From: Salipiger bermudensis HTCC2601
GTDB taxonomy: Bacteria; Pseudomonadota; Alphaproteobacteria; Rhodobacterales; Rhodobacteraceae
DNA: 64,000 nucleotides
Assembly: GCF_000153725.1 (NCBI RefSeq)
Contig: NZ_DS022277.1
Span: 95,342-159,341, forward strand
Reading direction: 5' to 3'
Of this stretch, positions 1 through 64,000 are shown piece by piece (position 1 is the first letter of the stretch; every line of letters starts with the position of its first letter). The notes below the pieces were generated by a model. The model saw nothing but the letters and a program-made list of their open reading frames with translations. It was not told the origin of the DNA and searched no databases. Made by a program: the position numbers and the translations under genes.

Positions 1-373
1 AGGCGATCTCGTAGAGCTGGCGCTCTTCCTCGGGGGTGGCGACCAGGAATGGGATCGACGACAGGATGAACACCGGGTCGATGCCCGACCACGGCGTCGC
101 GAAGGAAGAGGCGAGATCAAGCGCGCCATCGCCCACCGCGTCGTACTGGTCGATGGATTTGTATCCCAGCGCCGCGCCGTGATGGGCGGTGACCACCACA
201 TCGCCATCGGAAACCTCTTTCAGCGCTTCGATGAAGGTGTCCGCGGATTGCGCGTGCACCGAGTTCGGCGGGTATTCATTGGCCAGATCCCAGGTAACCG
301 ATTGCGCCCAGGCGGGCAGCGCGGCGACGGCGAGCGCCCCGGCGAGAAGCGGTGTGGTCAATGCGTTGGTCAT
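1..373 (-). CDS. TRAP transporter substrate-binding protein, DctP type (3' end beyond window)
   Basis: Only the first 124 codons are present; the gene runs off the left edge. The N-terminus is a secretory signal peptide (MTNALTTPLLAGALAVAALP, cleavage near AWA-QS). The mature start reads VTWDLANEYPPNSVHAQSAD, then a stretch ending GALDLASSFATPWSGIDP. This is the usual opening of a periplasmic DctP/DctP-like solute receptor. Such receptors bind carboxylates or other small acids and pass them to a DctQM membrane pair. The start is 70 nt after the stop of the hydantoinase gene upstream, so it is probably cotranscribed, and its ligand may be the substrate of that enzyme. The DctM gene at the right edge is too far away to be assigned as its partner. 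Confidence 0.85.
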   Translation of the reverse strand, partial: MTNALTTPLLAGALAVAALPAWAQSVTWDLANEYPPNSVHAQSADTFIEALKEVSDGDVVVTAHHGAALGYKSIDQYDAVGDGALDLASSFATPWSGIDPVFILSSIPFLVATPEEERQLYEIA

Positions 374-442
374 GTTCTGATTTCCCTGTTGCTATAGTTG
401 TTCTTGATCTGGCGGGGCGGCATTGGTCCGCCCCGCCCATGC

Positions 443-2164
443 TCATCCGCGCCGCTGCGCGGGATAAATCCGGTCGAGAAAATCGGGGCTGTACTTGCCG
501 GAAAGGGCATCCTCGGCGACGGCCTCGGGCGTGCGCTCGGCGGCGGGTCCGTAGCCGCCGGAGCCGGGCGTCTCGACGGCTATGGACTGATCGCGGCCAA
601 GCGGCACGGCAGAGGGTTTGTTGGCCAGCACCGTCTCGTTGCCGTCGCCTTGCAGCACAAAGCGCCCGGGCCGCCCGTCGCCGCCGCCGAAGATCCCCCA
701 GGGTGCGTGGGAAAACCGCTCGCCCGCGCCGTTGAAGGTACAGTCGTGATCCACCGGCGCGATCACTCGGCGCAAACCCGCGCCGCCGCGATACCGCCCT
801 GCCCCGCCGGAGTCCGCGACAAAGCCGTAGCTGACCACTCGCAGCGGATATTCGGTCTCGATCGCCTCGATGGGCAGGTTGGAGGTGTTCGTGATATGGA
901 CCTGGACCCCGTCCTTTCCGTCACGATCGCTGCGCCCTCCGGCACCGCCGCCCAGCGTTTCGAGATAGAGATACGGCTTGCCGTTGCGCGGATCGATGCC
1001 CGAGAAGACGGCGGTGGTGTTGGCGCCGTTGGCGGCGCCAACGGCGGCATCGGGCAGCGCCGGGGCCAGGGCGCCGATGATCACATCCACCAGCCGCTGC
1101 GAGGTGTTCAGCCGCTGCGCCACCGGCGCGGGGGCGATGCAATCGACGATGCTGCCGCGCTCGGTCAGCAGTTCGCAACAGTCCAGAATGCCCTCGTTAT
1201 TGGCGATCTCCGGGTCGAGCAGCGTGCGCAACGCGTAGGCCACCGCCGCCTTCGACGCGTTGCGCGTCAGGTTGATGTTGCCCCTCACCTGCGGCGCCGA
1301 GCCGCGCAGATCGAACACCGCCCGGTCGCCGGTCACGCGGATCTCCAGCTTCAACGGAATGTCCGACGTGCCGACGCCATCATCGTCCATCACGTCCTCG
1401 AAGCGATAGGCCCCGTCGGGCAGCTCGGCGATGGCGGCACGCATCCGGTCGTGGGTACGCAGCAGAAGCGACTCCCAGACCTGCTCGATCAGCTCGGCAC
1501 CATAGCGCTCGACGATCTCGCCGACCCGCCGCAACCCGAGGCGGCATGCCGCGATCTGAGCGAAATGGTCCCCCCGGCGCTCTTCGGGAATGCGGGCGTT
1601 GAGCAGCAGCAGGTCGAGGATGTCCTGCTGCAATTCGCCCTCACGGAAGAGCCGCACAAGCGGAATGCGCAGCCCCTCCTGATAGATTTCGGACATGCCG
1701 CCTGCCATGGACCCCGGCACCATGCCGCCGATATCGGCATGGTGGGCGATGTTGCAGACAAAGCCCAAGAGCGCGCCATCGACAAAGATCGGCGCCGCAT
1801 AGTTGATGTCGGGCAGGTGCGTGCCACCCGCCGCGTGCGGGTCGTTGGCGACAAAGATGTCGCCTTCACGGATGTCCTCTGGCGCATAGCGCGTCAGCAC
1901 CGCCTGCATGAGCCCGGTCATCGAAGCAAGGTGAATGGGCAGCGACAGATCGGCCTGTACGATCAGCCGACCCTTGCGGTCGCAGATCGCCGTCGAATGG
2001 TCATGACGTTCCTTGATATTGGTGGAATAGGCGCTCTTCATCAGCGCGATGAAGGTCTCGTCCACCACCGAGCGGAAGGCCGACGAGACGATCTCGACGG
2101 TGATCGGATCGGGGCCGGCGTCGTTCGCGGCAGCTGGGGCGGTGAGTTTGTCATGAAGGGTCAC
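443..2164 (-). CDS. hyuB: Hydantoinase B / oxoprolinase beta-type subunit
   Basis: A 573-residue protein of the HyuB family, the second subunit of ATP-dependent amidohydrolases that open cyclic imides and lactams (N-methylhydantoin, 5-oxoproline, hydantoins). Family landmarks are ITVEIVSSAFRSVVDETF near residue 20, FVANDPHAAGGTHLPDI near 105, the HHADIGGMVPGSMAGG block near 140 and the C-terminal GGGGAGGRSDRDG-like glycine run. The length is normal for the family. Its ATG overlaps the hyuA stop by 4 nt, so translation is coupled. A second hyuAB pair lies at 37134-41180, so the genome has at least two such enzymes. The true substrate cannot be read from the sequence. Confidence 0.9.
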   Translation of the reverse strand: MTLHDKLTAPAAANDAGPDPITVEIVSSAFRSVVDETFIALMKSAYSTNIKERHDHSTAICDRKGRLIVQADLSLPIHLASMTGLMQAVLTRYAPEDIREGDIFVANDPHAAGGTHLPDINYAAPIFVDGALLGFVCNIAHHADIGGMVPGSMAGGMSEIYQEGLRIPLVRLFREGELQQDILDLLLLNARIPEERRGDHFAQIAACRLGLRRVGEIVERYGAELIEQVWESLLLRTHDRMRAAIAELPDGAYRFEDVMDDDGVGTSDIPLKLEIRVTGDRAVFDLRGSAPQVRGNINLTRNASKAAVAYALRTLLDPEIANNEGILDCCELLTERGSIVDCIAPAPVAQRLNTSQRLVDVIIGALAPALPDAAVGAANGANTTAVFSGIDPRNGKPYLYLETLGGGAGGRSDRDGKDGVQVHITNTSNLPIEAIETEYPLRVVSYGFVADSGGAGRYRGGAGLRRVIAPVDHDCTFNGAGERFSHAPWGIFGGGDGRPGRFVLQGDGNETVLANKPSAVPLGRDQSIAVETPGSGGYGPAAERTPEAVAEDALSGKYSPDFLDRIYPAQRRG

Positions 2165-4218
2165 AGGTCGGTCTCCCCGCGGGTGATGAGAATGTTGAGC
2201 GCGTCGTCGACGCGCGCGCGGTCGCCGGGAAACAGCAGCAGGGTCGAGTCGAACTGGTCGATCACGGCGGGGCCGCTCAGCTCCGCACCGGAGGCGAGTT
2301 CGGCGCGGTCATAAACCGGGGTGTCGAGCGCGCGCTGGCCGGTGAACCAGACCGGGCGCGTGGACTTGGGCTGCGGCTCTCGCGAGGCGGTCGGGCTTTG
2401 CGGCGGGCTGCCGATCTGCGGCCGGGCGCCCTGCGGCGTCATGCGCAGCGCCATGATCTCGACCGGATCCTCGGGGTTGAAGAAGCCATAGGCTTGGGTA
2501 TGCGCCTCAAAGAACGCCTGCTTCAGCGCCTCCAGATCGGTGACGCTGTTGCCGCCAACCGGAATCTGAAGTTCGTAATTCTGGCTGGTGTAGCGCATGT
2601 CGGCGACCAGCTTTGAGCTGCGCTCATCCTCTGGGACGGCCTCGGCTTCGAACCAGCTTTCGGCCTCGGCACGCATCTCGTCCGCCAACCGCGACAGCAG
2701 CGATCCCGCCCGGTCGTCGAGCGCGATGCGCTGCGACCGCACGAGGCTCTCCGAGCGTCCGGCGACCAGCAGCCCCTCGGCGCAGAGGATGCCCGGAAGC
2801 AGCGGCACGAGGATCTGCCGGATCCCAAGCGCGCGGGCGCAGGCCTCGGCATGCAGTGGACCGGCACCGCCGAAGGGCATCAGCGCGAAATCGCGCGGAT
2901 CGTGGCCGCGCTCGACCGAAATGGCGCGGATCGCGCGGACCATATTGGCGGCCATCACGTCGAGAATGCCGCGGGCGGCGGTCTCGACGGCGACTCCCAG
3001 GCGCTCGGCCACCTTGTTCACCACGCGGAAAGACGCATCCACATCGAGGGACATGTCGCCGCCGAGCAGACCGCTGGTCGACAGCCGTCCCAGCACAACG
3101 TTGGCATCCGTCACCGTGGCCTGGTCCCCGCCGCGCCCGTAGCAGGCAGGGCCTGGGCGCGCACCGGCGCTGGCGGGGCCGACCTTCATCAGCCCGTCGC
3201 GGTCGAACCAGGCGAGCGAGCCGCCCCCTGCCCCCACCGTGTTGATGTCGACCATGGGCATGCGCACCGGGAACTCCGCCACGTCGCGGTCGAAGGCCAG
3301 CCCGATGGTGTGGTCGCGGATCAGCGCCACATCGGCGCTGGTGCCGCCCACGTCGAAGGTGATCACATTGGCGATGCCCGACTGCATCGCGGTGTGGATC
3401 GCGCCGTTCGCCCCGGCCGCCGGTCCGGACATGGCGGTGCGGATCGGGAATTCCCACGCGGTCTCGACCGACATCAGCCCGCCGCTCGACTGGTTCACGC
3501 CAAGGCTCGAGCCGGGCGAGCGCGCCGCCACCTCGCGCTCCAGCGTGCGCATGTAGTCGGCGAAGGCCGGTTGCAGATAGGCGTTGAGCAGCGTCGTGGA
3601 GGAGCGTTCATACTCGCGGAATTCCGGCATCACATCGGAGGAGGCCGAGACCGCCACATTCGGCAGCGCCTCTTGGATGCGCGCCTTCACCGCCTGCTCA
3701 TGCGACGGGTTGAGATAGGCGAAGAGGAAGGCGATGGCGACCGCCTCGACCTTTTCGGCGCGCAGCTCTGCGATCACCGCATCGACGCTGGCCATGTCGA
3801 GTGGCTCGACCACGGCACCGTCGGCGCCGACCCGTTCCGTCACCTCGAACCGCAGGTGGCGCGGGGCGAGCGGCGGCGGGAAATCCGCCTTGAGGTCGTA
3901 CATCTTCGGGCGGATCTGACGGCCGATCTCGACCAGATCGCGAAAGTTGCGGGTGGTCACCATGGCCACCTTGGCGCCGGTGCGCTGGATCAGCGCGTTC
4001 GTTGCCACGGTCGTGCCGTGGCCGATGGCGCGCACGTCGGCAAGATCGAACCCCGCCTTTTCCGCCAGCGCGTCGAGCCCCGCAATGATCGCCTCCGCCG
4101 GGTTGGCGGGTGTGCTCGACACCTTGTTCAGCGCGATGCGCCCGCTGTCGCATTCGATGGCGCAAAGATCGGTGAACGTGCCTCCGACATCCACGCCTAT
4201 CGTCCAGGTTCCGGCCAT
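2161..4218 (-). CDS. hyuA: Hydantoinase A / oxoprolinase alpha-type subunit
   Basis: The ATP-binding subunit of an ATP-dependent cyclic-amide hydrolase. Actin-like phosphate loops are visible: TIGVDVGGTFTDLCAI at the N-terminus, GHGTTVATNALIQR near residue 70, SGPAAGANGAI near 270 and TFDVGGTSADVAL near 290. The C-terminal third carries the usual GDRARVDD-type end. I place the start at 4218 (MAGTWTIG). AAGGA lies 8 nt before that ATG, while the ATG at 4227 abuts the AAGG with no spacing. The start is 27 nt from a 19-bp palindrome and is divergent from a GntR regulator, which probably controls it. About 685 residues, normal size. Confidence 0.9.
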   Translation of the reverse strand: MAGTWTIGVDVGGTFTDLCAIECDSGRIALNKVSSTPANPAEAIIAGLDALAEKAGFDLADVRAIGHGTTVATNALIQRTGAKVAMVTTRNFRDLVEIGRQIRPKMYDLKADFPPPLAPRHLRFEVTERVGADGAVVEPLDMASVDAVIAELRAEKVEAVAIAFLFAYLNPSHEQAVKARIQEALPNVAVSASSDVMPEFREYERSSTTLLNAYLQPAFADYMRTLEREVAARSPGSSLGVNQSSGGLMSVETAWEFPIRTAMSGPAAGANGAIHTAMQSGIANVITFDVGGTSADVALIRDHTIGLAFDRDVAEFPVRMPMVDINTVGAGGGSLAWFDRDGLMKVGPASAGARPGPACYGRGGDQATVTDANVVLGRLSTSGLLGGDMSLDVDASFRVVNKVAERLGVAVETAARGILDVMAANMVRAIRAISVERGHDPRDFALMPFGGAGPLHAEACARALGIRQILVPLLPGILCAEGLLVAGRSESLVRSQRIALDDRAGSLLSRLADEMRAEAESWFEAEAVPEDERSSKLVADMRYTSQNYELQIPVGGNSVTDLEALKQAFFEAHTQAYGFFNPEDPVEIMALRMTPQGARPQIGSPPQSPTASREPQPKSTRPVWFTGQRALDTPVYDRAELASGAELSGPAVIDQFDSTLLLFPGDRARVDDALNILITRGETDL

Positions 4219-4244
4219 ATTCTGCATCCTTGTCGTATTACAGT

Positions 4245-4263
4245 AAAATACACAGTGTATTTT
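4245..4263. promoter_or_regulatory. GntR-type operator, 19-bp palindrome
   Basis: AAAATACACAGTGTATTTT is a perfect inverted repeat with 9-bp arms around a central A. It sits in the AT-rich divergent gap between hyuA and the GntR gene. FadR-subfamily GntR proteins bind short symmetric sites in just this position. It is the obvious candidate for autoregulation and for control of the hyuA-hyuB-dctP transcript. Confidence 0.65.
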
Positions 4264-4364
4264 TGATTCGAGTCAATGTGTTTCCGCCTGCAGCATTAGA
4301 TCTTGGAAAACGCGCATGCGCGGATGTATACCGTGCTTGCAATTAATGCTGCGGAGGCAGGGAA

Positions 4365-5090
4365 ATGGCGAAGAAGCCGGCAGTGTCGAAACCGGCTCCC
4401 GAGCGCGGCGCCGAGCATGTCTACCGCATGCTGCGGCAGGCGATTCTGTGCATGGAGCTGCGGCCCGGATCGGATCTGGACGAGCTGGAGATCTCGTCCC
4501 GCTACGCGGTGTCGCGCACGCCCGTGCGCGAGGCGCTGATCCGTCTGACCGCCGAGGGGCTGGTGCAGGCGGTACGCGGGCGCGGCTCACGCGTCGCGGC
4601 GATGAACCTCTTCGATTTGCGAGATTTTTTTGAATCTCTCGACCTGCTCCAGCGGGCCCAGACGACACTGGCCGCGCTGCGCCGGAGCGACGAGGAGCTG
4701 CGCGAGATCGAGGCCGCCGAACGCGATTTCGAAACGGCCGCGGCGGGACGCGACGTCGATGCGCTCACCGAGATGAATTTCCGCTTTCACCTGGCGATCA
4801 GCCAAGCGGCGCATTCGCGGCATCTGCATCACGGCTACGAGCGCGCGCTGATCGAGGGCATGCGCGTGGGCCATGTCAGTTTCATCGAACATGACGGCAC
4901 GCATTCGCGCTTGCAGGAGCATCTCGACCGCACGATTGCCGATCATCGCGAAATGGTTTCTTTCATCCGCGATCAGGATACGGAGGGCGCCGAACGCGTC
5001 GCCACCCGCCATGTGGAGCTGTTCCGCAACCGCATCGTGACGACCGTACTGTCGCCGGACGCGACCCGCAGGGTGCAGATTCTGAACTGA
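4365..5090 (+). CDS. GntR family transcriptional regulator (FadR/FCD subfamily)
   Basis: A 241-residue regulator. An N-terminal winged helix holds ILCMELRPGSDLDELEIS and YAVSRTPVREALIRLTAEGL, the GntR recognition-helix signature. A C-terminal FCD ligand domain follows, with DFFESLDLLQRAQTTLAA and MNFRFHLAISQAAHSRHL; the last stretch carries the Asp/His-type metal-site region of FCD proteins. GGAGG stands 7 nt before the ATG. The gene is divergent from hyuA with a symmetric operator between them, so it probably represses the hydantoinase operon until a carboxylate effector binds. Effector unknown. Confidence 0.88.
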   Translation: MAKKPAVSKPAPERGAEHVYRMLRQAILCMELRPGSDLDELEISSRYAVSRTPVREALIRLTAEGLVQAVRGRGSRVAAMNLFDLRDFFESLDLLQRAQTTLAALRRSDEELREIEAAERDFETAAAGRDVDALTEMNFRFHLAISQAAHSRHLHHGYERALIEGMRVGHVSFIEHDGTHSRLQEHLDRTIADHREMVSFIRDQDTEGAERVATRHVELFRNRIVTTVLSPDATRRVQILN

Positions 5091-5120
5091 GGCACCAAGG
5101 GCCACCCCAGGCGCCAGAGA

Positions 5121-6089
5121 TCACCAAACGCGGTCGAGCAGGGACAGCCAGTTCTCGCCCATCACGCGGCGGATCTTGGTCTCGGTCCAGCCGGCGCGCT
5201 GCATGGCGGCGGTGAGGTTCGGGAAATCGGCAATCGAGCCGAGCCCATCGGGGAACTCGACCTCCCAGATTTCGGTGAGTTGACGGGCGTAACCCTTGTC
5301 GCGGTTGAGATACTCGAAGAACTTCGCGCCGTAACCCATGGTGAAATCGGTGCCGAAGCCCACGCGCTCCTCCCCCACGAGGTTTACGATGTAGTCGATG
5401 GCGGCAACGTAATCGTCGACCGTCGCACCGTTGCCGGCGGCGAGGAAGGGCGGGAACATGGTCACGCCGACGAACCCGTCATGCTCGGCGATGAAACGGA
5501 GCTGCTCGTCGCTCTTGTTGCGCGGGTGCGCCTTGAGCCCGGCGGGCAGGCAGTGCGAATAGGCTACGGGCTTCTTCGAGGCGAGGATCACCTCCTGCGA
5601 GGTCTTGGGACCCACATGGCTCAGGTCGCAGAGCATCCCCACCCTGTTCATCTCGTCCACCACCTCGTGACCGAAATCGGAGAGCCCGCTATCGGTGGTC
5701 TCGTAGCAGCCCGAGCCCACGAGGTTCTGGGTGTTGTAGGTCATCTGGACGATGCCCACACCTTGCTCCTTGAAGAGCTCGATGAACTCGAGCCGGTCCT
5801 CGAAGGCCGAGGTATTCTGAAAGCCCAGCACGATCCCGGTCTTGCCGGCGGCCTTGGCGGCGCGGATGTCGGCAACGGTCTTCGCCTTGACGATGAGGTC
5901 GGCATTGTCGCGGAACTGCGTGTTCCACGCGCCGATCGCCGACATGGTGTCGCGGAAATTCTCCCAGACCGAACAGGTGCAGTTGGCGGCGGTGAGCCCG
6001 CCCGCGGCCATCGCCTCGAAGACCGGGCGGCCCCAGTCTGAGATGATGAGCCCGTCGAAGACGATAAGATCGTCGTGCAGCGTGGTCAT
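5121..6089 (-). CDS. Peptidase M19 (membrane dipeptidase)-like protein
   Basis: A 322-residue protein of the renal/membrane dipeptidase fold. Recognisable parts are DLSHVG near residue 185, YSHCLPAGLKAHPRNKSDEQ near 205 and GFGTDF near 270, which supply two His and one Asp ligand of the zinc site. The N-terminal HxD pair of classical members is not evident; the segment reads VFDGLIISDWGRP. The bridging Glu region reads VLGFQNT, with Gln where Glu is usual. It may therefore bind metal differently or act on another substrate. It lies just upstream of the liv transporter genes' 3' end and is probably the last gene of that operon: livF stops 16 nt before its start. Confidence 0.75.
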   Translation of the reverse strand: MTTLHDDLIVFDGLIISDWGRPVFEAMAAGGLTAANCTCSVWENFRDTMSAIGAWNTQFRDNADLIVKAKTVADIRAAKAAGKTGIVLGFQNTSAFEDRLEFIELFKEQGVGIVQMTYNTQNLVGSGCYETTDSGLSDFGHEVVDEMNRVGMLCDLSHVGPKTSQEVILASKKPVAYSHCLPAGLKAHPRNKSDEQLRFIAEHDGFVGVTMFPPFLAAGNGATVDDYVAAIDYIVNLVGEERVGFGTDFTMGYGAKFFEYLNRDKGYARQLTEIWEVEFPDGLGSIADFPNLTAAMQRAGWTETKIRRVMGENWLSLLDRVW

Positions 6090-6104
6090 TTGGTGGTCCT
6101 TCGG

Positions 6105-6824
6105 TCAGAGATAGATGTTGCGCACGATGGCGTCGTGATCGCCCGCCATGGCGCGGACGTCGCCGCCATCCACCACCTCGCCGTCCCTCAGGACGATGAA
6201 GCGGTCGGCGGCGCGGAAGGCGAGGTTGAGGTTCTGCTCGACCATCAGCATGGTCACGCCGTCCTCTTTCAACGTGTCGATGATGCGGGCGATCTCTTCG
6301 CAGAACTGCGGCGAGAGGCCGCCCGAGGGCTCGTCGAGCAACAGGAGCCGTGGCCGGGACATCAGCGCGCGGCCGATGGCGACCATCTGTTGCTCGCCGC
6401 CCGAGAGCGTTCGGGTCGCTTGCTTCCGTCGCTCCTTCAGGCGCGGGAAGCGGTCGTAGATATGGGCCAGCGTCTGCGTCAGTTCCTTGCCGCCCCGGCG
6501 CATGGCGCCGAGGCGCAGGTTATCCTCGACGGTAAGGTCGGGAAAGAGATCCCGTGCCTGACTCACCTGCGCGATGCCAAGGGCGAAGATCCGGTGCGGC
6601 GGCAGTCCCGCGGTCTCCTGACCATCGAAGAGCACCGAGCCGGCGCTTGGGCGGACAAAGCCGCAGATCGCGTTCATTGAGGTCGACTTGCCCGAGCCGT
6701 TGGCCCCGAGCAGGGTGAGGCACTCGCCCGGCACCACGTCGTAGGAGGCGCCGCGCAGGATCGGCTTCTTGCCGTAACCCACGTGCAGGTCACGGATTTT
6801 CAGGAGCGGTTCAGGAGTGTCCAA
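6105..6824 (-). CDS. livF: Branched-chain amino acid-type ABC transporter ATP-binding protein
   Basis: The second ATPase of a HAAT/Liv-type importer, about 239 residues. Walker A is GANGSGKST, the signature is TLSGGEQQMVAIGRAL and Walker B is LLLLDEPSGGLSP. I start it at a TTG at 6824, inside the last codons of livG. That TTG is preceded by GGAGG with 7-nt spacing and gives LDTPEPLLKIRDLHVGYGKK, the normal LivF beginning. The nearest upstream ATG (6890) would add a basic stretch read from livG DNA. The operon order livH-livM-livG-livF is complete. The substrate may be an amino acid, urea or amide. Confidence 0.88.
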   Translation of the reverse strand: MDTPEPLLKIRDLHVGYGKKPILRGASYDVVPGECLTLLGANGSGKSTSMNAICGFVRPSAGSVLFDGQETAGLPPHRIFALGIAQVSQARDLFPDLTVEDNLRLGAMRRGGKELTQTLAHIYDRFPRLKERRKQATRTLSGGEQQMVAIGRALMSRPRLLLLDEPSGGLSPQFCEEIARIIDTLKEDGVTMLMVEQNLNLAFRAADRFIVLRDGEVVDGGDVRAMAGDHDAIVRNIYL

Positions 6825-7575
6825 GGTAAGCCTCCAGCACGGCGCGGTCTTCGCGGATTTCCTCTGGCGTGCCCTCGGCGATGCGCGCACCTGCGGCCAT
6901 CACGAGGATCCGGTCGGCGGCGGCCATCACCAGCTCGACCGCATGTTCGATCAGCAGGATGCCGACGCCCTTCTCTCCGGCGAGACGGTGGATGATCTCC
7001 ATCATCTGCGCGCGGGCCACCGGCGACAGCCCCACCGCCGGTTCGTCAAGCAGCAGCACCGGCGGGTCGGAGGCAACGGTGCGCACGATCTCGACGATGC
7101 GCTGCTGCCCGCCCGAGAGGTCCCCGGCCCGGGTGTCGGCCATGTGGTCCATCGACATGAGCTTCAGCAGCTCGCGGGCCCGGTGGATGTTGTCGGCCTC
7201 GGATTTCAGCGCCTTCGAGCGCCCGAGCAGGATGTCAAGGAACGAGCCGTGGGTCTGCGCGTGCAGCCCGGTCAGCACGTTCTCGAGCACGGTCAGGGCC
7301 GGGAACAGCCCGCCATTCTGGAAGGTGCGGCGGATGCCCTGCTCGGCGATCTCGTGCGGGGTGAGCCGGGTCAGCTCCTGCCCGCGCAGGTGTACGGTGC
7401 CTGCGGTCGGCGTGACATAGCCCGAGATCGCATTGAACAGCGTCGACTTGCCGGCGCCGTTCGGTCCGATCACCGCGCGGACGTTGCCGTCCTCGAGGGT
7501 GAAGGATACGTCGTCGAGCGCGGTCAGCCCCGAGAAGCGGACCGAGAGGCCCTCGACTGTCAGAAGCGTGCTCAT
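6811..7575 (-). CDS. livG: Branched-chain amino acid-type ABC transporter ATP-binding protein
   Basis: The first ATPase of the Liv-type importer, 254 residues. It starts MSTLLTVEGLSVRFSGLTAL. Walker A is [12 protein letters not shown], then RTFQNGGLFPALTVLENV of the LivG type, the signature DLSGGQQRIVEIVR and Walker B PVLLLDEPAVGLSP. It ends EGTPEEIREDRAVLEAYLG, a typical LivG C-terminus. The ATG overlaps the livM stop by 4 nt and its own 3' end overlaps livF, so all are translated from one message. Confidence 0.9.
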   Translation of the reverse strand: MSTLLTVEGLSVRFSGLTALDDVSFTLEDGNVRAVIGPNGAGKSTLFNAISGYVTPTAGTVHLRGQELTRLTPHEIAEQGIRRTFQNGGLFPALTVLENVLTGLHAQTHGSFLDILLGRSKALKSEADNIHRARELLKLMSMDHMADTRAGDLSGGQQRIVEIVRTVASDPPVLLLDEPAVGLSPVARAQMMEIIHRLAGEKGVGILLIEHAVELVMAAADRILVMAAGARIAEGTPEEIREDRAVLEAYLGHS

Positions 7576-8555
7576 GGGGCCTCCCGGTAGAAACGTTCGA
7601 CGAAGATGGGCGAGACCCGGCGCAGCAGGCTCGCGAGGCCCATGGGCATGGCGACCAGCACGCCCGCAACGATCAGGCCGAAGAACAGTTCTTCCATGCC
7701 GGGGAAGGCGCGCAGGTATTCCGGCAGCGCGGTCAGCAGCACCGCGCCGAGCACGGCGCCGAGCACCGAGCCCAGCCCGCCCACCAGCACCATCGCGAAG
7801 GAGGCGATGAGATGCAGCATGCCGAAGCTCTCCGGAAAGACGTGTCCGACATGGCGGGCAAAGAGCGCCCCGGCGCAGCCCACCACGAAGCCCGACCACA
7901 TGAAGGTCACGAGGATCACCCGCGCCGTGGGAATGGCAAGCGAGGCGGTGGCGATCTCGTTCTCGCGCACCGCCATCACGGCCCGGCCGAAATGCGAGCG
8001 CATCAGGTTCAGCGTGGCCTTCACCAGCAGCACGGTCACCGCGAGGAAGATGTAGAACTTCAGCGTGTCGTCGGTGAGCGAGATGCCCAGCAGCGTCTCG
8101 CGGGGCATCGGCATGCCATCGGTGCCTCCGGTCAACGGCTTGGCGTGCAGGTAGGCCCAACGCATCAGCTCGCCGAAGGCCAAGGTGATGATCGCGAGGT
8201 AATAGGTGCGGATGCCGCGCAGCGCCGCAGCAGAGGCGAGAAAGCCCCCCAGCGCGCCGAAGGCCCCGGCCAGCGGAATGGTCAGCAGCCACGGCACGCC
8301 GAGCTTGGCCGCTAGGATCGCCGAGCTGTAGGCGCCGATCCCGAAGAAGGCCGTGTTGGCAAAGGCGAGCTGGCCGAGATTGCCGATGGTGAGGGTGAAG
8401 CCGAGTGTCACCAGCACCGAGACCAGCATGCCGTTGGCGATGAACTGGGTGTAGGGGTTGGTGGTGAGCGGCAGCAGGAGCAGCACGGCGGGCACGGCCC
8501 AGAACAGCAGCGTGCGCGTCTTGCGTTGGCGGGCGGAGGGCATGATCTGGCTCAT
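7572..8555 (-). CDS. livM: Branched-chain amino acid-type ABC transporter permease
   Basis: A 327-residue inner-membrane permease of the LivM type. It has about ten hydrophobic segments, beginning TLLFWAVPAVLLLLPL. The family hallmark GNLGQLAFANTAFFGIGAY lies near residue 60. The cytoplasmic loop that docks the ATPase reads VRENEIATASLAI near 200. It starts 4 nt after the livH stop and overlaps livG by 4 nt. Confidence 0.9.
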   Translation of the reverse strand: MSQIMPSARQRKTRTLLFWAVPAVLLLLPLTTNPYTQFIANGMLVSVLVTLGFTLTIGNLGQLAFANTAFFGIGAYSSAILAAKLGVPWLLTIPLAGAFGALGGFLASAAALRGIRTYYLAIITLAFGELMRWAYLHAKPLTGGTDGMPMPRETLLGISLTDDTLKFYIFLAVTVLLVKATLNLMRSHFGRAVMAVRENEIATASLAIPTARVILVTFMWSGFVVGCAGALFARHVGHVFPESFGMLHLIASFAMVLVGGLGSVLGAVLGAVLLTALPEYLRAFPGMEELFFGLIVAGVLVAMPMGLASLLRRVSPIFVERFYREAP

Positions 8556-8559
8556 CGGA

Positions 8560-9429
8560 TCACACCTTCACCACGGCCTTGCGGCCGAAGAGCCCCTGCG
8601 GCCGAATGAACAGCACCGCCACGATCACCACGTAGGCGGTGATCTCGATCAGCGCCGTATCGAGGTAAGCGCCGGCATATTGCTCGGCGATGCCCAGTAG
8701 CACGCCGCCCAGCACCGCGCCGCCCAGCGAGCCGAAGCCGCCCAGCGTCATGGCAGCGAACCCCTTGATCAGGAACGAGGCCCCAAGATCGGGATGCAGC
8801 AGCGAGACCGGCGCCACGAGGATGCCGCCAAGCGCGCCCAGGGCCGCGCCGACCCCCCAGGAGAAATCGTTGAACCGGTCGACATTGAGACCGATGAGCC
8901 GCGCGCCGCGCGGGCTCTGGTAGACCGCCTGCACCATCTTGCCGAGGTCGGTCAGGGCCATCAGCCCGAAGAACAGCAGCAGCAGGACAAGCACGGTGCC
9001 GATGATGAACACCGCGTCGCCGGTGATCACGAGGTCGCCGACGAAAATCGGGGCCATGTCGAAGACCGGCGGCATCGGCAGCACCTCTCGGCCCCAGACC
9101 ATGCGCGCGATGCCGCGCAGCAGGTAGCCCGCCGCGATGCACATGAGCGCCAGCCCGATATGCGGGCCGCCGCGGATCGGACGGATCAGGCCGCGGTTGA
9201 ACATCACCCCCAGCACGAACATCGCGATCATCGCCAGCGCCGCCGCGGGGAGGAAGGCCACGCCCGCCAGCACCACGAGCACGTAGGACAGGAAGGCCCC
9301 TGCCATGACGAAATCGCCATGTCCGAAATTCACCACTGTTGTCGAGCGGTAGACCACCGTCAGCGACAGCGCGATGAGCGCATAGATCATGCCCTGGGAG
9401 AGACCTCCCAAAGTCAGCTGCATCAGCAT
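8560..9429 (-). CDS. livH: Branched-chain amino acid-type ABC transporter permease
   Basis: A 289-residue LivH-type permease. Start at 9429 is supported by AAGGAG 8 nt upstream and gives MLMQLTLGGLSQGMIYALIA, followed by VVNFGHGDFVMAGAF, the family signature. Further hydrophobic segments cover most of the length. The docking loop reads YQSPRGARLIGLNV. Longer in-frame starts would read through a stem-loop in the intergenic gap. It follows the receptor gene and precedes livM. Confidence 0.9.
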   Translation of the reverse strand: MLMQLTLGGLSQGMIYALIALSLTVVYRSTTVVNFGHGDFVMAGAFLSYVLVVLAGVAFLPAAALAMIAMFVLGVMFNRGLIRPIRGGPHIGLALMCIAAGYLLRGIARMVWGREVLPMPPVFDMAPIFVGDLVITGDAVFIIGTVLVLLLLFFGLMALTDLGKMVQAVYQSPRGARLIGLNVDRFNDFSWGVGAALGALGGILVAPVSLLHPDLGASFLIKGFAAMTLGGFGSLGGAVLGGVLLGIAEQYAGAYLDTALIEITAYVVIVAVLFIRPQGLFGRKAVVKV

Positions 9430-9450
9430 GTTGTCTGCTCCTTGAAAAGA

Positions 9451-9476
9451 CCGGGCGCGACGGCTGCCGCGCCCGG
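9451..9476 (-). terminator. Intercistronic stem-loop between receptor gene and livH
   Basis: A perfect 9-bp inverted repeat, CCGGGCGCG and CGCGCCCGG, with an 8-nt loop and no T-run. Placed just after the binding-protein stop, it probably stabilises the receptor mRNA or partly terminates so that the receptor is made in excess over the membrane subunits. Confidence 0.6.
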
Positions 9477-9490
9477 CAGTCGGGGAGGTG

Positions 9491-10669
9491 TCAGTAGGGC
9501 TGGCCCCAGGCCTTGAGCACGGTCGGCTCGCCATCGACGAAGCCCGCCACCGCCGAGCCCTTGACGCCCTGATGGTCGTCGGCGGTCCAGGTGATCGGGT
9601 CCGACAGGATACCGGTGTCGAAGTCGCGCACCTCTTCCAGTGCCGCCATCAGCTTGGAGCGGGTGAGCTCGGGCCCCACCGCTTCCAGCGCCGAGACCAG
9701 CGCCTCGGCGGAACCGATCGAGACGAAGGAGAAGGTCGAGAGCTCTTCATCCGGGTAGTACTTGTGGATCATCTCGCCCCACGGCTGCATCAGCGGGCCG
9801 TCGAGATTGTCGACGTAGGAGTGGATCACGTAGTAGTTCTTCACCGTGTCGAAATCGCCGGTGCGCTTCAGGGTGTTCTCGAGGTCGGTGCCTGCGGTGC
9901 CCATGACCGGGACGTCACCCATGCCGTATTTCTTCAGATCCCGCAGGAAGATGGCGGTCTCGGCCTCGTAGAGCGCCGCGATGATGAAATCGGGCTTCTC
10001 CTGCCGCAGCTTCAGCACCTGCGCGGTGGCGTCGGTCTGGCCGCGCTCCATGGTCAGCTCGAGCGAGGGGGCGACGCCATTCTCTTCCAGGTAGTCGCGG
10101 GCCGGGTTCGAGTAGGAATGCGCCCAGTCGTTCGAGTGCTCGATGATCGCCACGTTGCTGGTGTCGGGCTTCGACAGCACGAAGGCGGCCATTGCGCGCC
10201 CGTTGGCGCGGCCGGTGGGAACGCCGTGGAAGATATTCCCGGCCAGAGGATCGGAGATCGAGTCGCTCACCGCGTGGGCGACGATCCACGGCAGGCCCGC
10301 CTCCTCGATGGTCGGCCGCAGCGCCAGCGCCACGCCCGAGCAGGAGTTGCCCTGCAGCATGAAGACCTCGTCTTGCGAGATCAGCTTCTTGGCGGCGGCG
10401 AGCCCCTTGGCGCTGTCGCAGGCGGTGTCTTCCTGCACCGCCACGAGCTTGCGCCCGTGCACGCCGCCCTCTTCATTGACCTTGTCGTAATAGGCCATCA
10501 TGCCGATCAGCGCCTTGCTGTAGGACGAGGCGTTGCCCGAGAACGGCCCCATCACGCCGATGGTGATGGCATCGTCGGTCAGGCCCTCGGTTTCCCACTC
10601 CGCGTCCTGCGCAAGGAGCGGGCTTGCCGCAAGGCCGGCCGCAGCCAGTAGGGAGATATACTTCTTCAT
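9491..10669 (-). CDS. ABC transporter substrate-binding protein, Liv/HAAT family
   Basis: A 392-residue periplasmic receptor. Signal peptide MKKYISLLAAAGLAASPLLA, then the type I Leu/Ile/Val-like core: DAITIGVMGPFSGNASSYSK, later VHGRKLVAVQEDTACDSAKG and VFMLQGNSCSGVALALRPT. It heads the livHMGF operon. The ligand may be a branched amino acid, a short amide or an aromatic compound; the family is too broad to say. A candidate TetR operator lies about 80-100 nt upstream of the start. Confidence 0.88.
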   Translation of the reverse strand: MKKYISLLAAAGLAASPLLAQDAEWETEGLTDDAITIGVMGPFSGNASSYSKALIGMMAYYDKVNEEGGVHGRKLVAVQEDTACDSAKGLAAAKKLISQDEVFMLQGNSCSGVALALRPTIEEAGLPWIVAHAVSDSISDPLAGNIFHGVPTGRANGRAMAAFVLSKPDTSNVAIIEHSNDWAHSYSNPARDYLEENGVAPSLELTMERGQTDATAQVLKLRQEKPDFIIAALYEAETAIFLRDLKKYGMGDVPVMGTAGTDLENTLKRTGDFDTVKNYYVIHSYVDNLDGPLMQPWGEMIHKYYPDEELSTFSFVSIGSAEALVSALEAVGPELTRSKLMAALEEVRDFDTGILSDPITWTADDHQGVKGSAVAGFVDGEPTVLKAWGQPY

Positions 10670-10745
10670 CGTGGTCTCCTGTTGGATCTCAGTTGGTGTG
10701 GTGCGATCTGACGCCGCATTGGGGGAAGGATATGCCCGTATATTT

Positions 10746-10770
10746 AAAACCGACCAGCTTGTTTGTTTTT
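10746..10770. promoter_or_regulatory. Probable TetR operator upstream of the receptor/liv operon
   Basis: Contains AAACCGACC and GTTTGT separated by AGCTT. The same two elements, separated by one base, recur on the opposite strand before the TetR gene at 11408-11425. The shared halves suggest one regulator binding both sites with different spacing. Confidence 0.45.
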
Positions 10771-10773
10771 GAG

Positions 10774-11394
10774 TTAACCGTTCTCCGCCGGCCGGACATG
10801 CACCGCGATCACCGCCTTCAGTGCCGCGAGCATCTCGAGGAAATAGGCTTCGTCCCGGCGCAGCACCGCCTGAACCGCCATGCCGCGGAAGACGTTCATC
10901 GCAAGGTTCAGCGCGACCCGCGACGACACCACGGCGGGATCGACCGCCACGAAGGTGCGCGACCAGGTGGTCTCGAAGCGCTCGTGCAGGTCGAGGATCA
11001 GTGGCGCAAGCTGGCGCCGCAGCTCGTCATCGCCGCGGGCGGCGACGATGATCTCGAGCGAGGAATAGAACCAGTCGCCGTTTAAGACGCCATCCCAGAT
11101 TGCATCGAAAAAGGCGTCGTAGCTCAGCCGCCCGGCCCGCAGCTCGCCGGCGAGGGTTTCGAGACCGGTGGCGAAATTCGCGAACATTTCTTCGGTGGCC
11201 GCGACGATGAGGTCCATTTTGCCGGGGTAATGATGGGTCTGCGCCCCGCGCGAGACCCCTGCCCGCTTCGCGATCCCCGCGGTGCTGGTGTTGGCATAGC
11301 CAACCTCCATCAGCGACTGGATCGTCGCATCAAGCAACAGCCTCCGGGTCTTGGCGCTGCGCTGATCCTGGGTTCTGCGTGTGGTCACGGTCAT
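10774..11394 (-). CDS. TetR/AcrR family transcriptional regulator
   Basis: A 206-residue regulator. The N-terminal helix-turn-helix reads SLMEVGYANTSTAGIAKRAG, then VSRGAQTHHYPGKMDLIVAA, the TetR signature with the HHYPGK recognition helix. The C-terminal helices would bind the ligand. It lies immediately upstream of the Liv-type receptor gene on the same strand and has symmetric candidate operators on both sides, so local repression of the transport operon and of itself is likely. Ligand unknown. Confidence 0.85.
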   Translation of the reverse strand: MTVTTRRTQDQRSAKTRRLLLDATIQSLMEVGYANTSTAGIAKRAGVSRGAQTHHYPGKMDLIVAATEEMFANFATGLETLAGELRAGRLSYDAFFDAIWDGVLNGDWFYSSLEIIVAARGDDELRRQLAPLILDLHERFETTWSRTFVAVDPAVVSSRVALNLAMNVFRGMAVQAVLRRDEAYFLEMLAALKAVIAVHVRPAENG

Positions 11395-11407
11395 ATTGCC
11401 TCCATAT

Positions 11408-11425
11408 ACAAACAGGTCGGTTTGT
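11408..11425. promoter_or_regulatory. Probable TetR operator at the TetR promoter
   Basis: ACAAACAGGTCGGTTTGT has perfect 6-bp arms (ACAAAC/GTTTGT). It lies 14 nt before the TetR start codon. On the minus strand it reads AAACCGACC, then T, then GTTTGT, matching the second site at 10746-10770. Confidence 0.55.
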
Positions 11426-11614
11426 TTTTATGATTCTGTCAAGTGTAGCGAACTCTCTCATGCAAGGGAGGACCGTCAGCCCCCTGGCGTGCTCAAGAAA
11501 ACGGCACCGGGCCCGGGTATCCTTGAAGCTCGGCCGCGAGACCTGTGTCAAAGACACCGCGCCGGCCTGAGGGTCCCGCGCCTGTGTCGTGCTGTCGCCT
11601 TGGGCGATACGGGT

Positions 11615-11800
11615 ATCTTCCGTCTGCTCGTGGTTCGGAAAATGGCGCAGCGTCTCGAGGCCGAAGGCCGCGAGAAAGCGCGCGGTGGTCACACAAGCAA
11701 TAGACGCCCTGTGACGGGGCCTGCAGGGGCCCGTCCCGAGCAATCCCGATCCGTGCAGCCGCGAGATCGGGTCGCGGCTGATTTTCTCGCCGAAGATCTC
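11615..11800 (-). pseudogene. ScpB-like C-terminal fragment (decayed)
   Basis: A single frame of about 62 codons reads EIFGEKISRDPISRLHGSG, then LLGTGPCRP, and after a short gap CVTTARFLAAFGLETLRHFP. This is the pattern of the C-terminal winged-helix region of SMC-Scp subunit ScpB homologues (GEKISRDLI..., YVTT..FL..FGLE.LRDLP). An in-frame TAA stands directly before EIFG and the sequence upstream of it shows no ScpB similarity that I recognise. After NHEQTED the similarity stops. There is no start or Shine-Dalgarno sequence, so it is a remnant. Positions are approximate at both ends. Confidence 0.6.
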
Positions 11801-11986
11801 TTACAGCGGGTCTGCCAACTTGGTCATGTCCGTGCCGAAAAGGCAGCGCAAGCGCAACCCATCAGGCGGTCGTTCCTGCATCATATCGAAAGGCCAGAGG
11901 GAAAGGCCGTCCGACCTAACCTTTCGATATTGGATTGCAGAGAGCTTATAAAGGCCCGGGCGCAAGGCGGCGCTGAACTCAGCGGC

Positions 11987-12059
11987 CCCGTCAAGGAGCC
12001 CCAAGCGCGCTGAGTTCGCGGATCTGGTCGACGTTGGCGGTGTCTGCAAAGACCCTCAC
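11987..12059 (-). pseudogene. Transaldolase (TalC/FSA type) N-terminal fragment
   Basis: Starting at a GTG at 12059, the frame reads VRVFADTANVDQIRELSALG and then hits a stop. With one G removed at about 11999 it continues LLDG. This is the canonical opening of small transaldolases and fructose-6-phosphate aldolases (FxxDTAxxxxIRxLxxxGxxDGVTTNPS). The essential TTNPS and lysine regions are gone. The fragment begins 17 nt after the stop of the last SDR gene of the pentitol operon. A transaldolase in that place would make functional sense, so the operon has probably lost its last gene by deletion. Confidence 0.65.
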
Positions 12060-12075
12060 GCTCTCGCCCCGGGGA

Positions 12076-12801
12076 TCAGACCGCGAGGAAGCCGCCATCA
12101 ACCGGCACCACCGCCCCAGTCATCATTTTCGCATCGTCCGAGAGCATCATGGCGATGGTCTCGGCCACCTCGTCTGCCTCTGCGAACCGCTCCATCGGGT
12201 GGCGCACCATCATCGGCTGTGCCTTGACCGGATCGGACCAGGCTTCGGCTGCAAGCTCGGTGAGAGTGATCGTAGGCGCGACACAATTGACCCGGATGCC
12301 GTGCGGGCCGAACTCCTTGGCCATGACCCGGCTCGCGCCTTCCAGCCCCGCCTTAGAGGCGGCATAGCAAAGATGTTCGGTAAACCCGCGATGCCCTGCG
12401 ATCGAGGTGATGTTTACGATGGCCCCTCCGCCACCCGCTTCGACCCGCGCCCGGGCGAACTCCTGACAGGTGATCAAGGCGGCGCGCAGGTTGATGCCCA
12501 TGACCGCGTCGAAGCCCGCCTCGGTCATGTCGAAACTCGACTCGAGCACGTTGATGCCTGCGCTGTTGATCAGCATGTCCGCGGGTCCGGCCTTGGCCAT
12601 CGCGGCGCGCGTCGCGGCGGCACTGCCCAGATCGGCCTGAACGGTGGCGCAGCCGATCTCGGACGCGAGACTGTCCAGATCGGCCTGGGTGCGGGTGATC
12701 GCCACGACATCGGCGCCACGCGCGGCCATGAGACGCGCGCAAGCGCGCCCGATCCCTTTGCCGGCGCCGGTGATGATGACGGTCTTGCCAGTGAAATCCA
12801 T
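12076..12801 (-). CDS. SDR family oxidoreductase, L-xylulose/carbonyl reductase-like
   Basis: A 241-residue classical short-chain dehydrogenase. Nucleotide site TGAGKGIG at residue 11, NSAG near 87, catalytic Ser in NITSIAG and YxxxK in YAASK near 150. The C-terminal half (EFGPHGIRVNCVAPTITLTE) resembles the mammalian DCXR/L-xylulose reductase subgroup, which interconverts pentuloses and pentitols. It is the last intact gene of the ribitol-type operon, 27 nt after the kinase. It may widen the substrate range, for example to another pentitol. Confidence 0.82.
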   Translation of the reverse strand: MDFTGKTVIITGAGKGIGRACARLMAARGADVVAITRTQADLDSLASEIGCATVQADLGSAAATRAAMAKAGPADMLINSAGINVLESSFDMTEAGFDAVMGINLRAALITCQEFARARVEAGGGGAIVNITSIAGHRGFTEHLCYAASKAGLEGASRVMAKEFGPHGIRVNCVAPTITLTELAAEAWSDPVKAQPMMVRHPMERFAEADEVAETIAMMLSDDAKMMTGAVVPVDGGFLAV

Positions 12802-12828
12802 CGCGGTTCTGTCCTTGTGTTTGCGTCT

Positions 12829-14457
12829 CTATTCGGTGAGGGCCGCCATCCGCGCGCGGCTCTCCCGCGCGAGCGTCTGGAAGGCGAGGAATGTGTCGTA
12901 GCGCGCGCCATGCAGCATTGCGGTCCGCCCTCCAGAGGGGGTGGAGCGGGTCGCGACACGCGACATGGCGGTCATGGCCTCGGGCAGGTCGTCAAAGGCG
13001 CCCGCGGCCACGGCGCCCAGCATGGCCGAGCCCAGCAGCACCGGCTCCTTGCATTCGATGATCTCGACCACGCGACCGGTGGCATCGGCCAGCATCTGCC
13101 GCGTGAGCGGATGCGCCCCAGCCCCGCCCGAGACCGAGATCGTCCGCGTCGGCGCACCGTTCGCATCCTGCGTCTCGATGATCTGTCGCAGCCCGTAGCA
13201 CAGCCCGCACAGCCCCGCGACATAGAGGGCCACGAGCGCGTCGATGCCCTGCTCCATCCCCTGTCCCACGATGATCGCGCGCGCCTCGGGATCCGCAAAA
13301 GGGGCGCGGTTGCCGAGGAACTCGGGCACCACGTGCAGATCGTCGGCCAGCCGCAGCGCGCCGCATGCGTCGCCACCAAGCGCCAGCGCGCGATCGGCGA
13401 GAAACGGCATCAGCTCCTTGCCCTCGGCGCGCGCCATGCGTTCGGCCTCGGCATGGGCGGGGTGCAGCGTCACGAGATGCGCGAGCGCGGCCCCGGCGGC
13501 GCTTTGCCCACCTTCGTTGAGCCACATGCCCGGGACCATGGCGGAATAGTAGGGCCCCCAGACCCCGGGCACGAAGGCCGGCTCGGCGGTCGTGGTCATC
13601 GTGCAGGACGAGGTGCCGAAGACGTAGCCGAGGCAGTCGGACGCCGCGCCTCCCCCGCCTTCCGCGGCGACCGTGCCGATCCCGCCCGCATGGGCGTCGA
13701 TCAGGCCCGCCGCCACGGCGATTCCGGGCCGCAGCCCCATCTGGGCCGCCGCCGCCGCAGTCAGCCCCTGCCCGAGCGCCGTGCCGGGGGTCACTACCGA
13801 TGCCCCGATCCGGGCAAAGCTCTGCTCCGCGAGATCGCCAAGCCCGATGGCCTGGAAATAGGCGGGATCGAAGCGCCCCTCGTGGGCCAGGTAGGTCCAT
13901 TTGCAGGTCAGCGTGCAGGACGATCGATCCAGCGCTCCGCTCGCTTTCCAGGTCAGGAAATCGGTCAGATCGAAGAACTGCTCCGCCGCTGCGTAGGTCT
14001 CGGGCCTGGTCTCCTTGAGCCACAGCAGCTTCGGCGTCTGCATCTCGGGCGAAATCCGCCCGCCGACATATTTCAGAACGTCGTGATGGCCCTCGTTGAT
14101 CCGCGCCGCCTGCTCCGTGGCGCGATGGTCCATCCAGACGATGATATCGCGTTCGGGCGCGGCGTCGTCGCTGACCGGCAGGCCGCCCTCCGGCCCCATC
14201 ACCACGAGCGAGCAGGTGGCATCGAAGCCGATGCCCGTCACCCGCGCCGCATCGAAGCCCGCGATCGCCTCCTGCACCGAGGCACAGACCGCGTCCCAGA
14301 CCTGCGCCGAGCTCTGCTCGACGAGCCCCGCGTCGTCGCGGTGCATGGCGATGTCGCGCTTGGCGGTGGCGAGAAGCGCGCCCTCGCGGTCGAAGACACC
14401 CGCCCGTGCCGAGCCCGTGCCCACGTCGACGCCGATAAAGAGATCCGTCATGGTCAT
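12829..14457 (-). CDS. FGGY-family pentulose kinase, probably D-ribulokinase
   Basis: About 542 residues. The N-terminus MTDLFIGVDVGTGSARAGVF is the FGGY phosphate-1 motif. GIGFDATCSLVV near residue 80 and the block IIVWMDHRATEQA are typical of the D-ribulokinase (YDR109c/FGGY) branch. The second domain has GLIDAHAGGIGTVA, with the catalytic Asp, and SVSGGAGAHPLTRQ. It sits directly downstream of a ribitol 2-dehydrogenase gene, so D-ribulose to D-ribulose 5-phosphate is the best assignment. Two ATGs six bases apart (14457, 14451) both have a usable AAGGA-type site. Confidence 0.85.
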   Translation of the reverse strand: MTMTDLFIGVDVGTGSARAGVFDREGALLATAKRDIAMHRDDAGLVEQSSAQVWDAVCASVQEAIAGFDAARVTGIGFDATCSLVVMGPEGGLPVSDDAAPERDIIVWMDHRATEQAARINEGHHDVLKYVGGRISPEMQTPKLLWLKETRPETYAAAEQFFDLTDFLTWKASGALDRSSCTLTCKWTYLAHEGRFDPAYFQAIGLGDLAEQSFARIGASVVTPGTALGQGLTAAAAAQMGLRPGIAVAAGLIDAHAGGIGTVAAEGGGGAASDCLGYVFGTSSCTMTTTAEPAFVPGVWGPYYSAMVPGMWLNEGGQSAAGAALAHLVTLHPAHAEAERMARAEGKELMPFLADRALALGGDACGALRLADDLHVVPEFLGNRAPFADPEARAIIVGQGMEQGIDALVALYVAGLCGLCYGLRQIIETQDANGAPTRTISVSGGAGAHPLTRQMLADATGRVVEIIECKEPVLLGSAMLGAVAAGAFDDLPEAMTAMSRVATRSTPSGGRTAMLHGARYDTFLAFQTLARESRARMAALTE

Positions 14458-14531
14458 TCCTTCCTCTCCGGTGTCCCGGAAAGACCTGATGCGGCGGCCC
14501 CCAAGGGAGGAAAGGCGCCGCCGCGCCTTGC

Positions 14532-15263
14532 TCACATCCGCTCGAACGCCGACGGCATCACGATCAGGTCGCGCACCGTCACCTGCCGCTTGCGGGTGAG
14601 CATGTATTCCAGCGCGTCGGCGACCTCTTCCGGGTCCATGAGCGCGCCGGCTTCCTTGGCCTTGCGCAGGTTTTCCTCCGGCCAGTCGGCCAGCAGCGCC
14701 GAGACTACGGGCCCGGGCGAGACCTGCGCCACCTTCACGCCGTAGGGGATCATCTGCCGGCGAATGCCCTGCATGAAGCTGGTGATCGCCCATTTCGAGG
14801 CGGAATAGACCGGCTCCCAGTAGGCCGGGTAGTGCCCGGCGATGGAGTTCGTCACCACGATGTCGCCGGTCCTGCGCTCCATCATGTGGGGCAGCACGGC
14901 ATGAATGTTCTTCATCACCGCGTTGACGTTGAGGTTCAGCATCCGGTCGATGGTGGCCGGATCGCTCTCCCACAGGTCGCCGCCGATATAGCTGCCCGCG
15001 TTGCAGTAGAGGATGTCGATCTGCCCGGTCTTGGCGAGGATCTCGGGGACCATGGCATCGCAGCTCTGCGGGTCCAGAAGGTCTGTCACCTGCGCCACGG
15101 CCTTGTCGCCGTACTTGGCGGTCAGCTCGGACAGCGCGGCCTCGTTGCGGTCGGTCATGACCACGGTGCAGCCGTTCTTCAGCAGCATCTCGGTGGCGGC
15201 AAGGCCGATGCCCGAGGCCGCGCCGGTGACGACGGCGACCTTGCCGTTCAGCTTCTCAGACAT
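14532..15263 (-). CDS. rbtD: Ribitol 2-dehydrogenase (SDR)
   Basis: A 243-residue NAD-dependent SDR that closely follows Klebsiella ribitol dehydrogenase along its length: VVTGAASGIG, ILYCNAGSYIGGDLWE, SIAGHYPAYWEPVYSASK with the catalytic Tyr and Lys, SPGPVVSALLADWPEENL, and a C-terminal TRKRQVTVRDLIVMP. It oxidises ribitol to D-ribulose, which the next gene's kinase would phosphorylate. It lies between the transporter permease and the kinase in one minus-strand operon. Confidence 0.85.
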   Translation of the reverse strand: MSEKLNGKVAVVTGAASGIGLAATEMLLKNGCTVVMTDRNEAALSELTAKYGDKAVAQVTDLLDPQSCDAMVPEILAKTGQIDILYCNAGSYIGGDLWESDPATIDRMLNLNVNAVMKNIHAVLPHMMERRTGDIVVTNSIAGHYPAYWEPVYSASKWAITSFMQGIRRQMIPYGVKVAQVSPGPVVSALLADWPEENLRKAKEAGALMDPEEVADALEYMLTRKRQVTVRDLIVMPSAFERM

Positions 15264-15318
15264 GTGTGTCTCTCCTTCGTATGTGCGGAGGCGGCAAAGG
15301 TGAGGGCCGTGCGGCCCG

Positions 15319-16296
15319 TCACCATTCGCGGCCGATATAGATGGCCAGCAGGATGATCAGGCCCTTGATGACATCCTGAAGGTACGGGTTGATCCCCATG
15401 AGGTTCAGACCGTTGTTGAGGATGCCCAGAAGCACCGCGCCGATCAGCGTGCCGAGGATCAATCCGCGACCACCGGCGATGGCGGTGCCGCCCAGTACGA
15501 CCGCCGCGATGGCGTCGAGCTCGAAGCCGACCCCGGCATTGGGCTGGCCGGACATCAGGCGCCCGGTGAGGATCAGCGCGGCGAAAGCCGAGGTCAGGCC
15601 CGAGATGCCGTAGACCGTGAGCTTGACCATCTGGGTCTTCACGCCGGACAGCTTGGCCGCCAGCTCGTTGCCGCCGATGGCATAGACGTGGCGCCCGAAC
15701 GGGGTGCGCTGCAGCAGGACCCAGGCGAGGGCGTAGACGATGACCATGGCGATGACGGGCACAGGCACGATGCCGATGCGACCGATGCCGAACCACGAGA
15801 TCCACGACGGGATGCCCGAGATCGGGTAGCCGCCCGAGTAGAGCAGGCCGAGGCCACGCGCGATGCCCATGGTTGCCAGCGTCACGATGATGGCGGGCAT
15901 CCGGCCCCAAGCCACCATCACGCCGTTGAAGATGCCGAGCCCGACACCGACCCCCAGCCCCGCCAGCAGGCCGACCCATCCGGGCAGCCCCATGTTGACC
16001 ATGAGCCCCGCCGCGATGGTGCCCGACAGGGCCATGACCGCGCCGACCGACAGGTCGATGCCGCCGGTGAGGATCACGAAGGTCATGCCCACGGCGAGGA
16101 TCGCCACGATGGACACCTGCCGCAGCACGTTCATGATATTGCCCACCGAGAAGAAGTTCTCGGACGCGAACCCCATCAGGATCGACACCACGATCAGCCC
16201 GATCAGTGGCAGCGCCAGCGGCGAGTGGAGCACCCACCGCAAGCTGAACCCGCCCTGCTTGCCGTCCTCTGCTGTGTTTGTTGCGTTATGCGACAT
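15319..16296 (-). CDS. Sugar/polyol ABC transporter permease, RbsC type
   Basis: A 325-residue permease of the ribose/xylose class. Hydrophobic segments begin [17 protein letters not shown]. The motif [20 protein letters not shown] near residue 80 is diagnostic, as is the late [26 protein letters not shown]. Its start overlaps the end of the ATPase gene by 11 bp. With the receptor and ATPase it should import a pentitol such as ribitol across the inner membrane. Confidence 0.9.
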
Positions 16297-17788
16297 GACG
16301 AACCCTCCCGGTCGTGGCGTGTGTCATGATTTCCTCGGCATTGATCGCGTCGCCCTCGAGGGTGGCGACGATGCCGCCCTGCCGGAACACGCAGACCCGG
16401 TCGGACATGCCGATGACTTCGGGCAGCTCCGAGGAAATCATGATGATGGCGTAGCCCTGCGCGGTGAACGCACGCATGAGCTGGTAGATCTCGGCCTTGG
16501 CGCCGACGTCGATGCCGCGGGTGGGCTCGTCGAAGATCAGCACCTTCATCTGGTGGTTCAGCCAGCGGGCGATGACCACCTTCTGCTGGTTGCCACCCGA
16601 CAGCGTGTCGACCCGCGCCATCGGCCCCTGCGCCTTGACCCGGACCTGCCCCATGGCGGTCTGGGTCGCCTCGCGCTCCTTCTGGAGGTCGATGAACCAG
16701 TGACCCTTGCGGTACTTGCCGTAGTTGTTAAGCGAGATGTTCTGCAGGATCGAGAAGCTGGTGATCAGCCCCTGTTCCTTGCGGCTCTCGGGCAGCAGTC
16801 CGATGCCGTGGGCCAGCGCCTCGGCGGGCTCCTTGAAGCGGGTCTCCTCGCCGTCGACCATGACCTTGCACCTTGACGCCGGGTAGGCGCCGAGCATGGC
16901 CAGCGCTGTCTCGGTGCGCCCGGACCCGACCAACCCGGCAAAGCCGAGGATCTCGCCCTCACGCAGCAAGAAATCGGAGATCGGCCCGCCCTTGCGCAGC
17001 TGCACCTCCTCGCATTCGAGCATCACCTTGGCACCGGGACGGGGGCCGGGCTTCTCGGGAAAGCTGTTCTCGATCCGGCGCCCGACCATCATCTCGACCA
17101 GCCGGTCATTGTCGGTCTCGGACACCAGGCAATCGCCGACATACTCGCCGTCCCGCAGCACGGTGATGCGGTCGCAGATCTCGAAGATCTCCTCGAGATG
17201 GTGCGAGATGAAGATGATGGCCACGCCCTGCTTGCGCAGCTCGCGCATGACCTTGAAGAGGTGCTCGACCTCCGACGGGGTGAGCGTGGCGGTGGGCTCG
17301 TCCAGCACGAGGATCCGCGCGTTGAGCGACAGCGCCTTGGCGATCTCCACGAACTGCTGCTCGGCGACCGAAAGCTTGGCAATGGGCACGTCGAGCGGCA
17401 CGTTCACCTCGAGCCGGGCGAGGATCTCCTTGGCGCGTTTGCGCATGGCCTTGCGGTCCAGCAGGCCGAAGGGGCCGCGGATCTCGCGAGCAAGGAACAT
17501 GTTCTCGACCGCCGTCAGATATGGGATGAGGCTGAATTCCTGAAAGACGATGCCGATGCCGGCCTCGATGGCCTCGTCGTAATTGGCGAAGTGACGGGTC
17601 TCGCCCTCGATGGTGATGGTCCCCTCACTGGGCTTCAGGATGCCGGTGAGTATCTTCATCAGGGTCGACTTGCCGGCCCCGTTCTCGCCCAGCAGCGCGT
17701 GGACCTCGCCGGCGCGCACATCGAGGTCGACCCCGTGCAGCACTTGGATGCTGCCGAAGCGTTTCTTGATGCCGGTCAGTTGCAACAT
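16286..17788 (-). CDS. Sugar/polyol ABC transporter ATP-binding protein, RbsA type
   Basis: A 500-residue tandem ATPase. The first domain has [13 protein letters not shown], signature [14 protein letters not shown] and [13 protein letters not shown]. The second has the degenerate nucleotide loop [15 protein letters not shown], signature [16 protein letters not shown] and [15 protein letters not shown]. This is the RbsA/XylG/MglA architecture. Start at 17788 gives [20 protein letters not shown]; the longer frame upstream reads through the intercistronic hairpins and lacks protein-like character. Confidence 0.92.
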
Positions 17789-17813
17789 GGGAACGGTCCT
17801 TGGTCCTGAGGGG

Positions 17814-17859
17814 AAGCCCCGGGGGCTTGGGCCGGCCACCCCCGGGCGGGGATGGCCGG
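17814..17859 (-). terminator. Two stem-loops between receptor and ATPase genes
   Basis: The first reads AAGCCCC, one G, GGGGCTT (17814-17828). The second has 7-bp arms CCGGCCA and TGGCCGG (17832-17859) with further G/C pairing inside. Neither has a T-run. Position and strength suggest protection of the upstream receptor message or partial termination. Confidence 0.6.
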
Positions 17860-17868
17860 GGAAGCGGC

Positions 17869-18783
17869 TTACCAGCTGAAGTCGGCAGCGTTCTCGGCGT
17901 CGATCACGCTCACGTCGATCGGCACTTCGGAGGGCACCACGCGCGCGCCCCACTTCTGCGCCAGCGCCATCGCGAGGCCGACGCGCACCTGGTCACGCGG
18001 GAACTGGGCCGTGGTCTCGATGAACGGACCACCTTGCGCGATGGCGGCCACCGCTTCGGGGGCGCCGTCGACCGAGGTCAGCTTGATGTCTCGGCCAGAG
18101 CCCTGGATCGCGGCCAGCGCGCCCATCGCACCGCCGTCGTTGACCGAGAAGATGCCCTTCAGATCCTGGTGCGACTGGATCATGTTCTCGACCACGCCAA
18201 GCGCCACCGAGCGGTCCTGGCGGCCGTTCTGGGTGTCGACGAGGGTGACGCCGTCGAACTCGTCCAGCGCCGCCTTGCAGCCCTCGACCCTCTCGAGGAT
18301 CGGCACAACCGGGATCCCGTCGAGGATCGCCACCTCGCCTTCGCCTCCGATGGCCTCGGCCAGGTACTTGCAGGACTGGTAACCTGCGTCGCGGTTCTTG
18401 GAGCCGACGAAGGTGTCGACCGGGCCGTTCGCGTTGGCATCCACGGCGACGACGATCACGTCCTGCGCCTTGGCCATGTGCACGGCGCTCTCGATGCCAG
18501 CGCTGTCGGTCGGGTTGAGCAGCAGGATGTCGATGCCTTGGGTCAGCATGTCCTCGACGTCCGAGATCTGTTTGGCCACGTCATGACCCGCGTCGGTCAC
18601 CACGACCTCGGCGCCCAGATCCTCGGCGGCGGCCATCAGGGCCTCCTGCATCGAGACGAAATAGGGGTTGTTCATCTCCTGGAAGGTCATGCCGATCTTT
18701 AGCCCGTCCTCCTGGGCAGAGGTCGGCACGGCCAGGGCGAGGGAAAGCGCGGCCGCGGATGCGGCTCCGAGCAGATGTTTCAT
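17869..18783 (-). CDS. Periplasmic sugar/polyol-binding protein, RbsB type
   Basis: A 304-residue receptor. Signal peptide [20 protein letters not shown], cleavage near TSA-QE. The body follows the ribose-binding-protein class: [20 protein letters not shown], then [17 protein letters not shown], and [17 protein letters not shown] in the ligand region. It begins the transporter part of the operon, 100 nt downstream of the AraC regulator stop. In the context of ribitol dehydrogenase and ribulokinase, the ligand is probably ribitol or a related pentitol. Confidence 0.88.
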
Positions 18784-18883
18784 AAAAGGGTTCCTCCCGT
18801 TTTAATGTGACAGGCAAGGCCTGCCCGTGTCCGGTCGGCAGCACGCCGTCCGAATTCCTGAAATCCTGATTGCCCGCCGGGGA

Positions 18884-19768
18884 TCAGTCCGCTTCGGAGA
18901 ACACTCCGTTGGCGGCGAAGGTCGCGCGGAACTGCGAGGGCGACATGCCCTTGAGCCGCACGAAATGTCGGTTGAAGTTCGAGAGGTTGGAGAAGCCGAC
19001 ATCAAAGCAGATCTCGGCCACCTTGGCCTCCGGTTGGGTCAGGAGCATCTGGCAGGCCAGATCCACCCGAAGCTGGTTCTTGTAGCGCACGAGGGTCGAG
19101 CCCGTATGCCGCTTGAACGCGCGCGAAAAAGCACTTGGGCTTTGATTGACCATCTCGGCCAGGTCCTTTTCATCGATGCTCTCGGTCAGGTTCTCGCGCA
19201 GATGCGCAATGGCCTTGTTCACGCCGACATCCTTGAGCGCGTCGAGGTCCAGCTCGTAGCTGAGGCTGGCCAGCACCTCGGGCTCGGGCGCGTTGGCGAG
19301 CTGGTCGAGGATCTCCCAGAACAACGCGAGACGGCGCAGCCCACGGGCTTCGAAGAGCTCGGTCATCAGCGGCTTGACCGCCTCGGCGGTGGCCGGGCTG
19401 AACAGCAGCCCGCGGTGGCTGCGCTCGAGCAGCGGGCGGATCGCATCCATCTCGGGCATCGCAGCGGCGGCATCCTCGATGAACGTCTCGGGGAACTGGA
19501 CCACGAAGGAGCGCGCCGGCACGATCTCGTCAGGCGCGATGTCGGAAATCCAGTTCTGCGGCAGGTTCGGCCCGGTCATGATGAGCTGGCCGGGGCCGAA
19601 CGCGCCGATGTGGTCGCCGATGTAGAAGGTGCCATGCGTGTCCACGACGAGATGGATCTCGTACTCGGGATGATAGTGCCAGCGCACCGTGCGGAACGGG
19701 TAGCCGTGCATCCAGGCAGCGAAGCTTTCGCCTTTGCGGATATGGACCAGTTCCAGGTCGGGTTGCAT
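18884..19768 (-). CDS. AraC family transcriptional regulator of the pentitol operon
   Basis: A 294-residue regulator. N-terminal cupin-like effector domain (GESFAAWMHGYPFRTVRWHY, HPEYEIHLVVDTHGTFYIGD). C-terminal double helix-turn-helix (KDLAEMVNQSPSAFSRAFKR, CFDVGFSNLSNFNRHFVRLK, GMSPSQFRATF). It stands first on the same strand as the transport and catabolic genes, so it is the likely activator of the operon, with the imported polyol as inducer. Confidence 0.87.
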   Translation of the reverse strand: MQPDLELVHIRKGESFAAWMHGYPFRTVRWHYHPEYEIHLVVDTHGTFYIGDHIGAFGPGQLIMTGPNLPQNWISDIAPDEIVPARSFVVQFPETFIEDAAAAMPEMDAIRPLLERSHRGLLFSPATAEAVKPLMTELFEARGLRRLALFWEILDQLANAPEPEVLASLSYELDLDALKDVGVNKAIAHLRENLTESIDEKDLAEMVNQSPSAFSRAFKRHTGSTLVRYKNQLRVDLACQMLLTQPEAKVAEICFDVGFSNLSNFNRHFVRLKGMSPSQFRATFAANGVFSEAD

Positions 19769-20373
19769 GACAGTCTCTCCTCCGTCGCGGTGCCCCCTGC
19801 CGTCTCCACCCGGAAGGGCCGCTTTTCTCGACGGTACCCTGCGCCGTGGTGACGCTCTACCTCAGATCGGGTTTTTGACCGATACTTTTTTGACGCGATG
19901 CGCGCCGCGAATGCAAAAATGAAGCTATGAAAGACGCTGAGGCGCAGAAATTACGGCGCCGCAGCGCAGCATAAACGGCCACGTATAGGGGGCTTATTGG
20001 GTTAAGCTCTCGAAAGCGCTCAAAATTCCAGCGATTTGAAGGCTGAGTATCCGCGCATCCAGCGATCATACTTTTTCGCATATGAAACGATCAGATCGGT
20101 ATCGCGAAGGCTCTCCCACCCGACTTCAGGTTGTGCGAGTGCCGCGCCCCCTTGGTCGCCCGTGGCCACCGCCTTGGCTCGCGCGGCGCGCGTCCGGCGC
20201 CGCCTCGTTGGCAGCAATCCGGTCCTCTTGAGGCTTGTCCGGACCAGCCCGTAGGCGAGCGCGAGACGGTGCGCGTCGCGCGAGCCACGGCGACGGCGGC
20301 AAAGCGTCGTCCCCCGGAACCGCGTTGATGCCGGGGGTGCAGGGGAGCCTCTATCGATCCCGACAGACGTGGC
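19769..20373. other. Intergenic stretch without a recognised gene
   Basis: About 600 bases. The part next to the AraC start is AT-richer (runs of T near 19870-19895) and probably holds its promoter. On the minus strand 20020-20217 is open and ends TDLIVSYAKKYDRWMRGYSA plus a few codons, which look protein-like but match nothing I know; it could be the 3' tail of a lost gene. A 7-bp inverted repeat, CCCCCGG/CCGGGGG at 20311-20337, lies just after the xylitol dehydrogenase stop and could end its transcript. Confidence 0.5.
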
Positions 20374-21411
20374 CTACTCGGGCATCACGATCTGAAGTTT
20401 CACATCCGTGTCTCGAGCCTCGACCGCGCGGTCGAACCCCGCGATGCTGTCAGCAAAGGGAATGCTGTCCGAGATCAGCGGCTTGAGATCCACCTTGCCC
20501 GACGCCATGAGGGCAATGGCGCGGTCATAGACATTGGCATAGCGAAACACGGTCTCGACCCGCAGCTCCTTGGCCTGCAAGCCGACGATGTCCACGGGAA
20601 CCGGATCCACCGGCATGCCGACCAGCACAATCGTGCCGCCGGGCCTTGCCAGTTGGTGCATCCCCAGAACCGCAGGCGCGGCCCCAGAGCATTCAAAGAC
20701 CACGTCTGCGCCCCATCCGCCGGTGGTAGCGGCCACGGCTTCGGCGACCGGCGTCTCGCGGATATTGACCACCTCGATCCCGTCGTACCCGGCGATGATG
20801 TCAAGCTTCTGCTGGGCCAGATCCGCGACGATCACCTTGGCGCACCCGCCGGCAAGCGCCGCAAGCGCCACCATCATGCCGATGGGTCCCGCACCCGTGA
20901 CCACCGCGACATCGCCTGGCTGGATGCGGGCGCGCAGCGCGGCCTGCATGCCGATGGCGAAGGGCTCGACCATGGCGCCCTCGGCAAAGCTCACATTGTC
21001 CGGCAACTTGTAGGTGAAGGCGGCGGGATGAATGACTTCCGGCGTGAGGCATCCATGAACCGGCGGTGTCGCCCAGAAGCGCACCGCCGGATCGACGTTG
21101 TAGATGCCTAGCTTGCTGGCCCGGCTTTCGGGGTCGGGAATGCCTGGTTCCATGCAAACCCGATCCCCGGGCTTGAGATCGGTCACATCCGCGCCGCACT
21201 CGATGACAATCCCCGACGCTTCATGACCGAGAACCATCGGCTCGTTCACGACGAAATGGCCGATCTTCCCGTGGGTGTAATAATGCACGTCTGAGCCGCA
21301 AATGCCGACCGTGTGCGTTTTGATCCGCACGTCACGCGGCCTCAGTTCACCGGGAATTTCGAACTCGCGCAGGGCAAGCTTGCCTTTCTCTTCCAGAACC
21401 AGCGCCTTCAT
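20374..21411 (-). CDS. Zinc-dependent xylitol/polyol dehydrogenase
   Basis: A medium-chain NAD-dependent dehydrogenase of about 345 residues. [16 protein letters not shown] near residue 40 (catalytic zinc Cys), [12 protein letters not shown] (His-Glu), [10 protein letters not shown] and the Rossmann motif [14 protein letters not shown] near 170. [12 protein letters not shown] is the hallmark of the xylitol (D-xylulose reductase)/sorbitol dehydrogenase branch. The start at 21411 is preferred because GGAGGAG lies 6 nt upstream; the ATG at 21426 lacks a ribosome site. Near a pentitol operon it plausibly turns xylitol into D-xylulose. Confidence 0.85.
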
Positions 21412-21703
21412 CTCGTGCTCCTCCATCAGATGACCGTTTTCGGCAGGCCTCCCTGGCCCGGCCCCTGTGCTCTCCTTGCTTAAAGGAGAAGTAAATCAAA
21501 ACCTGTGAGCCAGGATGGATTCGGCGCCGCGGCGGAAAAATAGTATCGCCCTCCTGCCAGGAACCGCCCGAAAGCCAAGGCACTCTGCAGCTTGCGCTGA
21601 ATTCCTACATGCACTCCGCATCTGATTCGCTCGTCACCCAAGGCAATGGGATTGACTGTCGACCAAGGCCTTGGCGCAGACGAAACGGCTCGCCGCGGCG
21701 TAT

Positions 21704-22705
21704 CTACAACTCGAACAAGCCCAAGGCGCTCACGACGTCACGCTTGGTCGCCTCGGTGCGCTCGCGTGCCCTTTGCGTCCCTTCCCTGATCACATCGAAG
21801 ACGTATCCACGGTCTTGGACGAGCTCTGCCCTGCGCGCGCGAATGGGCGCAATCAGGTCCTGAAGGATCGCCTCCAGTCGCGCCTTGAGTTTGCCATCGC
21901 CAAGCCCGCCCCGCTGATACTGCGTCTTGAGCTCGGCAAGCGTGTCCTGGTTCGGGTCGAAGGCGTCGAGATAGGTGAAGACGACATTGCCCTCGACGCG
22001 GCCCGGGTCTTCGACACGCAGGTGGTTGGGATCGGTGAACATCGCCTTGACCGCGTTGCGAATCTCGTCGGGCGACGCGGACAGCGCAATCGCGTTGCCA
22101 CCGGATTTCGACATTTTGGCCTTGCCATCGATACCGGGCAAGCGGCCCCCCTTGGGGATGACCGCCCTGGCCTCGGGCAGCACGGCGCAGCCCGCGGTCG
22201 TATTGATCCGCCGCACGATCTCGTTGGTTTGCTCGATCAGCGGGGCCTGATCCTCTCCGACCGGCACAACCGTCGCCTTGAAGGCCGTGATGTCCGCCGC
22301 CTGTGCCGCAGGATAGCACAGGAAGCCGGCGGGAGTATCCCGCCCGAACCCGCGCGCTCGGATTTCGTCCTTGATCGTCGGGTTCCGTTCAAGCCGCGCG
22401 ACAGTGACGAAGTTCAGGTAAAGCATCGAAAGCTCGGCCAGCGCCGGCAGATGCGATTGCAGACAGATCGTCGTGCGCGCGGGATCAATGCCCACCGCCA
22501 GGTAATCCAGGGCGACCTCAATTACGCTTCGCCGCACCTTCTCTGGATCGTGGGCGTTGTCCGTGAGGGCCTGGGTATCCGCCAGCAGCAGGAATTGGTC
22601 ATGGCTGTCCTGATACCGCAGCCGATTTGCCAGCGAGCCGGCATAATGCCCGATGTGAAGCGGCCCCGTGGTGCGGTCGCCAGTGAGAATGGTTGGTCTG
22701 TTCAT
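21704..22705 (-). CDS. trpS: Tryptophanyl-tRNA synthetase, attenuator-controlled
   Basis: A 333-residue class I synthetase charging tRNA-Trp. The HIGH box is in GPLHIGHYAGSLANRL near residue 15, GEDQAPLIEQTNEIVRR near 150 and KMSKS in GKAKMSKSGGNAIALS near 195. Its opening, ILTGDRTTGPLHIGHYAGS, is of the branch unlike E. coli TrpS (FSGAQPSGELTIGNYMG). Start 22705 has AGGGG 6 nt upstream. The 5' leader carries a Trp-Trp leader peptide and a three-stem attenuator, so the gene should be expressed when charged tRNA-Trp is scarce. It may be an auxiliary, inducible TrpRS; whether another trpS exists elsewhere cannot be seen here. Confidence 0.93.
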   Translation of the reverse strand: MNRPTILTGDRTTGPLHIGHYAGSLANRLRYQDSHDQFLLLADTQALTDNAHDPEKVRRSVIEVALDYLAVGIDPARTTICLQSHLPALAELSMLYLNFVTVARLERNPTIKDEIRARGFGRDTPAGFLCYPAAQAADITAFKATVVPVGEDQAPLIEQTNEIVRRINTTAGCAVLPEARAVIPKGGRLPGIDGKAKMSKSGGNAIALSASPDEIRNAVKAMFTDPNHLRVEDPGRVEGNVVFTYLDAFDPNQDTLAELKTQYQRGGLGDGKLKARLEAILQDLIAPIRARRAELVQDRGYVFDVIREGTQRARERTEATKRDVVSALGLFEL

Positions 22706-22750
22706 TTGCGTCCCCTCATGAAACGAGAGACCGCGCATCGGGGAGCTTGG

Positions 22751-22819
22751 AAAACAAAAGGCCGCCCGTGCGGCGGCCTCGGAAATTGATTGGTCATCCG
22801 GCCACCTTGTCAGGAGGCC
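22751..22819 (-). promoter_or_regulatory. Transcription attenuator of trpS
   Basis: Four RNA segments can be read on the minus strand. Segment 1 GGCCTCC (22819-22813) overlaps the end of the leader peptide. Segment 2 is GGTGGCC (22806-22800). Segment 3 is GGCCGCC (22778-22772). Segment 4 is GGCGGCC (22766-22760), followed by TTTTGTTTT (22759-22751). Segments 1 and 2 pair with one U-U mismatch; 2 and 3 pair over 7 bp with one G-U; 3 and 4 pair perfectly over 7 bp with a 5-nt loop and form the terminator. This is the classic mutually exclusive pause/antiterminator/terminator arrangement. A ribosome stalled at the Trp codons would cover segment 1 and free 2 to pair with 3. Confidence 0.9.
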
Positions 22820-22857
22820 AGCCACCAGGTCATTGCGATGATCATCGTGTTTTCCAT
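22810..22857 (-). CDS. Trp leader peptide of trpS
   Basis: Fifteen codons, MENTMIIAMTWWLAS, then TGA. Two consecutive TGG codons (22827-22822) sit just before segment 1 of the attenuator. It has no convincing Shine-Dalgarno sequence. The predicted transcription start coincides with its ATG, so it is probably a leaderless message, as known for rhizobial trpL. It serves as a sensor of charged tRNA-Trp. Confidence 0.88.
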   Translation of the reverse strand: MENTMIIAMTWWLAS

Positions 22858-22863
22858 GCAGGA

Positions 22864-22892
22864 TCCGTAGCGCCGAGGAAGGCGCGCGTCAA
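22864..22892 (-). promoter_or_regulatory. Predicted promoter of the trpS leader transcript
   Basis: On the minus strand TTGACG (22892-22887) is followed after 17 bases by TACGGA (22869-22864). The expected start, 7 bases downstream, falls on the A of the leader-peptide ATG at 22857. The -35 element is close to consensus; the -10 is weak. Confidence 0.6.
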
Positions 22893-23096
22893 TCGCATGA
22901 TCGGACCGCGACAGCCCTGACCAGAGCCCGTGCAGCCCGCCCCGCGCCAGATCCCTCTCGGACCCTGCCGCTCAGCTTCGTGGGAGCTATTGGCGGCACC
23001 TGCACGCTCATCGGCCCTCGAGGAACATCCTCATGGGCGGGGTCCGCGTCCGCGTCTGACGCGCTGACCTGCGACGCCCTTCCCCCTTGGCATCAA

Positions 23097-23126
23097 GGGC
23101 CCGCCAATTGCGGGCCCTTTTCTTTC
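23097..23126 (+). terminator. Rho-independent terminator, plus-strand
   Basis: GGGCCCGC, loop CAATT, GCGGGCCC, then TTTTCTTTC. The T-run shows it works for plus-strand transcription, yet there is no plus-strand gene between the trpS leader (starting near 22857) and here. It may end a small RNA transcribed from about 22900-23000, or be left from a lost gene. The remaining bases of 22893-23158 hold nothing else I recognise, apart from an 8-codon ATG frame at about 23034. Confidence 0.75.
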
Positions 23127-23158
23127 ATATCCCGGCGTGCACGCCCAGCAGGGCATGA

Positions 23159-24322
23159 TCAGGCGGGCACGATCACGCCGGGCAGCGAGTTCGTCAGCAT
23201 CGTCTCGTTGGGCTGGAAGTGGATCACCGAGCGGATCGACTTGCCCGCATGCAGCAGGTCGAAAGCCGTGTTGATCTGCTCGTGGGTCATGTTGTGGGTG
23301 ATGTAGGGATCGACGTCGAAGTCGCCCCGAAGCCACTCGTCCACCATGCCCGGCAGCTGGCTGCGCCCCAGCACGCCGCCAAAGGCGGACCCGCGCCAGA
23401 CCCGGCCCGTGACCAGCTGGAAGGGGCGCGTGGCGATCTCTTCGCCCGCACCGGCCACCCCGATCACGGTGCACTCGCCCCAGCCCTTGTGGCAGCATTC
23501 CAGCGCCGATCGCATGACGTTCACGTTGCCGATACACTCGAAGGAATAATCGACGCCGCCATCCGTCATCTCGACGATGACATCCTGAATCGGCTGGGAA
23601 AAATCGCTCGGGCTGATGCATTCATGCGCGCCCAGTTGCTGCGCCAGCGCGAACTTGTTGGGGTTGGTGTCGATACCGATGATGCGCAAGGCACCCTGCA
23701 TCTTGGCCCCTTGGATTACCGCCATGCCCACGGCACCGAGGCCGAAGACCGCGACGGTCGCGCCCGGCTCGACCTTGGCGGTGTTGCGCACCGCGCCCAT
23801 GCCGGTAGGGATCGCGCAGCCCATGACCGATGCCTTGGCCAGCGGGGCCTCCTTGGAGATCTTGGCCACGGCGATCTCGGGCAGCACGGTGTATTCCGCG
23901 AAGGTCGAGGTGCCCATGTAGTGGTGGATCTTCTTGCCCTTGTAGCTGAAGCGCGAGGTCCCGTCAGGCATCACACCGGCACCCTGGGTCTTGCGGATGG
24001 TCTGGCAAAGGTTGGTCTTGCCGGACTTGATGTAGGGGCAGTTCGGGTCCTCTGGCGTGTAGAGCGGGATCACGTGGTCGCCCGGCTTGAGCGAGGTGAC
24101 GCCGGCCCCCAGCTCTTCGACGATGCCCACCGCCTCGTGGCCGAGAACGGCCGGAAACAGCCCTTCGGGATCGGCGCCCGAGAGGGTGAACATGTCGGTG
24201 TGACACAGGCTGGTCGTGACGATCCGGATCAGGACTTCGCCTTCCTTTGGACCATCTAGGTCGATTTCCTCGATCTCAAGCGGGCGGTTGGCTTCCCAGG
24301 CGACGGCGGCGCGGATTTTCAT
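23159..24322 (-). CDS. Class III alcohol dehydrogenase / S-(hydroxymethyl)glutathione dehydrogenase type
   Basis: A 387-residue zinc alcohol dehydrogenase. [19 protein letters not shown] near residue 37 and [13 protein letters not shown] give the catalytic zinc ligands. The Rossmann loop is [16 protein letters not shown] near 195. The C-terminal IRSVIHF is typical of the glutathione-dependent formaldehyde dehydrogenase family. The structural-zinc loop is unusual: [17 protein letters not shown] keeps only two of the four Cys found in standard members. A tail of about 15 residues after the normal end is also extra. No S-formylglutathione hydrolase is adjacent. Divergent from a GlxA-type regulator. 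Confidence 0.82.
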
Positions 24323-24355
24323 CGGCTCATTCCTCTTGTTGCTGTCCGGGAGGGT

Positions 24356-24368
24356 GTTACACAGTAAC
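24356..24368. promoter_or_regulatory. Palindrome in the adhC/regulator divergent promoter
   Basis: GTTACACAGTAAC has perfect 5-bp arms around ACA. It is in the 121-bp gap between the alcohol dehydrogenase and the divergent AraC-type gene, so it is a candidate operator for that regulator. Confidence 0.4.
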
Positions 24369-24443
24369 GCTCCCCGCGCGACGGCGCAGACCCACGCCAT
24401 CTGGCCAATCACCGCGCCATACTGGCCACCGCAGGATTTGAAG

Positions 24444-25466
24444 ATGCCGACAGAGCAAGACCGGTCCGAGACTTCCGATCACATGCGCCGGGTGACGCTG
24501 ATCCTCTACCCCGGCTTCAAGACACTCGAGGCCACGGGGCCGCTGAGCGTTCTTGGCTATGCCACCCAGCACCTTGCGGCGGTGGGGCGTCCCGGCGGCT
24601 ACGACGTGCAGATCGCCGCACCCGAGGCCGGCCCCGTTCCCTCGGACACGCTGATGTCGATCGAGGCCAGCGTCGCCCTGCGCGATCTCGGCGTGCCGGA
24701 CACCGTGATGATCGCCGGGGCCGCTCGGATCGAAGAGGCCCTCGAGCGCGAGGCGGCGCTGGTCGCCTGGTGCCGGACGAGCGGCGCCAAGGTGCCGCGC
24801 TGCGCGGCGCTTTGCACCGGGTCATTCTTTCTGGCCGAGGCCGGCCTTCTGGATGGCAAGCGCGCGGCGACGCACTGGAACTACGCGGACCGGCTCCGCC
24901 AGCGTTTTCCGCAGGTCGAGGTGGATGCCGACGCGGTCTTCGTGCGAGCGGGCCAGATCTGGACCTCGGCCGGGGTGACGGCGGCGATCGACCTGACGCT
25001 GGCGTTCGTCGAACAGGATTGCGGCCGCGACATCGCGCTCGCGGTGGCGCGCGACATGGTGATGTATCTCAAGCGGCCCGGCGGGCAGTCGCAGTTCAGC
25101 ACCCTGCTGACCGGCCAGATGTCAGACCCGGCGGGGATGCGCGACGTGCTCGACTGGATGAACGCCCGGCTCGACCAGCCCCTGACGCTGGAGGAGATCG
25201 CCTCTGCGCAGGGCATGAGCGTCCGCACCCTCACCCGCGCCTTCACGGCCGAATTCGGCGCCTCGCCCATGGCCACGCTCGAGCGCCTGCGCTGCGACCG
25301 GGCAAAGGCGCTGCTGCTAGACACCGACCTTCCGCTGAAGGTTGTCGCTTTTCGCGCCGGCTTCCGCAGCGACGAGCAGATGCGCAAGACCTTCCGGCGC
25401 CGGTTCTCGCTGTCGCCGCGCGACTACCGGGCGCGCTTCGCGACTTCGGGCACGCAGGTGGAGTGA
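24444..25466 (+). CDS. GlxA family transcriptional regulator (DJ-1/PfpI plus AraC HTH)
   Basis: A 340-residue protein. N-terminal DJ-1/PfpI-like domain ([40 protein letters not shown] with the nucleophile-elbow Cys, [20 protein letters not shown]). C-terminal AraC-type helix-turn-helix ([40 protein letters not shown]). AGGA lies 7 nt before the ATG. Members regulate quaternary-amine, nitrogen or aldehyde metabolism. Here the divergent partner is the class III alcohol dehydrogenase. Confidence 0.88.
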
Positions 25467-25472
25467 GATGCG

Positions 25473-25509
25473 CGCGCCCCGGGACAGCATCCGCATCCCC
25501 GGGGGCGCG
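25473..25509. terminator. Bidirectional stem-loop between convergent genes
   Basis: CGCGCCCCGGG and, after 14 bases, CCCGGGGGCGCG: arms of about 11 bp with one extra G. It lies between the convergent stops of the GlxA regulator and the DUF1826 gene. No T-run. Confidence 0.55.
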
Positions 25510-25513
25510 GCGA

Positions 25514-26161
25514 TCAGTGCATATAGCCGGTGCCGTCTGCCTTTTCGGGATCTTCGACCGGGTCGAGCACCAGCAACAGGCGTGTTTCTCCGGTCCCGGC
25601 GATCGGGGGCGACCGGTGCAGCAGCCCGGACAGCGGCGTTTCCGGCCAGCGCGTCCCGCGCAGGATGATCGGAGACCCGGTCGGCACAGTCAGGATCTCC
25701 GCCGGATCGGCGCCATCCTCAGAGATCCCGTATTGCGTGCCGGTCCCACGATAGGTGCAGATCAGCCGCGCACTCACCGCGTCGATATGGAACTTGCGGC
25801 AGGCGTTGCTCTGGATCACGTCGAGACGCAGCTGCAGGTGATCGCACTTCATCACATCGGCGAAAATCAGCGCCAGCGCCGAGATATCCTCGATCAGCAG
25901 GTTGCGCTCCGGGCAGTCCGGGATGCCGTGGAGGCGGGCGATCTCGAGCAGTGCATCGCACACCGCTTCGGACCGCAGGATAACGCGGGCGCGGGGCAGT
26001 TGCTCGGGCGGCAACGCGTCGATCCAGCTCTGGAACCCGCTCAACGGCGTCCGCTCCCAGACCGTGGCGGCCGTGCCGGGCTGGTGGATGGCCGACAGAC
26101 CGGAGGGCCCGGAGGCGTGTTCGGTGCAGTGGTTCAGGTCTGCGGGGGTATCGAGGATCAT
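25514..26161 (-). CDS. DUF1826 domain-containing protein, zinc-starvation cluster
   Basis: A 215-residue soluble protein. NLLIEDISALALIFADVMKC, then LRLDVIQSNACRKFHIDAVS and ARLICTYRGTGTQYGISE are the DUF1826 core with its conserved Cys and His. The ATG overlaps the upstream gene's stop by 4 nt. DUF1826 genes are repeatedly found beside COG0523 metal chaperones in Zur-controlled operons. The remains of such a gene lie just upstream, so a role in zinc limitation is inferred from context; biochemical function unknown. Confidence 0.82.
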   Translation of the reverse strand: MILDTPADLNHCTEHASGPSGLSAIHQPGTAATVWERTPLSGFQSWIDALPPEQLPRARVILRSEAVCDALLEIARLHGIPDCPERNLLIEDISALALIFADVMKCDHLQLRLDVIQSNACRKFHIDAVSARLICTYRGTGTQYGISEDGADPAEILTVPTGSPIILRGTRWPETPLSGLLHRSPPIAGTGETRLLLVLDPVEDPEKADGTGYMH

Positions 26162-26646
26162 GCGCTGGCCTCCGGCGGCTGGTAGGGAAGCGACGAGTGG
26201 TGCAGGACAATGCGCAGCGTGCCGGCCGCGTCCTTCTTGTAGCCGAAGCTCTTGTCGACCGTGGTGATCGAACCGTCCTTGTTGGTGAGCCGGATCCAGC
26301 CCATCCACATCGCGATATCACCCTGAACGAACGTCGCCGACGTGGTGTTCTCACAGGCCCGCCAGCCCATGATCGCGAAGCCGTTGTCGAGCGGGTACTC
26401 CTCGGAATGACCACAGAAATAGGCCAGAGCTCCGGCCTTAGTCGGGCGGAAGGTCTGCGCGCCGCTGGCCATGGTCGGCTTGAACAGCACCGGGCCGAGA
26501 TTGTAGCCGTAATAGGCATCGATATTGGCCGAGGCGACGGCGCGTGCGGCGTCGATGCCACCCTCCTCGAAGGCCTTGGAAATGGCGATCTTGCCATTGC
26601 CCCAGGTCATGAGGGCCTGTGCGATCTCGTCTTGGGTGATGTTCAT
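26158..26646 (-). CDS. Conserved small protein, probably NTF2-like, zinc-starvation cluster
   Basis: About 162 residues. The opening MNITQDEIAQALMTWGNGKI, the middle VLFKPTMASGAQTFRPTKAG and the end KKDAAGTLRIVLHHSSLPYQ suggest the one-domain cone fold of the SnoaL/CaMKII-association group. This is my pattern judgement and the exact family is uncertain. AAAGGAG stands 6 nt before the ATG. It sits between the broken COG0523 gene and DUF1826, and is probably still expressed from the Zur-controlled promoter at 26871. Confidence 0.6.
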   Translation of the reverse strand: MNITQDEIAQALMTWGNGKIAISKAFEEGGIDAARAVASANIDAYYGYNLGPVLFKPTMASGAQTFRPTKAGALAYFCGHSEEYPLDNGFAIMGWRACENTTSATFVQGDIAMWMGWIRLTNKDGSITTVDKSFGYKKDAAGTLRIVLHHSSLPYQPPEASA

Positions 26647-26678
26647 TCGGTGCTCCTTTCCTTGTCCTGTCTCGCCCG

Positions 26679-26838
26679 TCACGCGGCGCCGGGAATCCGC
26701 GCCTTGGCCACCAGCGCCTCTACGGCCTCTGGCTCAAGGATGAGACGCCTCAGAAGCGTTGTCTTCCCGGCCCCCAAGGGCCCCCGTCAGCAAGGTGACG
26801 GGATTGCGCATGTCATCCAACGTCATAGCGCTGCTCAT
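26679..26838 (-). pseudogene. COG0523 (CobW/zinc-chaperone) GTPase, internally deleted and frameshifted
   Basis: The frame from the ATG at 26838 or 26826 reads MTLDDMRNPVTLLTGALGG. One surplus G in the run GGGGG near 26784 breaks it. With that base removed it continues GALGAGKTTLLRRLI, the P-loop of COG0523 GTPases, and then jumps directly to EPEAVEALVAKARIPGAA and stop, a plausible C-terminus. Family members are 320-400 residues, so nearly the whole middle, including the CxCC motif, has been deleted. These proteins deliver zinc or related metals to client enzymes under zinc shortage. Confidence 0.75.
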
Positions 26839-26870
26839 CTCTGTACGCTTCGTCCATCATGGCGCCACGC

Positions 26871-26888
26871 GTTATGTTATACACTAAC
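26871..26888. promoter_or_regulatory. Zur box in the divergent zinc-cluster promoter
   Basis: GTTATGTTATACACTAAC agrees at 13 of 18 positions with the alphaproteobacterial Zur palindrome GATATGTTATAACATATC as I know it. It lies between the broken COG0523 gene (minus) and the HisI fragment (plus), 26 nt before the latter's ATG. Both gene families are classical Zur targets. Confidence 0.72.
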
Positions 26889-26913
26889 ACCAAACAAGAG
26901 GGCAAACGCGACG

Positions 26914-27201
26914 ATGAACACAGACGAGCAGTTCCAGGCACGGCAGAGCATCGAACGGGTCTTGGAAGGCACCGGGCTCGCGCCGAAACTCGGCCCAGAC
27001 GGGCTCATGCCCTGCCGAACGACCGATGCCGAAAGCGGCGAGCTGCTGATGCTCGGCTGGATGAAAGCCGAGGCCTTTCGCCCGACGATCGAGACCGGCG
27101 AGGCGCAGTATTTCAGCCGCGCGCGGCAGGTTCTGTGGCACGAGGGTGCGGCCTCGGGCCTGGTGCTGAAGCTGGTCGAGGCGCGCATCGAAGACGCTCA
27201 G
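26914..27201 (+). pseudogene. Phosphoribosyl-AMP cyclohydrolase paralogue (HisI2-like), 3' truncated
   Basis: The first 96 codons are HisI-like: LGPDGLMPCRTTDAESGELL, then LGWMKAEAFRPTIETGEAQY and VLWHEGAASGLVLKLVEARI. After ARIEDAQ the similarity ends abruptly; the frame stays open to 27456 with unrelated residues antisense to the DMT gene. The C-terminal zinc-binding Cys cluster (CH..SCFYR region) is missing, so it should be inactive. HisI paralogues under Zur control are known as zinc-sparing replacements. The Zur box upstream fits that origin. Confidence 0.75.
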
Positions 27202-27290
27202 TTGCGCGCAAACCGCTCCCGTGGCAGACACTCTAAGTCAGATAACCACATGTATTATAAAAGACGTCGGGCTGCAGGGTGCCCCCCATC

Positions 27291-28193
27291 CTATTTCGAC
27301 CGGACCGGCCGGGATATGAAGGCACCGAACAGCACGAGTGGTCCGGCAATGAAGAAAGCGAGCCCCGGTATCTCGGCGAAGACGGCAAATCCCAGAACCA
27401 CGGCCCAGAGCACCGACAGGTATTCGAAGGGCGCCAGCGCCGAGGCATCCGCGTAGGAAAACGACAGCGTCATGAGAATCTGTGCAAGGCCCCCTGAGAG
27501 GCCGATCGCGATCAGGAGAGCAAGGCCTGTCGGACCGGGCCAAATCCAGCCCCACGGCAGCGTCGCAAGGCCGCCAAGCGCCGACACGAGCGCGAACCAG
27601 AACGCGATAGCGCCGGAGCCTTCACCAAGCAGAGTAAGCCTGCGCACCTGCACAAGCGCTCCTGCCGTCAGCGCGGCCGTCACAAGACCAAGAAACACGC
27701 CCAGACCGCCGGCGTCCGGCAAAACACCCGCGAAGGCGGGAAGGCAGAAGGCCGTCGCACCCGCAAGGCCCAGTGACACGCCTGCAATGCGCCGCGCCGT
27801 CAGCCGCTCTCCCAGAAGTGCCCATGCAAGAACTGCGAGCACGACCGGCGCAAGATAGGACAACATCGTCGCTTCAGCGAGCGGCAGGAGCCGGATCGTC
27901 GCGAACGAGGTGAACATGGCGGCGGCGCCCATCAGGCAGCGCCCGATATGCCCCATTGGGCGGGAGGTCCTGAGGCCGCGCGGCCAGTCCCCGCGCCACC
28001 ACAGGTAGGCCACAAGCGGCAGCATCGCGACAGCGGACCGGAAGAACACCACCTGCCCGAGCGGCACGGTGTCTCCCAGCGCCTTCACGAAGACCCCCAT
28101 CAACGCGAAGGCCAGGGTCGACAGGATACGCAGGACGACCCCGACCCTTTCATTCGAGACATCAAGCGATGTGGGCGTCTGCGGCAGGGTCAT
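27291..28193 (-). CDS. DMT superfamily (EamA) transporter
   Basis: A 300-residue inner-membrane protein with ten hydrophobic segments in two EamA halves: RILSTLAFALMGVFVKALGD at the N-terminus, FFRSAVAMLPLVAYLWWRGD, VLAVLAWALLGERLTARRIA closing the first half, and PFEYLSVLWAVVLGFAVFAE in the second. Members usually export amino acids, nucleosides or other metabolites. It follows the FecE-like ATPase by 63 bp on the same strand, but a common role is not evident. Confidence 0.85.
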   Translation of the reverse strand: MTLPQTPTSLDVSNERVGVVLRILSTLAFALMGVFVKALGDTVPLGQVVFFRSAVAMLPLVAYLWWRGDWPRGLRTSRPMGHIGRCLMGAAAMFTSFATIRLLPLAEATMLSYLAPVVLAVLAWALLGERLTARRIAGVSLGLAGATAFCLPAFAGVLPDAGGLGVFLGLVTAALTAGALVQVRRLTLLGEGSGAIAFWFALVSALGGLATLPWGWIWPGPTGLALLIAIGLSGGLAQILMTLSFSYADASALAPFEYLSVLWAVVLGFAVFAEIPGLAFFIAGPLVLFGAFISRPVRSK

Positions 28194-28256
28194 GGCTTGG
28201 CTCCTGAGCTGGGCAGAGCAACGAACGCGTCCACGCCCGCCTCTGGTGCGGGTGCA

Positions 28257-29021
28257 TCACCCCGCGCTGAAACGGATGTGTGGTCGTCCCGCATCCGCGG
28301 ATGCGTCGACATGGGCAGAGACCCGGAAGACATCCTTCAGAAGCTGTGGCGTGAGAACCTCTTCAGGTGTGCCGCAGGCGTGGATCTGTCCGTCCTGAAG
28401 CACCACGATCCGATCGCAATACATGGCAGCGAGGTTCAGGTCATGCAGGGCGATGACGCTGGTCAGGTCGAGGTCGCGCACCATGCGCAGGATCTCGATC
28501 TGGTGATGAATGTCGAGGTGGTTGGTCGGCTCGTCGAGGAACATCACCTGCGGGGCCTGCGCCAAGGCGCGCGCGATATGCACACGCTGGCGCTCCCCTC
28601 CAGACAGGGTCTGCCAGGCCTGTGTCCGGCGCGATGTCATGCCGACCCGCTGGAGCGCGTCGGTCACCGCGGCTTCGTCGCCTTCGGACCACCCCGCGAG
28701 GGCCGATCGGTGCGGCGTCCGTCCAAGCCGCACCACATCCTCCACCGAGACGTTGGTGTCGGTCGCAGCGCTTTGCTGCACGAAGGCCACGTGGCGCGAC
28801 AAGGCTTTGCGCGCCACCCCGGCGATGTCCTGACCGTTGATCTCGACCCGTCCCGAGGCAGGGCGCCGCAGCCCGGCCAGAAGCCGCAGGAGCGAGGACT
28901 TGCCCGATCCGTTGGGCCCAATCAGGCCAAGGGTCTCTCCCGGGGCAACACTCAGCGACACGTCCGACACAATGATCTTGCGCCGCACGCCCCAACGCAG
29001 GTTCTCGGCAACGACGCTCAT
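28257..29021 (-). CDS. Iron/metal-chelate ABC transporter ATP-binding protein, FecE type
   Basis: A 254-residue ATPase. Walker A is GLIGPNGSGKSSLLRLLAGL, signature LSGGERQRVHIARALAQ and Walker B VMFLDEPTNHLDIHHQ. NHLDIHHQ is typical of the FecE/FhuC/BtuD group that powers uptake of ferric siderophores, haem or cobalamin. It overlaps the permease stop by 4 nt. Confidence 0.88.
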   Translation of the reverse strand: MSVVAENLRWGVRRKIIVSDVSLSVAPGETLGLIGPNGSGKSSLLRLLAGLRRPASGRVEINGQDIAGVARKALSRHVAFVQQSAATDTNVSVEDVVRLGRTPHRSALAGWSEGDEAAVTDALQRVGMTSRRTQAWQTLSGGERQRVHIARALAQAPQVMFLDEPTNHLDIHHQIEILRMVRDLDLTSVIALHDLNLAAMYCDRIVVLQDGQIHACGTPEEVLTPQLLKDVFRVSAHVDASADAGRPHIRFSAG

Positions 29022-30058
29022 GCCTGTGGCCTCGCGCGGTAGAGGATGATGGCGAAGAAGGGCACGCCGACCAGCGCCGTGACGACCCCGATGGGCACCG
29101 TCTGCTGCGTGGCGATGATGCGCGACACGATATCGGCGACGACCATGAAGATCGCCCCGGTCAGCGCGCTTGCCGGAAGCAGCCGCAGATGCATCGGCCC
29201 CACCACGTAGCGCGCGGCATGGGGCACCACGAGGCCGACGAACCCGATCGCGCCGACCATGCTGACGATCGTCGCGGTCAGCAGCGCCGTCACCGCAAAG
29301 AGCACGAGGCGAATGCGGGCGACGGGCACCCCCAGAGAGGCGGCATCCTCATCGCCGAAGGTGAAGGCATCGAGAGACCGTGCCATCAGGATGCAGACCG
29401 CGAGCGCGAAGAGGACCACCACGAGCAGGAGCTGGAAGTCCGGCCAACGCACGCCCCCGAAGCTGCCCAGCAGCCAGAACATCACGTCGCGCGCCTGCTG
29501 GGCATTGCCAGAGGTCGTCACGATATAGGAAGTCAGCGCGTTGAACAGCTGCGAGGCCGCGACGCCCGCAAGGATCGTGTGGTTCGGCCCGCTGGTTGCG
29601 CCGTTCGACAGCAGCGCCACCAGCCCGAAGGCGGCAAAAGCCCCGGCAAAGGCGCCCAGAGACAGCGACAGGCTCCCCGCGCCGATCCCCAGAACGATGA
29701 CGCAGACCGCCCCGGTCGAAGCCCCGGCCGAGACGCCGAGCACGAAGGGCTCTGCCAGCGCGTTGCGCAGCAGCGCCTGCAGGATCGCGCCGCAAAGCGC
29801 CAGCCCGGCCCCGGCCAGCGCCGCGATCAGGGCCCGGCTCAGGCGCAGGTTCCAGACCACGCTCTGCTCGATCGGAGGGATATCGGCACCGGTCAGCCCC
29901 AACTCGTTGGTGACCGACAGGAACACCGTCGTGAGCGCGATGTTGTAATCCCCGATTGCCGTCGCGCTCGCGACGGCAAAGACCAAAACGATCAGCGACA
30001 GGAACAGCAAAAGGGCGAGGCGCGCGGCCCCGCCCTTGGACAGGCTTGCCGGCATCAC
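29018..30058 (-). CDS. FecCD-family ABC transporter permease
   Basis: A 346-residue permease with about ten membrane segments. NLRLSRALIAALAGAGLALC near residue 75 and AILQALLRNALAEPFVLGVS after it are the FecCD/BtuC signature. Later GAIGFVGLVVPHAARYVVGP carries the coupling-helix region. It overlaps the receptor gene by 4 nt and the ATPase gene by 4 nt. One permease gene implies a homodimeric channel. Confidence 0.9.
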   Translation of the reverse strand: MMPASLSKGGAARLALLLFLSLIVLVFAVASATAIGDYNIALTTVFLSVTNELGLTGADIPPIEQSVVWNLRLSRALIAALAGAGLALCGAILQALLRNALAEPFVLGVSAGASTGAVCVIVLGIGAGSLSLSLGAFAGAFAAFGLVALLSNGATSGPNHTILAGVAASQLFNALTSYIVTTSGNAQQARDVMFWLLGSFGGVRWPDFQLLLVVVLFALAVCILMARSLDAFTFGDEDAASLGVPVARIRLVLFAVTALLTATIVSMVGAIGFVGLVVPHAARYVVGPMHLRLLPASALTGAIFMVVADIVSRIIATQQTVPIGVVTALVGVPFFAIILYRARPQA

Positions 30059-31062
30059 GGAAGATCAAGCGTCTCGAGCTGCTCGGCGATCTGCTCGGCG
30101 CCGTAGAGCGTGCGGATGCTCGGGTTCATCGCGGCGCCGCTCATGGTGACGATCCGGCCGGTCCGCACCGCCTCCATCTGGCTGACCGTCGGGTCGGAGG
30201 TCAGGAAGTCGATCTTGTTCTCGGCGGTGTCCAGATCCCAGCGGTTGCGGTCGACCTGCGTCGCGACAAAGACCGTCGGATCGGCCGCCATGATGCCTTC
30301 CCAGCCGACCGCGGGCCAGTCGGCCTCGGCCTGGATGGCATTGCGGCCCCCGAGGACGTCCGCGATATAGCCCGACGGGCCGTTGCCGCCGCCGAGATAG
30401 GCATCATCGGCGGGCGACGGGCTGGAGAACCAGAACAGGAAGGTCAGGTCCTCGTTCTCGGAGAACCGCGCGCGCAGCGCCGCTTCACGTGCCTTGAAAT
30501 CCTCGATCAGCGCCTCTCCGCGATCGGCGACATCAAAGATCCGCGACAGATCGTCGATCTCCTTGTAGAGCAGGTCCATGCTCCACAGTTCGCCGCGCGA
30601 CCCATAGGCGTCGCCCGCATTCAGCGTCGTCGAGCAAGCACTGGGCGACAGGTAGGTCGGGATCCCGAGTTCCTCGAAATCCGACCGCTTGGCGACCTTG
30701 CTATCGGGCCCGAGCAGTGTCGTCAGCATCGCGGCGACGAAGTCCGGCTGCTTCGACAGCACGGCTTCCAGGGTCGGGAACTCCACCGTGAGAACCTCGA
30801 CCTTGTCGTTGGCCTCGGCAACGTCCGGGAGCACCGAATTCGGCCAGAAGGCGGTCGCCTTCATCTGATCCTCGAGCCCGAGCAGCAGCATGATCTCGGC
30901 ACTGTTCTGACCAAGGGCCACGGCGTTCTGCGGCGCCTGCTCGAATGTCACCGTCTGGCCGCAGTTTTCAATCGTCAGCGGGTAGCTCGTCTGCGCCTGC
31001 GCCGAGGCGACCGAGAGGGTCAGCGCGGCGGCTACAGATGCAAGGGTCGAAGTGTTCAGCAT
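30055..31062 (-). CDS. Periplasmic metal-chelate-binding protein, FecB/TroA-like
   Basis: About 335 residues. Signal peptide MLNTSTLASVAAALTLSVAS, cleavage near AQA-QT. The mature protein starts YPLTIENCGQTVTFEQAPQN, followed by AVALGQNSAEIMLLLGLEDQ, the type III receptor pattern with one long backbone helix. Two Cys (ENCGQT, SPSACS) could form a disulfide. I start it at 31062 so that the signal peptide is N-terminal; no good ribosome site is visible. The substrate may be a siderophore, cobalamin or a chelated metal. The adjacent zinc-starvation remnants hint at metal uptake without proof. Confidence 0.82.
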   Translation of the reverse strand: MLNTSTLASVAAALTLSVASAQAQTSYPLTIENCGQTVTFEQAPQNAVALGQNSAEIMLLLGLEDQMKATAFWPNSVLPDVAEANDKVEVLTVEFPTLEAVLSKQPDFVAAMLTTLLGPDSKVAKRSDFEELGIPTYLSPSACSTTLNAGDAYGSRGELWSMDLLYKEIDDLSRIFDVADRGEALIEDFKAREAALRARFSENEDLTFLFWFSSPSPADDAYLGGGNGPSGYIADVLGGRNAIQAEADWPAVGWEGIMAADPTVFVATQVDRNRWDLDTAENKIDFLTSDPTVSQMEAVRTGRIVTMSGAAMNPSIRTLYGAEQIAEQLETLDLP

Positions 31063-31097
31063 GTCGGAGACCACTTTACTGAGTGTTTTTGTCGGAG

Positions 31098-31134
31098 ATG
31101 CGTTACAGGCTTCTGGAAATGCCTGCAAGCGCAT
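31098..31134. repeat. Inverted repeat upstream of the metal-chelate receptor gene
   Basis: ATGCGTTACAGGC (31098-31110) and GCCTGCAAGCGCAT (31121-31134) match as inverted copies with one mismatch and one extra base, around a 10-nt loop. It sits 36-72 nt before the receptor's ATG, in a promoter-like gap. It could be an operator or an RNA hairpin in the 5' leader. The rest of the gap to 31339 holds no gene I can see. Confidence 0.5.
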
Positions 31135-31339
31135 TGCCACTCAGTCTGCACCGGCGTCATGGCGCCGATGGCAGGGACAATGCGCGCCATCTTGCGCCGC
31201 GCTTTTACTGCCCAGGCAAGCCGGGCATTGCGTCGGTTCGTGAAGGTCACAGGCGACGCAGAGCGCGAGCCATCAGCTCTGCTAAGGCGCACCGCGCGCG
31301 CCATCATCCACGGACGGCGCGCTAACGCTACTGGCGCGA

Positions 31340-32812
31340 TCAGAGCCCGGCGAAGTGGAAGGCCTTTGTCTCGAGATACTCCTCGATGCCCTCCTGCGCC
31401 CCCTCGCGCCCGAGGCCCGAAGATTTCACCCCTCCGAAAGGCGCCTCGGCGTGGCTCACGGCGCCGGTGTTGAGCCCCACCAGCCCGGCTTCGAGCGCTT
31501 CACCAAAGCGGAAGGCGCGGGCCATGTCGGTGGTGTAGAAATACGCCGCCAGTCCGAACGGGGTGCCGTTGGCGATGGCAAGGGCCTCCTCCTCGGTCTC
31601 GAAGCGAAAGATCGGCGCCACCGGACCGAAGGTCTCTTCGCTGGCCAGCCGCATCTCGGGCGTGGCTCCGGTAAGCACCATCGGATCGGCGAACTGCTCG
31701 GGCAGATCGCGCGAGGCGGTGGCGCGGGTTGCGCCTCTGGCGAGCGCATCCTCGACATGGGCGGAAATCTTCTCGATCGCGGCGGCGTTGATCATCGGGC
31801 CGATCTCGGCCCCGGCCTCGGTGCCCGCCGCAACCTTGAGCGCATCGACCCGCGCCGCCAGCACGGCGACAAAGGCGTCATGGATGCCCGACTGCACGAG
31901 GATGCGGTTGGCGCAGACGCAGGTTTGGCCGCCATTGCGGAACTTGGACGCCATCGCGCCCTCGACCGCGGCGTCGAGATCGGCGTCGTCGAACACGATG
32001 AAGGGCGCGTTTCCGCCCAGCTCGAGGCTCATCTTCTTCAGCGTTGGCGCGCATTGCTCGGCCAGCAGCGCCCCCACCCGGGTCGAGCCGGTAAAGCTCA
32101 GCTTGCGCACCACCGGCGACGCGGTCAGCGTCGCGCCGATCTCTTCCGGGCGGCCGGTGAGCACGTTGAGCACGCCCTTGGGAATGCCCGCCCGTTCGGC
32201 CAGCACGCAGAGCGCCAGCGCCGAGTAGGGGGTGAAGTCCGAGGGTTTGATCACCATGGTGCAGCCCGCGGCCAGCCCCGGGGCCACCTTGCGGGTGATC
32301 ATCGCGTTGGGGAAGTTCCACGGCGTGATGATGGCGCAGACACCCACCGGCTCCTTCATCGCGAAAATCTTCTTGCCCGGCACCGGGCTCGGGATGATGT
32401 GGCCGTTGATCCGACGCGCTTCCTCGGCGAACCAGCGCATGAAGGAGGCGCCGTAGAGGATCTCGCCCTTTGCTTCGGCCAGCGGTTTGCCCTGCTCGGC
32501 GGTGAGGATCAGCGCAAGGTCGTCGGCATGGTCGAGCATGAGCTGATACCACGCCATCAGCAGGTCAGCGCGCTCGGCGTGGGTCTTCTTCTTCCAGTCG
32601 ACCATCGCGGCCTCTGCCGCGGCAATGGCCTGCGTCGTCTCGTCGGCCGTGCAGTCGGGCATGTGGCCCAAAGCACCGCCGGTCGCAGGGTTGGAGACTT
32701 CCATGTCGGCACGGGCGATCCACGCGCCATCGATCAGCGCCGCTTCGCGGAACAGGTCGGGATCGGACAGGCTATCGCGGATGTCGGCGGCAAATGCGCT
32801 GTGCAGGGTCAT
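31340..32812 (-). CDS. gabD: NAD(P)-dependent succinate-semialdehyde dehydrogenase
   Basis: A 490-residue aldehyde dehydrogenase of the GabD subgroup. GVCAIITPWNFPNAMITRKV near residue 150, FTGSTRVGALLAEQ, catalytic Glu in MSLELGGNAPFIVFDDADLD and catalytic Cys in FRNGGQTCVCANR. The C-terminal AEAPFGGVKSSGLGREGAQE and EEYLETKAFH are typical of succinate-semialdehyde dehydrogenases. It is the last gene of the seven-gene hyuA2 operon, 4 nt after its neighbour, and would feed the pathway product into the TCA cycle as succinate. Confidence 0.88.
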   Translation of the reverse strand: MTLHSAFAADIRDSLSDPDLFREAALIDGAWIARADMEVSNPATGGALGHMPDCTADETTQAIAAAEAAMVDWKKKTHAERADLLMAWYQLMLDHADDLALILTAEQGKPLAEAKGEILYGASFMRWFAEEARRINGHIIPSPVPGKKIFAMKEPVGVCAIITPWNFPNAMITRKVAPGLAAGCTMVIKPSDFTPYSALALCVLAERAGIPKGVLNVLTGRPEEIGATLTASPVVRKLSFTGSTRVGALLAEQCAPTLKKMSLELGGNAPFIVFDDADLDAAVEGAMASKFRNGGQTCVCANRILVQSGIHDAFVAVLAARVDALKVAAGTEAGAEIGPMINAAAIEKISAHVEDALARGATRATASRDLPEQFADPMVLTGATPEMRLASEETFGPVAPIFRFETEEEALAIANGTPFGLAAYFYTTDMARAFRFGEALEAGLVGLNTGAVSHAEAPFGGVKSSGLGREGAQEGIEEYLETKAFHFAGL

Positions 32813-32815
32813 GTC

Positions 32816-33859
32816 TCAGGCCTCCAGGGCGGCGATGACCGCCGCGGTGATCTCTTGCGTGCTGCTCGCGCCCGGGCGGCAGCCGAGACCCTTCGCGGTC
32901 GCCGCCTCGATGGCGGACAGGACCGCGGAAGAGGCCTCGCCCTCGCCCAGATGTTCTAGCATCTGGGCCACCGACCAGATCGCGGCGATCGGGTTGGCGA
33001 TGTTCAGGCCTGCGATGTCTGGGGCCGAGCCGTGCACCGGCTCGAACATCGACGGCGCCGTGCGGTCGGGGTTGATGTTGGCCGAGGCGGCGAAGCCGAG
33101 ACCGCCCTGAATGGCGGCCCCGAGATCAGTGAGGATGTCACCAAAGAGGTTCGACGCCACCACCACATCAAGATCCTGCGGCGCCATGACCATCTTGGCG
33201 GCCATGGCATCAATATGCATCTGGCTGACGGTCACGTCCGGATACTCGGCGGCCAGCTCGCGCGTCACCTCGTCCCAGAACACCATCGAGTATTTCTGCG
33301 CGTTCGATTTCGTCACGCTGGTCAGGTGCTTGCGGCGGGCGCGCGCCTGCTCGAAGCCGAAGCGCAGGATGCGCTCGACACCCACACGCGTGAAGACCGA
33401 GGTCTCGACCGCCACCTCGTTGTCCTTGCCCTCGTGCACGCGACCGCCGGCGCCGGAATACTCGCCTTCGGTGTTCTCGCGGATGCACAGGATGTCGAAG
33501 CCCTCGGCCTTGAGCGGGCCCTCGACCCCCGCCAGCAGCCGGTGCGGACGGATATTGGCGTATTGGTTGAACGCCTTGCGGATCGGCAGCAGCAGCCCGT
33601 GCAGCGACACCGAGTCCGGCACCGTCTCGGGCCAGCCCACCGCGCCGAGATAGATCGCATCGAAGCCGCGCAGGGTCTCGATCCCGTCGGCCGGCATCAT
33701 GGTGCCGTGCTCGAGATAATACTCGCAGGACCACGGAAAGCGCGTGGTCTCGAAGCTGAAGCGGCCCTTGGCGGCGGCGGCAAGCACTTCCATGGCGGCA
33801 TCGGTCACGTCGGTGCCAATCCCGTCGCCGGGGATCAGGGCAAGAGTGTAGGTGGTCAT
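32816..33859 (-). CDS. Tartrate/D-malate dehydrogenase-type decarboxylating dehydrogenase
   Basis: A 347-residue member of the isocitrate/isopropylmalate dehydrogenase family. IPGDGIGTDVTDAAMEVL at the start, SLHGLLLPIRKAFNQYANIR near residue 90, CIRENTEGEYSGAGGRVHEG near 125 and EPVHGSAPDIAGLNIANPIA near 280. The arrangement YYLEHGTMMPADG and the NTEGEYSG loop match tartrate dehydrogenase/D-malate decarboxylase. It oxidises a 2-hydroxy dicarboxylic acid with NAD and metal. It lies between two aldehyde dehydrogenase genes; its part in the pathway is not clear. Confidence 0.85.
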   Translation of the reverse strand: MTTYTLALIPGDGIGTDVTDAAMEVLAAAAKGRFSFETTRFPWSCEYYLEHGTMMPADGIETLRGFDAIYLGAVGWPETVPDSVSLHGLLLPIRKAFNQYANIRPHRLLAGVEGPLKAEGFDILCIRENTEGEYSGAGGRVHEGKDNEVAVETSVFTRVGVERILRFGFEQARARRKHLTSVTKSNAQKYSMVFWDEVTRELAAEYPDVTVSQMHIDAMAAKMVMAPQDLDVVVASNLFGDILTDLGAAIQGGLGFAASANINPDRTAPSMFEPVHGSAPDIAGLNIANPIAAIWSVAQMLEHLGEGEASSAVLSAIEAATAKGLGCRPGASSTQEITAAVIAALEA

Positions 33860-33873
33860 CGGTCAGTCCCCGT

Positions 33874-35325
33874 TCAAAGGTCGATCAGCACGGACTTGGT
33901 CCGGCGGTTGGCGAGAAAGGCCTCACGGCCCAGATCCTTGCCGAGTCCCGAGGCCTTCCAGCCCCCGGTCGGCAGGATGTGGTCGCGCGTGCGGCCGTAG
34001 CGATTGACCCAGACCGTGCCGGCCTCGAGCCGCCGCGTCAGGCGCAGCGCGCGGCTGAGATCGCGGGTGAAGAGCCCCGCGGCAAGGCCGTAGGTCTGGT
34101 GCGCGGCCAGCGCCATCGCCTCGTCTTCGTCCTTGAAGGTCTGGAACGTGGCGACCGGGCCGAAGATCTCCTGCGTCACGGCGGGGCTGTCCTGCGTGAC
34201 GTTGGCAATCAGCGTCGGCTGGTAGAAGCTGCCCTCGCGGTCGAAGGGCGCGCCGCCGCAGAGCAGCTCGGCGCCCTGCCCCACCGCCGCCTGCACGATG
34301 CCGTCGATACGCTGCAGCTGACCGGCGGAGATGATCGGCGAGAAACCGGCCTCGGGGGCCAGCGTGTCCTCGGGACGATACTTGGCAAAGCGCGCCGCGA
34401 GACGCTCGGCCAGCGACCCGGCGATACTCTCCTCGACCAGGATGCGCGAGCCGGCAACGCAGAACTGCCCGGCATTGGGCATGATGCCCCGGTCGAGACA
34501 CTCGGCCGCAAGATCGAGATCGGCATCGGCGAACACCACCATCGGGCTCTTGCCGCCAAGCTCGAGCGTCATGGGCTTGATGCCGGTCCGGGCGATGTTC
34601 TCCATGATCGCGGCGCCGGCGCGGGTCGAGCCGGTGAACGAGACCTTGTCGATCTGCGGGTGACCGGTGATCGCGGTGCCGGTGATGGGTCCGTCGCCCA
34701 GCACGATGTTGATCAGGCCGGCGGGGATGCCCGCCCGCACCGACAGTTCGGCCATGTAAAGCGTGCTGTAAGGGGTCATCTCGGAGGGCTTGAGCACCAC
34801 CGCGTTGCCCGCTGCGAGCGCCGGTCCGAGCTTCCAGCCCGCCATCGACATCGGGAAGTTCCACGGCGTGATCGCGCCGATGACCCCGTAGGGCTCGTCG
34901 GCGATGAAGCCGAAGGCGCTGTCGGCGGTCGGCACGAGATCGCCGCCTTCCTTGTCGGCGAACTCGGCAAAGAAGCGGATCTGCTCGGCCGTCACCATCA
35001 CATCGCCGGTTTTCGCCTGCGCCAGCGGTCTCGACGAGCAAATCGCCTCGAGATAGGCGAGGCGCTCGGCTTCGGCCTCGATCAGGTCGGCCCAGGCGTG
35101 CATGGCCCTGACCCGCTCGCGGGGGGCGATGCCGCCCCAGTTCGACGCCTCCCGCGCCGCGCGCGCCGCCTGGACCGCCTCGTCGACCAGCGCCGCGTCG
35201 GCGCGGGGAATGGCGCCGATCCGCTGCCCGGTGGAGGGCGAGATGACGTCGATCTCGGCCGGGGCGGTCACGGTGCGACCCGCGATGAAATGTCCCGTCG
35301 GAAGCGGGGCGTCGAAGCCGGGCAT
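33874..35325 (-). CDS. NAD-dependent aldehyde dehydrogenase
   Basis: A 483-residue aldehyde dehydrogenase. GVIGAITPWNFPMSMAGWKL near residue 150, FTGSTRAGAAIMENIARTG, catalytic Glu in MTLELGGKSPMVVFADADLD and catalytic Cys in NAGQFCVAGSRILVEESIAG. It ends KASGLGKDLGREAF. The substrate is not obvious from sequence; it is of the betaine-aldehyde/aminoaldehyde-like broad group. It sits between the FAD oxidoreductase and the tartrate-type dehydrogenase in the hyuA2 operon, so it probably oxidises the aldehyde released by the amine dehydrogenase. Confidence 0.87.
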   Translation of the reverse strand: MPGFDAPLPTGHFIAGRTVTAPAEIDVISPSTGQRIGAIPRADAALVDEAVQAARAAREASNWGGIAPRERVRAMHAWADLIEAEAERLAYLEAICSSRPLAQAKTGDVMVTAEQIRFFAEFADKEGGDLVPTADSAFGFIADEPYGVIGAITPWNFPMSMAGWKLGPALAAGNAVVLKPSEMTPYSTLYMAELSVRAGIPAGLINIVLGDGPITGTAITGHPQIDKVSFTGSTRAGAAIMENIARTGIKPMTLELGGKSPMVVFADADLDLAAECLDRGIMPNAGQFCVAGSRILVEESIAGSLAERLAARFAKYRPEDTLAPEAGFSPIISAGQLQRIDGIVQAAVGQGAELLCGGAPFDREGSFYQPTLIANVTQDSPAVTQEIFGPVATFQTFKDEDEAMALAAHQTYGLAAGLFTRDLSRALRLTRRLEAGTVWVNRYGRTRDHILPTGGWKASGLGKDLGREAFLANRRTKSVLIDL

Positions 35326-35434
35326 GGGCTACTCCTGTCGTTACTTGGGATCACCTTCGGCGAAGCGGCCCGGACAAAGCTGCCGAATGCCGCGCAGACG
35401 CAGAATTCTCTGCGGGATGCGTCGGGCTGGCAGC

Positions 35435-36814
35435 TTATTCTGCCTCGGCCTCGCACTCGGTTGGCGCCTCGCTCAGCCACGCGCCGACAGGGGCCGGGCG
35501 CGCGGGAGGCTGCGCCCTCAGCCGTCCGACCTCGGACGGTGGCCGGCCCGATGCGGCGGCGATGATCTCGGCCCCGGCCAGCTGGCAATAGCGTCCCTGG
35601 CAGCGCCCCATGCCAACGCGCCCGAGCGACTTGGCCCGGTTGGCCTCGGGCCCCGAGAGCGGCAGCGTGTTGCGCAGGTCGCCGGCACGAACACCCTCGC
35701 AGCGGCAGATCACCGTGTCATCGGGCAGCCTTCCGATCGCCTCGTCGGGCCACGGAAAGGCACACGCCATGGCCTCGGCAAAGCGGCGCATCCGCGCCAG
35801 CTGGCGCAGCAGCGGCGCGGGCTCGGGATGCGGCAGGCCAAGGTCCTGAAGGCAGGCGATGGCGGCGACCTGCCCGGCAAGTTCGGCGCCGTCGGCCCCG
35901 AGAATGCGCAGCCCGTCCCCCGCGAGGTAAAGCCCTTCACCGGCGCGCCCAAGTGCATCCGCACGCGGCAGCCACTGGTGAAACGCCCGGTCCCAGTCAA
36001 AGCGGGCGCCCGCGATGTCGGCCAGCGTCCCGTCGGCGCGCAGGTGCCAGCCGAGCCCGACCATGTCGCAGCGCGTCTCGTGGCGGCGCCCGCGCGCGTC
36101 GCACCAAACCATCGCGGTGGGGCCGCTCTCGTCTGTCTCGATGCGCTCGAGCGTAACACCGGCGTGGTAGATGCGGCCAAGCCCCACGCGCAGGCGAAGG
36201 CCGCGCAAGGTCACCAGCGGCCGCGCCAGCGCCATGCCGACCCCGCCGGTGAGCTGAGCGCGCAACGGCGCGGTGTCGAGCACCGCCGCGACCTGCGCGC
36301 CGGCGGCCTGCAGCTGCGAGGCCAGAAGGGTGAGCAGCGGCCCGGTCCCGGCCAGCACGATGCGCCGGCCAAGCGCCACGCCCTGCGTCTTGAGCGCGAT
36401 CTGCGCCGCACCGAGCGAATAGACCCCGCCCGCCTGCCAGCCCGGCACCGGCGCCAGCCGGTCGGTCGCGCCGGTGGCGAGGATCAGGCGGTCATGGCGG
36501 ATCTCCTCCCGCGCCTCGCCCAGCACATACGCAACCCCGTCGCGCAGCGCCAGAACCGAGCGTCCGGGCAGATGGGTGATGCGTCCCTCGGCGACCAGCG
36601 CATCGAAGCTGCCATGCAGGGCGCGGGCCTTGGCGGCCTCGGACCCGTAGAGTTTCTCGGGCGGGCGTGTGAAGCCCACCGGCGGGCGGCGGTAGATCTG
36701 ACCACCGGCGCGGGCGGCTTCGTCCACCACGACCGGGTGCAGCCCGGCCCCGGCCAGCGTCTCGGCAGCGCGGATGCCCGCCGGTCCCGCGCCCGCGATC
36801 AGAACCCGGCTCAT
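35435..36814 (-). CDS. NAD(P)/FAD-dependent oxidoreductase with BFD-like [2Fe-2S] domain (HcnB/opine oxidase A type)
   Basis: A 459-residue flavoprotein. N-terminal FAD loop VLIAGAGPAGIRAAETLAGA, a second nucleotide loop ALGRRIVLAGTGPLLTLLAS near residue 150 and a late FAD motif GLYLAGDGLRILGADGAELA. The C-terminus carries a bacterioferritin-associated-ferredoxin-like cluster: CRCEGV, then GRCQGRYCQ, giving four Cys. This is the subunit pattern of HcnB, opine oxidases and D-hydroxyproline dehydrogenase, which work with a small 2Fe-2S protein and a DAO-type subunit. The 2Fe-2S gene overlaps its start by 4 nt; the DAO partner may be 42265-43368. Confidence 0.87.
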   Translation of the reverse strand: MSRVLIAGAGPAGIRAAETLAGAGLHPVVVDEAARAGGQIYRRPPVGFTRPPEKLYGSEAAKARALHGSFDALVAEGRITHLPGRSVLALRDGVAYVLGEAREEIRHDRLILATGATDRLAPVPGWQAGGVYSLGAAQIALKTQGVALGRRIVLAGTGPLLTLLASQLQAAGAQVAAVLDTAPLRAQLTGGVGMALARPLVTLRGLRLRVGLGRIYHAGVTLERIETDESGPTAMVWCDARGRRHETRCDMVGLGWHLRADGTLADIAGARFDWDRAFHQWLPRADALGRAGEGLYLAGDGLRILGADGAELAGQVAAIACLQDLGLPHPEPAPLLRQLARMRRFAEAMACAFPWPDEAIGRLPDDTVICRCEGVRAGDLRNTLPLSGPEANRAKSLGRVGMGRCQGRYCQLAGAEIIAAASGRPPSEVGRLRAQPPARPAPVGAWLSEAPTECEAEAE

Positions 36815-37137
36815 GCGGAGCGCGCCGGCCACTGCGCGGGCGCGGCGCTCAGCAGCCGCATGCCCTCGGCAAGCGGTGTCGAGCAGGCCCGCAGACGCGG
36901 CCCCTCTTCCTGCCAGACCCAGCAATCCTGGCAGGCTCCCATCAGGCAGAACCCGGCCCGCGCCTCGGGGCCGAACTCGGAGGCGCGCAGGGCGCCGCGC
37001 GACAGCAGGATCGCGGTCAGCACCGTGTCGCCCTCGAGCCCGGTCAGCGCCTCGCCGTCGAAGGTGAACCCCACCGGGGCGCGGGCGGTCTCGGCCAGCC
37101 GGACAAGCCGCCCGGTGCTGAACCCGGCTGCACTCAT
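36811..37137 (-). CDS. Small [2Fe-2S] protein (HcnA/opine-oxidase gamma type)
   Basis: A 108-residue ferredoxin-like electron carrier. Cys ligands lie in GFCLMGACQDCWVWQEEGPR and then RACST, spaced C-x4-C-x2-C-...-C. The preceding TFDGEALTGLEGDTVLTAIL is the usual beta-grasp opening of this subunit. It overlaps both neighbours by 4 nt, between hyuB and the FAD subunit, so it is translated together with them. It should pass electrons from the flavin subunits toward the respiratory chain. Confidence 0.85.
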   Translation of the reverse strand: MSAAGFSTGRLVRLAETARAPVGFTFDGEALTGLEGDTVLTAILLSRGALRASEFGPEARAGFCLMGACQDCWVWQEEGPRLRACSTPLAEGMRLLSAAPAQWPARSA

Positions 37138-39119
37138 TCCGCAGCCTCGGCGAAGCCTTGCGGGCGCGGCAGCTCGGGAAAGCGGGCGCAGGTGGCTTCG
37201 AACGCGGCATCGACCGCCACGGCGCCGCTGCCCTCGATGCGGCGGAAGATCTCGGTCTTGGTGAAGAACCGCCAGTGGATCGGCAGGCTGCCCAAGATCT
37301 CGGTGAGCCTGTCATAGGCCTCGTCGGTCCAGCGCGCCTCGTAGCTCTCGCGCTCGGGGCCGTAATGGAAGAACGCCGCCGACGGCGCCGGCATGGCCGC
37401 GCGCGCCGCCTCTGTCGCGGCCTCGTCGACCTCGCCGTCCCTGAGGATCACGCCGTAGTCGCGCTCTGCCGCCTCGGGCGAAACGTAGCCCCGCGCCACG
37501 TCGCGGGCGACCCGCCACGGCTCGCGCTCGGCCGGGTTGCCGCGCCCGCCGCCGCCGGCTGACCGCACCTCGAGCACATCGCCGGGCTGAAGGATGGCGG
37601 TGTCTTTCGATCCCATGCGGCGCGCGTCGGGAGTGTCGGGATTGACCACCATGTCCGCGAGCCCCGCCGCGCGGCCGCCATCGGTGCCCCAGGGCCGGAA
37701 GAACGAGCGGTCGCGGTTGCGCGCGGTGATGCGGCTGTCGGGGGTGAAGACCCGGAACGCCATCTCGGTCGCCAGACCGCCACGCCAGCGCCCCGCGCCG
37801 CCGGTGTCCCGGGCCAGCCCGTATTTCACGAACTCCACCGGCACCTCGGTCTCGGTGATCTCGATCGGCGTGTTCTTGAGATAGGCGGCGTCGGCGCCCG
37901 AGCCGTTGGTGCCGTCGCGATGCGGCATGCCGCCGCCACCGCCCACGACCGGGTTCACCGCCGCGATCACCGTGCGTTGCGAGCGCTCGTCGCGGGTCAT
38001 CACGTTGACGATGCAGTTGTTGCCGGCGGGGGCGGCGGGCATCCGGTCGGGGATCGCTTGCACGAAGGCCCCGAAGATCACCGAGCGCAGCCGCGCGCAG
38101 GTCAGCGAGCGCATGCCCACCGCCGCCGGCGCGACCGGGTTCAGCACCGTGCCCTCCGGGGCGATGCAGGTGAAGGGCCGTGTCAGGCCGGTGTTGAGCA
38201 AGATACGCGGGTTGAGCGTGTAGAGCACGTAATAGACGCCAACCAGCAGCATCGTGTGGCGCGGATCTCCGCCCGAGGGAACGTTCAGGGACGATGCGAG
38301 CTGCGGGTCCGAGCCGGTAAAGTCAAGGATCGCCTCATCGCCCCGGATCGTCAGCGTGAGCTTCAGCCGACAGGGATTGGCCTCGTCGCTGTCCTCGTCG
38401 GCGTAATCGGCAAAGACGTACTCACCATCGGGGATCTCGGTGAGAATGGCACGGGCCTGCGCCTCGGCCTGGCTCATCAGCGCCGCGACGCCGCTGACAA
38501 AGCCCTGCTTGCCGAAGCGGTCGATCATCGCGTGAACCTTGCGCTCGCCGGTGTTGAGCGCGCCGACCAGCGCCTTGATGTCGCCGATATTGAGCGCAGG
38601 CTTACGCACGTTGGTCGACATGATCTTCATGATCTGCTCGTCGAACACGCCCTCGCGCACCAGCTTCATCGGCGGAAAGCGCAGGCCCTCCTGATGGATC
38701 TCGGTCAGCGAGCGCGACAGCGAGGCGGGCACGGCGCCGCCCATGTCGGTGTTGTGGATGTGCCCGCCGGTCCACGCGACAATCTCGTCATCGGCGAAGA
38801 CCGGCTTCCACAGGTGGGTGTCGGGGGCGTGGGTGGCCACGTGGCCGGAATACGGATCGTTGGTGAAGGCCACGTCGCCGGGGCGGTAATCGTCGACCAT
38901 GTCGATCGCCCGGCCATAGGTCAGCCCGGGATACCACGTCGCGCCCAGCTCCATCGGCACGGCGAACGTGTCGCCGCTGCGGTCCATCAGCATGACGGTG
39001 AAGTCCTGGGTTTCCTTGACGAAGGCGGAATGCGCGGTGCGGTGCAGCGTATGGGCCATGTTCTCGGCCGCCGCGCGGGCATGGTTGGCGAGCACCTGGA
39101 GGGTCATCTTGTCGAACAT
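37134..39119 (-). CDS. hyuB: Hydantoinase B / lactam amidohydrolase beta-type subunit (second copy)
   Basis: A 661-residue HyuB, longer at the C-terminus than the copy at 443-2164. VAFTNDPYSGHVATHAPDTH near residue 85, GGHIHNTDMGGAVPASLSRS near 117 and GGGGGMPHRDGTNGSG near 400. The last 100 residues (DEAYDRLTEILGSLPIHWRF) are an extension absent from copy one. GAGG stands 8 nt before the ATG. With the hyuA gene 3 nt upstream it forms an ATP-dependent cyclic-amide hydrolase at the head of the operon. Confidence 0.9.
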   Translation of the reverse strand: MFDKMTLQVLANHARAAAENMAHTLHRTAHSAFVKETQDFTVMLMDRSGDTFAVPMELGATWYPGLTYGRAIDMVDDYRPGDVAFTNDPYSGHVATHAPDTHLWKPVFADDEIVAWTGGHIHNTDMGGAVPASLSRSLTEIHQEGLRFPPMKLVREGVFDEQIMKIMSTNVRKPALNIGDIKALVGALNTGERKVHAMIDRFGKQGFVSGVAALMSQAEAQARAILTEIPDGEYVFADYADEDSDEANPCRLKLTLTIRGDEAILDFTGSDPQLASSLNVPSGGDPRHTMLLVGVYYVLYTLNPRILLNTGLTRPFTCIAPEGTVLNPVAPAAVGMRSLTCARLRSVIFGAFVQAIPDRMPAAPAGNNCIVNVMTRDERSQRTVIAAVNPVVGGGGGMPHRDGTNGSGADAAYLKNTPIEITETEVPVEFVKYGLARDTGGAGRWRGGLATEMAFRVFTPDSRITARNRDRSFFRPWGTDGGRAAGLADMVVNPDTPDARRMGSKDTAILQPGDVLEVRSAGGGGRGNPAEREPWRVARDVARGYVSPEAAERDYGVILRDGEVDEAATEAARAAMPAPSAAFFHYGPERESYEARWTDEAYDRLTEILGSLPIHWRFFTKTEIFRRIEGSGAVAVDAAFEATCARFPELPRPQGFAEAAE

Positions 39120-39122
39120 GGA

Positions 39123-41180
39123 TCAGTCCTCGAACTGCAGGTGGATGTTGAGATGGCCGTCGACCCGGGCGCTGGCGCCCGCGGGGATGGCGAAGGTGGT
39201 GTCTTCCTGTGCAACGATCGCCGGCCCGTCAAAGACCGCCCCCGCCGCGAGCGCGGCGCGCGGATAGAGCGGCACCGGACGCCAGCCGCCGATATGGACC
39301 TGCACCTCGCGGCTGTCGCCGGCCTCGACACGGGCCGGCTCGGTGAGATCGGGCTTTGGCCCGGCCCCCACCGCCGAGAGCCGCAGGTTGACCATCTCGA
39401 TCCGGCCCTCGGCGTCGTGGAAATCGTAGATCCGGCGATGGGTCTCGTGGAACGCATCGGTCAGCCGGTCGAGATCGGACAGCCAGTCGGGCTCGAGGGC
39501 CACCTCGATCTCGTAGCTCTGCCCCGCATAGCGCATGTCGCCGGAGAGCCGCAGTTCGATGGCCCCGTCATGGCCCTGCGCCGCGAGCCAGTCGCGGCCC
39601 TCGTCCGCCAGCGCCTTGAAGTGCTCCCGCAGCACCGGCAGGCGCGCGGCATCGAGATCGGCAAAGACGGTGCGGATGAAATCGCCCTTCAGATCGGCCA
39701 CCAGCCCGCCGAGCGCCGAGACCACGCCGGGGCGTCGTGGCGCCACGACCCGCGGCATCCCGAGCTCGCGGGCGAGGAAGGCGCCCAGCATCGGGCCGCC
39801 GCCGCCGAAGGGCATCAGTGCGAAGTCGCGCAGGTCGACCCCGGCCCGCGACGACAGCTTCTCGACCTCGACGAACATCTCCGAGATCGCGATGTCGAGG
39901 ATCGCCTGAGCGGTCTCCTCGACGCCTCGCCCGAGCGTCTGCGCCAGCGCCCCCACCACCTCGCGCGCCAGATCCACCTTCGTGTCGAGCTGGCCATAGG
40001 CCATCTCCGAGTGCCCGAGCCAGCCGCAGACCGCCATCGCGTCGGTGACGGTGGCGCGGGTGCCGCCGCGCCCGTAGCAGGCCGGGCCGGGCACCGAGCC
40101 CGCGCTTTCGGGGCCCACGCGCAGCACGCCGTGCTCATCCACCGAGGCGATCGAGCCGCCGCCGATGCCGATCGAGCTGACCGAGACCGAGGGGATGTGC
40201 AGAGGGAACTCTCCCACCAGCTCGTCCGAGCCGAACTGCACCTCGCCGTCGATGATCAGCGCGAAATCCGCCGAGGTGCCGCCGATATCGAGCGTCAGGA
40301 TGCGGCTCTCGCCCGCCTGCCGCGCCAGCCATGCCGCGCCGATGACCCCCGAGGCGGTGCCCGAGAGCAGCATCGAGACGCAGTCGCGGCGCCCCTCGCC
40401 GGCCGTCATCACGCCTCCGTTCGACTTGGTCAGCATGGCCCGCGCCGGCACGCCCTGTGCCTTCAGCCGTGCCTCGAGCGCCTCGAGATAGCCAGCGACG
40501 CGGGGGTGCACGTAGCCGTTGAGGATCGCGGTCGAGCTGCGCTCATATTCGCGGATCACCGGCCAGACCTCGGAGGAGGTGAAGACGAAGAGCTCCGGGG
40601 CAAGCGCCTCGATCTCCTCGCGCACCGCGATCTCCTGCGCGGGGTCCCGCCATGCGTGCAGCAGCGAGACGATGACGCCCTCTGCCCCGGCGGCCCGGGC
40701 CTGCGCCACGGCCTCGGCGACGGCGCCCTCGGGCGCATCGCTGCGGCGTCCGTCGGCGCGCGTCCGCAGCGGCAGGCCGAAGATCATGTCGCGCGGCACC
40801 AGCGGATCGGGGCGCTGGCAGAACAGCGAGTACATGTCGGGCATCCGCAGGCGGGCCAGTTCGATCACGTCCTCGAAGCCCGCGTTGGTGAACATCGCAA
40901 GCCGTGCGCCCTTGCGCTGGATGATGGTGTTGATGCCCACGGTGGTGCCATGAACGAAGCGGCTCACCGCCGCCGCGTCCAGCCCTTCGCGCTCGGCCAG
41001 CAGGTCGAGGCCGGTGCGCAGCTCGGCGCCGGGATCATCCGGCGTGGTCAGCACCTTGAGCGAGGCGATGCGGCCCGAGTTGGCCTCCAGCGCGCAGAAA
41101 TCCATGAAGGTGCCGCCGATATCGACACCGATCTTCCAGTCTTCGCCCTGAGGGTCCCTGCCGGGGAGTTGGCCGTCCAT
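39123..41180 (-). CDS. hyuA: Hydantoinase A / lactam amidohydrolase alpha-type subunit (second copy)
   Basis: A 685-residue ATP-binding subunit. WKIGVDIGGTFMDFCALEAN at residue 15, VHGTTVGINTIIQRKGARLA near 70, SGTASGVIGAAWLARQAGE near 275 and LTLDIGGTSADFALIIDGEV near 295. First gene of the seven-gene operon 31340-41180. An 18-bp palindromic box lies about 80 nt before its start, and an almost identical box lies at the LysR/oxidase promoter. Together these suggest LysR-controlled lactam or hydantoin catabolism. Confidence 0.9.
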   Translation of the reverse strand: MDGQLPGRDPQGEDWKIGVDIGGTFMDFCALEANSGRIASLKVLTTPDDPGAELRTGLDLLAEREGLDAAAVSRFVHGTTVGINTIIQRKGARLAMFTNAGFEDVIELARLRMPDMYSLFCQRPDPLVPRDMIFGLPLRTRADGRRSDAPEGAVAEAVAQARAAGAEGVIVSLLHAWRDPAQEIAVREEIEALAPELFVFTSSEVWPVIREYERSSTAILNGYVHPRVAGYLEALEARLKAQGVPARAMLTKSNGGVMTAGEGRRDCVSMLLSGTASGVIGAAWLARQAGESRILTLDIGGTSADFALIIDGEVQFGSDELVGEFPLHIPSVSVSSIGIGGGSIASVDEHGVLRVGPESAGSVPGPACYGRGGTRATVTDAMAVCGWLGHSEMAYGQLDTKVDLAREVVGALAQTLGRGVEETAQAILDIAISEMFVEVEKLSSRAGVDLRDFALMPFGGGGPMLGAFLARELGMPRVVAPRRPGVVSALGGLVADLKGDFIRTVFADLDAARLPVLREHFKALADEGRDWLAAQGHDGAIELRLSGDMRYAGQSYEIEVALEPDWLSDLDRLTDAFHETHRRIYDFHDAEGRIEMVNLRLSAVGAGPKPDLTEPARVEAGDSREVQVHIGGWRPVPLYPRAALAAGAVFDGPAIVAQEDTTFAIPAGASARVDGHLNIHLQFED

Positions 41181-41257
41181 GGGTCATCGCCTTTCGTTCC
41201 GTTTGCCCCAGTCGAGCAGAGCACGGCCCGATGGTCCAAGTCGGATGCGGCGCAAAA

Positions 41258-41276
41258 CCATAAGTCCGGCCTATGG
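41258..41276. promoter_or_regulatory. LysR box upstream of hyuA2
   Basis: CCATAAGTCCGGCCTATGG has 5-bp arms CCATA/TATGG. Its inner 18 bases, CATAAGTCCGGCCTATGG, differ at only two positions from CATAAGTCCAACCTATGG (reverse strand of 42173-42190). It overlaps the last codon and stop of lysR and is about 80 nt before the hyuA ATG. Confidence 0.75.
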
Positions 41277-42164
41277 CGGCGCGAGCCCCGACGGCAACAG
41301 CGCCCGAACCTGGCCCCGCATCAGCTCTTCAGCCCGCGAGAGCGCCCTCCCCCGCAAGGTCAGCAGCGACAGCGGCAAGGCCGGCGAGGCGGTGAGCGGG
41401 CGCACCTCGATCCCGTCGAACTGCTCCCAAGGCAGCAGCGAGTCGACAACCGCGATGCCGAGCCCCGCCTGCACGAACCCCACCGCAGAGATCGAAGTGT
41501 CGATCTCGAGCCGTGGCTCGAAGCGACCGCCCTCGCGGCGCGCCGCCCTGTCGAGCTCATCATAGGGTCGGGTCGCGTTGCGGTAGGAAATGACAAAAGC
41601 ATCGCTGAGCTGTCCCAGACCGATGCTCTCCTGCCCGGCCAGCGGATGCTCCGCCGGCAACAGGCAGCAAAACCCCGTGCGGCCCAGCACCTCGACCTCG
41701 ATCTCCTGCGGCATCTGGTCGGTCAGCGCCAACGCCATCGCAGCATCGCCTTCACGGAGCATGGTGTGAAGGGACTGCACCGGCGCGACGTTGCAACGCA
41801 GCGCGATGTCGGGATGCCGGGCGCGAAACGCCGCCATCACGCGCGGCAGTAGCGACATGGCGGGCGGGGTCGAGCAGCCGATGCGCACCAGACCGGCACG
41901 CCCGAGCCTGAGGTCGGCGGTCTTGCGCCGCAGCCCCTCAAGCTCTCCGAAGAGGCGCTCGGCCTCGGGATAAAGTTCCTGGGCCTCCGGTGTCGGTTTC
42001 AGCCGCCCCTTCTCGCGGGTGAACAGCGCAAAGCCCAGATCGTCCTCGGTGTGGCGCAACACCTGGCTCAGCGCCGGTTGCGAGATGTTCAGCAGGCGCG
42101 CTGCCTCGGTCACTGTCCCCGCCCGCATCACCGCGGTGAACACCTCAAGCTGCCGTGCCCGCAT
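41271..42164 (-). CDS. LysR family transcriptional regulator of the lactam-type operon
   Basis: A 297-residue regulator. The helix-turn-helix is in RARQLEVFTAVMRAGTVTEA and ARLLNISQPALSQVLRHTE. The effector domain starts RIGCSTPPAMSLLPRVMAAF, with WEQFDGIEVRPLTASP near the end. I use the ATG at 42164, which has GGAG 6 nt upstream; the ATG at 42176 lies inside the predicted LysR box and has no ribosome site. It is transcribed toward the hyuA operon and divergent from a FAD oxidase gene, with matching boxes at both promoters. Confidence 0.88.
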   Translation of the reverse strand: MRARQLEVFTAVMRAGTVTEAARLLNISQPALSQVLRHTEDDLGFALFTREKGRLKPTPEAQELYPEAERLFGELEGLRRKTADLRLGRAGLVRIGCSTPPAMSLLPRVMAAFRARHPDIALRCNVAPVQSLHTMLREGDAAMALALTDQMPQEIEVEVLGRTGFCCLLPAEHPLAGQESIGLGQLSDAFVISYRNATRPYDELDRAARREGGRFEPRLEIDTSISAVGFVQAGLGIAVVDSLLPWEQFDGIEVRPLTASPALPLSLLTLRGRALSRAEELMRGQVRALLPSGLAPP

Positions 42165-42172
42165 GTCGCTCT

Positions 42173-42190
42173 CCATAGGTTGGACTTATG
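42173..42190. promoter_or_regulatory. LysR box between lysR and the FAD oxidase gene
   Basis: CCATAGGTTGGACTTATG; reverse strand CATAAGTCCAACCTATGG. Sixteen of 18 bases agree with the hyuA2 box. It overlaps the lysR ribosome-binding region, so bound regulator would also repress its own gene. Confidence 0.75.
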
Positions 42191-42264
42191 ACCATGCCCG
42201 TTTCCCGTCTTTGACCCAAGGCCCCTTGCCGGGTTCTCTTGGGGCAAGATGCAAAGGAGCTTTC

Positions 42265-43368
42265 ATGCAGGTCATCGTACTTGGCGGCGGGCTGATGGGC
42301 ACGGCCACGGCCTTCTTCCTGGCCCGGCGCGGTGTCCGCGTGCGGCTGATCGAGCGCGGCCTCATCGGGGCCGGCGCAACGGTGGCCTCGTTCGGCAACA
42401 TCCGCCGCAGCGGGCGAGCGCTCGAGCAGATGCCGCTGGCGAACCGCGCGCTGGCGCTCTGGACCCAGTCCGAGGCACTGCTTGGCCGCGACGTCGAGTT
42501 TCGCGCCACGGGGCACCTGCGGCTGATCTTCGACGAAGCCTCGCGCGCGGACATGCTCCGCTTCGCCGACGCAGCACGGCCGCTGGACCTCGCGCTCGAG
42601 GAGCTGGCGCCCGCCGAGATCGCCCGCCGCTTTCCGGGACTCGGCCCGACGGCCATTGCTGCCAGCTTCTCTCCGCAGGACGGCAGCGCCAACCCGCGGC
42701 TGGTTGGGCCGGCCTTTGCCGATGCCGCCGCCCGTGCCGGCGCCGAGATCGTGGCGGAGGCCGGCGTGCCCGACATCGCCCGCACCGAGACCGGCTTCGA
42801 GCTCAGCACCAGACAGGGCGTCTTCGGGGCCGATGTGCTGGTGAATTGCGCCGGGGCCTGGGGCGCCGAGGTTGCGGGCCGCTTCGGCGAGGCGGTTCCG
42901 CTGGGGATGCACGGCCCGCAGATGGGCGTGACCGAGCCCCTGCCGCATCGCATCCTGCCGGTGGTCGGTGTCTGGTCGCAGCAGAGCGGCGCCTACCTGC
43001 GCCAGGTCGAGCGCGGCAACATCGTCTTCGGCGGCGGCGTGCCGCGACTGCCCGTCGACGAGAGCGGTTTCGGCCGTTTCGATCCCTCGGGCCTGTCGCG
43101 GCAGCTCGGAAAACTGGTGCGGATGTGCCCGGCGCTGCGCGACGTGGCGATCATCCGGCACTGGTCGGGCTGCGAAGGGTATGTCGATGACGGGCTCCCG
43201 GTGATGGGGGGCTCGGCCACCACGCCCGGTCTGTTCCACGCCTTCGGCTTCTGCGGCCACGGCTTCCAGCTTGGCCCCGGCGTCGGAGACGCCATGGCCG
43301 AACTGGTGGCAACCGGGGCCTGTGAGACCCCGATCGAGGCCATGTCGATCGCCAGGTTCGCCGCGTGA
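42265..43368 (+). CDS. FAD-dependent D-amino acid/amine oxidase (DAO family)
   Basis: A 367-residue flavoprotein. FAD loop QVIVLGGGLMGTATAFFLAR at the N-terminus, ERGLIGAGATVASFGNIRRS after it and the C-terminal GFCGHGFQLGPGVGDAMAEL, the DAO closing motif. AAAGGAG lies 5 nt before the ATG. It resembles the beta subunit (HcnC/opine oxidase B) of heterotrimeric amine dehydrogenases. Its promoter shares the LysR box with the hyuA2 operon, which encodes the matching alpha and 2Fe-2S subunits. It probably oxidises a secondary amine or amino acid to an imine/aldehyde. Confidence 0.85.
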   Translation: MQVIVLGGGLMGTATAFFLARRGVRVRLIERGLIGAGATVASFGNIRRSGRALEQMPLANRALALWTQSEALLGRDVEFRATGHLRLIFDEASRADMLRFADAARPLDLALEELAPAEIARRFPGLGPTAIAASFSPQDGSANPRLVGPAFADAAARAGAEIVAEAGVPDIARTETGFELSTRQGVFGADVLVNCAGAWGAEVAGRFGEAVPLGMHGPQMGVTEPLPHRILPVVGVWSQQSGAYLRQVERGNIVFGGGVPRLPVDESGFGRFDPSGLSRQLGKLVRMCPALRDVAIIRHWSGCEGYVDDGLPVMGGSATTPGLFHAFGFCGHGFQLGPGVGDAMAELVATGACETPIEAMSIARFAA

Positions 43369-43370
43369 CC

Positions 43371-44696
43371 TCAGAATTTCGCCACCTTGCCCCATTGCGA
43401 GCCGTCGAAGCGGTTCAGCTTGTACTGGTCGGTTTCGGTGATCGGCGCGCGCCCGGTGAGCATGTCCGCCACCAGATGACCAACCCCCGGCCCGATGCCG
43501 AAGCCGTGGCCCGAGAGCCCGGCCGCCAGTGTCAGCCCCGGGATGCCGATGTCGGCGTCGATGACCGGCACGCCGTCCGGGGTGCTGTCGATGTAGCCCG
43601 CCCACTTGGCCTGGACGGTCGCCTTCTCCAGCGCCGGCAGCAGGCGTCGGGCGCGGTTCAGGGTTTCGTCCACCAGCCGCTCGGATGGCTTGGGATCAAG
43701 GATGCGCACCTGCTCCATCGGGGTCTCTCGGTCGAGCGCCCAGATCTTGCGGGTCTCGAACTCGGCCTGCCAGGCCTGCAACCCGCCCGGCGCCAGCGCG
43801 CGCCAGCGCTTGGCGAACATCGGCAGGAAGTGCTTGGCCCCGCGCAGCGTGCCGGGGGTCGGGTCGACATGGCTGCGCCCGGAGATCGCCAGTGTGTGCC
43901 CGCCATCGCCGCGCCGGGTCACCGAGACGGCGGCGGTGTGAAGCGCCGGCGGCAGATCCTCGATGCCCGGCGCCAGCGACAGGATCGAGCTGCGCACCGA
44001 GGCCTGCGGAAAGACGATGCCCAACTGATGCAGGAAGCTTCCCGCCCAGGCGCCGCCCGAGAGCACGACCTGCTTGGTGCGGATGCGGCCCTTCTCGGTC
44101 ACCACCGCGGAAACTGCACCGGCCTCGGTCTCGATGCCGCGCGCGGCGCAGCTCTGGATCACCTGCCCGCCATGCTTGAGGATGCCCTCGGCAATCAGGG
44201 GCGCGGCGCGCGAGGGATCGGCCACGCCGTCGCTGGGCGACCAGACGCCGCCGGCCCAGCTCTGGCCGGTGGCGGCGCCGCGCTCGGTGGCCTCTGCGGC
44301 GCTCAGCATCCGAGTGTCGACGCCTTCGCCGCGGGCGAAGCGGCCCCAGCGCGCCCAGCCCTCCAGCTCGGCCGCATCGTTCGACAGGTAGAGCAAGCCG
44401 CAACGGCGAAACCCGAGGTCTTCTCCGATGTCGCGCGTCATCTCTTCCCAAAGCGCCAGGCTGCGGGTCGAGAGCGGCAGTTCGCGGGCATCGCGGTTCT
44501 GCTGGCGGCACCAGCCCCAGTTTCGGCTCGACTGTTCGGCCCCGACGCGGCCCTTTTCGAGCAGAACCACCTTCATCCCCGCCCGTGCCAGCCAGTAGGC
44601 GGCCGAGGTGCCGACGATGCCAGCGCCGATCACCACGCAATCGGCGGTCTCTGGCAGCTCGGTCTGGGTGTCGATATGCAGCAAGGGGGCGGTCAT
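43371..44696 (-). CDS. FAD-binding oxidoreductase (DAO family)
   Basis: A 441-residue flavoprotein. TADCVVIGAGIVGTSAAYWL near residue 15 binds FAD, EKGRVGAEQSSRNWGWCRQQ follows it, then AGYIDSTPDGVPVIDADIG near 350 and GLSGHGFGIGPGVGHLVADM near the end. AGGAG stands 6 nt before the ATG at 44696. It acts on an amino acid or N-alkylamine; the exact substrate is unknown. It is convergent with the other oxidase (2-bp gap) and divergent from an Lrp regulator, which probably controls it. Confidence 0.85.
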   Translation of the reverse strand: MTAPLLHIDTQTELPETADCVVIGAGIVGTSAAYWLARAGMKVVLLEKGRVGAEQSSRNWGWCRQQNRDARELPLSTRSLALWEEMTRDIGEDLGFRRCGLLYLSNDAAELEGWARWGRFARGEGVDTRMLSAAEATERGAATGQSWAGGVWSPSDGVADPSRAAPLIAEGILKHGGQVIQSCAARGIETEAGAVSAVVTEKGRIRTKQVVLSGGAWAGSFLHQLGIVFPQASVRSSILSLAPGIEDLPPALHTAAVSVTRRGDGGHTLAISGRSHVDPTPGTLRGAKHFLPMFAKRWRALAPGGLQAWQAEFETRKIWALDRETPMEQVRILDPKPSERLVDETLNRARRLLPALEKATVQAKWAGYIDSTPDGVPVIDADIGIPGLTLAAGLSGHGFGIGPGVGHLVADMLTGRAPITETDQYKLNRFDGSQWGKVAKF

Positions 44697-44858
44697 GTCA
44701 GTCTCCTGTAATCCCCTCATTTTCTATGCCGGACGGCCCAGTTGCATCTGCCGGATCACCCGGCCGTCACGGCATTTCCTGTCGAATGCGGTTGACTCGC
44801 AGACGCCCCTGCCCTTGAGAAGATCGAACCGGCGCGCAGACCCCGAAGGAAAGACACG

Positions 44859-45353
44859 ATGAGCCCCAGCTACAAGCTCGACCGGATCGACCTGAAGATT
44901 CTCGCCGAGTTGCAGCGCAACGGGCGTATCACCAATGTCGAGCTCGCGGACTTGGTGAACCTGTCACCCTCGCCCTGCCTCATGCGGGTGAAGAAGCTGC
45001 AGAAGGCCGGCTACATCACCGGCTACGCGGCGCAGGTCGACATGGCCAAGCTCGGCGAGACGCTGACCGTGTTCACCGAGTTCACCTTGCGCAACCACCG
45101 CCAGATCGACTTTGCCCGCTTCCAGGAGGCGTTGGAGCAGGTCGAATGCTGCGTTGAATGCCACCTCGTTTCGGGCGGCTACGACTATCTGGCAAAATTC
45201 GTTACCGCGTCGATCTCGGATTACCAGACGATTGTCGAGGAACTCATCGACCGCGATGTCGGGATCGACAAGTATTTCAGCTTCGTGGTGATGAAGACCC
45301 CGTTCTCCAAGACCCGGATGCCGCTCACGCATCTCTTCGCCGATAAGATCTGA
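44859..45353 (+). CDS. Lrp/AsnC family transcriptional regulator
   Basis: A 164-residue regulator. Helix-turn-helix in LDRIDLKILAELQRNGRITN, then VELADLVNLSPSPCLMRVKK. The C-terminal RAM domain reads ECHLVSGGYDYLAKFVTASI and SFVVMKTPFSKTRMPL. Such proteins sense amino acids. It is divergent from the FAD oxidoreductase at 43371-44696 with about 160 bp between, and could switch that gene on in response to its amino acid substrate. Confidence 0.88.
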   Translation: MSPSYKLDRIDLKILAELQRNGRITNVELADLVNLSPSPCLMRVKKLQKAGYITGYAAQVDMAKLGETLTVFTEFTLRNHRQIDFARFQEALEQVECCVECHLVSGGYDYLAKFVTASISDYQTIVEELIDRDVGIDKYFSFVVMKTPFSKTRMPLTHLFADKI

Positions 45354-45394
45354 GACCGGGGCCACGCGATCAGCGCGCAGCCCCGGCGGGTCTC
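45352..45394. terminator. Stem-loop between lrp and the convergent transporter operon
   Basis: GAGACC then GGGGC pair with GCCCC then GGTCTC across a loop; the two halves are interrupted by GGC. It overlaps the lrp stop region and lies just before the ATPase stop on the other strand. No T-run, so termination is a guess from position. Confidence 0.45.
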
Positions 45395-45398
45395 GGGC

Positions 45399-47066
45399 TC
45401 AGCGGTTGGCGAATTGCGCCACCAGCTCGGGATCCTGCTCGAGCCCGGCAAGCCAGCCAGTGTCGAGCTTCGGCACCGACGAGATCAGCAGCCGCGAGTA
45501 GGGATGCGTGGCCTCGCTCGACATCGTCGCGGCGGGCAGCGCCTCGACCACCTCGCCCTTGTACATCACCAGCACGTCATCGCAGATCGCCTCGACCGTC
45601 GAGAGATCGTGGCTGATGAACATATAGCTCAGCCCCAGTTCGCTTTGCAGTTCTTTGAGCAGCTCGAGGATCGCCGCGGCCACCACCGTGTCGAGCGCCG
45701 AGGTGATCTCGTCGCAGAGAATGAGCTCCGGTTTCGCCGCCAGCGCGCGGGCCAGGTTCACCCGCTGCTTCTGGCCACCCGACAGTTCGCCCGGCAGGCG
45801 ATGCCGGAGGCTGGCCGGCAGGTGGACCATGTCGAGAAGCTCGGTCACCCGGGCCTCGCGTGCCTTGCCGCGCAGGCCTTCGTAGAAGGTCAGCGGCCGG
45901 GCGAGGATGGCGCCGATGGAATGTGCCGGGTTGAGCGCGGTATCGGCCAGCTGGAAGACCATCTGCATCCGCCGCAGCTCGGCCTTGGAGCGATCCTTGA
46001 GATCGGGCTTCATCTCCGTGCCATCGACGATGACGCCACCGCGATAGGCGGGCAGGATGCCGGCCACGGCGCGGGCCAGTGTCGATTTTCCCGAGCCGGA
46101 CTCGCCGATGACGCCAAGATTGCGCCCGCGCTCGATCTTGAAGCTGACGTCCTTGAGGATCTTTGCCGCCGGCTCACCGTTGCGTATGGCCCCATAGCCG
46201 GCACACAGATCGAAGACCTCGAGCACCGGCTTGGGCTTGGCGGACTGCGCCGGCTGTTCCTCCGGCTGGTGCGGCACCGGCTCGAAGGCCGCGAGAAGCT
46301 GCTTGGTATAGGCGTCGCGGGGCGCATTCAGGATTTGCTCGGCACCGCCGACCTCCTGGATCTCGCCGCCCTTGAGCACGATGATGCGGTCGGCGATCTG
46401 CGCCACGACGGCAAGGTCGTGGCTGACATAGACACCCGCGATGCCGCCCGCGCGCATCACCGACTTGAACGCCCGCAGCACCTCGATCTGGGTGGTCACG
46501 TCGAGCGCCGTGGTGGGCTCGTCGAAGATCACCAGCTTGGGATCGCCGATCAGCGCCATCGCCGCCGACAGGCGCTGAAGCTGCCCGCCCGAAACCTGGT
46601 GCGGATAGCGCTGGCCGATCGTGTCGGCATCCGGCAGCGCCAGCGCGCGGAACAGCTCCACCGCCTTCTTCTCGGCCTCGGCGCGCGGCATCAGCTCGTG
46701 GATCGCGGCGATCTCGATGACCTGATCCATGATCCGCTTCGAGGGGTTGAACGCCGCCGCGGCCGATTGCGGCACGTAGGAGACCTCGGTGCCGCGCAGC
46801 GCGGCACGGGCACGGTTCGACATGGCGGTCATATCGCAGTCGCCAATGCGGATCGTGCCGCCCTCGATCTTGCAGCCGGTCCGGGTATGGCCCATCAGCG
46901 ACAGCGCGATCGTGGTCTTGCCCGAGCCGCTCTCGCCGATCAGCGCGACGATTTCTCCCGGTGCGATCTCGAAATCCACGCCCTTGATGATCTCGACCTT
47001 GCGGCCGGAGTCGGTGGTTGCGCCGATGCGCAGCTTCTCGACGGTGACGAGGGGATCGGTCATCAT
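45399..47066 (-). CDS. Dipeptide/oligopeptide-type ABC transporter, fused two-domain ATPase
   Basis: A 555-residue protein joining DppD-like and DppF-like ATPases. First domain: LIGESGSGKTTIALSLMGH, VSGGQLQRLSAAMALIGDP and KLVIFDEPTTALDVTTQIEV. Second domain, from about residue 285: GVIGESGSGKSTLARAVAGI, LSGGQKQRVNLARALAAKPE and LILCDEITSALDTVV. It overlaps the permease stop by 4 nt. The single fused ATPase is common in this transporter class in Rhodobacterales. With two permeases and the Tat-exported receptor it completes an importer. Confidence 0.9.
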   Translation of the reverse strand: MMTDPLVTVEKLRIGATTDSGRKVEIIKGVDFEIAPGEIVALIGESGSGKTTIALSLMGHTRTGCKIEGGTIRIGDCDMTAMSNRARAALRGTEVSYVPQSAAAAFNPSKRIMDQVIEIAAIHELMPRAEAEKKAVELFRALALPDADTIGQRYPHQVSGGQLQRLSAAMALIGDPKLVIFDEPTTALDVTTQIEVLRAFKSVMRAGGIAGVYVSHDLAVVAQIADRIIVLKGGEIQEVGGAEQILNAPRDAYTKQLLAAFEPVPHQPEEQPAQSAKPKPVLEVFDLCAGYGAIRNGEPAAKILKDVSFKIERGRNLGVIGESGSGKSTLARAVAGILPAYRGGVIVDGTEMKPDLKDRSKAELRRMQMVFQLADTALNPAHSIGAILARPLTFYEGLRGKAREARVTELLDMVHLPASLRHRLPGELSGGQKQRVNLARALAAKPELILCDEITSALDTVVAAAILELLKELQSELGLSYMFISHDLSTVEAICDDVLVMYKGEVVEALPAATMSSEATHPYSRLLISSVPKLDTGWLAGLEQDPELVAQFANR

Positions 47067-47932
47067 TCGCTCCTGTCGCGGATCTTGGTGGGCAGGTTGT
47101 CGATGAACATGTTCACCGAGATGGTCAGCGAGGCGATGGCGACCGACGGGAAGATCACCGCCGGCGCACCGAGGCTCAGCCCTTCGATGTTCTCGCGCAC
47201 CAAGCCGCCCCAGTCGGCATTGGGCGGCTGCACCCCGAGCCCGAGGAAGGACAGCCCCGACAGCACCAGCACGATGAACACGAAACGCAGGCCGAGATCG
47301 GCGAGCACCGGACCGAGGATGTTGGGGAAGATCTCCTGCAGGATCAGGTAGCGCGTGCTCTCGCCGCGGGCCCGTGCCACGGTGACGAAATCCATGGTGT
47401 TCACGTTGACCGCCAGCGCGCGGGCAAAGCGGTAGGCGCCGGGCATGTAGATCGCCGTCAGGGTCAGGATCAGAACCGGGATCGACGAACCCACGGCAGC
47501 CACGACGACCAGCCCGAAAAGCAGCGAGGGGATGCCGTTGAAGGCATCGAGCAGCCGCGACAGCACCATGTCGAACCAGCCGCCGGCAACGGCGGCGATC
47601 ATGCCGAGGATGACGCCCAGCGTGCAGGCCAGCGTGACGGCGGCGAGCGCGATGCCAACGGTGTAGCGCGCGCCCATCAGGATGCGCGAGAAGATGTCGC
47701 GACCGAGATAATCGGTGCCCATCCAGTAGTCACCGCTGACCGGGCCGAAGTAGTCCCAGTCGACGATCTCGCCCGGCGGGTGCGGCGCGAGCCACGGGCC
47801 GACGAAGGCCACGAGCCCCCAGAACAGCATGATCGCGAGGCCGATGCGGCCGACCCAGTTGAAACTCCAGCCCGGCCCCTTCGGCTTGGGCGCATCCTTG
47901 GCGGCGGTGGTGGTCTGGTACTCTGCCATCAT
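47063..47932 (-). CDS. Dipeptide-type ABC transporter permease, DppC type
   Basis: A 289-residue permease with about six membrane segments. WVGRIGLAIMLFWGLVAFVG near residue 22, then HPPGEIVDWDYFGPVSGDYW and MGTDYLGRDIFSRILMGARY, the DppC signature. The coupling loop is VARARGESTRYLILQEIFPN. Start at 47932 overlaps the upstream permease stop (ATGA). The N-terminal tail TTTAAKDAPKPKG is cytoplasmic. Confidence 0.9.
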   Translation of the reverse strand: MMAEYQTTTAAKDAPKPKGPGWSFNWVGRIGLAIMLFWGLVAFVGPWLAPHPPGEIVDWDYFGPVSGDYWMGTDYLGRDIFSRILMGARYTVGIALAAVTLACTLGVILGMIAAVAGGWFDMVLSRLLDAFNGIPSLLFGLVVVAAVGSSIPVLILTLTAIYMPGAYRFARALAVNVNTMDFVTVARARGESTRYLILQEIFPNILGPVLADLGLRFVFIVLVLSGLSFLGLGVQPPNADWGGLVRENIEGLSLGAPAVIFPSVAIASLTISVNMFIDNLPTKIRDRSE

Positions 47933-48897
47933 CGACGCAGCCTCGGGTTGGACAGGATTGCAATCAGGTCGGCGAGCGTGATCAGCATCAGGTAGCTGAC
48001 GCAGAAGATCATCGCGCAGGACTGGATCAGCGGCAGGTCCCGGGTGCTCACCGCATCGACCATCAGTTTGGCGACGCCGGGATAGTTGAAGATCGTCTCG
48101 ACGATGATCACGCCGCCCACCAGATAGCTCAGCGACAGCGCCACCGCGTTGGCGATCGGCCCCAGCGCGTTCGGCAGCGCGTGCACGAGCACCATGCGCT
48201 TGCGCGAGGCCCCCTTGAGCAGCGCCATCTCGACATAAGGCGTGTTGATCGTCTCGATCACCGCGGCGCGGGTCATCCGGATCATCTGCGCAGAGACCAC
48301 GAAGGAGAGCGTGATCACAGGCATCGCGTAGGCCTTCAGCATCGTTCCGAGCGAGCTCATGTCTGCCCCGTAGCTCAGCGCCGGCAGCCAGTCGAGCCAG
48401 ACCGCGAAGATCAGCACCGCCAATGTCGCGACCATGAATTCCGGCACCGAGATCACCGAGATCGTCAGCACCGTGACCACGCGGTCGAACAGCGAGCCGC
48501 GCCACATGGCGGCACCGATGCCGAGGCTCAGCGCGATCGGCACCGAGACCAGCGTCGTCACCCCGGCAAGCTGCAGCGAGTTTCTCAGCCGGCCCGAGAG
48601 CAGTTCCACGATCTCCATCTTGTTGACGTAGGAGGTGCCGAGATCCCCGCTTGCCAGCCCCGCAAGCCAACCGATGAAGCGGCTGAGCGCCGGCTCGTCG
48701 AGCCCCATCGCGGCGCGGAGGCCTGCGACGGCCTCGGGCGTGGCCGCTTGACCAAGCAGGATTTCGGCAACGTCCCCGGGCAAAAGCTCGGTGGCGAAGA
48801 AGACGGCAAAGGAGACGATGATCAACGTGAGCAAGGCAATGCCGAGCCGCTGTATCACAAGAAACCATGGCAGAAGCGATTGGGGCAAGCGAAGCAC
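47929..48897 (-). CDS. Dipeptide-type ABC transporter permease, DppB type
   Basis: A 322-residue permease. The first membrane segment LGIALLTLIIVSFAVFFATE is followed by LLPGDVAEILLGQAATPEAV, the DppB pattern. The coupling loop is LLKGASRKRMVLVHALPNAL near residue 230. The final segments carry VETIFNYPGVAKLMVDAVST. It is separated from the receptor gene by a strong stem-loop. Confidence 0.9.
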   Translation of the reverse strand: MLRLPQSLLPWFLVIQRLGIALLTLIIVSFAVFFATELLPGDVAEILLGQAATPEAVAGLRAAMGLDEPALSRFIGWLAGLASGDLGTSYVNKMEIVELLSGRLRNSLQLAGVTTLVSVPIALSLGIGAAMWRGSLFDRVVTVLTISVISVPEFMVATLAVLIFAVWLDWLPALSYGADMSSLGTMLKAYAMPVITLSFVVSAQMIRMTRAAVIETINTPYVEMALLKGASRKRMVLVHALPNALGPIANAVALSLSYLVGGVIIVETIFNYPGVAKLMVDAVSTRDLPLIQSCAMIFCVSYLMLITLADLIAILSNPRLRR

Positions 48898-48927
48898 CTC
48901 TTTCGGCCGGTGGGAAGGTCAGGCGAA

Positions 48928-48952
48928 GGGCCCGCACCTGCAGTGCGGGCCC
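48928..48952 (-). terminator. Intercistronic stem-loop between receptor and permease genes
   Basis: GGGCCCGCAC, loop CTGCA, GTGCGGGCCC: a perfect 10-bp stem lying 17 nt after the receptor stop and 31 nt before the permease start. There is no T-run. It probably stabilises the receptor message. Confidence 0.65.
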
Positions 48953-48968
48953 CGATTGTGCGCGAGGA

Positions 48969-50579
48969 TCAGTCGTTCAGCCAAACGTATTCGGCGAAGG
49001 CATAGCCCATCATGCCGCCAAGCGGGTTCGGCTTGAGACCGCCGAGCTTGCTGGTGTGGGCGTCCATGTTGGAGATCCAGACCGGGATGCCGGTGCCCGC
49101 CTCGTTGGAGACCATCTCCTGCATGTCCCAGTAGATCTCCTTCCGGCGCTCTTCGTCGAGCGCGCCGCGCGCCTCGACCAGCATCGAGTCGAACTTCTCG
49201 GACTTGTACTGGCTCTCGTTCCACGGCGCGTCGGAAGAGTAGAGCAGCGAGAACAGGATATCCGGCGTGGGCCGCGGGTTGATGTTGCCGAAGTGGACCG
49301 GCGCCTTGAGCCAGTAGTTCGACCAGTAGCCGTCGGAGGGCACGCGGTCGACCTTGAGGTTCATGCCGATCTCGCTGCCGGCCTGCTGCACGATGGTCGC
49401 CATGTCGACCGATGCGGTGGCCGCATCGGAGGCCACGATCGGAATCTCGACGCCCAGAAGACCGGCCTTCTCGAACAGCGACTTGGCGCGCTCGGGATCG
49501 AACTCGCGCGCCGGCAGGTTCGGATTGTAGTAGCGGTTCGACGGCGACACCGGCTGGTCGTTGGCGATTTCCGCAAGGCCGCGGAAGGCGGATTTCTGGA
49601 TCGCCTCGCGGTTCATCAGGTACTTCATGCCCTCGACGAAGCCGGCCTTTTCACCCGGGTTCAGGTCAAGGCGCATGTTGAGGTTGGTGTAGTTGCCCGC
49701 GGTGCTGATCAGCGTCGAGACGCTGTCATTGCTGTCGAGCAGACGGGCCGAGCGCGGATTGACCGAGGCTGCGTACTGGATATCGCCGGACATCAGCGCA
49801 TTGACGCGGGCGTTGTTGTCGGGGATCGCGAAGAACTCGAACGTGTCGAGATACGGCCCCTCGGCCTTGAAGTAATTCGGGTTCTTCACCCCGATCGAGC
49901 GCACGCCCGGCTCGAAGCTCTCGCAGATGAAGGCACCGGTGCCGTTGGCGGTGGAGAAATCCGTGGTGCCTTCGGCGATGATCATGAAGTGGTGCAGCGC
50001 GAGGATCGTCGGCAGGTCGGCGTTGGGCGAATCGAGCACGATCTTCACGGTCAGGTCGTCGACCTTGGAAATCTCGGTCATCTGCTTGGCGATCGAGTTC
50101 ACCTTCGAGCCGACCGCCTCGTCGAGGTGACGCTGCAGCGAGAACACAACGTCCTCGGCTGCGAGGGTCTTGCCGTCGTGGAAGGTGACGCCGGATTTCA
50201 GCTTCACTTCCCAGGTCTGGGCGTCGTCCGAGGACACGCTCTCGGCCAGCTCCATGTTCACCTGGCCTTCTTCGTCGAGGAAGGTCAGCCGGTTGTAGAA
50301 GGCACAGCAGCGCGCGTAATCGGTCGACAGCGACGCCTTGGCCGGGTCGAGCGTGTCGGCGGTCGAGGAGGACCAGCCCGCCGCCCGCAGCGTCCCGCCG
50401 GTGACCGGGGTCGCGGCAACCGCGGCCGAGGCGCGCATCAGAAGCGAGCCGCCCGCAGCGGCGGCCACGCCGGAGGACATCAGCATTTTCAGCAGATCCC
50501 GGCGCGATGCGCCACGGCGGATCATCTGCTCGACCATTGCGTCATCGCGGCCGGTCCAGTTGGTGGGGGTCTTGGTCAT
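48969..50579 (-). CDS. ABC transporter substrate-binding protein, DppA/OppA class, Tat-exported
   Basis: A 536-residue periplasmic receptor. The N-terminus has a twin-arginine signal, GASRRDLLKMLMSSGVAAAA, ending near AVA-AT after about 55 residues. The body is of the family 5 peptide/nickel class: DTLDPAKASLSTDYARCCAF near residue 75, LKSGVTFHDGKTLAAEDVVF and VNARINALMSG-type loops (VNALMSGDIQYAASV). Ligands in this class include peptides, opines, amines and sugars. The clustered oxidase, aminotransferase and deacetylase suggest an N-substituted amino acid or amine. Confidence 0.88.
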   Translation of the reverse strand: MTKTPTNWTGRDDAMVEQMIRRGASRRDLLKMLMSSGVAAAAGGSLLMRASAAVAATPVTGGTLRAAGWSSSTADTLDPAKASLSTDYARCCAFYNRLTFLDEEGQVNMELAESVSSDDAQTWEVKLKSGVTFHDGKTLAAEDVVFSLQRHLDEAVGSKVNSIAKQMTEISKVDDLTVKIVLDSPNADLPTILALHHFMIIAEGTTDFSTANGTGAFICESFEPGVRSIGVKNPNYFKAEGPYLDTFEFFAIPDNNARVNALMSGDIQYAASVNPRSARLLDSNDSVSTLISTAGNYTNLNMRLDLNPGEKAGFVEGMKYLMNREAIQKSAFRGLAEIANDQPVSPSNRYYNPNLPAREFDPERAKSLFEKAGLLGVEIPIVASDAATASVDMATIVQQAGSEIGMNLKVDRVPSDGYWSNYWLKAPVHFGNINPRPTPDILFSLLYSSDAPWNESQYKSEKFDSMLVEARGALDEERRKEIYWDMQEMVSNEAGTGIPVWISNMDAHTSKLGGLKPNPLGGMMGYAFAEYVWLND

Positions 50580-50648
50580 GTCTTTGCTTCCCTGTTGTGA
50601 TGCGTGGATGGCTGCCGCGGTCTTGTCGCCGCATTCAGCCGGGTTGGT

Positions 50649-51389
50649 TCAGGATGTCTGCGCGTCAAAGGCCGCGTCGGCGGCGCGGGCCAGCTCGATC
50701 AGCGCATGGAAATGGTAGTCGGGCTCGGTGAACTCCTTGGGCTCGATGGTTCCGCCATAGCCCTGCTGCGCGTGCCGACGCTGGATCCAGGCATTTGTCA
50801 TGCCAAGGGCGCGCGAGATGCCGATATCGTGGTACTGGCTCTGCGCCGTGTGCAGGATCGCGTCCTTGCTGCCACCCTCGCGGCCCACATGCTCGAAAAC
50901 CTGTTCGAAATAGGCCGGGTCGGGCTTCTCACAGCCGGTGTCGTCGGTGGTGAACCCGGCCCAGAACGGCTGGCCCAGCTTCTCGGCGTATTTCTCGAAG
51001 GCCCAGCGGCGGGCATTGGTCATCGCGATGAGCTTGTAGCGCGCCTTGAGCCGCGCCATCGCCTCGACGCTGTCGGGAAACGGCTTGGCCTCGCCCACGG
51101 TGTCGATCATCAGCTGGCGGTATGCCTCGGTGTCGGGCAGGCCGAAGGCCGCGGCGATGCGGGAATAGCAGCGCCCGAGATCATCGGGGAACAGACCCGC
51201 GCCGGGTTCGTAGCGGGCATCGCGATAGACCGAGAGCGCCGCCTCGCCGTCGATCTCGACGCCCTCGCGCTCGGCGATCTTGGCCAGCCCCTCCTTGATC
51301 GCGCCCTCGAAGTCGATCAGCGTGCCGACCACGTCGAAGGTGACGTAGCCAAAGGCGGTCAGGGGTTTCACGGCGGTGGTCGTTGCCAT
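50649..51389 (-). CDS. HAD superfamily hydrolase, haloacid dehalogenase type II-like
   Basis: A 246-residue HAD protein. Motif I is FGYVTFDVVGTLIDFEG (Asp nucleophile), motif II KLIAMTNARRWAFEKYAEKL, motif III KPDPAYFEQVF, with AILHTAQSQYHDIGISRALG and AWIQRRHAQQGYGG downstream. It belongs to the L-2-haloacid dehalogenase/phosphatase branch, but the reaction is not fixed by these motifs. AAAGGA lies 8 nt before the ATG. A second HAD gene of this type is at 56612-57277. It follows the receptor gene's upstream side and is probably the first gene of the transporter transcript. Confidence 0.8.
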   Translation of the reverse strand: MATTTAVKPLTAFGYVTFDVVGTLIDFEGAIKEGLAKIAEREGVEIDGEAALSVYRDARYEPGAGLFPDDLGRCYSRIAAAFGLPDTEAYRQLMIDTVGEAKPFPDSVEAMARLKARYKLIAMTNARRWAFEKYAEKLGQPFWAGFTTDDTGCEKPDPAYFEQVFEHVGREGGSKDAILHTAQSQYHDIGISRALGMTNAWIQRRHAQQGYGGTIEPKEFTEPDYHFHALIELARAADAAFDAQTS

Positions 51390-51494
51390 CTCGGCAGTCC
51401 TTTCTGCGATGCGCCGGCGCGGGGAGTGCGCCTTGGTCCTTTTCGGGAGGCCCGGGCTTCGCAGCATCTTCTGCTGTGGCTGCGAAACGGGCAG

Positions 51495-51532
51495 TTTCTC
51501 CCGGTTTTGCGTCGATTTCTCCGGGTTTGCGG
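51495..51532. repeat. Two direct repeats at 21-bp spacing in the HAD/transporter promoter
   Basis: TTTCTCCCGGTTTTGCG (51495-51511) and TTTCTCCGGGTTTGCGG (51516-51532). The period is 21 bases, two turns of the helix, as expected for a regulator binding twice on one face. They lie about 105-145 nt before the HAD gene's start. The rest of the gap 51390-51691 holds no gene I recognise. Confidence 0.5.
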
Positions 51533-51691
51533 TGAAATCCATGGTGCTTCTTGGTTCAGACCCGCGCTCCGGTCTCTGAGAGCTTGTCCCAAATTGGCAC
51601 TCCGGAATCTCCGAAAGAGGCGGCGGGTGCGGCATATTGTTCTGTATTCCCGCAGGCCGCGGCATTTCCGGGCGCGGTCCGCGAGCGCGTC

Positions 51692-52594
51692 TCAGTAGCC
51701 TCGCCCCTGATCCACAAGGCCGGGAAGCGCCTGCCCGGCGCGATCGGCGCGGATCACTGCCAGCGCGTGTTCGATGCCCTCGCGGGCGTCGGTCTGGCCG
51801 GCGACATGCGGCGTGACGATGACGCGCGGATGGCGCCACGCCCAGTGATCCGCGGGCAGGGGCTCGGGCTCGGTGACGTCGAGCATGGCCGAAGAAAGCT
51901 GGCCGCTGTCGAGCGCGCGGCGCAGTGCGTCGAGCGACAGCTGCGCTCCCCGTCCCGCCTGCACCAACCGTGCGCCCTTTGGCAGCTTGGCGAGGAAGGC
52001 GTCGTCCATCAGACCCTGCGTGGCAGGCGTCAGCGGCAGCAGGCAGATCAGGATCTCGGCCTCGGACAGGAAGCGCTCCATGCCGCCCGAGTCGAACATC
52101 CGCACGCCTTCCGGCCCGCGCCCCGAGCGCGACCAGCCGAGCACGTCGAAGCCCATGCCGCCCAACGTCTCTGCGGCAAGCGAGCCGATGCGGCCCATGC
52201 CCATGATGCCGACCTTCGCGCCGCGCGACAGCGGGATCGTCCCGGCCTGCCACAGCCCGTCGCGCGCCTGCGCGAGGTAGCCCGGCATGTCGCGGTGCAA
52301 CATCAGCGTCGCCATCACGACCCAGTCACGCACCATCTCGTCGACGCTGGCCGCATGGGTGCGCACCAACGACACCCCCTCCGGCATCAGAGGCATCTGG
52401 TCGACACCGGCGCCGACGCAGATCACCACCCGCAGGTTGGGGTAAACCGAAAGATCCTCGGGCGGCACCCAGCAGGCGAGATGGGTCACCTCCTCGGCCG
52501 GGGCGGTCTCGTGGTAGAAGACCTCGCCTGCCTCGGCGCAGACCTCCGACCAGACGCTGGCGCGCGCGGCGGGTCCGAGCAGCAGCAGCGCCAT
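51692..52594 (-). CDS. D-2-hydroxyacid dehydrogenase, GhrA (glyoxylate/hydroxypyruvate reductase) type
   Basis: A 300-residue NAD(P)-dependent dehydrogenase. The Rossmann loop is KVGIMGMGRIGSLAAETLGG near residue 140, EILICLLPLTPATQGLMDDA after it, the catalytic Arg region LVQAGRGAQLSLDALRRA, Glu in LDVTEPEPLPADHW and His in VIVTPHVAGQTDAREG. The short N-terminal lid is typical of GhrA-like proteins. Its ATG shares one base with the aminotransferase stop. It may reduce the 2-oxo acid left after transamination. Confidence 0.87.
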   Translation of the reverse strand: MALLLLGPAARASVWSEVCAEAGEVFYHETAPAEEVTHLACWVPPEDLSVYPNLRVVICVGAGVDQMPLMPEGVSLVRTHAASVDEMVRDWVVMATLMLHRDMPGYLAQARDGLWQAGTIPLSRGAKVGIMGMGRIGSLAAETLGGMGFDVLGWSRSGRGPEGVRMFDSGGMERFLSEAEILICLLPLTPATQGLMDDAFLAKLPKGARLVQAGRGAQLSLDALRRALDSGQLSSAMLDVTEPEPLPADHWAWRHPRVIVTPHVAGQTDAREGIEHALAVIRADRAGQALPGLVDQGRGY

Positions 52595-53964
52595 CAGCGC
52601 AGCACCGCGCGGATCTCGGGATCCTCGAGCGTCTGGTCGAGCACCGTGCGGGTGCGCTCGACAATGGCGTCGATCTCCGCTTCGGTGCAGCACAGAGGCG
52701 GCGCGTAGCCGAAGATACCCTGCGGGAAGCTGCGGACGATCAGGCCTTGCTCCCAAGCCCGGTCGAAGAGCCTTGTGGCGGGCTGCACGCTGGCGGGCAG
52801 CGGGGTCTTCTTTTCCTTGTCCGTGACCAGCTCGACCGCGGCCAGCATGCCACGCCCGCGCACGTCGCCGACCAGCGGGTGATCGCGCAGCGTCTCGAGT
52901 CCGGCCATCAGGCGCGCACCGGCCTTGCGGCCATTCTCGAGCAATCCGCCCTCGTAGAGATACAGCACCTCGAGCGCCACCGCCGCCGAGACCGGATGCG
53001 CCGAGTAGGTGAAGCCGTGACCGACCGCCTTGGCGCCGGCACCATCGGCGATGGTCTCATAGACATGGTTGCGCATGAAGACCGCGCCCATCGGCACGTA
53101 GCCCGAGGTCAGGCCCTTGGCGGTGGTCATCAGGTCGGGGACGATGCCCTCGTCCTCGCAGGCAAACAGTGGCCCGGTGCGACCGAAGGCGGTGATCACC
53201 TCGTCGGCGACAAACAGGATCTCGAGCTCGGCGCAAACATCGCGCATCGCCTTCATCCAGCCCTTCGGCGGCACAAGGATGCCGCCCGAGCCCTGGATCG
53301 GCTCGACATAGAAGGCCGCGACCTTGTCCTCGCCGATCTCGGACACCTTGGCGCGCAGCTCGGCCACCGATGCGGCGACGATCTCTTCCGCGGATTGCGC
53401 CGGGTTGCGGTAGGCATAATGCGACGAGATCTTGTGCTGCCACTGATAGGGGATGCCAAAGCCTTCGTGAAAGCCGGGCAGCGCGGTGAGACCCGCGGCC
53501 ATGCTGGTCGAGCCGTGATAGCCCTGCTCGACCGAGATGAACTGGTCGCGCTGCGGCTGGCCCTTGGCGTGCCAGTAGTAGCGGATGAAGCGGATCGTGC
53601 TGTCGACCGCGTCCGAGCCGCCGAGGCTGAAATAGATGTGGTTGAGATCGCCCGGGCTGCGCTCGGCAAGCTCGGCGGCAAGTCGGATCGGGGCTTCGGC
53701 GCCGAGGTCGAAATAGCCGGTGGCGTAGGGCAGCTTGCGCATCTGGTCGGCGGCGGCCTCGACCACGCTTTCGTGGCCATAGCCCGCGTTGACGCACCAC
53801 AGGCCCGCGAAACCGTCGAGCAGCTCTCGCCCCTCGGTATCGGTGACGGTCGCACCCTTGGCCGAGCGCAGCACGCGCACGCCGCGCGCCTCATGGCCGC
53901 GGAAGGAGGAGACCGGATGAACGAGGTGCTGGCGGTCCAGCTCGACGAGGGAGTTTGTCAGCAT
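52594..53964 (-). CDS. Class III aminotransferase (aspartate aminotransferase family)
   Basis: A 456-residue PLP enzyme. LDGFAGLWCVNAGYGHESVV near residue 50, SLGGSDAVDSTIRFIRYYWH near 110, VEQGYHGSTSMAAGLTALPG, PLP-ring Asp in LFVADEVITAFGRTGPLFAC near 250 and the Schiff-base Lys in MTTAKGLTSGYVPMGAVFMR near 285. The subgroup transfers amino groups from omega-amino acids, taurine, polyamines or similar amines to pyruvate. In this operon it probably acts on the amine freed from the imported compound. Confidence 0.88.
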   Translation of the reverse strand: MLTNSLVELDRQHLVHPVSSFRGHEARGVRVLRSAKGATVTDTEGRELLDGFAGLWCVNAGYGHESVVEAAADQMRKLPYATGYFDLGAEAPIRLAAELAERSPGDLNHIYFSLGGSDAVDSTIRFIRYYWHAKGQPQRDQFISVEQGYHGSTSMAAGLTALPGFHEGFGIPYQWQHKISSHYAYRNPAQSAEEIVAASVAELRAKVSEIGEDKVAAFYVEPIQGSGGILVPPKGWMKAMRDVCAELEILFVADEVITAFGRTGPLFACEDEGIVPDLMTTAKGLTSGYVPMGAVFMRNHVYETIADGAGAKAVGHGFTYSAHPVSAAVALEVLYLYEGGLLENGRKAGARLMAGLETLRDHPLVGDVRGRGMLAAVELVTDKEKKTPLPASVQPATRLFDRAWEQGLIVRSFPQGIFGYAPPLCCTEAEIDAIVERTRTVLDQTLEDPEIRAVLR

Positions 53965-53979
53965 GATGTGCTCCGTGGG

Positions 53980-54813
53980 TCAGCCGAGGGCCTGCGAGGC
54001 CAGGGCGTAGGTTTTGAAGACAGGGGCGCAAGCGGGGGCCGCGCCTTTGGCCATGGCGGTGCCGCCCCCCACATGGACAAGTCCGAGGCCTGTCGCATGG
54101 TCGGCAAGGGCCGGATCGGTGAGATCGACGCGCAGGAAGCCGCCCGCCGCGCGCGTGGCCCCGGCAGACAGCAGCGCCCGCGCGGTCGCCATATCTCTGG
54201 CCACGACCGGTCCCAGCACTTGCCCGCGTCCGAAATCGCGCAGCAGCGCAAAGCCGCCCTCCGCACGCAGCACCATGCCGCGCTCGGCGATGCCGGCCAG
54301 AAGCGTCGCGCGCTCCATGCCACCGGCCGCAAGATCCATCGCGGCAATGCCGTCCGCATCGCCCTCGAAGACCGGCAGCTCTGGCTCGCCGCGCAGGGCA
54401 ATACCCTGATGTTGCAGAATTTCGCCAGTACACTGAAAGCCCAACTTCTGGTAGAGCGGCAGCCCGTCCGTGGTGGCAGTGAGGCGCAGCTCGCGGGTGC
54501 CGGCTAGGTCAAGAACCGCCTGCATCAGCTTGCGGCCAAGCCCGTGCCCGCGCATCCGCGCATCGACGATGATCATGTTGACCGAGGCGACCTCGCCAAA
54601 GATCGAACACAGCGCCGTACCGACGATCTCACCGTCGCGCAGCGCCACGACACCCTGCGACACCGACAGCGTCAGCGCCCAGTCCTCGGCGCGGTGAGGC
54701 CAGCCCGCCTCCTGCGACAGGCGCAACGCGCCCGGAATATGCTCGGGGGTGAAGGCCCTCAGGGCCAGATCGGACGCGGGCGTCGTGGTGGGAGAAGCTG
54801 CGGTCATGGGCAT
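53980..54813 (-). CDS. GNAT N-acetyltransferase with two acyltransferase domains
   Basis: A 277-residue protein. N-terminal GNAT core: VSVNMIIV-like strand (SVNMIIVDARMRGHGLGRKL with the acetyl-CoA loop RGHGLG) and LRLTATTDGLPLYQKLGFQC. The C-terminal half, FALLRDFGRGQVLGPVVARD and GLGLVHVGGGTAMAKGAAP, is the second GNAT-like domain of the Acetyltransf_18/YitH type. It lies 15 bp downstream of the aminotransferase start side, on the same strand. Possibly acetylates an amine intermediate. A paralogue is at 58614-59609. Confidence 0.82.
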   Translation of the reverse strand: MPMTAASPTTTPASDLALRAFTPEHIPGALRLSQEAGWPHRAEDWALTLSVSQGVVALRDGEIVGTALCSIFGEVASVNMIIVDARMRGHGLGRKLMQAVLDLAGTRELRLTATTDGLPLYQKLGFQCTGEILQHQGIALRGEPELPVFEGDADGIAAMDLAAGGMERATLLAGIAERGMVLRAEGGFALLRDFGRGQVLGPVVARDMATARALLSAGATRAAGGFLRVDLTDPALADHATGLGLVHVGGGTAMAKGAAPACAPVFKTYALASQALG

Positions 54814-54939
54814 CTCTGAACTTGGGTCGTTTCTTGTTCTGAGCTTAGGGCCGCGCGGGCGGCAGGTTCCGCCTGATCCTTCGCCCGTGCGGCAGGTTCG
54901 CGCTGCGGCGGCGCCGGGCCGCCGCAGGATATGCCGCCG

Positions 54940-56037
54940 TCAGATCAGACGGCGGCCAAGCGCCAGAACCATCTCGACGGCGCCCGAAAGCTCGGCCTCG
55001 GTGAGGTATTCCTCGGGCTTGTGGGCGCGCCCGATGTCGCCGGGGCCGCAGATCACCGAAGCCACTCCGGCCTGCTGGAACAGCCCCGCCTCGGTGCCAT
55101 AGGACACCGCCTGAAGCGGTGCGTGCCCCGAGATTGCGGCGCTCAGCGCCGCCAGCGGATGGTCGGCATCAAGCGCCAGCGCCGGGTAGCTGGCCAGCCA
55201 CTCCGCCGCGACGCCCGGAATCTCGAGCAGCGGCGACAGGATCTTCCGCGGGTCGACCCCGGCGATGGCGCGCGCCTCGATCCGGGCTTCGGCCTGCTCG
55301 GGGATGATGTTGAGCGCCTGCCCGCCCGAGACCGTGCCCACCTGCAGCGAGGAATAGGGCGGCTCGAACCGCAGATCCTGCGGCCCGTCCTTGAGGTCTC
55401 CGGCCAGCGCGACGGCCTCGGCCAGCGCCGGGATCAGCGCATGGATCGCGTTGCTGCCGAGATCCGGGCGCGAGGAATGCCCCGCCACGCCCGCAGCACT
55501 CAGCCGCAACGCCGCCTTGCCCTTGTGCGCCAGCACCGGGACCAGCCCGGACGGCTCGCCAACGATGCAGCCCAGAGGCGCGGTGCAGAGGTCTGGCAGC
55601 GCCTCGAGCAGGTGCGGCACGCCGCGGCACCCCGCCTCTTCATCATAGGACAGCGCGATATGTATCGGCGCCCCGAGCGGCATCCGCGACAGCTCCGGCA
55701 CGGCCGCGAGCACCGCGGCGACAAAGCCCTTCATGTCGCAGGCCCCGCGCCCGATCAGCCGCTCGCCGCTTTGGCGCAGCACGAACGGATCGCCAAGCCA
55801 GTCGGGCTCGCCCGCGGGCACCACATCGACATGGCCCGACAGGATATAGCCGGGACGCGACGGATCGCCGAGCGTCGCGAAGAGGTTCTCGCGATCCCCC
55901 TCGGGCCCCATCAGCCGCGTCACCCTCGCGCCATGCGCGCCGAGATAGTCCGCCACCCAGTCGATCAGCGCACCGTTCGGGCCGCCCACCACCGTGGGGA
56001 ACCCGACCAGCCGCTCCAGAATCTCCGCCGCCTGCAT
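54940..56037 (-). CDS. M20 family deacetylase, acetylornithine deacetylase (ArgE) type
   Basis: A 365-residue metallohydrolase. Metal and catalytic residues are in GYILSGHVDVVPAGEPDWLG (His, Asp), LIGRGACDMKGFVAAVLAA (bridging Asp), IALSYDEEAGCRGVPHLLEA (Glu-Glu), CIVGEPSGLVPVLAHKGKAA and the C-terminal IGRAHKPEEYL (His). The length and the GRGACDMKGF signature match ArgE. Its ATG shares one base with the cupin stop. In this cluster it could remove an N-acyl group from the imported substrate or from the GNAT product. Confidence 0.87.
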   Translation of the reverse strand: MQAAEILERLVGFPTVVGGPNGALIDWVADYLGAHGARVTRLMGPEGDRENLFATLGDPSRPGYILSGHVDVVPAGEPDWLGDPFVLRQSGERLIGRGACDMKGFVAAVLAAVPELSRMPLGAPIHIALSYDEEAGCRGVPHLLEALPDLCTAPLGCIVGEPSGLVPVLAHKGKAALRLSAAGVAGHSSRPDLGSNAIHALIPALAEAVALAGDLKDGPQDLRFEPPYSSLQVGTVSGGQALNIIPEQAEARIEARAIAGVDPRKILSPLLEIPGVAAEWLASYPALALDADHPLAALSAAISGHAPLQAVSYGTEAGLFQQAGVASVICGPGDIGRAHKPEEYLTEAELSGAVEMVLALGRRLI

Positions 56038-56405
56038 CAGGAGGCGATCACGAAGATCTTCTTCACCGTCTCGAGCGTGTTCCGGCTGCCGGTGAAGCCG
56101 GGCTTCATGACGAAGCTGTCGCCCGCGCCGAAGACATGGGTCTCGCCGCCGTCCTCGCTGATCTCGCAGCGCCCCGAGAGGATATGGCAGAACTCGAAGG
56201 TCTCGCCCTTGATCGAGATGGTCTTGCCGGCGGTCGCTTCCCAGATCCCGGTGCGGATCTTGCCCCACTTGGCGGCCTCGGCCAGAGCGGTGTCCAGCTC
56301 CCATGTCTTGAAAGAGGGCGCGCCCTCGAGCAAACGCTCCGGGGCGGCGGTCGCCTCCTTCGGTGCGAAATCGGGGCTGGGGTCGAGCGGAACGAGCAGG
56401 CTCAT
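56037..56405 (-). CDS. Cupin domain protein (DUF861/cupin_3 type)
   Basis: A 122-residue single-domain cupin. GIWEATAGKTISIKGETFEF, then CHILSGRCEISEDGGETHVF and GAGDSFVMKPGFTGSRNTLE are the cupin_3 core. It resembles the EutQ-like and ureidoglycine-related small cupins. Function unknown. Cotranscribed with the M20 deacetylase (1-nt stop/start overlap), so a role in the same pathway is likely. Confidence 0.8.
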   Translation of the reverse strand: MSLLVPLDPSPDFAPKEATAAPERLLEGAPSFKTWELDTALAEAAKWGKIRTGIWEATAGKTISIKGETFEFCHILSGRCEISEDGGETHVFGAGDSFVMKPGFTGSRNTLETVKKIFVIAS

Positions 56406-56611
56406 CGGGGTCTCCGGGTTGGGAATGTCGGTCTGCGGGCAGAATGCCCCCTGCCCCGCCGCGGCAGTCACCGAATGCCGGGCCCAGGCGGCAGACCGTG
56501 CCGCGCCTTCTGTGACAAACGAAATTTCATGCGCTGAAAGCGGGAAACGCGGCAGGCGCTGTGGCCGGGGTCGGGCCAAGATGACCGCATCAAGGACCCC
56601 CGGAGACTGAC

Positions 56612-57277
56612 ATGCCCTTCCGCCCCAAATTCATCACCTTCGACTGCCACGGCACGATGATCTATTTTGACATGGCCGGCGCCGCGCGCGATTTCTACGG
56701 CGAGCAGCTTGGCGCCGAGAAGATCGAGGTCTTCATCCGCGATTTCTCGGCCTACCGCCTCGACGAGGTTCTGGGGGCGTGGAAGCCCTATGCCGAGGTG
56801 GTGCACAACGCGCTCGAGCGCACCTGCAAGCGCAACGGCGTCGCCTTCGATCCCGAGATCGCCGCCAAGATCTATGACCGCGTGCCGACCTGGGGCCCCA
56901 ACCCCGACGTGCCCGCGGGCCTCGCCAAGATCGCGCCGCACATTCCGCTGGTGGCGCTCACCAACTCGATGAACAGCCAGATTCCGCACAACATCGAGAA
57001 GCTCGGCGCGCCGATCGCGCATGTCTTCACCGCCGAAAGCGCGCAGGCCTACAAGCCGCAGATGCGCCCCTTCGAGTACATGTTCGACATGCTCGGCTGC
57101 GGCCCGGAAGACGTGCTGCACGTCTCGTCGTCGTTCCGCTATGACCTGATGACCGCGCATGATATCGGCATCAAACACAAGGTCTGGGTCAACCGCGGCC
57201 ACGAGCCGGCCAACCCGTTCTACGGCTATACCGAGATCAAGGACATCTCCGGCCTGCCCGGCGTCGTCGGTCTTTGA
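56612..57277 (+). CDS. HAD superfamily hydrolase, haloacid dehalogenase type II-like (second copy)
   Basis: A 221-residue HAD protein. Motif I FITFDCHGTMIYFDMAG, motif II IPLVALTNSMNSQIPHNIEK, motif III AQAYKPQMRPFEYMFDMLGC, then VLHVSSSFRYDLMTAHDIGI and WVNRGHEPANPFYGYTEIKD. GGAG stands 6 nt before the ATG. It starts a two-gene plus-strand operon with the FAD oxidase and is divergent from the cupin/deacetylase pair. HAD plus FAD oxidase pairs occur in amine catabolic clusters; the reaction is not established. Confidence 0.82.
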   Translation: MPFRPKFITFDCHGTMIYFDMAGAARDFYGEQLGAEKIEVFIRDFSAYRLDEVLGAWKPYAEVVHNALERTCKRNGVAFDPEIAAKIYDRVPTWGPNPDVPAGLAKIAPHIPLVALTNSMNSQIPHNIEKLGAPIAHVFTAESAQAYKPQMRPFEYMFDMLGCGPEDVLHVSSSFRYDLMTAHDIGIKHKVWVNRGHEPANPFYGYTEIKDISGLPGVVGL

Positions 57278-57291
57278 GAGGAGCCACCGCG

Positions 57292-58581
57292 ATGCAGTTC
57301 AAATCCTACTGGCACGACACGGCGCCAGCTTTCGCCTCGGCCCAGGACGGCCCGGTCGAGGGCAAGGTCGACGTGGTGGTGATCGGCGCGGGTTTCACCG
57401 GCCTCAACGCGGCCCGCAAACTCGCCCGCGAGGGGGTGAGCGTTGCGGTGCTCGAAGCCCGGCATGTGGGCTTCGGCGGCTCGGGCCGCAATGGCGGGCA
57501 TCTCAACAACGGCATGGCCCATGGCTATGGCGAAGCCAAGGCGCAGCTCGGCGCCGAGCGCGCCAAGGCGCTGTGGCAGGCCTATGACCGCTCGATCGAC
57601 ATGATCGAGGAGGTGATCGCCGAAGAGGGTATCGCCTGCGACTTCCGCCGCTCCGGCAAGCTCAAGCTCGCCTCCAAGCCCGGTCACGTGGCCGGCCTGC
57701 GGTCGAATTTCGAGCTGATCCACCGCGAGGTCGATCCCGACACCCGCTTCCTCGAGGCGCATGAGCTGACAGACGAAATCGGCTCGGATCAGTTCCACGG
57801 CGCGATGCTCTACGGCAAGTCCGGCATGATGCATATGGGCCGCTACGTGAATGGGCTGGCCGAGGCCGCGCATCGCCGCGGCGCGAAGATCTGGGAAGAC
57901 GCCCCGGTCATCGGGCGCAAGCGCGAGGGCGGCGGCTGGCTGATCCAGACGCCCAAGGGCACGATCCGCGCCGAGCGCGTGATCGCCGCGACCAATGCCT
58001 ATTCCAACAGCGTCGAATGCGCGCCCCTGGGCTATTTCCGCAAGCGCATCATCTCGGTGGGCTCGTTCATCGTGGCCACCCGCCCGCTCAGCGAGGCCGA
58101 GATCGCGGCGACCCTGCCGGGCGACCGCACCTATGTCACCTCGATGAACATCGGCAACTATTTCCGCCTGTCGCCGGACAAGCGGATGATCTTCGGCGGG
58201 CGGGCGCGGTTCTCGGCCACCTCGGACCAGAGCTCGGACGCCAAGTCGGGCAAGGTGCTGCGCGCGGCGCTGACCGAGATGTTCCCGCAGATGGCCGGTG
58301 TCGGGATCGACTATTGCTGGGGTGGCATGGTCGGCATGACCAAGGACCGCTTCCCGCGTGCGGGTGAGGCCGACGGCATGCTCTACGGCATGGGCTATTC
58401 CGGCCACGGCGCGCAGATGGCGACGCTGATGGGGCAGGTTCTGGCCGACATGGCGATGGGCCGCACCGACACCAACCCGCTGCAGGGGCTCGACTGGCCC
58501 AAGGTGCCGCTGCACTCGGGCAAGCCGTGGTTCCTGCCGCTGGTGGGCGTGTATTTCGGCCTCAAGGACAGGCTGTCGTAG
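57292..58581 (+). CDS. FAD-dependent oxidase, gamma-glutamylputrescine oxidoreductase (PuuB)-like
   Basis: A 429-residue flavoprotein. It starts MQFKSYWHDTAPAFASAQDG, then the FAD loop KVDVVVIGAGFTGLNAARKL, LEARHVGFGGSGRNGGHLNN (typical of PuuB, SRNGG type), MNIGNYFRLSPDKRMIFGGR near residue 285 and GMGYSGHGAQMATLMGQVLA near the end. GAGGAG lies 8 nt before the ATG, 14 nt after the HAD stop. It oxidises an amine or N-substituted amino acid with release of H2O2. Confidence 0.87.
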   Translation: MQFKSYWHDTAPAFASAQDGPVEGKVDVVVIGAGFTGLNAARKLAREGVSVAVLEARHVGFGGSGRNGGHLNNGMAHGYGEAKAQLGAERAKALWQAYDRSIDMIEEVIAEEGIACDFRRSGKLKLASKPGHVAGLRSNFELIHREVDPDTRFLEAHELTDEIGSDQFHGAMLYGKSGMMHMGRYVNGLAEAAHRRGAKIWEDAPVIGRKREGGGWLIQTPKGTIRAERVIAATNAYSNSVECAPLGYFRKRIISVGSFIVATRPLSEAEIAATLPGDRTYVTSMNIGNYFRLSPDKRMIFGGRARFSATSDQSSDAKSGKVLRAALTEMFPQMAGVGIDYCWGGMVGMTKDRFPRAGEADGMLYGMGYSGHGAQMATLMGQVLADMAMGRTDTNPLQGLDWPKVPLHSGKPWFLPLVGVYFGLKDRLS

Positions 58582-58584
58582 GTC

Positions 58585-58604
58585 GGGGCGCTTCAGAGCG
58601 CCCC
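58585..58604. terminator. Bidirectional stem-loop between oxidase and GNAT genes
   Basis: GGGGCGCT, loop TCAG, AGCGCCCC: a perfect 8-bp stem 4 nt after the oxidase stop and 10 nt before the convergent GNAT stop. Short, with no T-run on either side. Confidence 0.6.
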
Positions 58605-58613
58605 CCCGATTGC

Positions 58614-59609
58614 TCACCCCAGCGATTGCATGGCCAGCCCGTAGGTCATGGGACCGCTCTGGGCACGGCGCAAGCGGCCGAAGCGCATGTCGGTGACTGT
58701 GTCGTAGACCCCGAGACCCGCAGCCGAGAGGAAGGCCTCGAAGCGTTCGCTCTCGACGATGGTGTCGAGCCGCAGGAACGCGCCTTCGTTGGCAAGGATG
58801 AAATGCGCCGCGAGTTGCATCGCCACCTCATCCTGCTCGGCGATCAGCGGTCCGATGACCCGGCCCTTGCCGAAGGCGCGCATCATGGCGAAGCCCTCGA
58901 TTGCGCCGCCGCGCTCGGCGACGATCACCTCGGAGACCCCGTTCAGCGCGTCGAGGATTGCCGTCCTGGCCGCACCGTAGGCGTGCTGATCAAGCGCCCG
59001 GATCGCGGGCAGGTCGCCGGGCTGCATGGCCCGCACGGTCAGCCCCGTTACCGGCTCGGGCGGACGGATCGCGCGTGCCACGCCCTGATGCTGATACACC
59101 AGTCCCATCGGCACGAACCCGGCCGCTTCGTAGAGGCGATAGCCCTCACGTGTGGCCGACAGGCGCAGATCGCGCCCTTGCAGGTCGTTGATCACGCGCC
59201 GGAGAAGCCGTCCGCCGGTGCCCTGTGCCTGCAGACGCGGGGTGGTGACCATCATCCCGAGCATGGCGAAATCCTCGCCGCTCGGAAATCCCATCGCCGA
59301 GCTCAGCGGCCTGCCAATCTCATCAAGTGCGACATAGCCCTTGCCCAGCCCGATGCAGAGCGCGATGTCCGGGGGGCGGTGCGGCCAGAAAACGCTCATG
59401 GTCAGCTCGTGCATCCGCGTGAGGATGGCTGGACTGATCTCTTCGATATGCGCCTTGTAAATGTCGACCTGCATCCAGTCGCTTTCCACGCTGGGTGCCT
59501 TGCGTGTCATGAATGCGTCATGACGGGACAGCGCCTCTTGCGGCATCACTTCGGCGCTGCCTGCAGGCAGCGATGGGCCAAGATAATCCTGTGTGAGGCT
59601 TGTCTTCAT
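58614..59609 (-). CDS. GNAT N-acetyltransferase with two acyltransferase domains (second copy)
   Basis: A 331-residue paralogue of the protein at 53980-54813, with an N-terminal extension of about 55 residues. GNAT core: MLGMMVTTPRLQAQGTGGRL with the acyl-CoA loop, and LRLSATREGYRLYEAAGFVP. Second domain: FAMMRAFGKGRVIGPLIAEQ and MRFGRLRRAQSGPMTYGLAM. Start at 59609 gives MKTSLTQDYLGPS and has GGAAA nearby; the longer frame begins in non-coding-like sequence. Convergent with the oxidase gene. Confidence 0.82.
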   Translation of the reverse strand: MKTSLTQDYLGPSLPAGSAEVMPQEALSRHDAFMTRKAPSVESDWMQVDIYKAHIEEISPAILTRMHELTMSVFWPHRPPDIALCIGLGKGYVALDEIGRPLSSAMGFPSGEDFAMLGMMVTTPRLQAQGTGGRLLRRVINDLQGRDLRLSATREGYRLYEAAGFVPMGLVYQHQGVARAIRPPEPVTGLTVRAMQPGDLPAIRALDQHAYGAARTAILDALNGVSEVIVAERGGAIEGFAMMRAFGKGRVIGPLIAEQDEVAMQLAAHFILANEGAFLRLDTIVESERFEAFLSAAGLGVYDTVTDMRFGRLRRAQSGPMTYGLAMQSLG

Positions 59610-59913
59610 GGTCTTTCCGTTTCGGGCCGGCGGCCCAATGACGGACCTCGTCCCCTTTATCCGACAAAATCCATGAAAAGATATGCCGTTTCGCCGCTCT
59701 CGCCCGAAGGTTCTGCTGTAGTTCAGCGCCCGCACCAGCGGCAACCCGCGATTTCGCGCATCGAGTCTGGTCAGTGATCACGCAATCAGGCGTCGCCAAG
59801 TCCCTCTGGCCACCGGCCAGCGCTGGCGACACGTGGTGAACAGTCTGACCATCAACACGCTGACGACACCTGCCCGCGAGGCGCCAGACTCGGCTTCCTG
59901 CGAACCACGATTT
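59610..59913. other. Gene-free divergent gap
   Basis: About 300 bases between the GNAT start and the Zur box. It must hold the GNAT promoter on the minus strand. I see no protein-like frame, repeat or hairpin of note. Confidence 0.4.
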
Positions 59914-59931
59914 GATATGTTATATCATCGT
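59914..59931. promoter_or_regulatory. Zur box before the small secreted protein gene
   Basis: GATATGTTATATCATCGT agrees at about 14 of 18 positions with the alphaproteobacterial Zur palindrome GATATGTTATAACATATC, including the first 11 bases. It stands about 50 nt before the ATG at 59980, in an AT-rich pocket. Confidence 0.7.
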
Positions 59932-59979
59932 CACAGTTCCTCTGTTAAACACGTCCGAGTCGATGCGAAAGGACGCACA

Positions 59980-60336
59980 ATGAAGACATTCCGGATCACC
60001 GCCCTGGCCGCACTGGTCGCGGCGCCGCTTGCATCGGCGCAGGCGGACGAGCACCGCGAGCTCGGCGCGCACCAGCACGGCGTCGCATCCTCCGCACTTC
60101 GCACGAAGATCTCGGCCGCCCTGCGTCGCTTCGTCCATGCCCGCCCAGAGGCAGCCGCGCTGGTGGCCCGGCAGTTCATGGCTCGCGAGGACTGGTCGCA
60201 GGGCCCCTTGCTTGCCAAGATCATGGAAGGGGACAAGCTGACCTCGGCGCCCGACCTGATGGCGGTGGCGATCTACGTGGCACAGGCCCGCAGTGCGGAT
60301 GCCAACATGGCGCGTGCCGACGGCTCAGAGGGCTGA
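59980..60336 (+). CDS. Small secreted protein; N-terminus like DUF2796/ZrgA, remainder unknown
   Basis: A 118-residue protein. Signal peptide MKTFRITALAALVAAPLASA, cleavage near QA-DE. The mature start DEHRELGAHQHGVA matches the opening of DUF2796 zinc-uptake accessory proteins (RELxAHxHGVS). The rest (SAALRRFVHARPEAAALVAR, then REDWSQGPLLAKIMEGDKLT) does not fit that family. It may be a truncated DUF2796 gene joined to other sequence, or a short variant. AAAGGA lies 6 nt before the ATG. The Zur box upstream supports a zinc-limitation role. Confidence 0.6.
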   Translation: MKTFRITALAALVAAPLASAQADEHRELGAHQHGVASSALRTKISAALRRFVHARPEAAALVARQFMAREDWSQGPLLAKIMEGDKLTSAPDLMAVAIYVAQARSADANMARADGSEG

Positions 60337-60399
60337 GATCCTGACGGCCTGGTCGGCCCGGACATTCCGGGGCGCCACCCTCACCTGCGCTCGCGAAGA

Positions 60400-60425
60400 C
60401 AGGCGCCCGGCTGACCGGGCGCCTG
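60400..60425. terminator. Bidirectional stem-loop between convergent genes
   Basis: CAGGCGCCCGG, loop CTGA, CCGGGCGCCTG: a perfect 11-bp stem, 63 nt after the secreted-protein stop and 7 nt before the PepSY stop. No T-run, but its symmetry and position suit two-way termination. Confidence 0.65.
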
Positions 60426-60432
60426 CGGTGCA

Positions 60433-61782
60433 TCAGGCCAGCGCTCTGCGGCGACGACGGAGATGGACCGCGATCTCGACTGCCACGAGGACCAGCATCG
60501 ACAGGCCGACCAGCGGGAAGAACACCCCCGCCGCGACCGCCATCAGCAGCAGCGCGCGCGGGATGCGCCAGTCCGTGGGTACCTGCGGCACGCCGAGCGC
60601 ACCCGACGGGCGGCGCTTCCACCACATCGCGGCTCCGGAAACGCAGAGCCCGACCATGGCGAGGCAGGCCAGCAGCAGTACGATCTGGTTCACCAGTCCG
60701 AACTCCTGCCCCATATGCACCGAGATCCCCCACTCGGCCCAGCGGCCCAGCGTGCCGAGATCCGCAAGCCCCGCATCGTAGAGCACCTCGCCGCTATACT
60801 GATCGAGGTGGATGACCCGCTCATAGGTGATGTCGTCGGGATAGACCGAGGCGGTAAAGACACCCTCCGCTCCGCGCGGCATCGACACCGCATAGCCCGG
60901 CACGATGCCCAGCTCCTCTACCGTCGCGACCACCTGGTCGAGCGTCTGCGGCACGCCCTCCGCCGATCCGGACTGCGGCACCGGCTGCTGCTCGATGATC
61001 CAGGGCGCGCGGTCGGTGGCCTCCGAAAGCGGCACTGTCGAAAGCGGCAGGCCCGACCAGTAGCCCTCGGGCATGCCGAGGCCCAGCCCGTTGGCATAAT
61101 CGTAGAACTTGCCGCCCCAGACCGAGGACCACGGCAGGCCGGTCATCGCGAGAAACACGATGAACCCGGCAGTGTAGATCCCCGTGACCGCGTGCAGATC
61201 GCGCCACCACGGCCGGCCCCGACTTGCCTTGATCGACACGGTGCCGAGCTTCTTGTTGCGCGGCCACCAGAGATAGGTGCCGGTTGCGGCGAGCAGCACC
61301 ATCCAGCCGGCGGCCATCTCGATCAGCCGGTTGCCGAACCAGCCGACATATTCCAGCGAGTGCAGCTTGCGCACGACATACATCGCCGGGCTTCCGGCGG
61401 CGCCCGCGTCCCAGAGCGTGCCCAGAACGGTACACGTGTAGGGATCGACATAGACCGTGTTCTTGAGCCCGTCCGGGCCGAGGATATCGACCTCGGCGCT
61501 GCGATTGTCCGCCGCCGGGGGCGTGTAGGCCTTGATCTCGCCGGGATGCGTGTCAAGCGCGGCGCCGGCGATCGCCGAGGGCGCAAGCTGGCTGGCCGCC
61601 GGCTCGACAAAGCGCAGCCGGGAATGGGCGGCGTCGTTGATCTCGTCCTTGAAGAGATAAATCCCGCCGGTGACCGCGAGGATCAGGACGAAAGGCAGGA
61701 TCAGCAGGCCTGCGATGAAATGCCAGCGCCAAACGGCGCGGTAGAGCGCGGCAGACCCCGCGCGAGAAGTGGTATCCGTCAT
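60433..61782 (-). CDS. PepSY-associated TM domain protein
   Basis: A 449-residue inner-membrane protein. The first segment lies in LYRAVWRWHFIAGLLILPFV, followed by LILAVTGGIYLFKDEIND, the PepSY_TM opening. GWMVLLAATGTYLWWPRNKK near residue 190, RDLHAVTGIYTAGFIVFLAM near 220 and two more segments near the C-terminus, ending in a basic tail. GGAG is 7 nt before the ATG. Members are often iron-regulated reductase-like proteins next to TonB receptors. It follows a DUF2946-type gene, a common pair. Confidence 0.85.
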   Translation of the reverse strand: MTDTTSRAGSAALYRAVWRWHFIAGLLILPFVLILAVTGGIYLFKDEINDAAHSRLRFVEPAASQLAPSAIAGAALDTHPGEIKAYTPPAADNRSAEVDILGPDGLKNTVYVDPYTCTVLGTLWDAGAAGSPAMYVVRKLHSLEYVGWFGNRLIEMAAGWMVLLAATGTYLWWPRNKKLGTVSIKASRGRPWWRDLHAVTGIYTAGFIVFLAMTGLPWSSVWGGKFYDYANGLGLGMPEGYWSGLPLSTVPLSEATDRAPWIIEQQPVPQSGSAEGVPQTLDQVVATVEELGIVPGYAVSMPRGAEGVFTASVYPDDITYERVIHLDQYSGEVLYDAGLADLGTLGRWAEWGISVHMGQEFGLVNQIVLLLACLAMVGLCVSGAAMWWKRRPSGALGVPQVPTDWRIPRALLLMAVAAGVFFPLVGLSMLVLVAVEIAVHLRRRRRALA

Positions 61783-61820
61783 GAGACAGCTCCGGTTGGC
61801 CCGACGATCCGCCGGGCACG

Positions 61821-61853
61821 AAAAAGGGCGACCGGGCGGGCGCACCGCCCCGG
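61821..61853 (-). terminator. Possible stem-loop between DUF2946-type and PepSY genes
   Basis: On the minus strand CCGGGGCGG and CCCGCCCGG pair over about 8 bp with a bulged G. Six bases later comes TTTTT. The distance to the T-run is long for an intrinsic terminator; it may reduce PepSY expression. Confidence 0.3.
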
Positions 61854-61886
61854 CGTGATGTCTGGAGATAAGACGGCGCAGCGCCG

Positions 61887-62309
61887 TCAGACGGAGACCG
61901 GTGGCGCCCTTGGGGAATGACGGAGGTTGCGCGCTTGCGCGGCCCGGTGCAGGTCGTCCCGCCGCTGCCAAGCCTCATGCGGCTCGAGCAGGGTCTGGCG
62001 CTCTGCCCGGGCGCTCTCGGGGGCGTCAGGAAGCCCATGACACAGCGGGCAATGGTGATCATGCCCGGCGTGCTCGCCGCAAAGATCGGCAGGGGCCGCG
62101 CCATAGGTGAGCGCATACGCCTCGTAGCCGGCAGCGGCGCGGTCGGGGGCCATGAGCATGGCGGAAATCATGCTCGACAATGCCAATAGCACGCCGAGCG
62201 AGAGACCCACTACAAGAGACGCCCGTTCACACATGACCGGCTTGTGGCACGGGTAGAGCTCGAGCGGAAGTGCAGAAATGCCAACGCGTTCCATGAGACT
62301 GTCCGGCAT
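61887..62309 (-). CDS. DUF2946-type small membrane protein, Cys/His-rich
   Basis: About 140 residues. One membrane segment, ASLVVGLSLGVLLALSSMIS, then a periplasmic Cys/His stretch DLCGEHAGHDHHCPLCHGLP that could bind metal, and a basic tail. This is the pattern of DUF2946 proteins seen next to PepSY and TonB genes. Start at 62309 is chosen because GGAGG stands 6 nt upstream; the ATG at 62294 has none. Family assignment rests mainly on the HCPLCH motif and the neighbour. Confidence 0.65.
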   Translation of the reverse strand: MPDSLMERVGISALPLELYPCHKPVMCERASLVVGLSLGVLLALSSMISAMLMAPDRAAAGYEAYALTYGAAPADLCGEHAGHDHHCPLCHGLPDAPESARAERQTLLEPHEAWQRRDDLHRAAQARNLRHSPRAPPVSV

Positions 62310-62848
62310 TCCGCGCCTCCCCCTGTGGGGGGCCCGTGTTCTGCAAGAAGCCACCGCGGGCGCCGCTCACGATCGTGTCCTGGCACGAGCATTATGACGC
62401 CGCGGGCGGCGCCAAGGGCAACGAACGCTGGCGGTCACCGTCGATCTTCAGTGAAGGTTTGGCCTACGCATTCCTGCCAATCCAACGCAAGTCAGGCGCG
62501 TGTGCATTGCCTCACCGACCGGATCTTGCACACGCCTTTCCTGCATCCGTACCAAAGGAGGCGTGGGACCGTCGAGCAGGAACCCATCGTCTCAGCACCA
62601 AGCTTTTTCGGCGCTCGGCGAAGTCGACCGATAGTGCGCCTCCTGGTTTGTCCATCGTCCGAGCGTCGTCTCGAAGCGCGCCGACCTAGATGATGGCTCG
62701 CGTCTTGTACCGGAACCTTGCAAGTCCGCGCCGACCGCCAAGTCTTGTCCACGCCCAACCGCCGCAAGCAGGCTCTTCTCGGCTGCCCTCTTCCTGTTCG
62801 GCCACGCCGCGACATCCTGCCGGTGTCGCGGCGGGGCTCGTCCGGGCT
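62310..62848. other. Gene-free stretch of about 540 bases
   Basis: Frames on both strands are open in places (for example 62336-62689 plus), but none has a ribosome site, a recognisable motif or codon use like the neighbours. It separates the PepSY pair from the TRAP permease and may be old decayed DNA. Confidence 0.5.
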
Positions 62849-64000
62849 CTACATCATGCCGGGCAGCCACAGCGAGAGCTGCGGCAGCGCCACCAGAAGG
62901 CCGAGCGTCACCAGCATGGCGCACCAGAACGGGATCACGCCCCAGAAAATCTCGCTCAGCGGCACGTCGCGCGCCACCGACTTCACGATGAAGACGTTTA
63001 TCCCCACCGGCGGCGAGATCAGCCCCATCTCGAGCGTCAGCACCACCAGCACCCCAAACCAGATCGGATCGATGCCGAGCGACAGGATCACTGGCATGAA
63101 GATTGGCAACGTCAGCACCAGCATCGCCAGCCCCTCGAGGAAGCAGCCAAGCACGAGGTAGATCGCGAGGATCAGGATCAGCGTACCGTAGGTGCCCAGA
63201 TCGAAGGCCACGAGCATCCGGCTGACCTCGGCGGGCAGGTGGCTGAGCGCGATGAACGGGTTGATCAGGTGCGCCGCCATCAGGATCAGCATCACCGAGG
63301 CGGTGGTCACGACGCTGCTGCGTGCCGCCTGCCAGAAGCTGCGCAGGTCGAGCGTGCGGCTCACCGCGCCGATGACGATGACCAGAGCCGCACCGACGCC
63401 GGCGGCCTCGGTGGGTGAGAACACGCCGGTATAGATGCCGCCGATGGTCAGCAGGATCACCACGAGGATCGGGATCGCACCGAGAAACGCGCGGCCCTTC
63501 TCCGACAGCGTCGTGGCCGGGCCCTTCGGTCCGAGCGAGGGTTTCAGCGCGCACAGCAGCAGCACCGTCAGCAGGAACAGCGTCAGAAGCAGGATGCCCG
63601 GCAGCACGCCTGCCATGAACAGCCGGCCGATGCTTTGCTCGGTCAGGATGGCGTAGATCACGAAGCCGGTGGAGGGCGGGATCAGGATGCCCAGCGTGCC
63701 GCCCGCCGCCACCACGCCGGTGGAAAGGCGCGGGCTGTAATTGAACCGGTCCATCTCGGCCAGCGCGGTGCGGCCCATGGTCAGCGCAGAGGCCACCGAT
63801 GAGCCCGAGAGCGCGGCGAAGCCGCCACAGCCGATCACGGTCGCCGCGGCCAGCCCGCCGCGCACCTGTCCGATGGTGGCATAGGCGGCCTCGTAGAGCC
63901 GCCGGCTCATGCCGGTCACGCTCGCCACGTTGCCCATCAGGATGAACAGCGGCACCACGATGAGCTCGGAATTCGAGGCCAGTGCGAAAGTCTCCGAGGC
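62849..64000 (-). CDS. TRAP transporter large permease, DctM type (5' end beyond window)
   Basis: The last 383 codons of a DctM subunit. VVPLFILMGNVASVTGMSRR at the edge, GCGGFAALSGSSVASALTMG near the start, MDRFNYSPRLSTGVVAAGGT with LGILIPPSTGFVIYAILTEQ, and YLVLGCFLEGLAMLVLTLPI near the end. Many hydrophobic segments throughout. The matching small permease and receptor would lie to the right of the window or elsewhere. Confidence 0.92.
   Translation of the reverse strand, partial: ASETFALASNSELIVVPLFILMGNVASVTGMSRRLYEAAYATIGQVRGGLAAATVIGCGGFAALSGSSVASALTMGRTALAEMDRFNYSPRLSTGVVAAGGTLGILIPPSTGFVIYAILTEQSIGRLFMAGVLPGILLLTLFLLTVLLLCALKPSLGPKGPATTLSEKGRAFLGAIPILVVILLTIGGIYTGVFSPTEAAGVGAALVIVIGAVSRTLDLRSFWQAARSSVVTTASVMLILMAAHLINPFIALSHLPAEVSRMLVAFDLGTYGTLILILAIYLVLGCFLEGLAMLVLTLPIFMPVILSLGIDPIWFGVLVVLTLEMGLISPPVGINVFIVKSVARDVPLSEIFWGVIPFWCAMLVTLGLLVALPQLSLWLPGMM

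Follow-up and report, generated by a model that had tools for sequence, protein, structure and literature searches.

The question raised by this locus is how a spare tryptophanyl-tRNA synthetase (TrpRS) gene is switched on, and whether the short ORF with two adjacent Trp codons in front of it serves as the sensor. The window, which here means the whole 64,000-nt stretch of DNA that was analysed, lies on an 814-kb contig of a genome of 5.48 Mb in 6 contigs. On its minus strand is trpS2, flanked on either side by genes read as zinc-type alcohol dehydrogenases. No dedicated tRNA was found near trpS2 within the window. The parts of the locus are as follows, in the direction of reading.

22887..22892, minus strand: predicted -35 box TTGACG, 17 nt from the -10 box
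22864..22869, minus strand: predicted -10 box TACGGA, with 6 nt between it and the leader ATG
22810..22857, minus strand: leader ORF MENTMIIAMTWWLAS, 15 codons, with the stop codon counted in the coordinates; the WW peptide is kept in orthologues
22822..22827, minus strand: tandem Trp codons TGGTGG, the putative sensor codons
22816..22824, minus strand: segment 1, TGGCTGGCC, expected to lie under a ribosome that stalls at WW; its pairing with segment 2 covaries
22798..22806, minus strand: segment 2, GGTGGCCGG, pairing partner of segment 1 or 3
22772..22780, minus strand: segment 3, GAGGCCGCC, left arm of the terminator and pairing partner of segment 2, 4 or 5
22758..22766, minus strand: segment 4, right arm of the terminator
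22751..22759, minus strand: U tract TTTTGTTTT, whose first two T overlap the last stem pairs
22727..22739, minus strand: segment 5, GATGCGCGGTCTC, complementary to segment 3 plus the terminator loop (duplex -17.7 kcal/mol)
22711..22717, minus strand: segment 6, the Shine-Dalgarno (SD) sequence GAGGGGA of trpS2; the surrounding region can pair with segment 5 and its neighbours
21704..22705, minus strand: trpS2, auxiliary TrpRS of type II, 333 aa (P0001), with its ATG at 22705 and its end at 21704

The initial annotation had described a 15-codon leader peptide with tandem TGG codons, segments capable of 1:2, 2:3, and 3:4 pairing, and a 7-bp terminator stem with a U tract. The leader ORF was found at 22857-22810 with TGG TGG at 22827-22822, and the complementarity for all three pairings is present. 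The terminator was also found, with its U tract, but its stem-loop (22780-22758, minus strand) has 9 pairs, 7 of them G-C, instead of 7 bp; it runs into the U tract upstream of trpS2. The four-segment anatomy holds for segments 1 to 4 and extends further, to segments 5 and 6. The leader of the window (151 nt) has a folding z score of -4.62, and none of 200 shuffled sequences folded equally well. The Rfam Trp_leader model (RF00513) matches with 27.9 bits (E 0.002); its gathering score is 41, a value that none of the 6 other leader loci scanned reached either. Because this threshold is not reached, the leader is said here to work like the Trp_leader family and is not filed in it. A model of the leader has a single strong match in its own genome (E 8.8e-35). 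The next match (E 0.46) was rejected as a second copy; it resembles a plain terminator between two genes and has no WW ORF.

Conservation of the leader was examined at the levels of family, class, and phylum. Close orthologues of trpS2 (E <= 1e-60) are present in 12 of 295 family genomes, including that of the window, and the WW leader precedes all 11 orthologues with their 5' end present, a count that takes in the window itself. The class draw yielded matches at E <= 1e-70 in 33 of 385 genomes. The larger alphaproteobacterial genomes outside the family (3.7-6.0 Mb) have the WW leader at five of six loci and a single W at the sixth, while small genomes (0.6-2.1 Mb) have a WW ORF at only one of 22 located loci. 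In the even phylum draw, which was made without selection for leaders, 27 of 398 genomes had a match; an ATG-started WW leader was found at 17 of the 21 newly fetched loci, against 6 of 1050 shuffled upstream regions. Upstream of canonical trpS, one WW leader was seen among 26 located cases (29 examined). A scan of named genomes covered the best 80 of at least 586 relatives. All loci fetched before the even draw gave a WW ORF in 76 of 135 with a located start. The leader of the window is considered to be more than chance because the WW leader is conserved both in the family orthologues and in the even phylum draw. The ORF, the terminator, and this conservation together bear out what the initial annotation saw ahead of trpS, and they support its reading as a Trp-codon attenuator of a TrpRS gene.

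The arrangement is not restricted to one family. The initial annotation had considered trpS attenuation for a Rhodobacteraceae-type genome; the arrangement is present there, but the combination of WW leader and TrpRS-II was found in alpha-, beta-, and gamma-Proteobacteria. Plasmids also carry it: 90 plasmid records match, and 12 of the 17 that were read have a WW leader. These are from Roseibium, A. rubi, R. ruizarguesonis, Methylocystis, Variovorax, Burkholderia, two Klebsiella, E. coli, Salmonella, Vibrio, and Salinivibrio. The plasmid loci read from R. leguminosarum, Acinetobacter, Lactobacillus, and Staphylococcus have no WW leader, and the Acetobacter locus has a single-W ORF. Marine indolmycin producers had been offered as a possible reason for such a gene, and this reason is not sufficient, since soil, enteric, and plasmid copies share the arrangement.

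Several neighbourhoods of trpS2 were recorded in passing. On the Klebsiella plasmid pB18083_2 (L055, 2523-4993), trpS2 is directly behind the tryptophan permease gene mtr, and this pair, together with a diguanylate cyclase gene, is flanked by two IS1 transposase genes. Several further Klebsiella plasmids, among them those of K. quasipneumoniae, carry matches that do not start until residue 79; a transposase is annotated for two of these. On R. leguminosarum pRL23b4 (L049, 1330-7076), a TrpRS-II gene without WW leader is directly preceded by coproporphyrinogen-oxidase-family and FAD oxidoreductase genes, and the three lie between two IS6 transposase genes. TrpRS-II relatives are on 24 Staphylococcus plasmid records; one of them, S. 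epidermidis plasmid p1457 (L060), was read and shows neither a WW leader nor an above-threshold T-box. In Pseudoalteromonas luteoviolacea IPB1 (L137, 2501-5345), trpS2 with a WW leader adjoins violacein genes, one identified as VioE by Pfam and two further by reading. Violacein is made from tryptophan. Near trpS2 of Silicibacter lacuscaerulensis (L062, 4781-4828), a Guanidine-II riboswitch scores above the Rfam threshold.

The enzyme itself differs from the canonical TrpRS. The genome has one other TrpRS, a canonical trpS located elsewhere (counted with TIGR00233), so that the second trpS that the initial annotation had proposed to look for exists; a TyrRS, identified by reading, is also present. 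TrpS2 shares 28% identity with its own canonical TrpRS. The closest solved structure is Deinococcus radiodurans TrpRS II (PDB 2a4m, 1yi8) with 378 bits, the next TrpRS scoring 216, and TrpS2 is nearer in sequence to Deinococcus TrpRS-II than to canonical TrpRS. TrpS2 has Gln (ADTQALT) where the canonical TrpRS of the same genome has His (VDMHAIT), and Gln is at this position in all 135 located relatives. This His is an indolmycin-resistance position. Because Gln replaces it, indolmycin tolerance of TrpS2 is plausible. Reviews describe indolmycin resistance of second TrpRSs (PMC9437257; PMC6804068).

The presence of the leader follows the number of trpS genes. When trpS genes were counted with TIGR00233 in 114 genomes, with duplicates counted once (L014 and L069 are the same genome), the WW leader was found in 57 of the 67 genomes that have at least two trpS genes and in 2 of the 47 that have one. 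Among the 10 multi-trpS genomes without WW leader, five have a single-W ORF (L020, L091, L094, L102, and L125) and five have neither (L076, L097, L108, L131, and L149). The two single-trpS genomes with WW leader are L111, a metagenome assembly that may be incomplete, and L044, a small alphaproteobacterial genome in which the WW ORF MINISSYFSFLVWWRR precedes the only trpS without a clear terminator; this ORF is suggested to be a chance occurrence or a remnant. The 45 single-trpS genomes without WW leader include Acinetobacter, Cupriavidus, some Undibacterium, small genomes, and others. Fisher's test of leader against gene number gave 1.9e-19, a value that is overstated because the genomes are related and were sampled via the enzyme. 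On a tree of 113 rows, 7 independent pairs were obtained; this tree treats L107 and L118 as second copies although their trpS genes had not been counted, and it includes one genome twice, as L014 and L069. The pairs divide into a mean of 3.7 in the expected direction versus 0.1 against it; the median p of 0.125 is not significant. Two Bacillota, Clostridium sp. K13 and Terrisporobacter, have a T-box before the same enzyme type (L131, 2174-2432, and L139, 1190-1435), and in one of them the gene of this enzyme is the only trpS.

The transcript probably starts at or next to the leader ATG, so that the leader peptide would be leaderless. This start is predicted because the -10 box sits 6 nt before the ATG. 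Among 47 representative leaders, which are under 72% identical to each other, 37 have a best -35/-10 pair that stops 5-8 nt ahead of the leader ATG, compared with 10.5% of shuffles. An SD-like sequence precedes the leader ATG in 7 of 74 leaders. A stricter promoter scan found no promoter ahead of the leader in the window. Leaderless leader peptides have been described for S. meliloti trpL (PMC7298713) and S. lividans trpL2 (PMC8079986).

From these parts and their conservation we infer a ribosome-mediated attenuator that very likely makes the spare TrpRS inducible by Trp-tRNA shortage. Transcription would begin at the leader ATG or next to it, with immediate translation of the leader ORF. When Trp-tRNA is plentiful, the ribosome would reach the stop codon, 1:2 would form, 3:4 would terminate transcription, and trpS2 would be off. 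When the housekeeping TrpRS fails, by Trp starvation or by an inhibitor such as indolmycin, the ribosome would stall on TGG TGG. The stalled ribosome would cover segment 1, which lets 2:3 form in place of the terminator, and trpS2 would be transcribed.

The pairings 1:2, 2:3, and 3:4 are mutually exclusive by complementarity. Swaps of segments between species show covariation of 1:2 (p=9.8e-8). The swap test for 3:4 gave p=2.5e-9 and is biased; because its hairpin was chosen by complementarity, the case for 3:4 rests on alignment counts, in which 3:4 is 99.2% paired in 17 aligned leaders. A joint 1:2 plus 3:4 covariation score was reached by one of 500 shuffles. The swap test for 2:3 detected no covariation (p=0.27) because the 2:3 core is nearly invariant, and 2:3 is thus backed by complementarity and folding. 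In folds that stop short of segment 4, masking the 18 nt that start at WW lifts the expected number of 2:3 pairs from 2.12 to 7.70, with a gain above one pair in 72 of 74 leaders. The mean gain of the representatives is 5.14 versus 2.44 for shuffles, and a gain of at least 3 is seen in 40 of 47 representatives versus 38% of shuffles. In full-length folds with segment 1 masked (63 leaders, 11 of the 74 being left out for a misplaced hairpin or start), 3:4 is still more stable than 2:3. Later folds and swaps used placements corrected by rule and, at 7 loci, by hand. The switch would therefore have to be kinetic, with the stall acting in time. A clear U tract is present in 25 of the 47 representatives and absent from 22.

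Segment 5 lies between the terminator and the trpS2 start and is complementary to the left arm and loop of the terminator. Its pairing with segment 3 covaries (swaps p=7.4e-9) and beats shuffles at p<=0.05 in 35 of 47 representatives. Pairing with the loop only is weak (swaps p=6.8e-3; p<=0.05 against shuffles in 7 of 47), and 3:5 is therefore argued from the arm and the loop together. Four groups of leaders were aligned for 3:5. In beta-Proteobacteria 3:5 is 91.5% paired; both sides have changed in 11 cells, a number that none of 500 shuffles attained, and pairs so changed stand at 45 of 500 shuffles. The rhizobial type is 93.9% paired, with both-side-changed cells at 6 and pairs at 19 of 500 shuffles. 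In enterobacteria, pairing is 93.8% and compensatory changes are weak (101 of 500 shuffles). Pairing is lowest, at 74.7%, in the Rhodobacterales-type group, that of the window, where compensatory changes are also weak (51 of 500). In the order Rhodobacterales type, enterobacteria, beta-Proteobacteria, and rhizobial type, these alignments took 17 of 20, 9 of 10, 9 of 10, and 10 of 12 grouped leaders; L012, L014, L065, L126, L105, L019, and L021 had been left out beforehand. Pairing of segment 5 with the SD region covaries as well (5:6, swaps p=5.2e-8). Mean openness of the SD sequence over 74 leaders is 0.33 with segment 5 free, 0.45 with segment 5 held by segment 3, and 0.38 in shuffles. For L009 and L116 the stretch is too short to give meaningful p values.

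These pairings allow a tentative extension, possible though rather doubtful, in which six segments would control transcription and then translation in one cascade. A stall on WW would let segment 2 hold segment 3 just long enough against the terminator 3:4. The emerging segment 5 would then displace 2 from 3, and 3:5 would keep 5 off the SD region. Without a stall, 3:4 would terminate transcription, and leaky read-through would be silenced by 5:6. The terminator arm may thus double as an anti-sequestor of the start site, and lineages without U tract would keep the translational half only.

It is unlikely that translation is the main target, with segment 5 holding the SD region unless segment 3 takes it away and the terminator being secondary. 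The covariation of both 3:5 and 5:6 fits such a design, as do the 22 representatives without a clear U tract, in which SD openness is 0.29 with segment 5 free and 0.52 with it held by segment 3. However, the window has a good U tract, its own SD is just as open as that of shuffles (0.31 in both), and the 5:6 pairing exceeds shuffles at p<=0.05 in just 13 of the 47 representatives. In addition, blocking equally many other bases has nearly the same opening effect on the SD (0.46 and 0.40 versus 0.52 and 0.43; p=0.03), so that much of the opening by 3:5 is explained by the blocking of any bases. The opposite role of 3:5 appears slightly less probable again: when Trp returns, 1:2 would free segment 3 on read-through mRNA, and the 3:5 stem would block initiation. 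The 3:5 stem is long and stable, and this sign matches classical translational attenuation, but SD openness is on average higher, not lower, when segment 5 is held by segment 3. Segment 5 may also play no part at all.

Action in trans, which the initial annotation had raised, is improbable. A predicted leaderless leader ORF and a released small RNA resemble rnTrpL and peTrpL of Sinorhizobium meliloti (PMC7298713), and pairing of segments 3 and 5 between two molecules is conceivable; the covariation is accounted for by pairing inside one molecule. A role of TrpS2 in the nitration of tryptophan, the function proposed for Deinococcus TrpRS II together with nitric oxide synthase, is very improbable. 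Deinococcus TrpRS II is the closest solved structure, but a model search for nitric oxide synthase found no match in this genome; the same model matched 2 of 14 controls, Bacillus and Deinobacterium. The least credible account is a chance ORF before an ordinary terminator. The Rfam score under the gathering threshold would suit it, but conservation refutes it, and the covariation of 1:2 also stands against it. The ribosome-mediated attenuator is the preferred reading.

Comparable systems are known. The attenuator of the auxiliary TrpRS in S. coelicolor was reportedly tested by Vecchione and Sello. Streptomyces auxiliary TrpRS genes are likewise behind a short leader peptide with one or more Trp codons and hairpins, with a leaderless start (predicted here), and in both the gene is a second trpS in addition to a canonical one. 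A Trp attenuator was predicted for S. avermitilis trpS2 (PMC1262725), and S. lividans trpL2-trpS is listed from RNA-seq as a single-W leaderless attenuator with the peptide MMTRTCTQLWRAA (PMC8079986). The Proteobacterial leaders belong to another phylum and mostly have two Trp codons, and the likeness is drawn from the leader, not from the enzyme type. About half of the representatives here have a U tract, whereas none is reported for S. lividans trpL2; segment 5 is conserved before the start site here and has no mention in the accessible texts on Streptomyces leaders.

The leaders of E. coli trpL, S. meliloti trpL, and RF00513 share the same 1:2, 2:3, and 3:4 logic with Trp codons, and S. meliloti trpL shares the leaderless start predicted here. 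To our knowledge, E. coli trpL has no segments 5 and 6. Unlike the trp operon leaders, the leader here would control a synthetase instead of biosynthesis, has segments 5 and 6, and scores under the RF00513 gathering threshold. The T-box of Bacillota trpS also senses Trp-tRNA shortage and precedes a TrpRS of the same type; T-boxes bind uncharged tRNA directly and have no leader peptide. Deinococcus radiodurans TrpRS II shares the Gln in place of the canonical His, and its nitric oxide synthase partner is without a match here. No report of a Trp leader on Proteobacterial trpS was recognised among the papers listed by open-access searches, subscription papers being outside this coverage. Trp-attenuated auxiliary TrpRS is already known from Streptomyces, and the present case is read as a known mechanism that occurs in a widespread and apparently under-described place.

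The results suggest a rule: TrpRS-II as a second copy is mostly behind a sensor of the shortage of its own substrate, and the sensor is mostly absent where TrpRS-II is the only TrpRS. The enzyme is patchily distributed and often plasmid-borne, and the gene-number rule makes the purpose of spare synthetases testable. Salmonella trpS2 was suggested to be able to substitute for trpS (PMC3487940), and an attenuated trpS2 bears on the tolerance of trpS to transposons in Salmonella. A tolC mutant shows a joint decrease of trpS2, mtr, and the trp genes (PMC12506092). If segment 5, which is conserved, has a function, it would be a step beyond the textbook attenuator. The leader may also be seen as a natural reporter for failure or inhibition of TrpRS.
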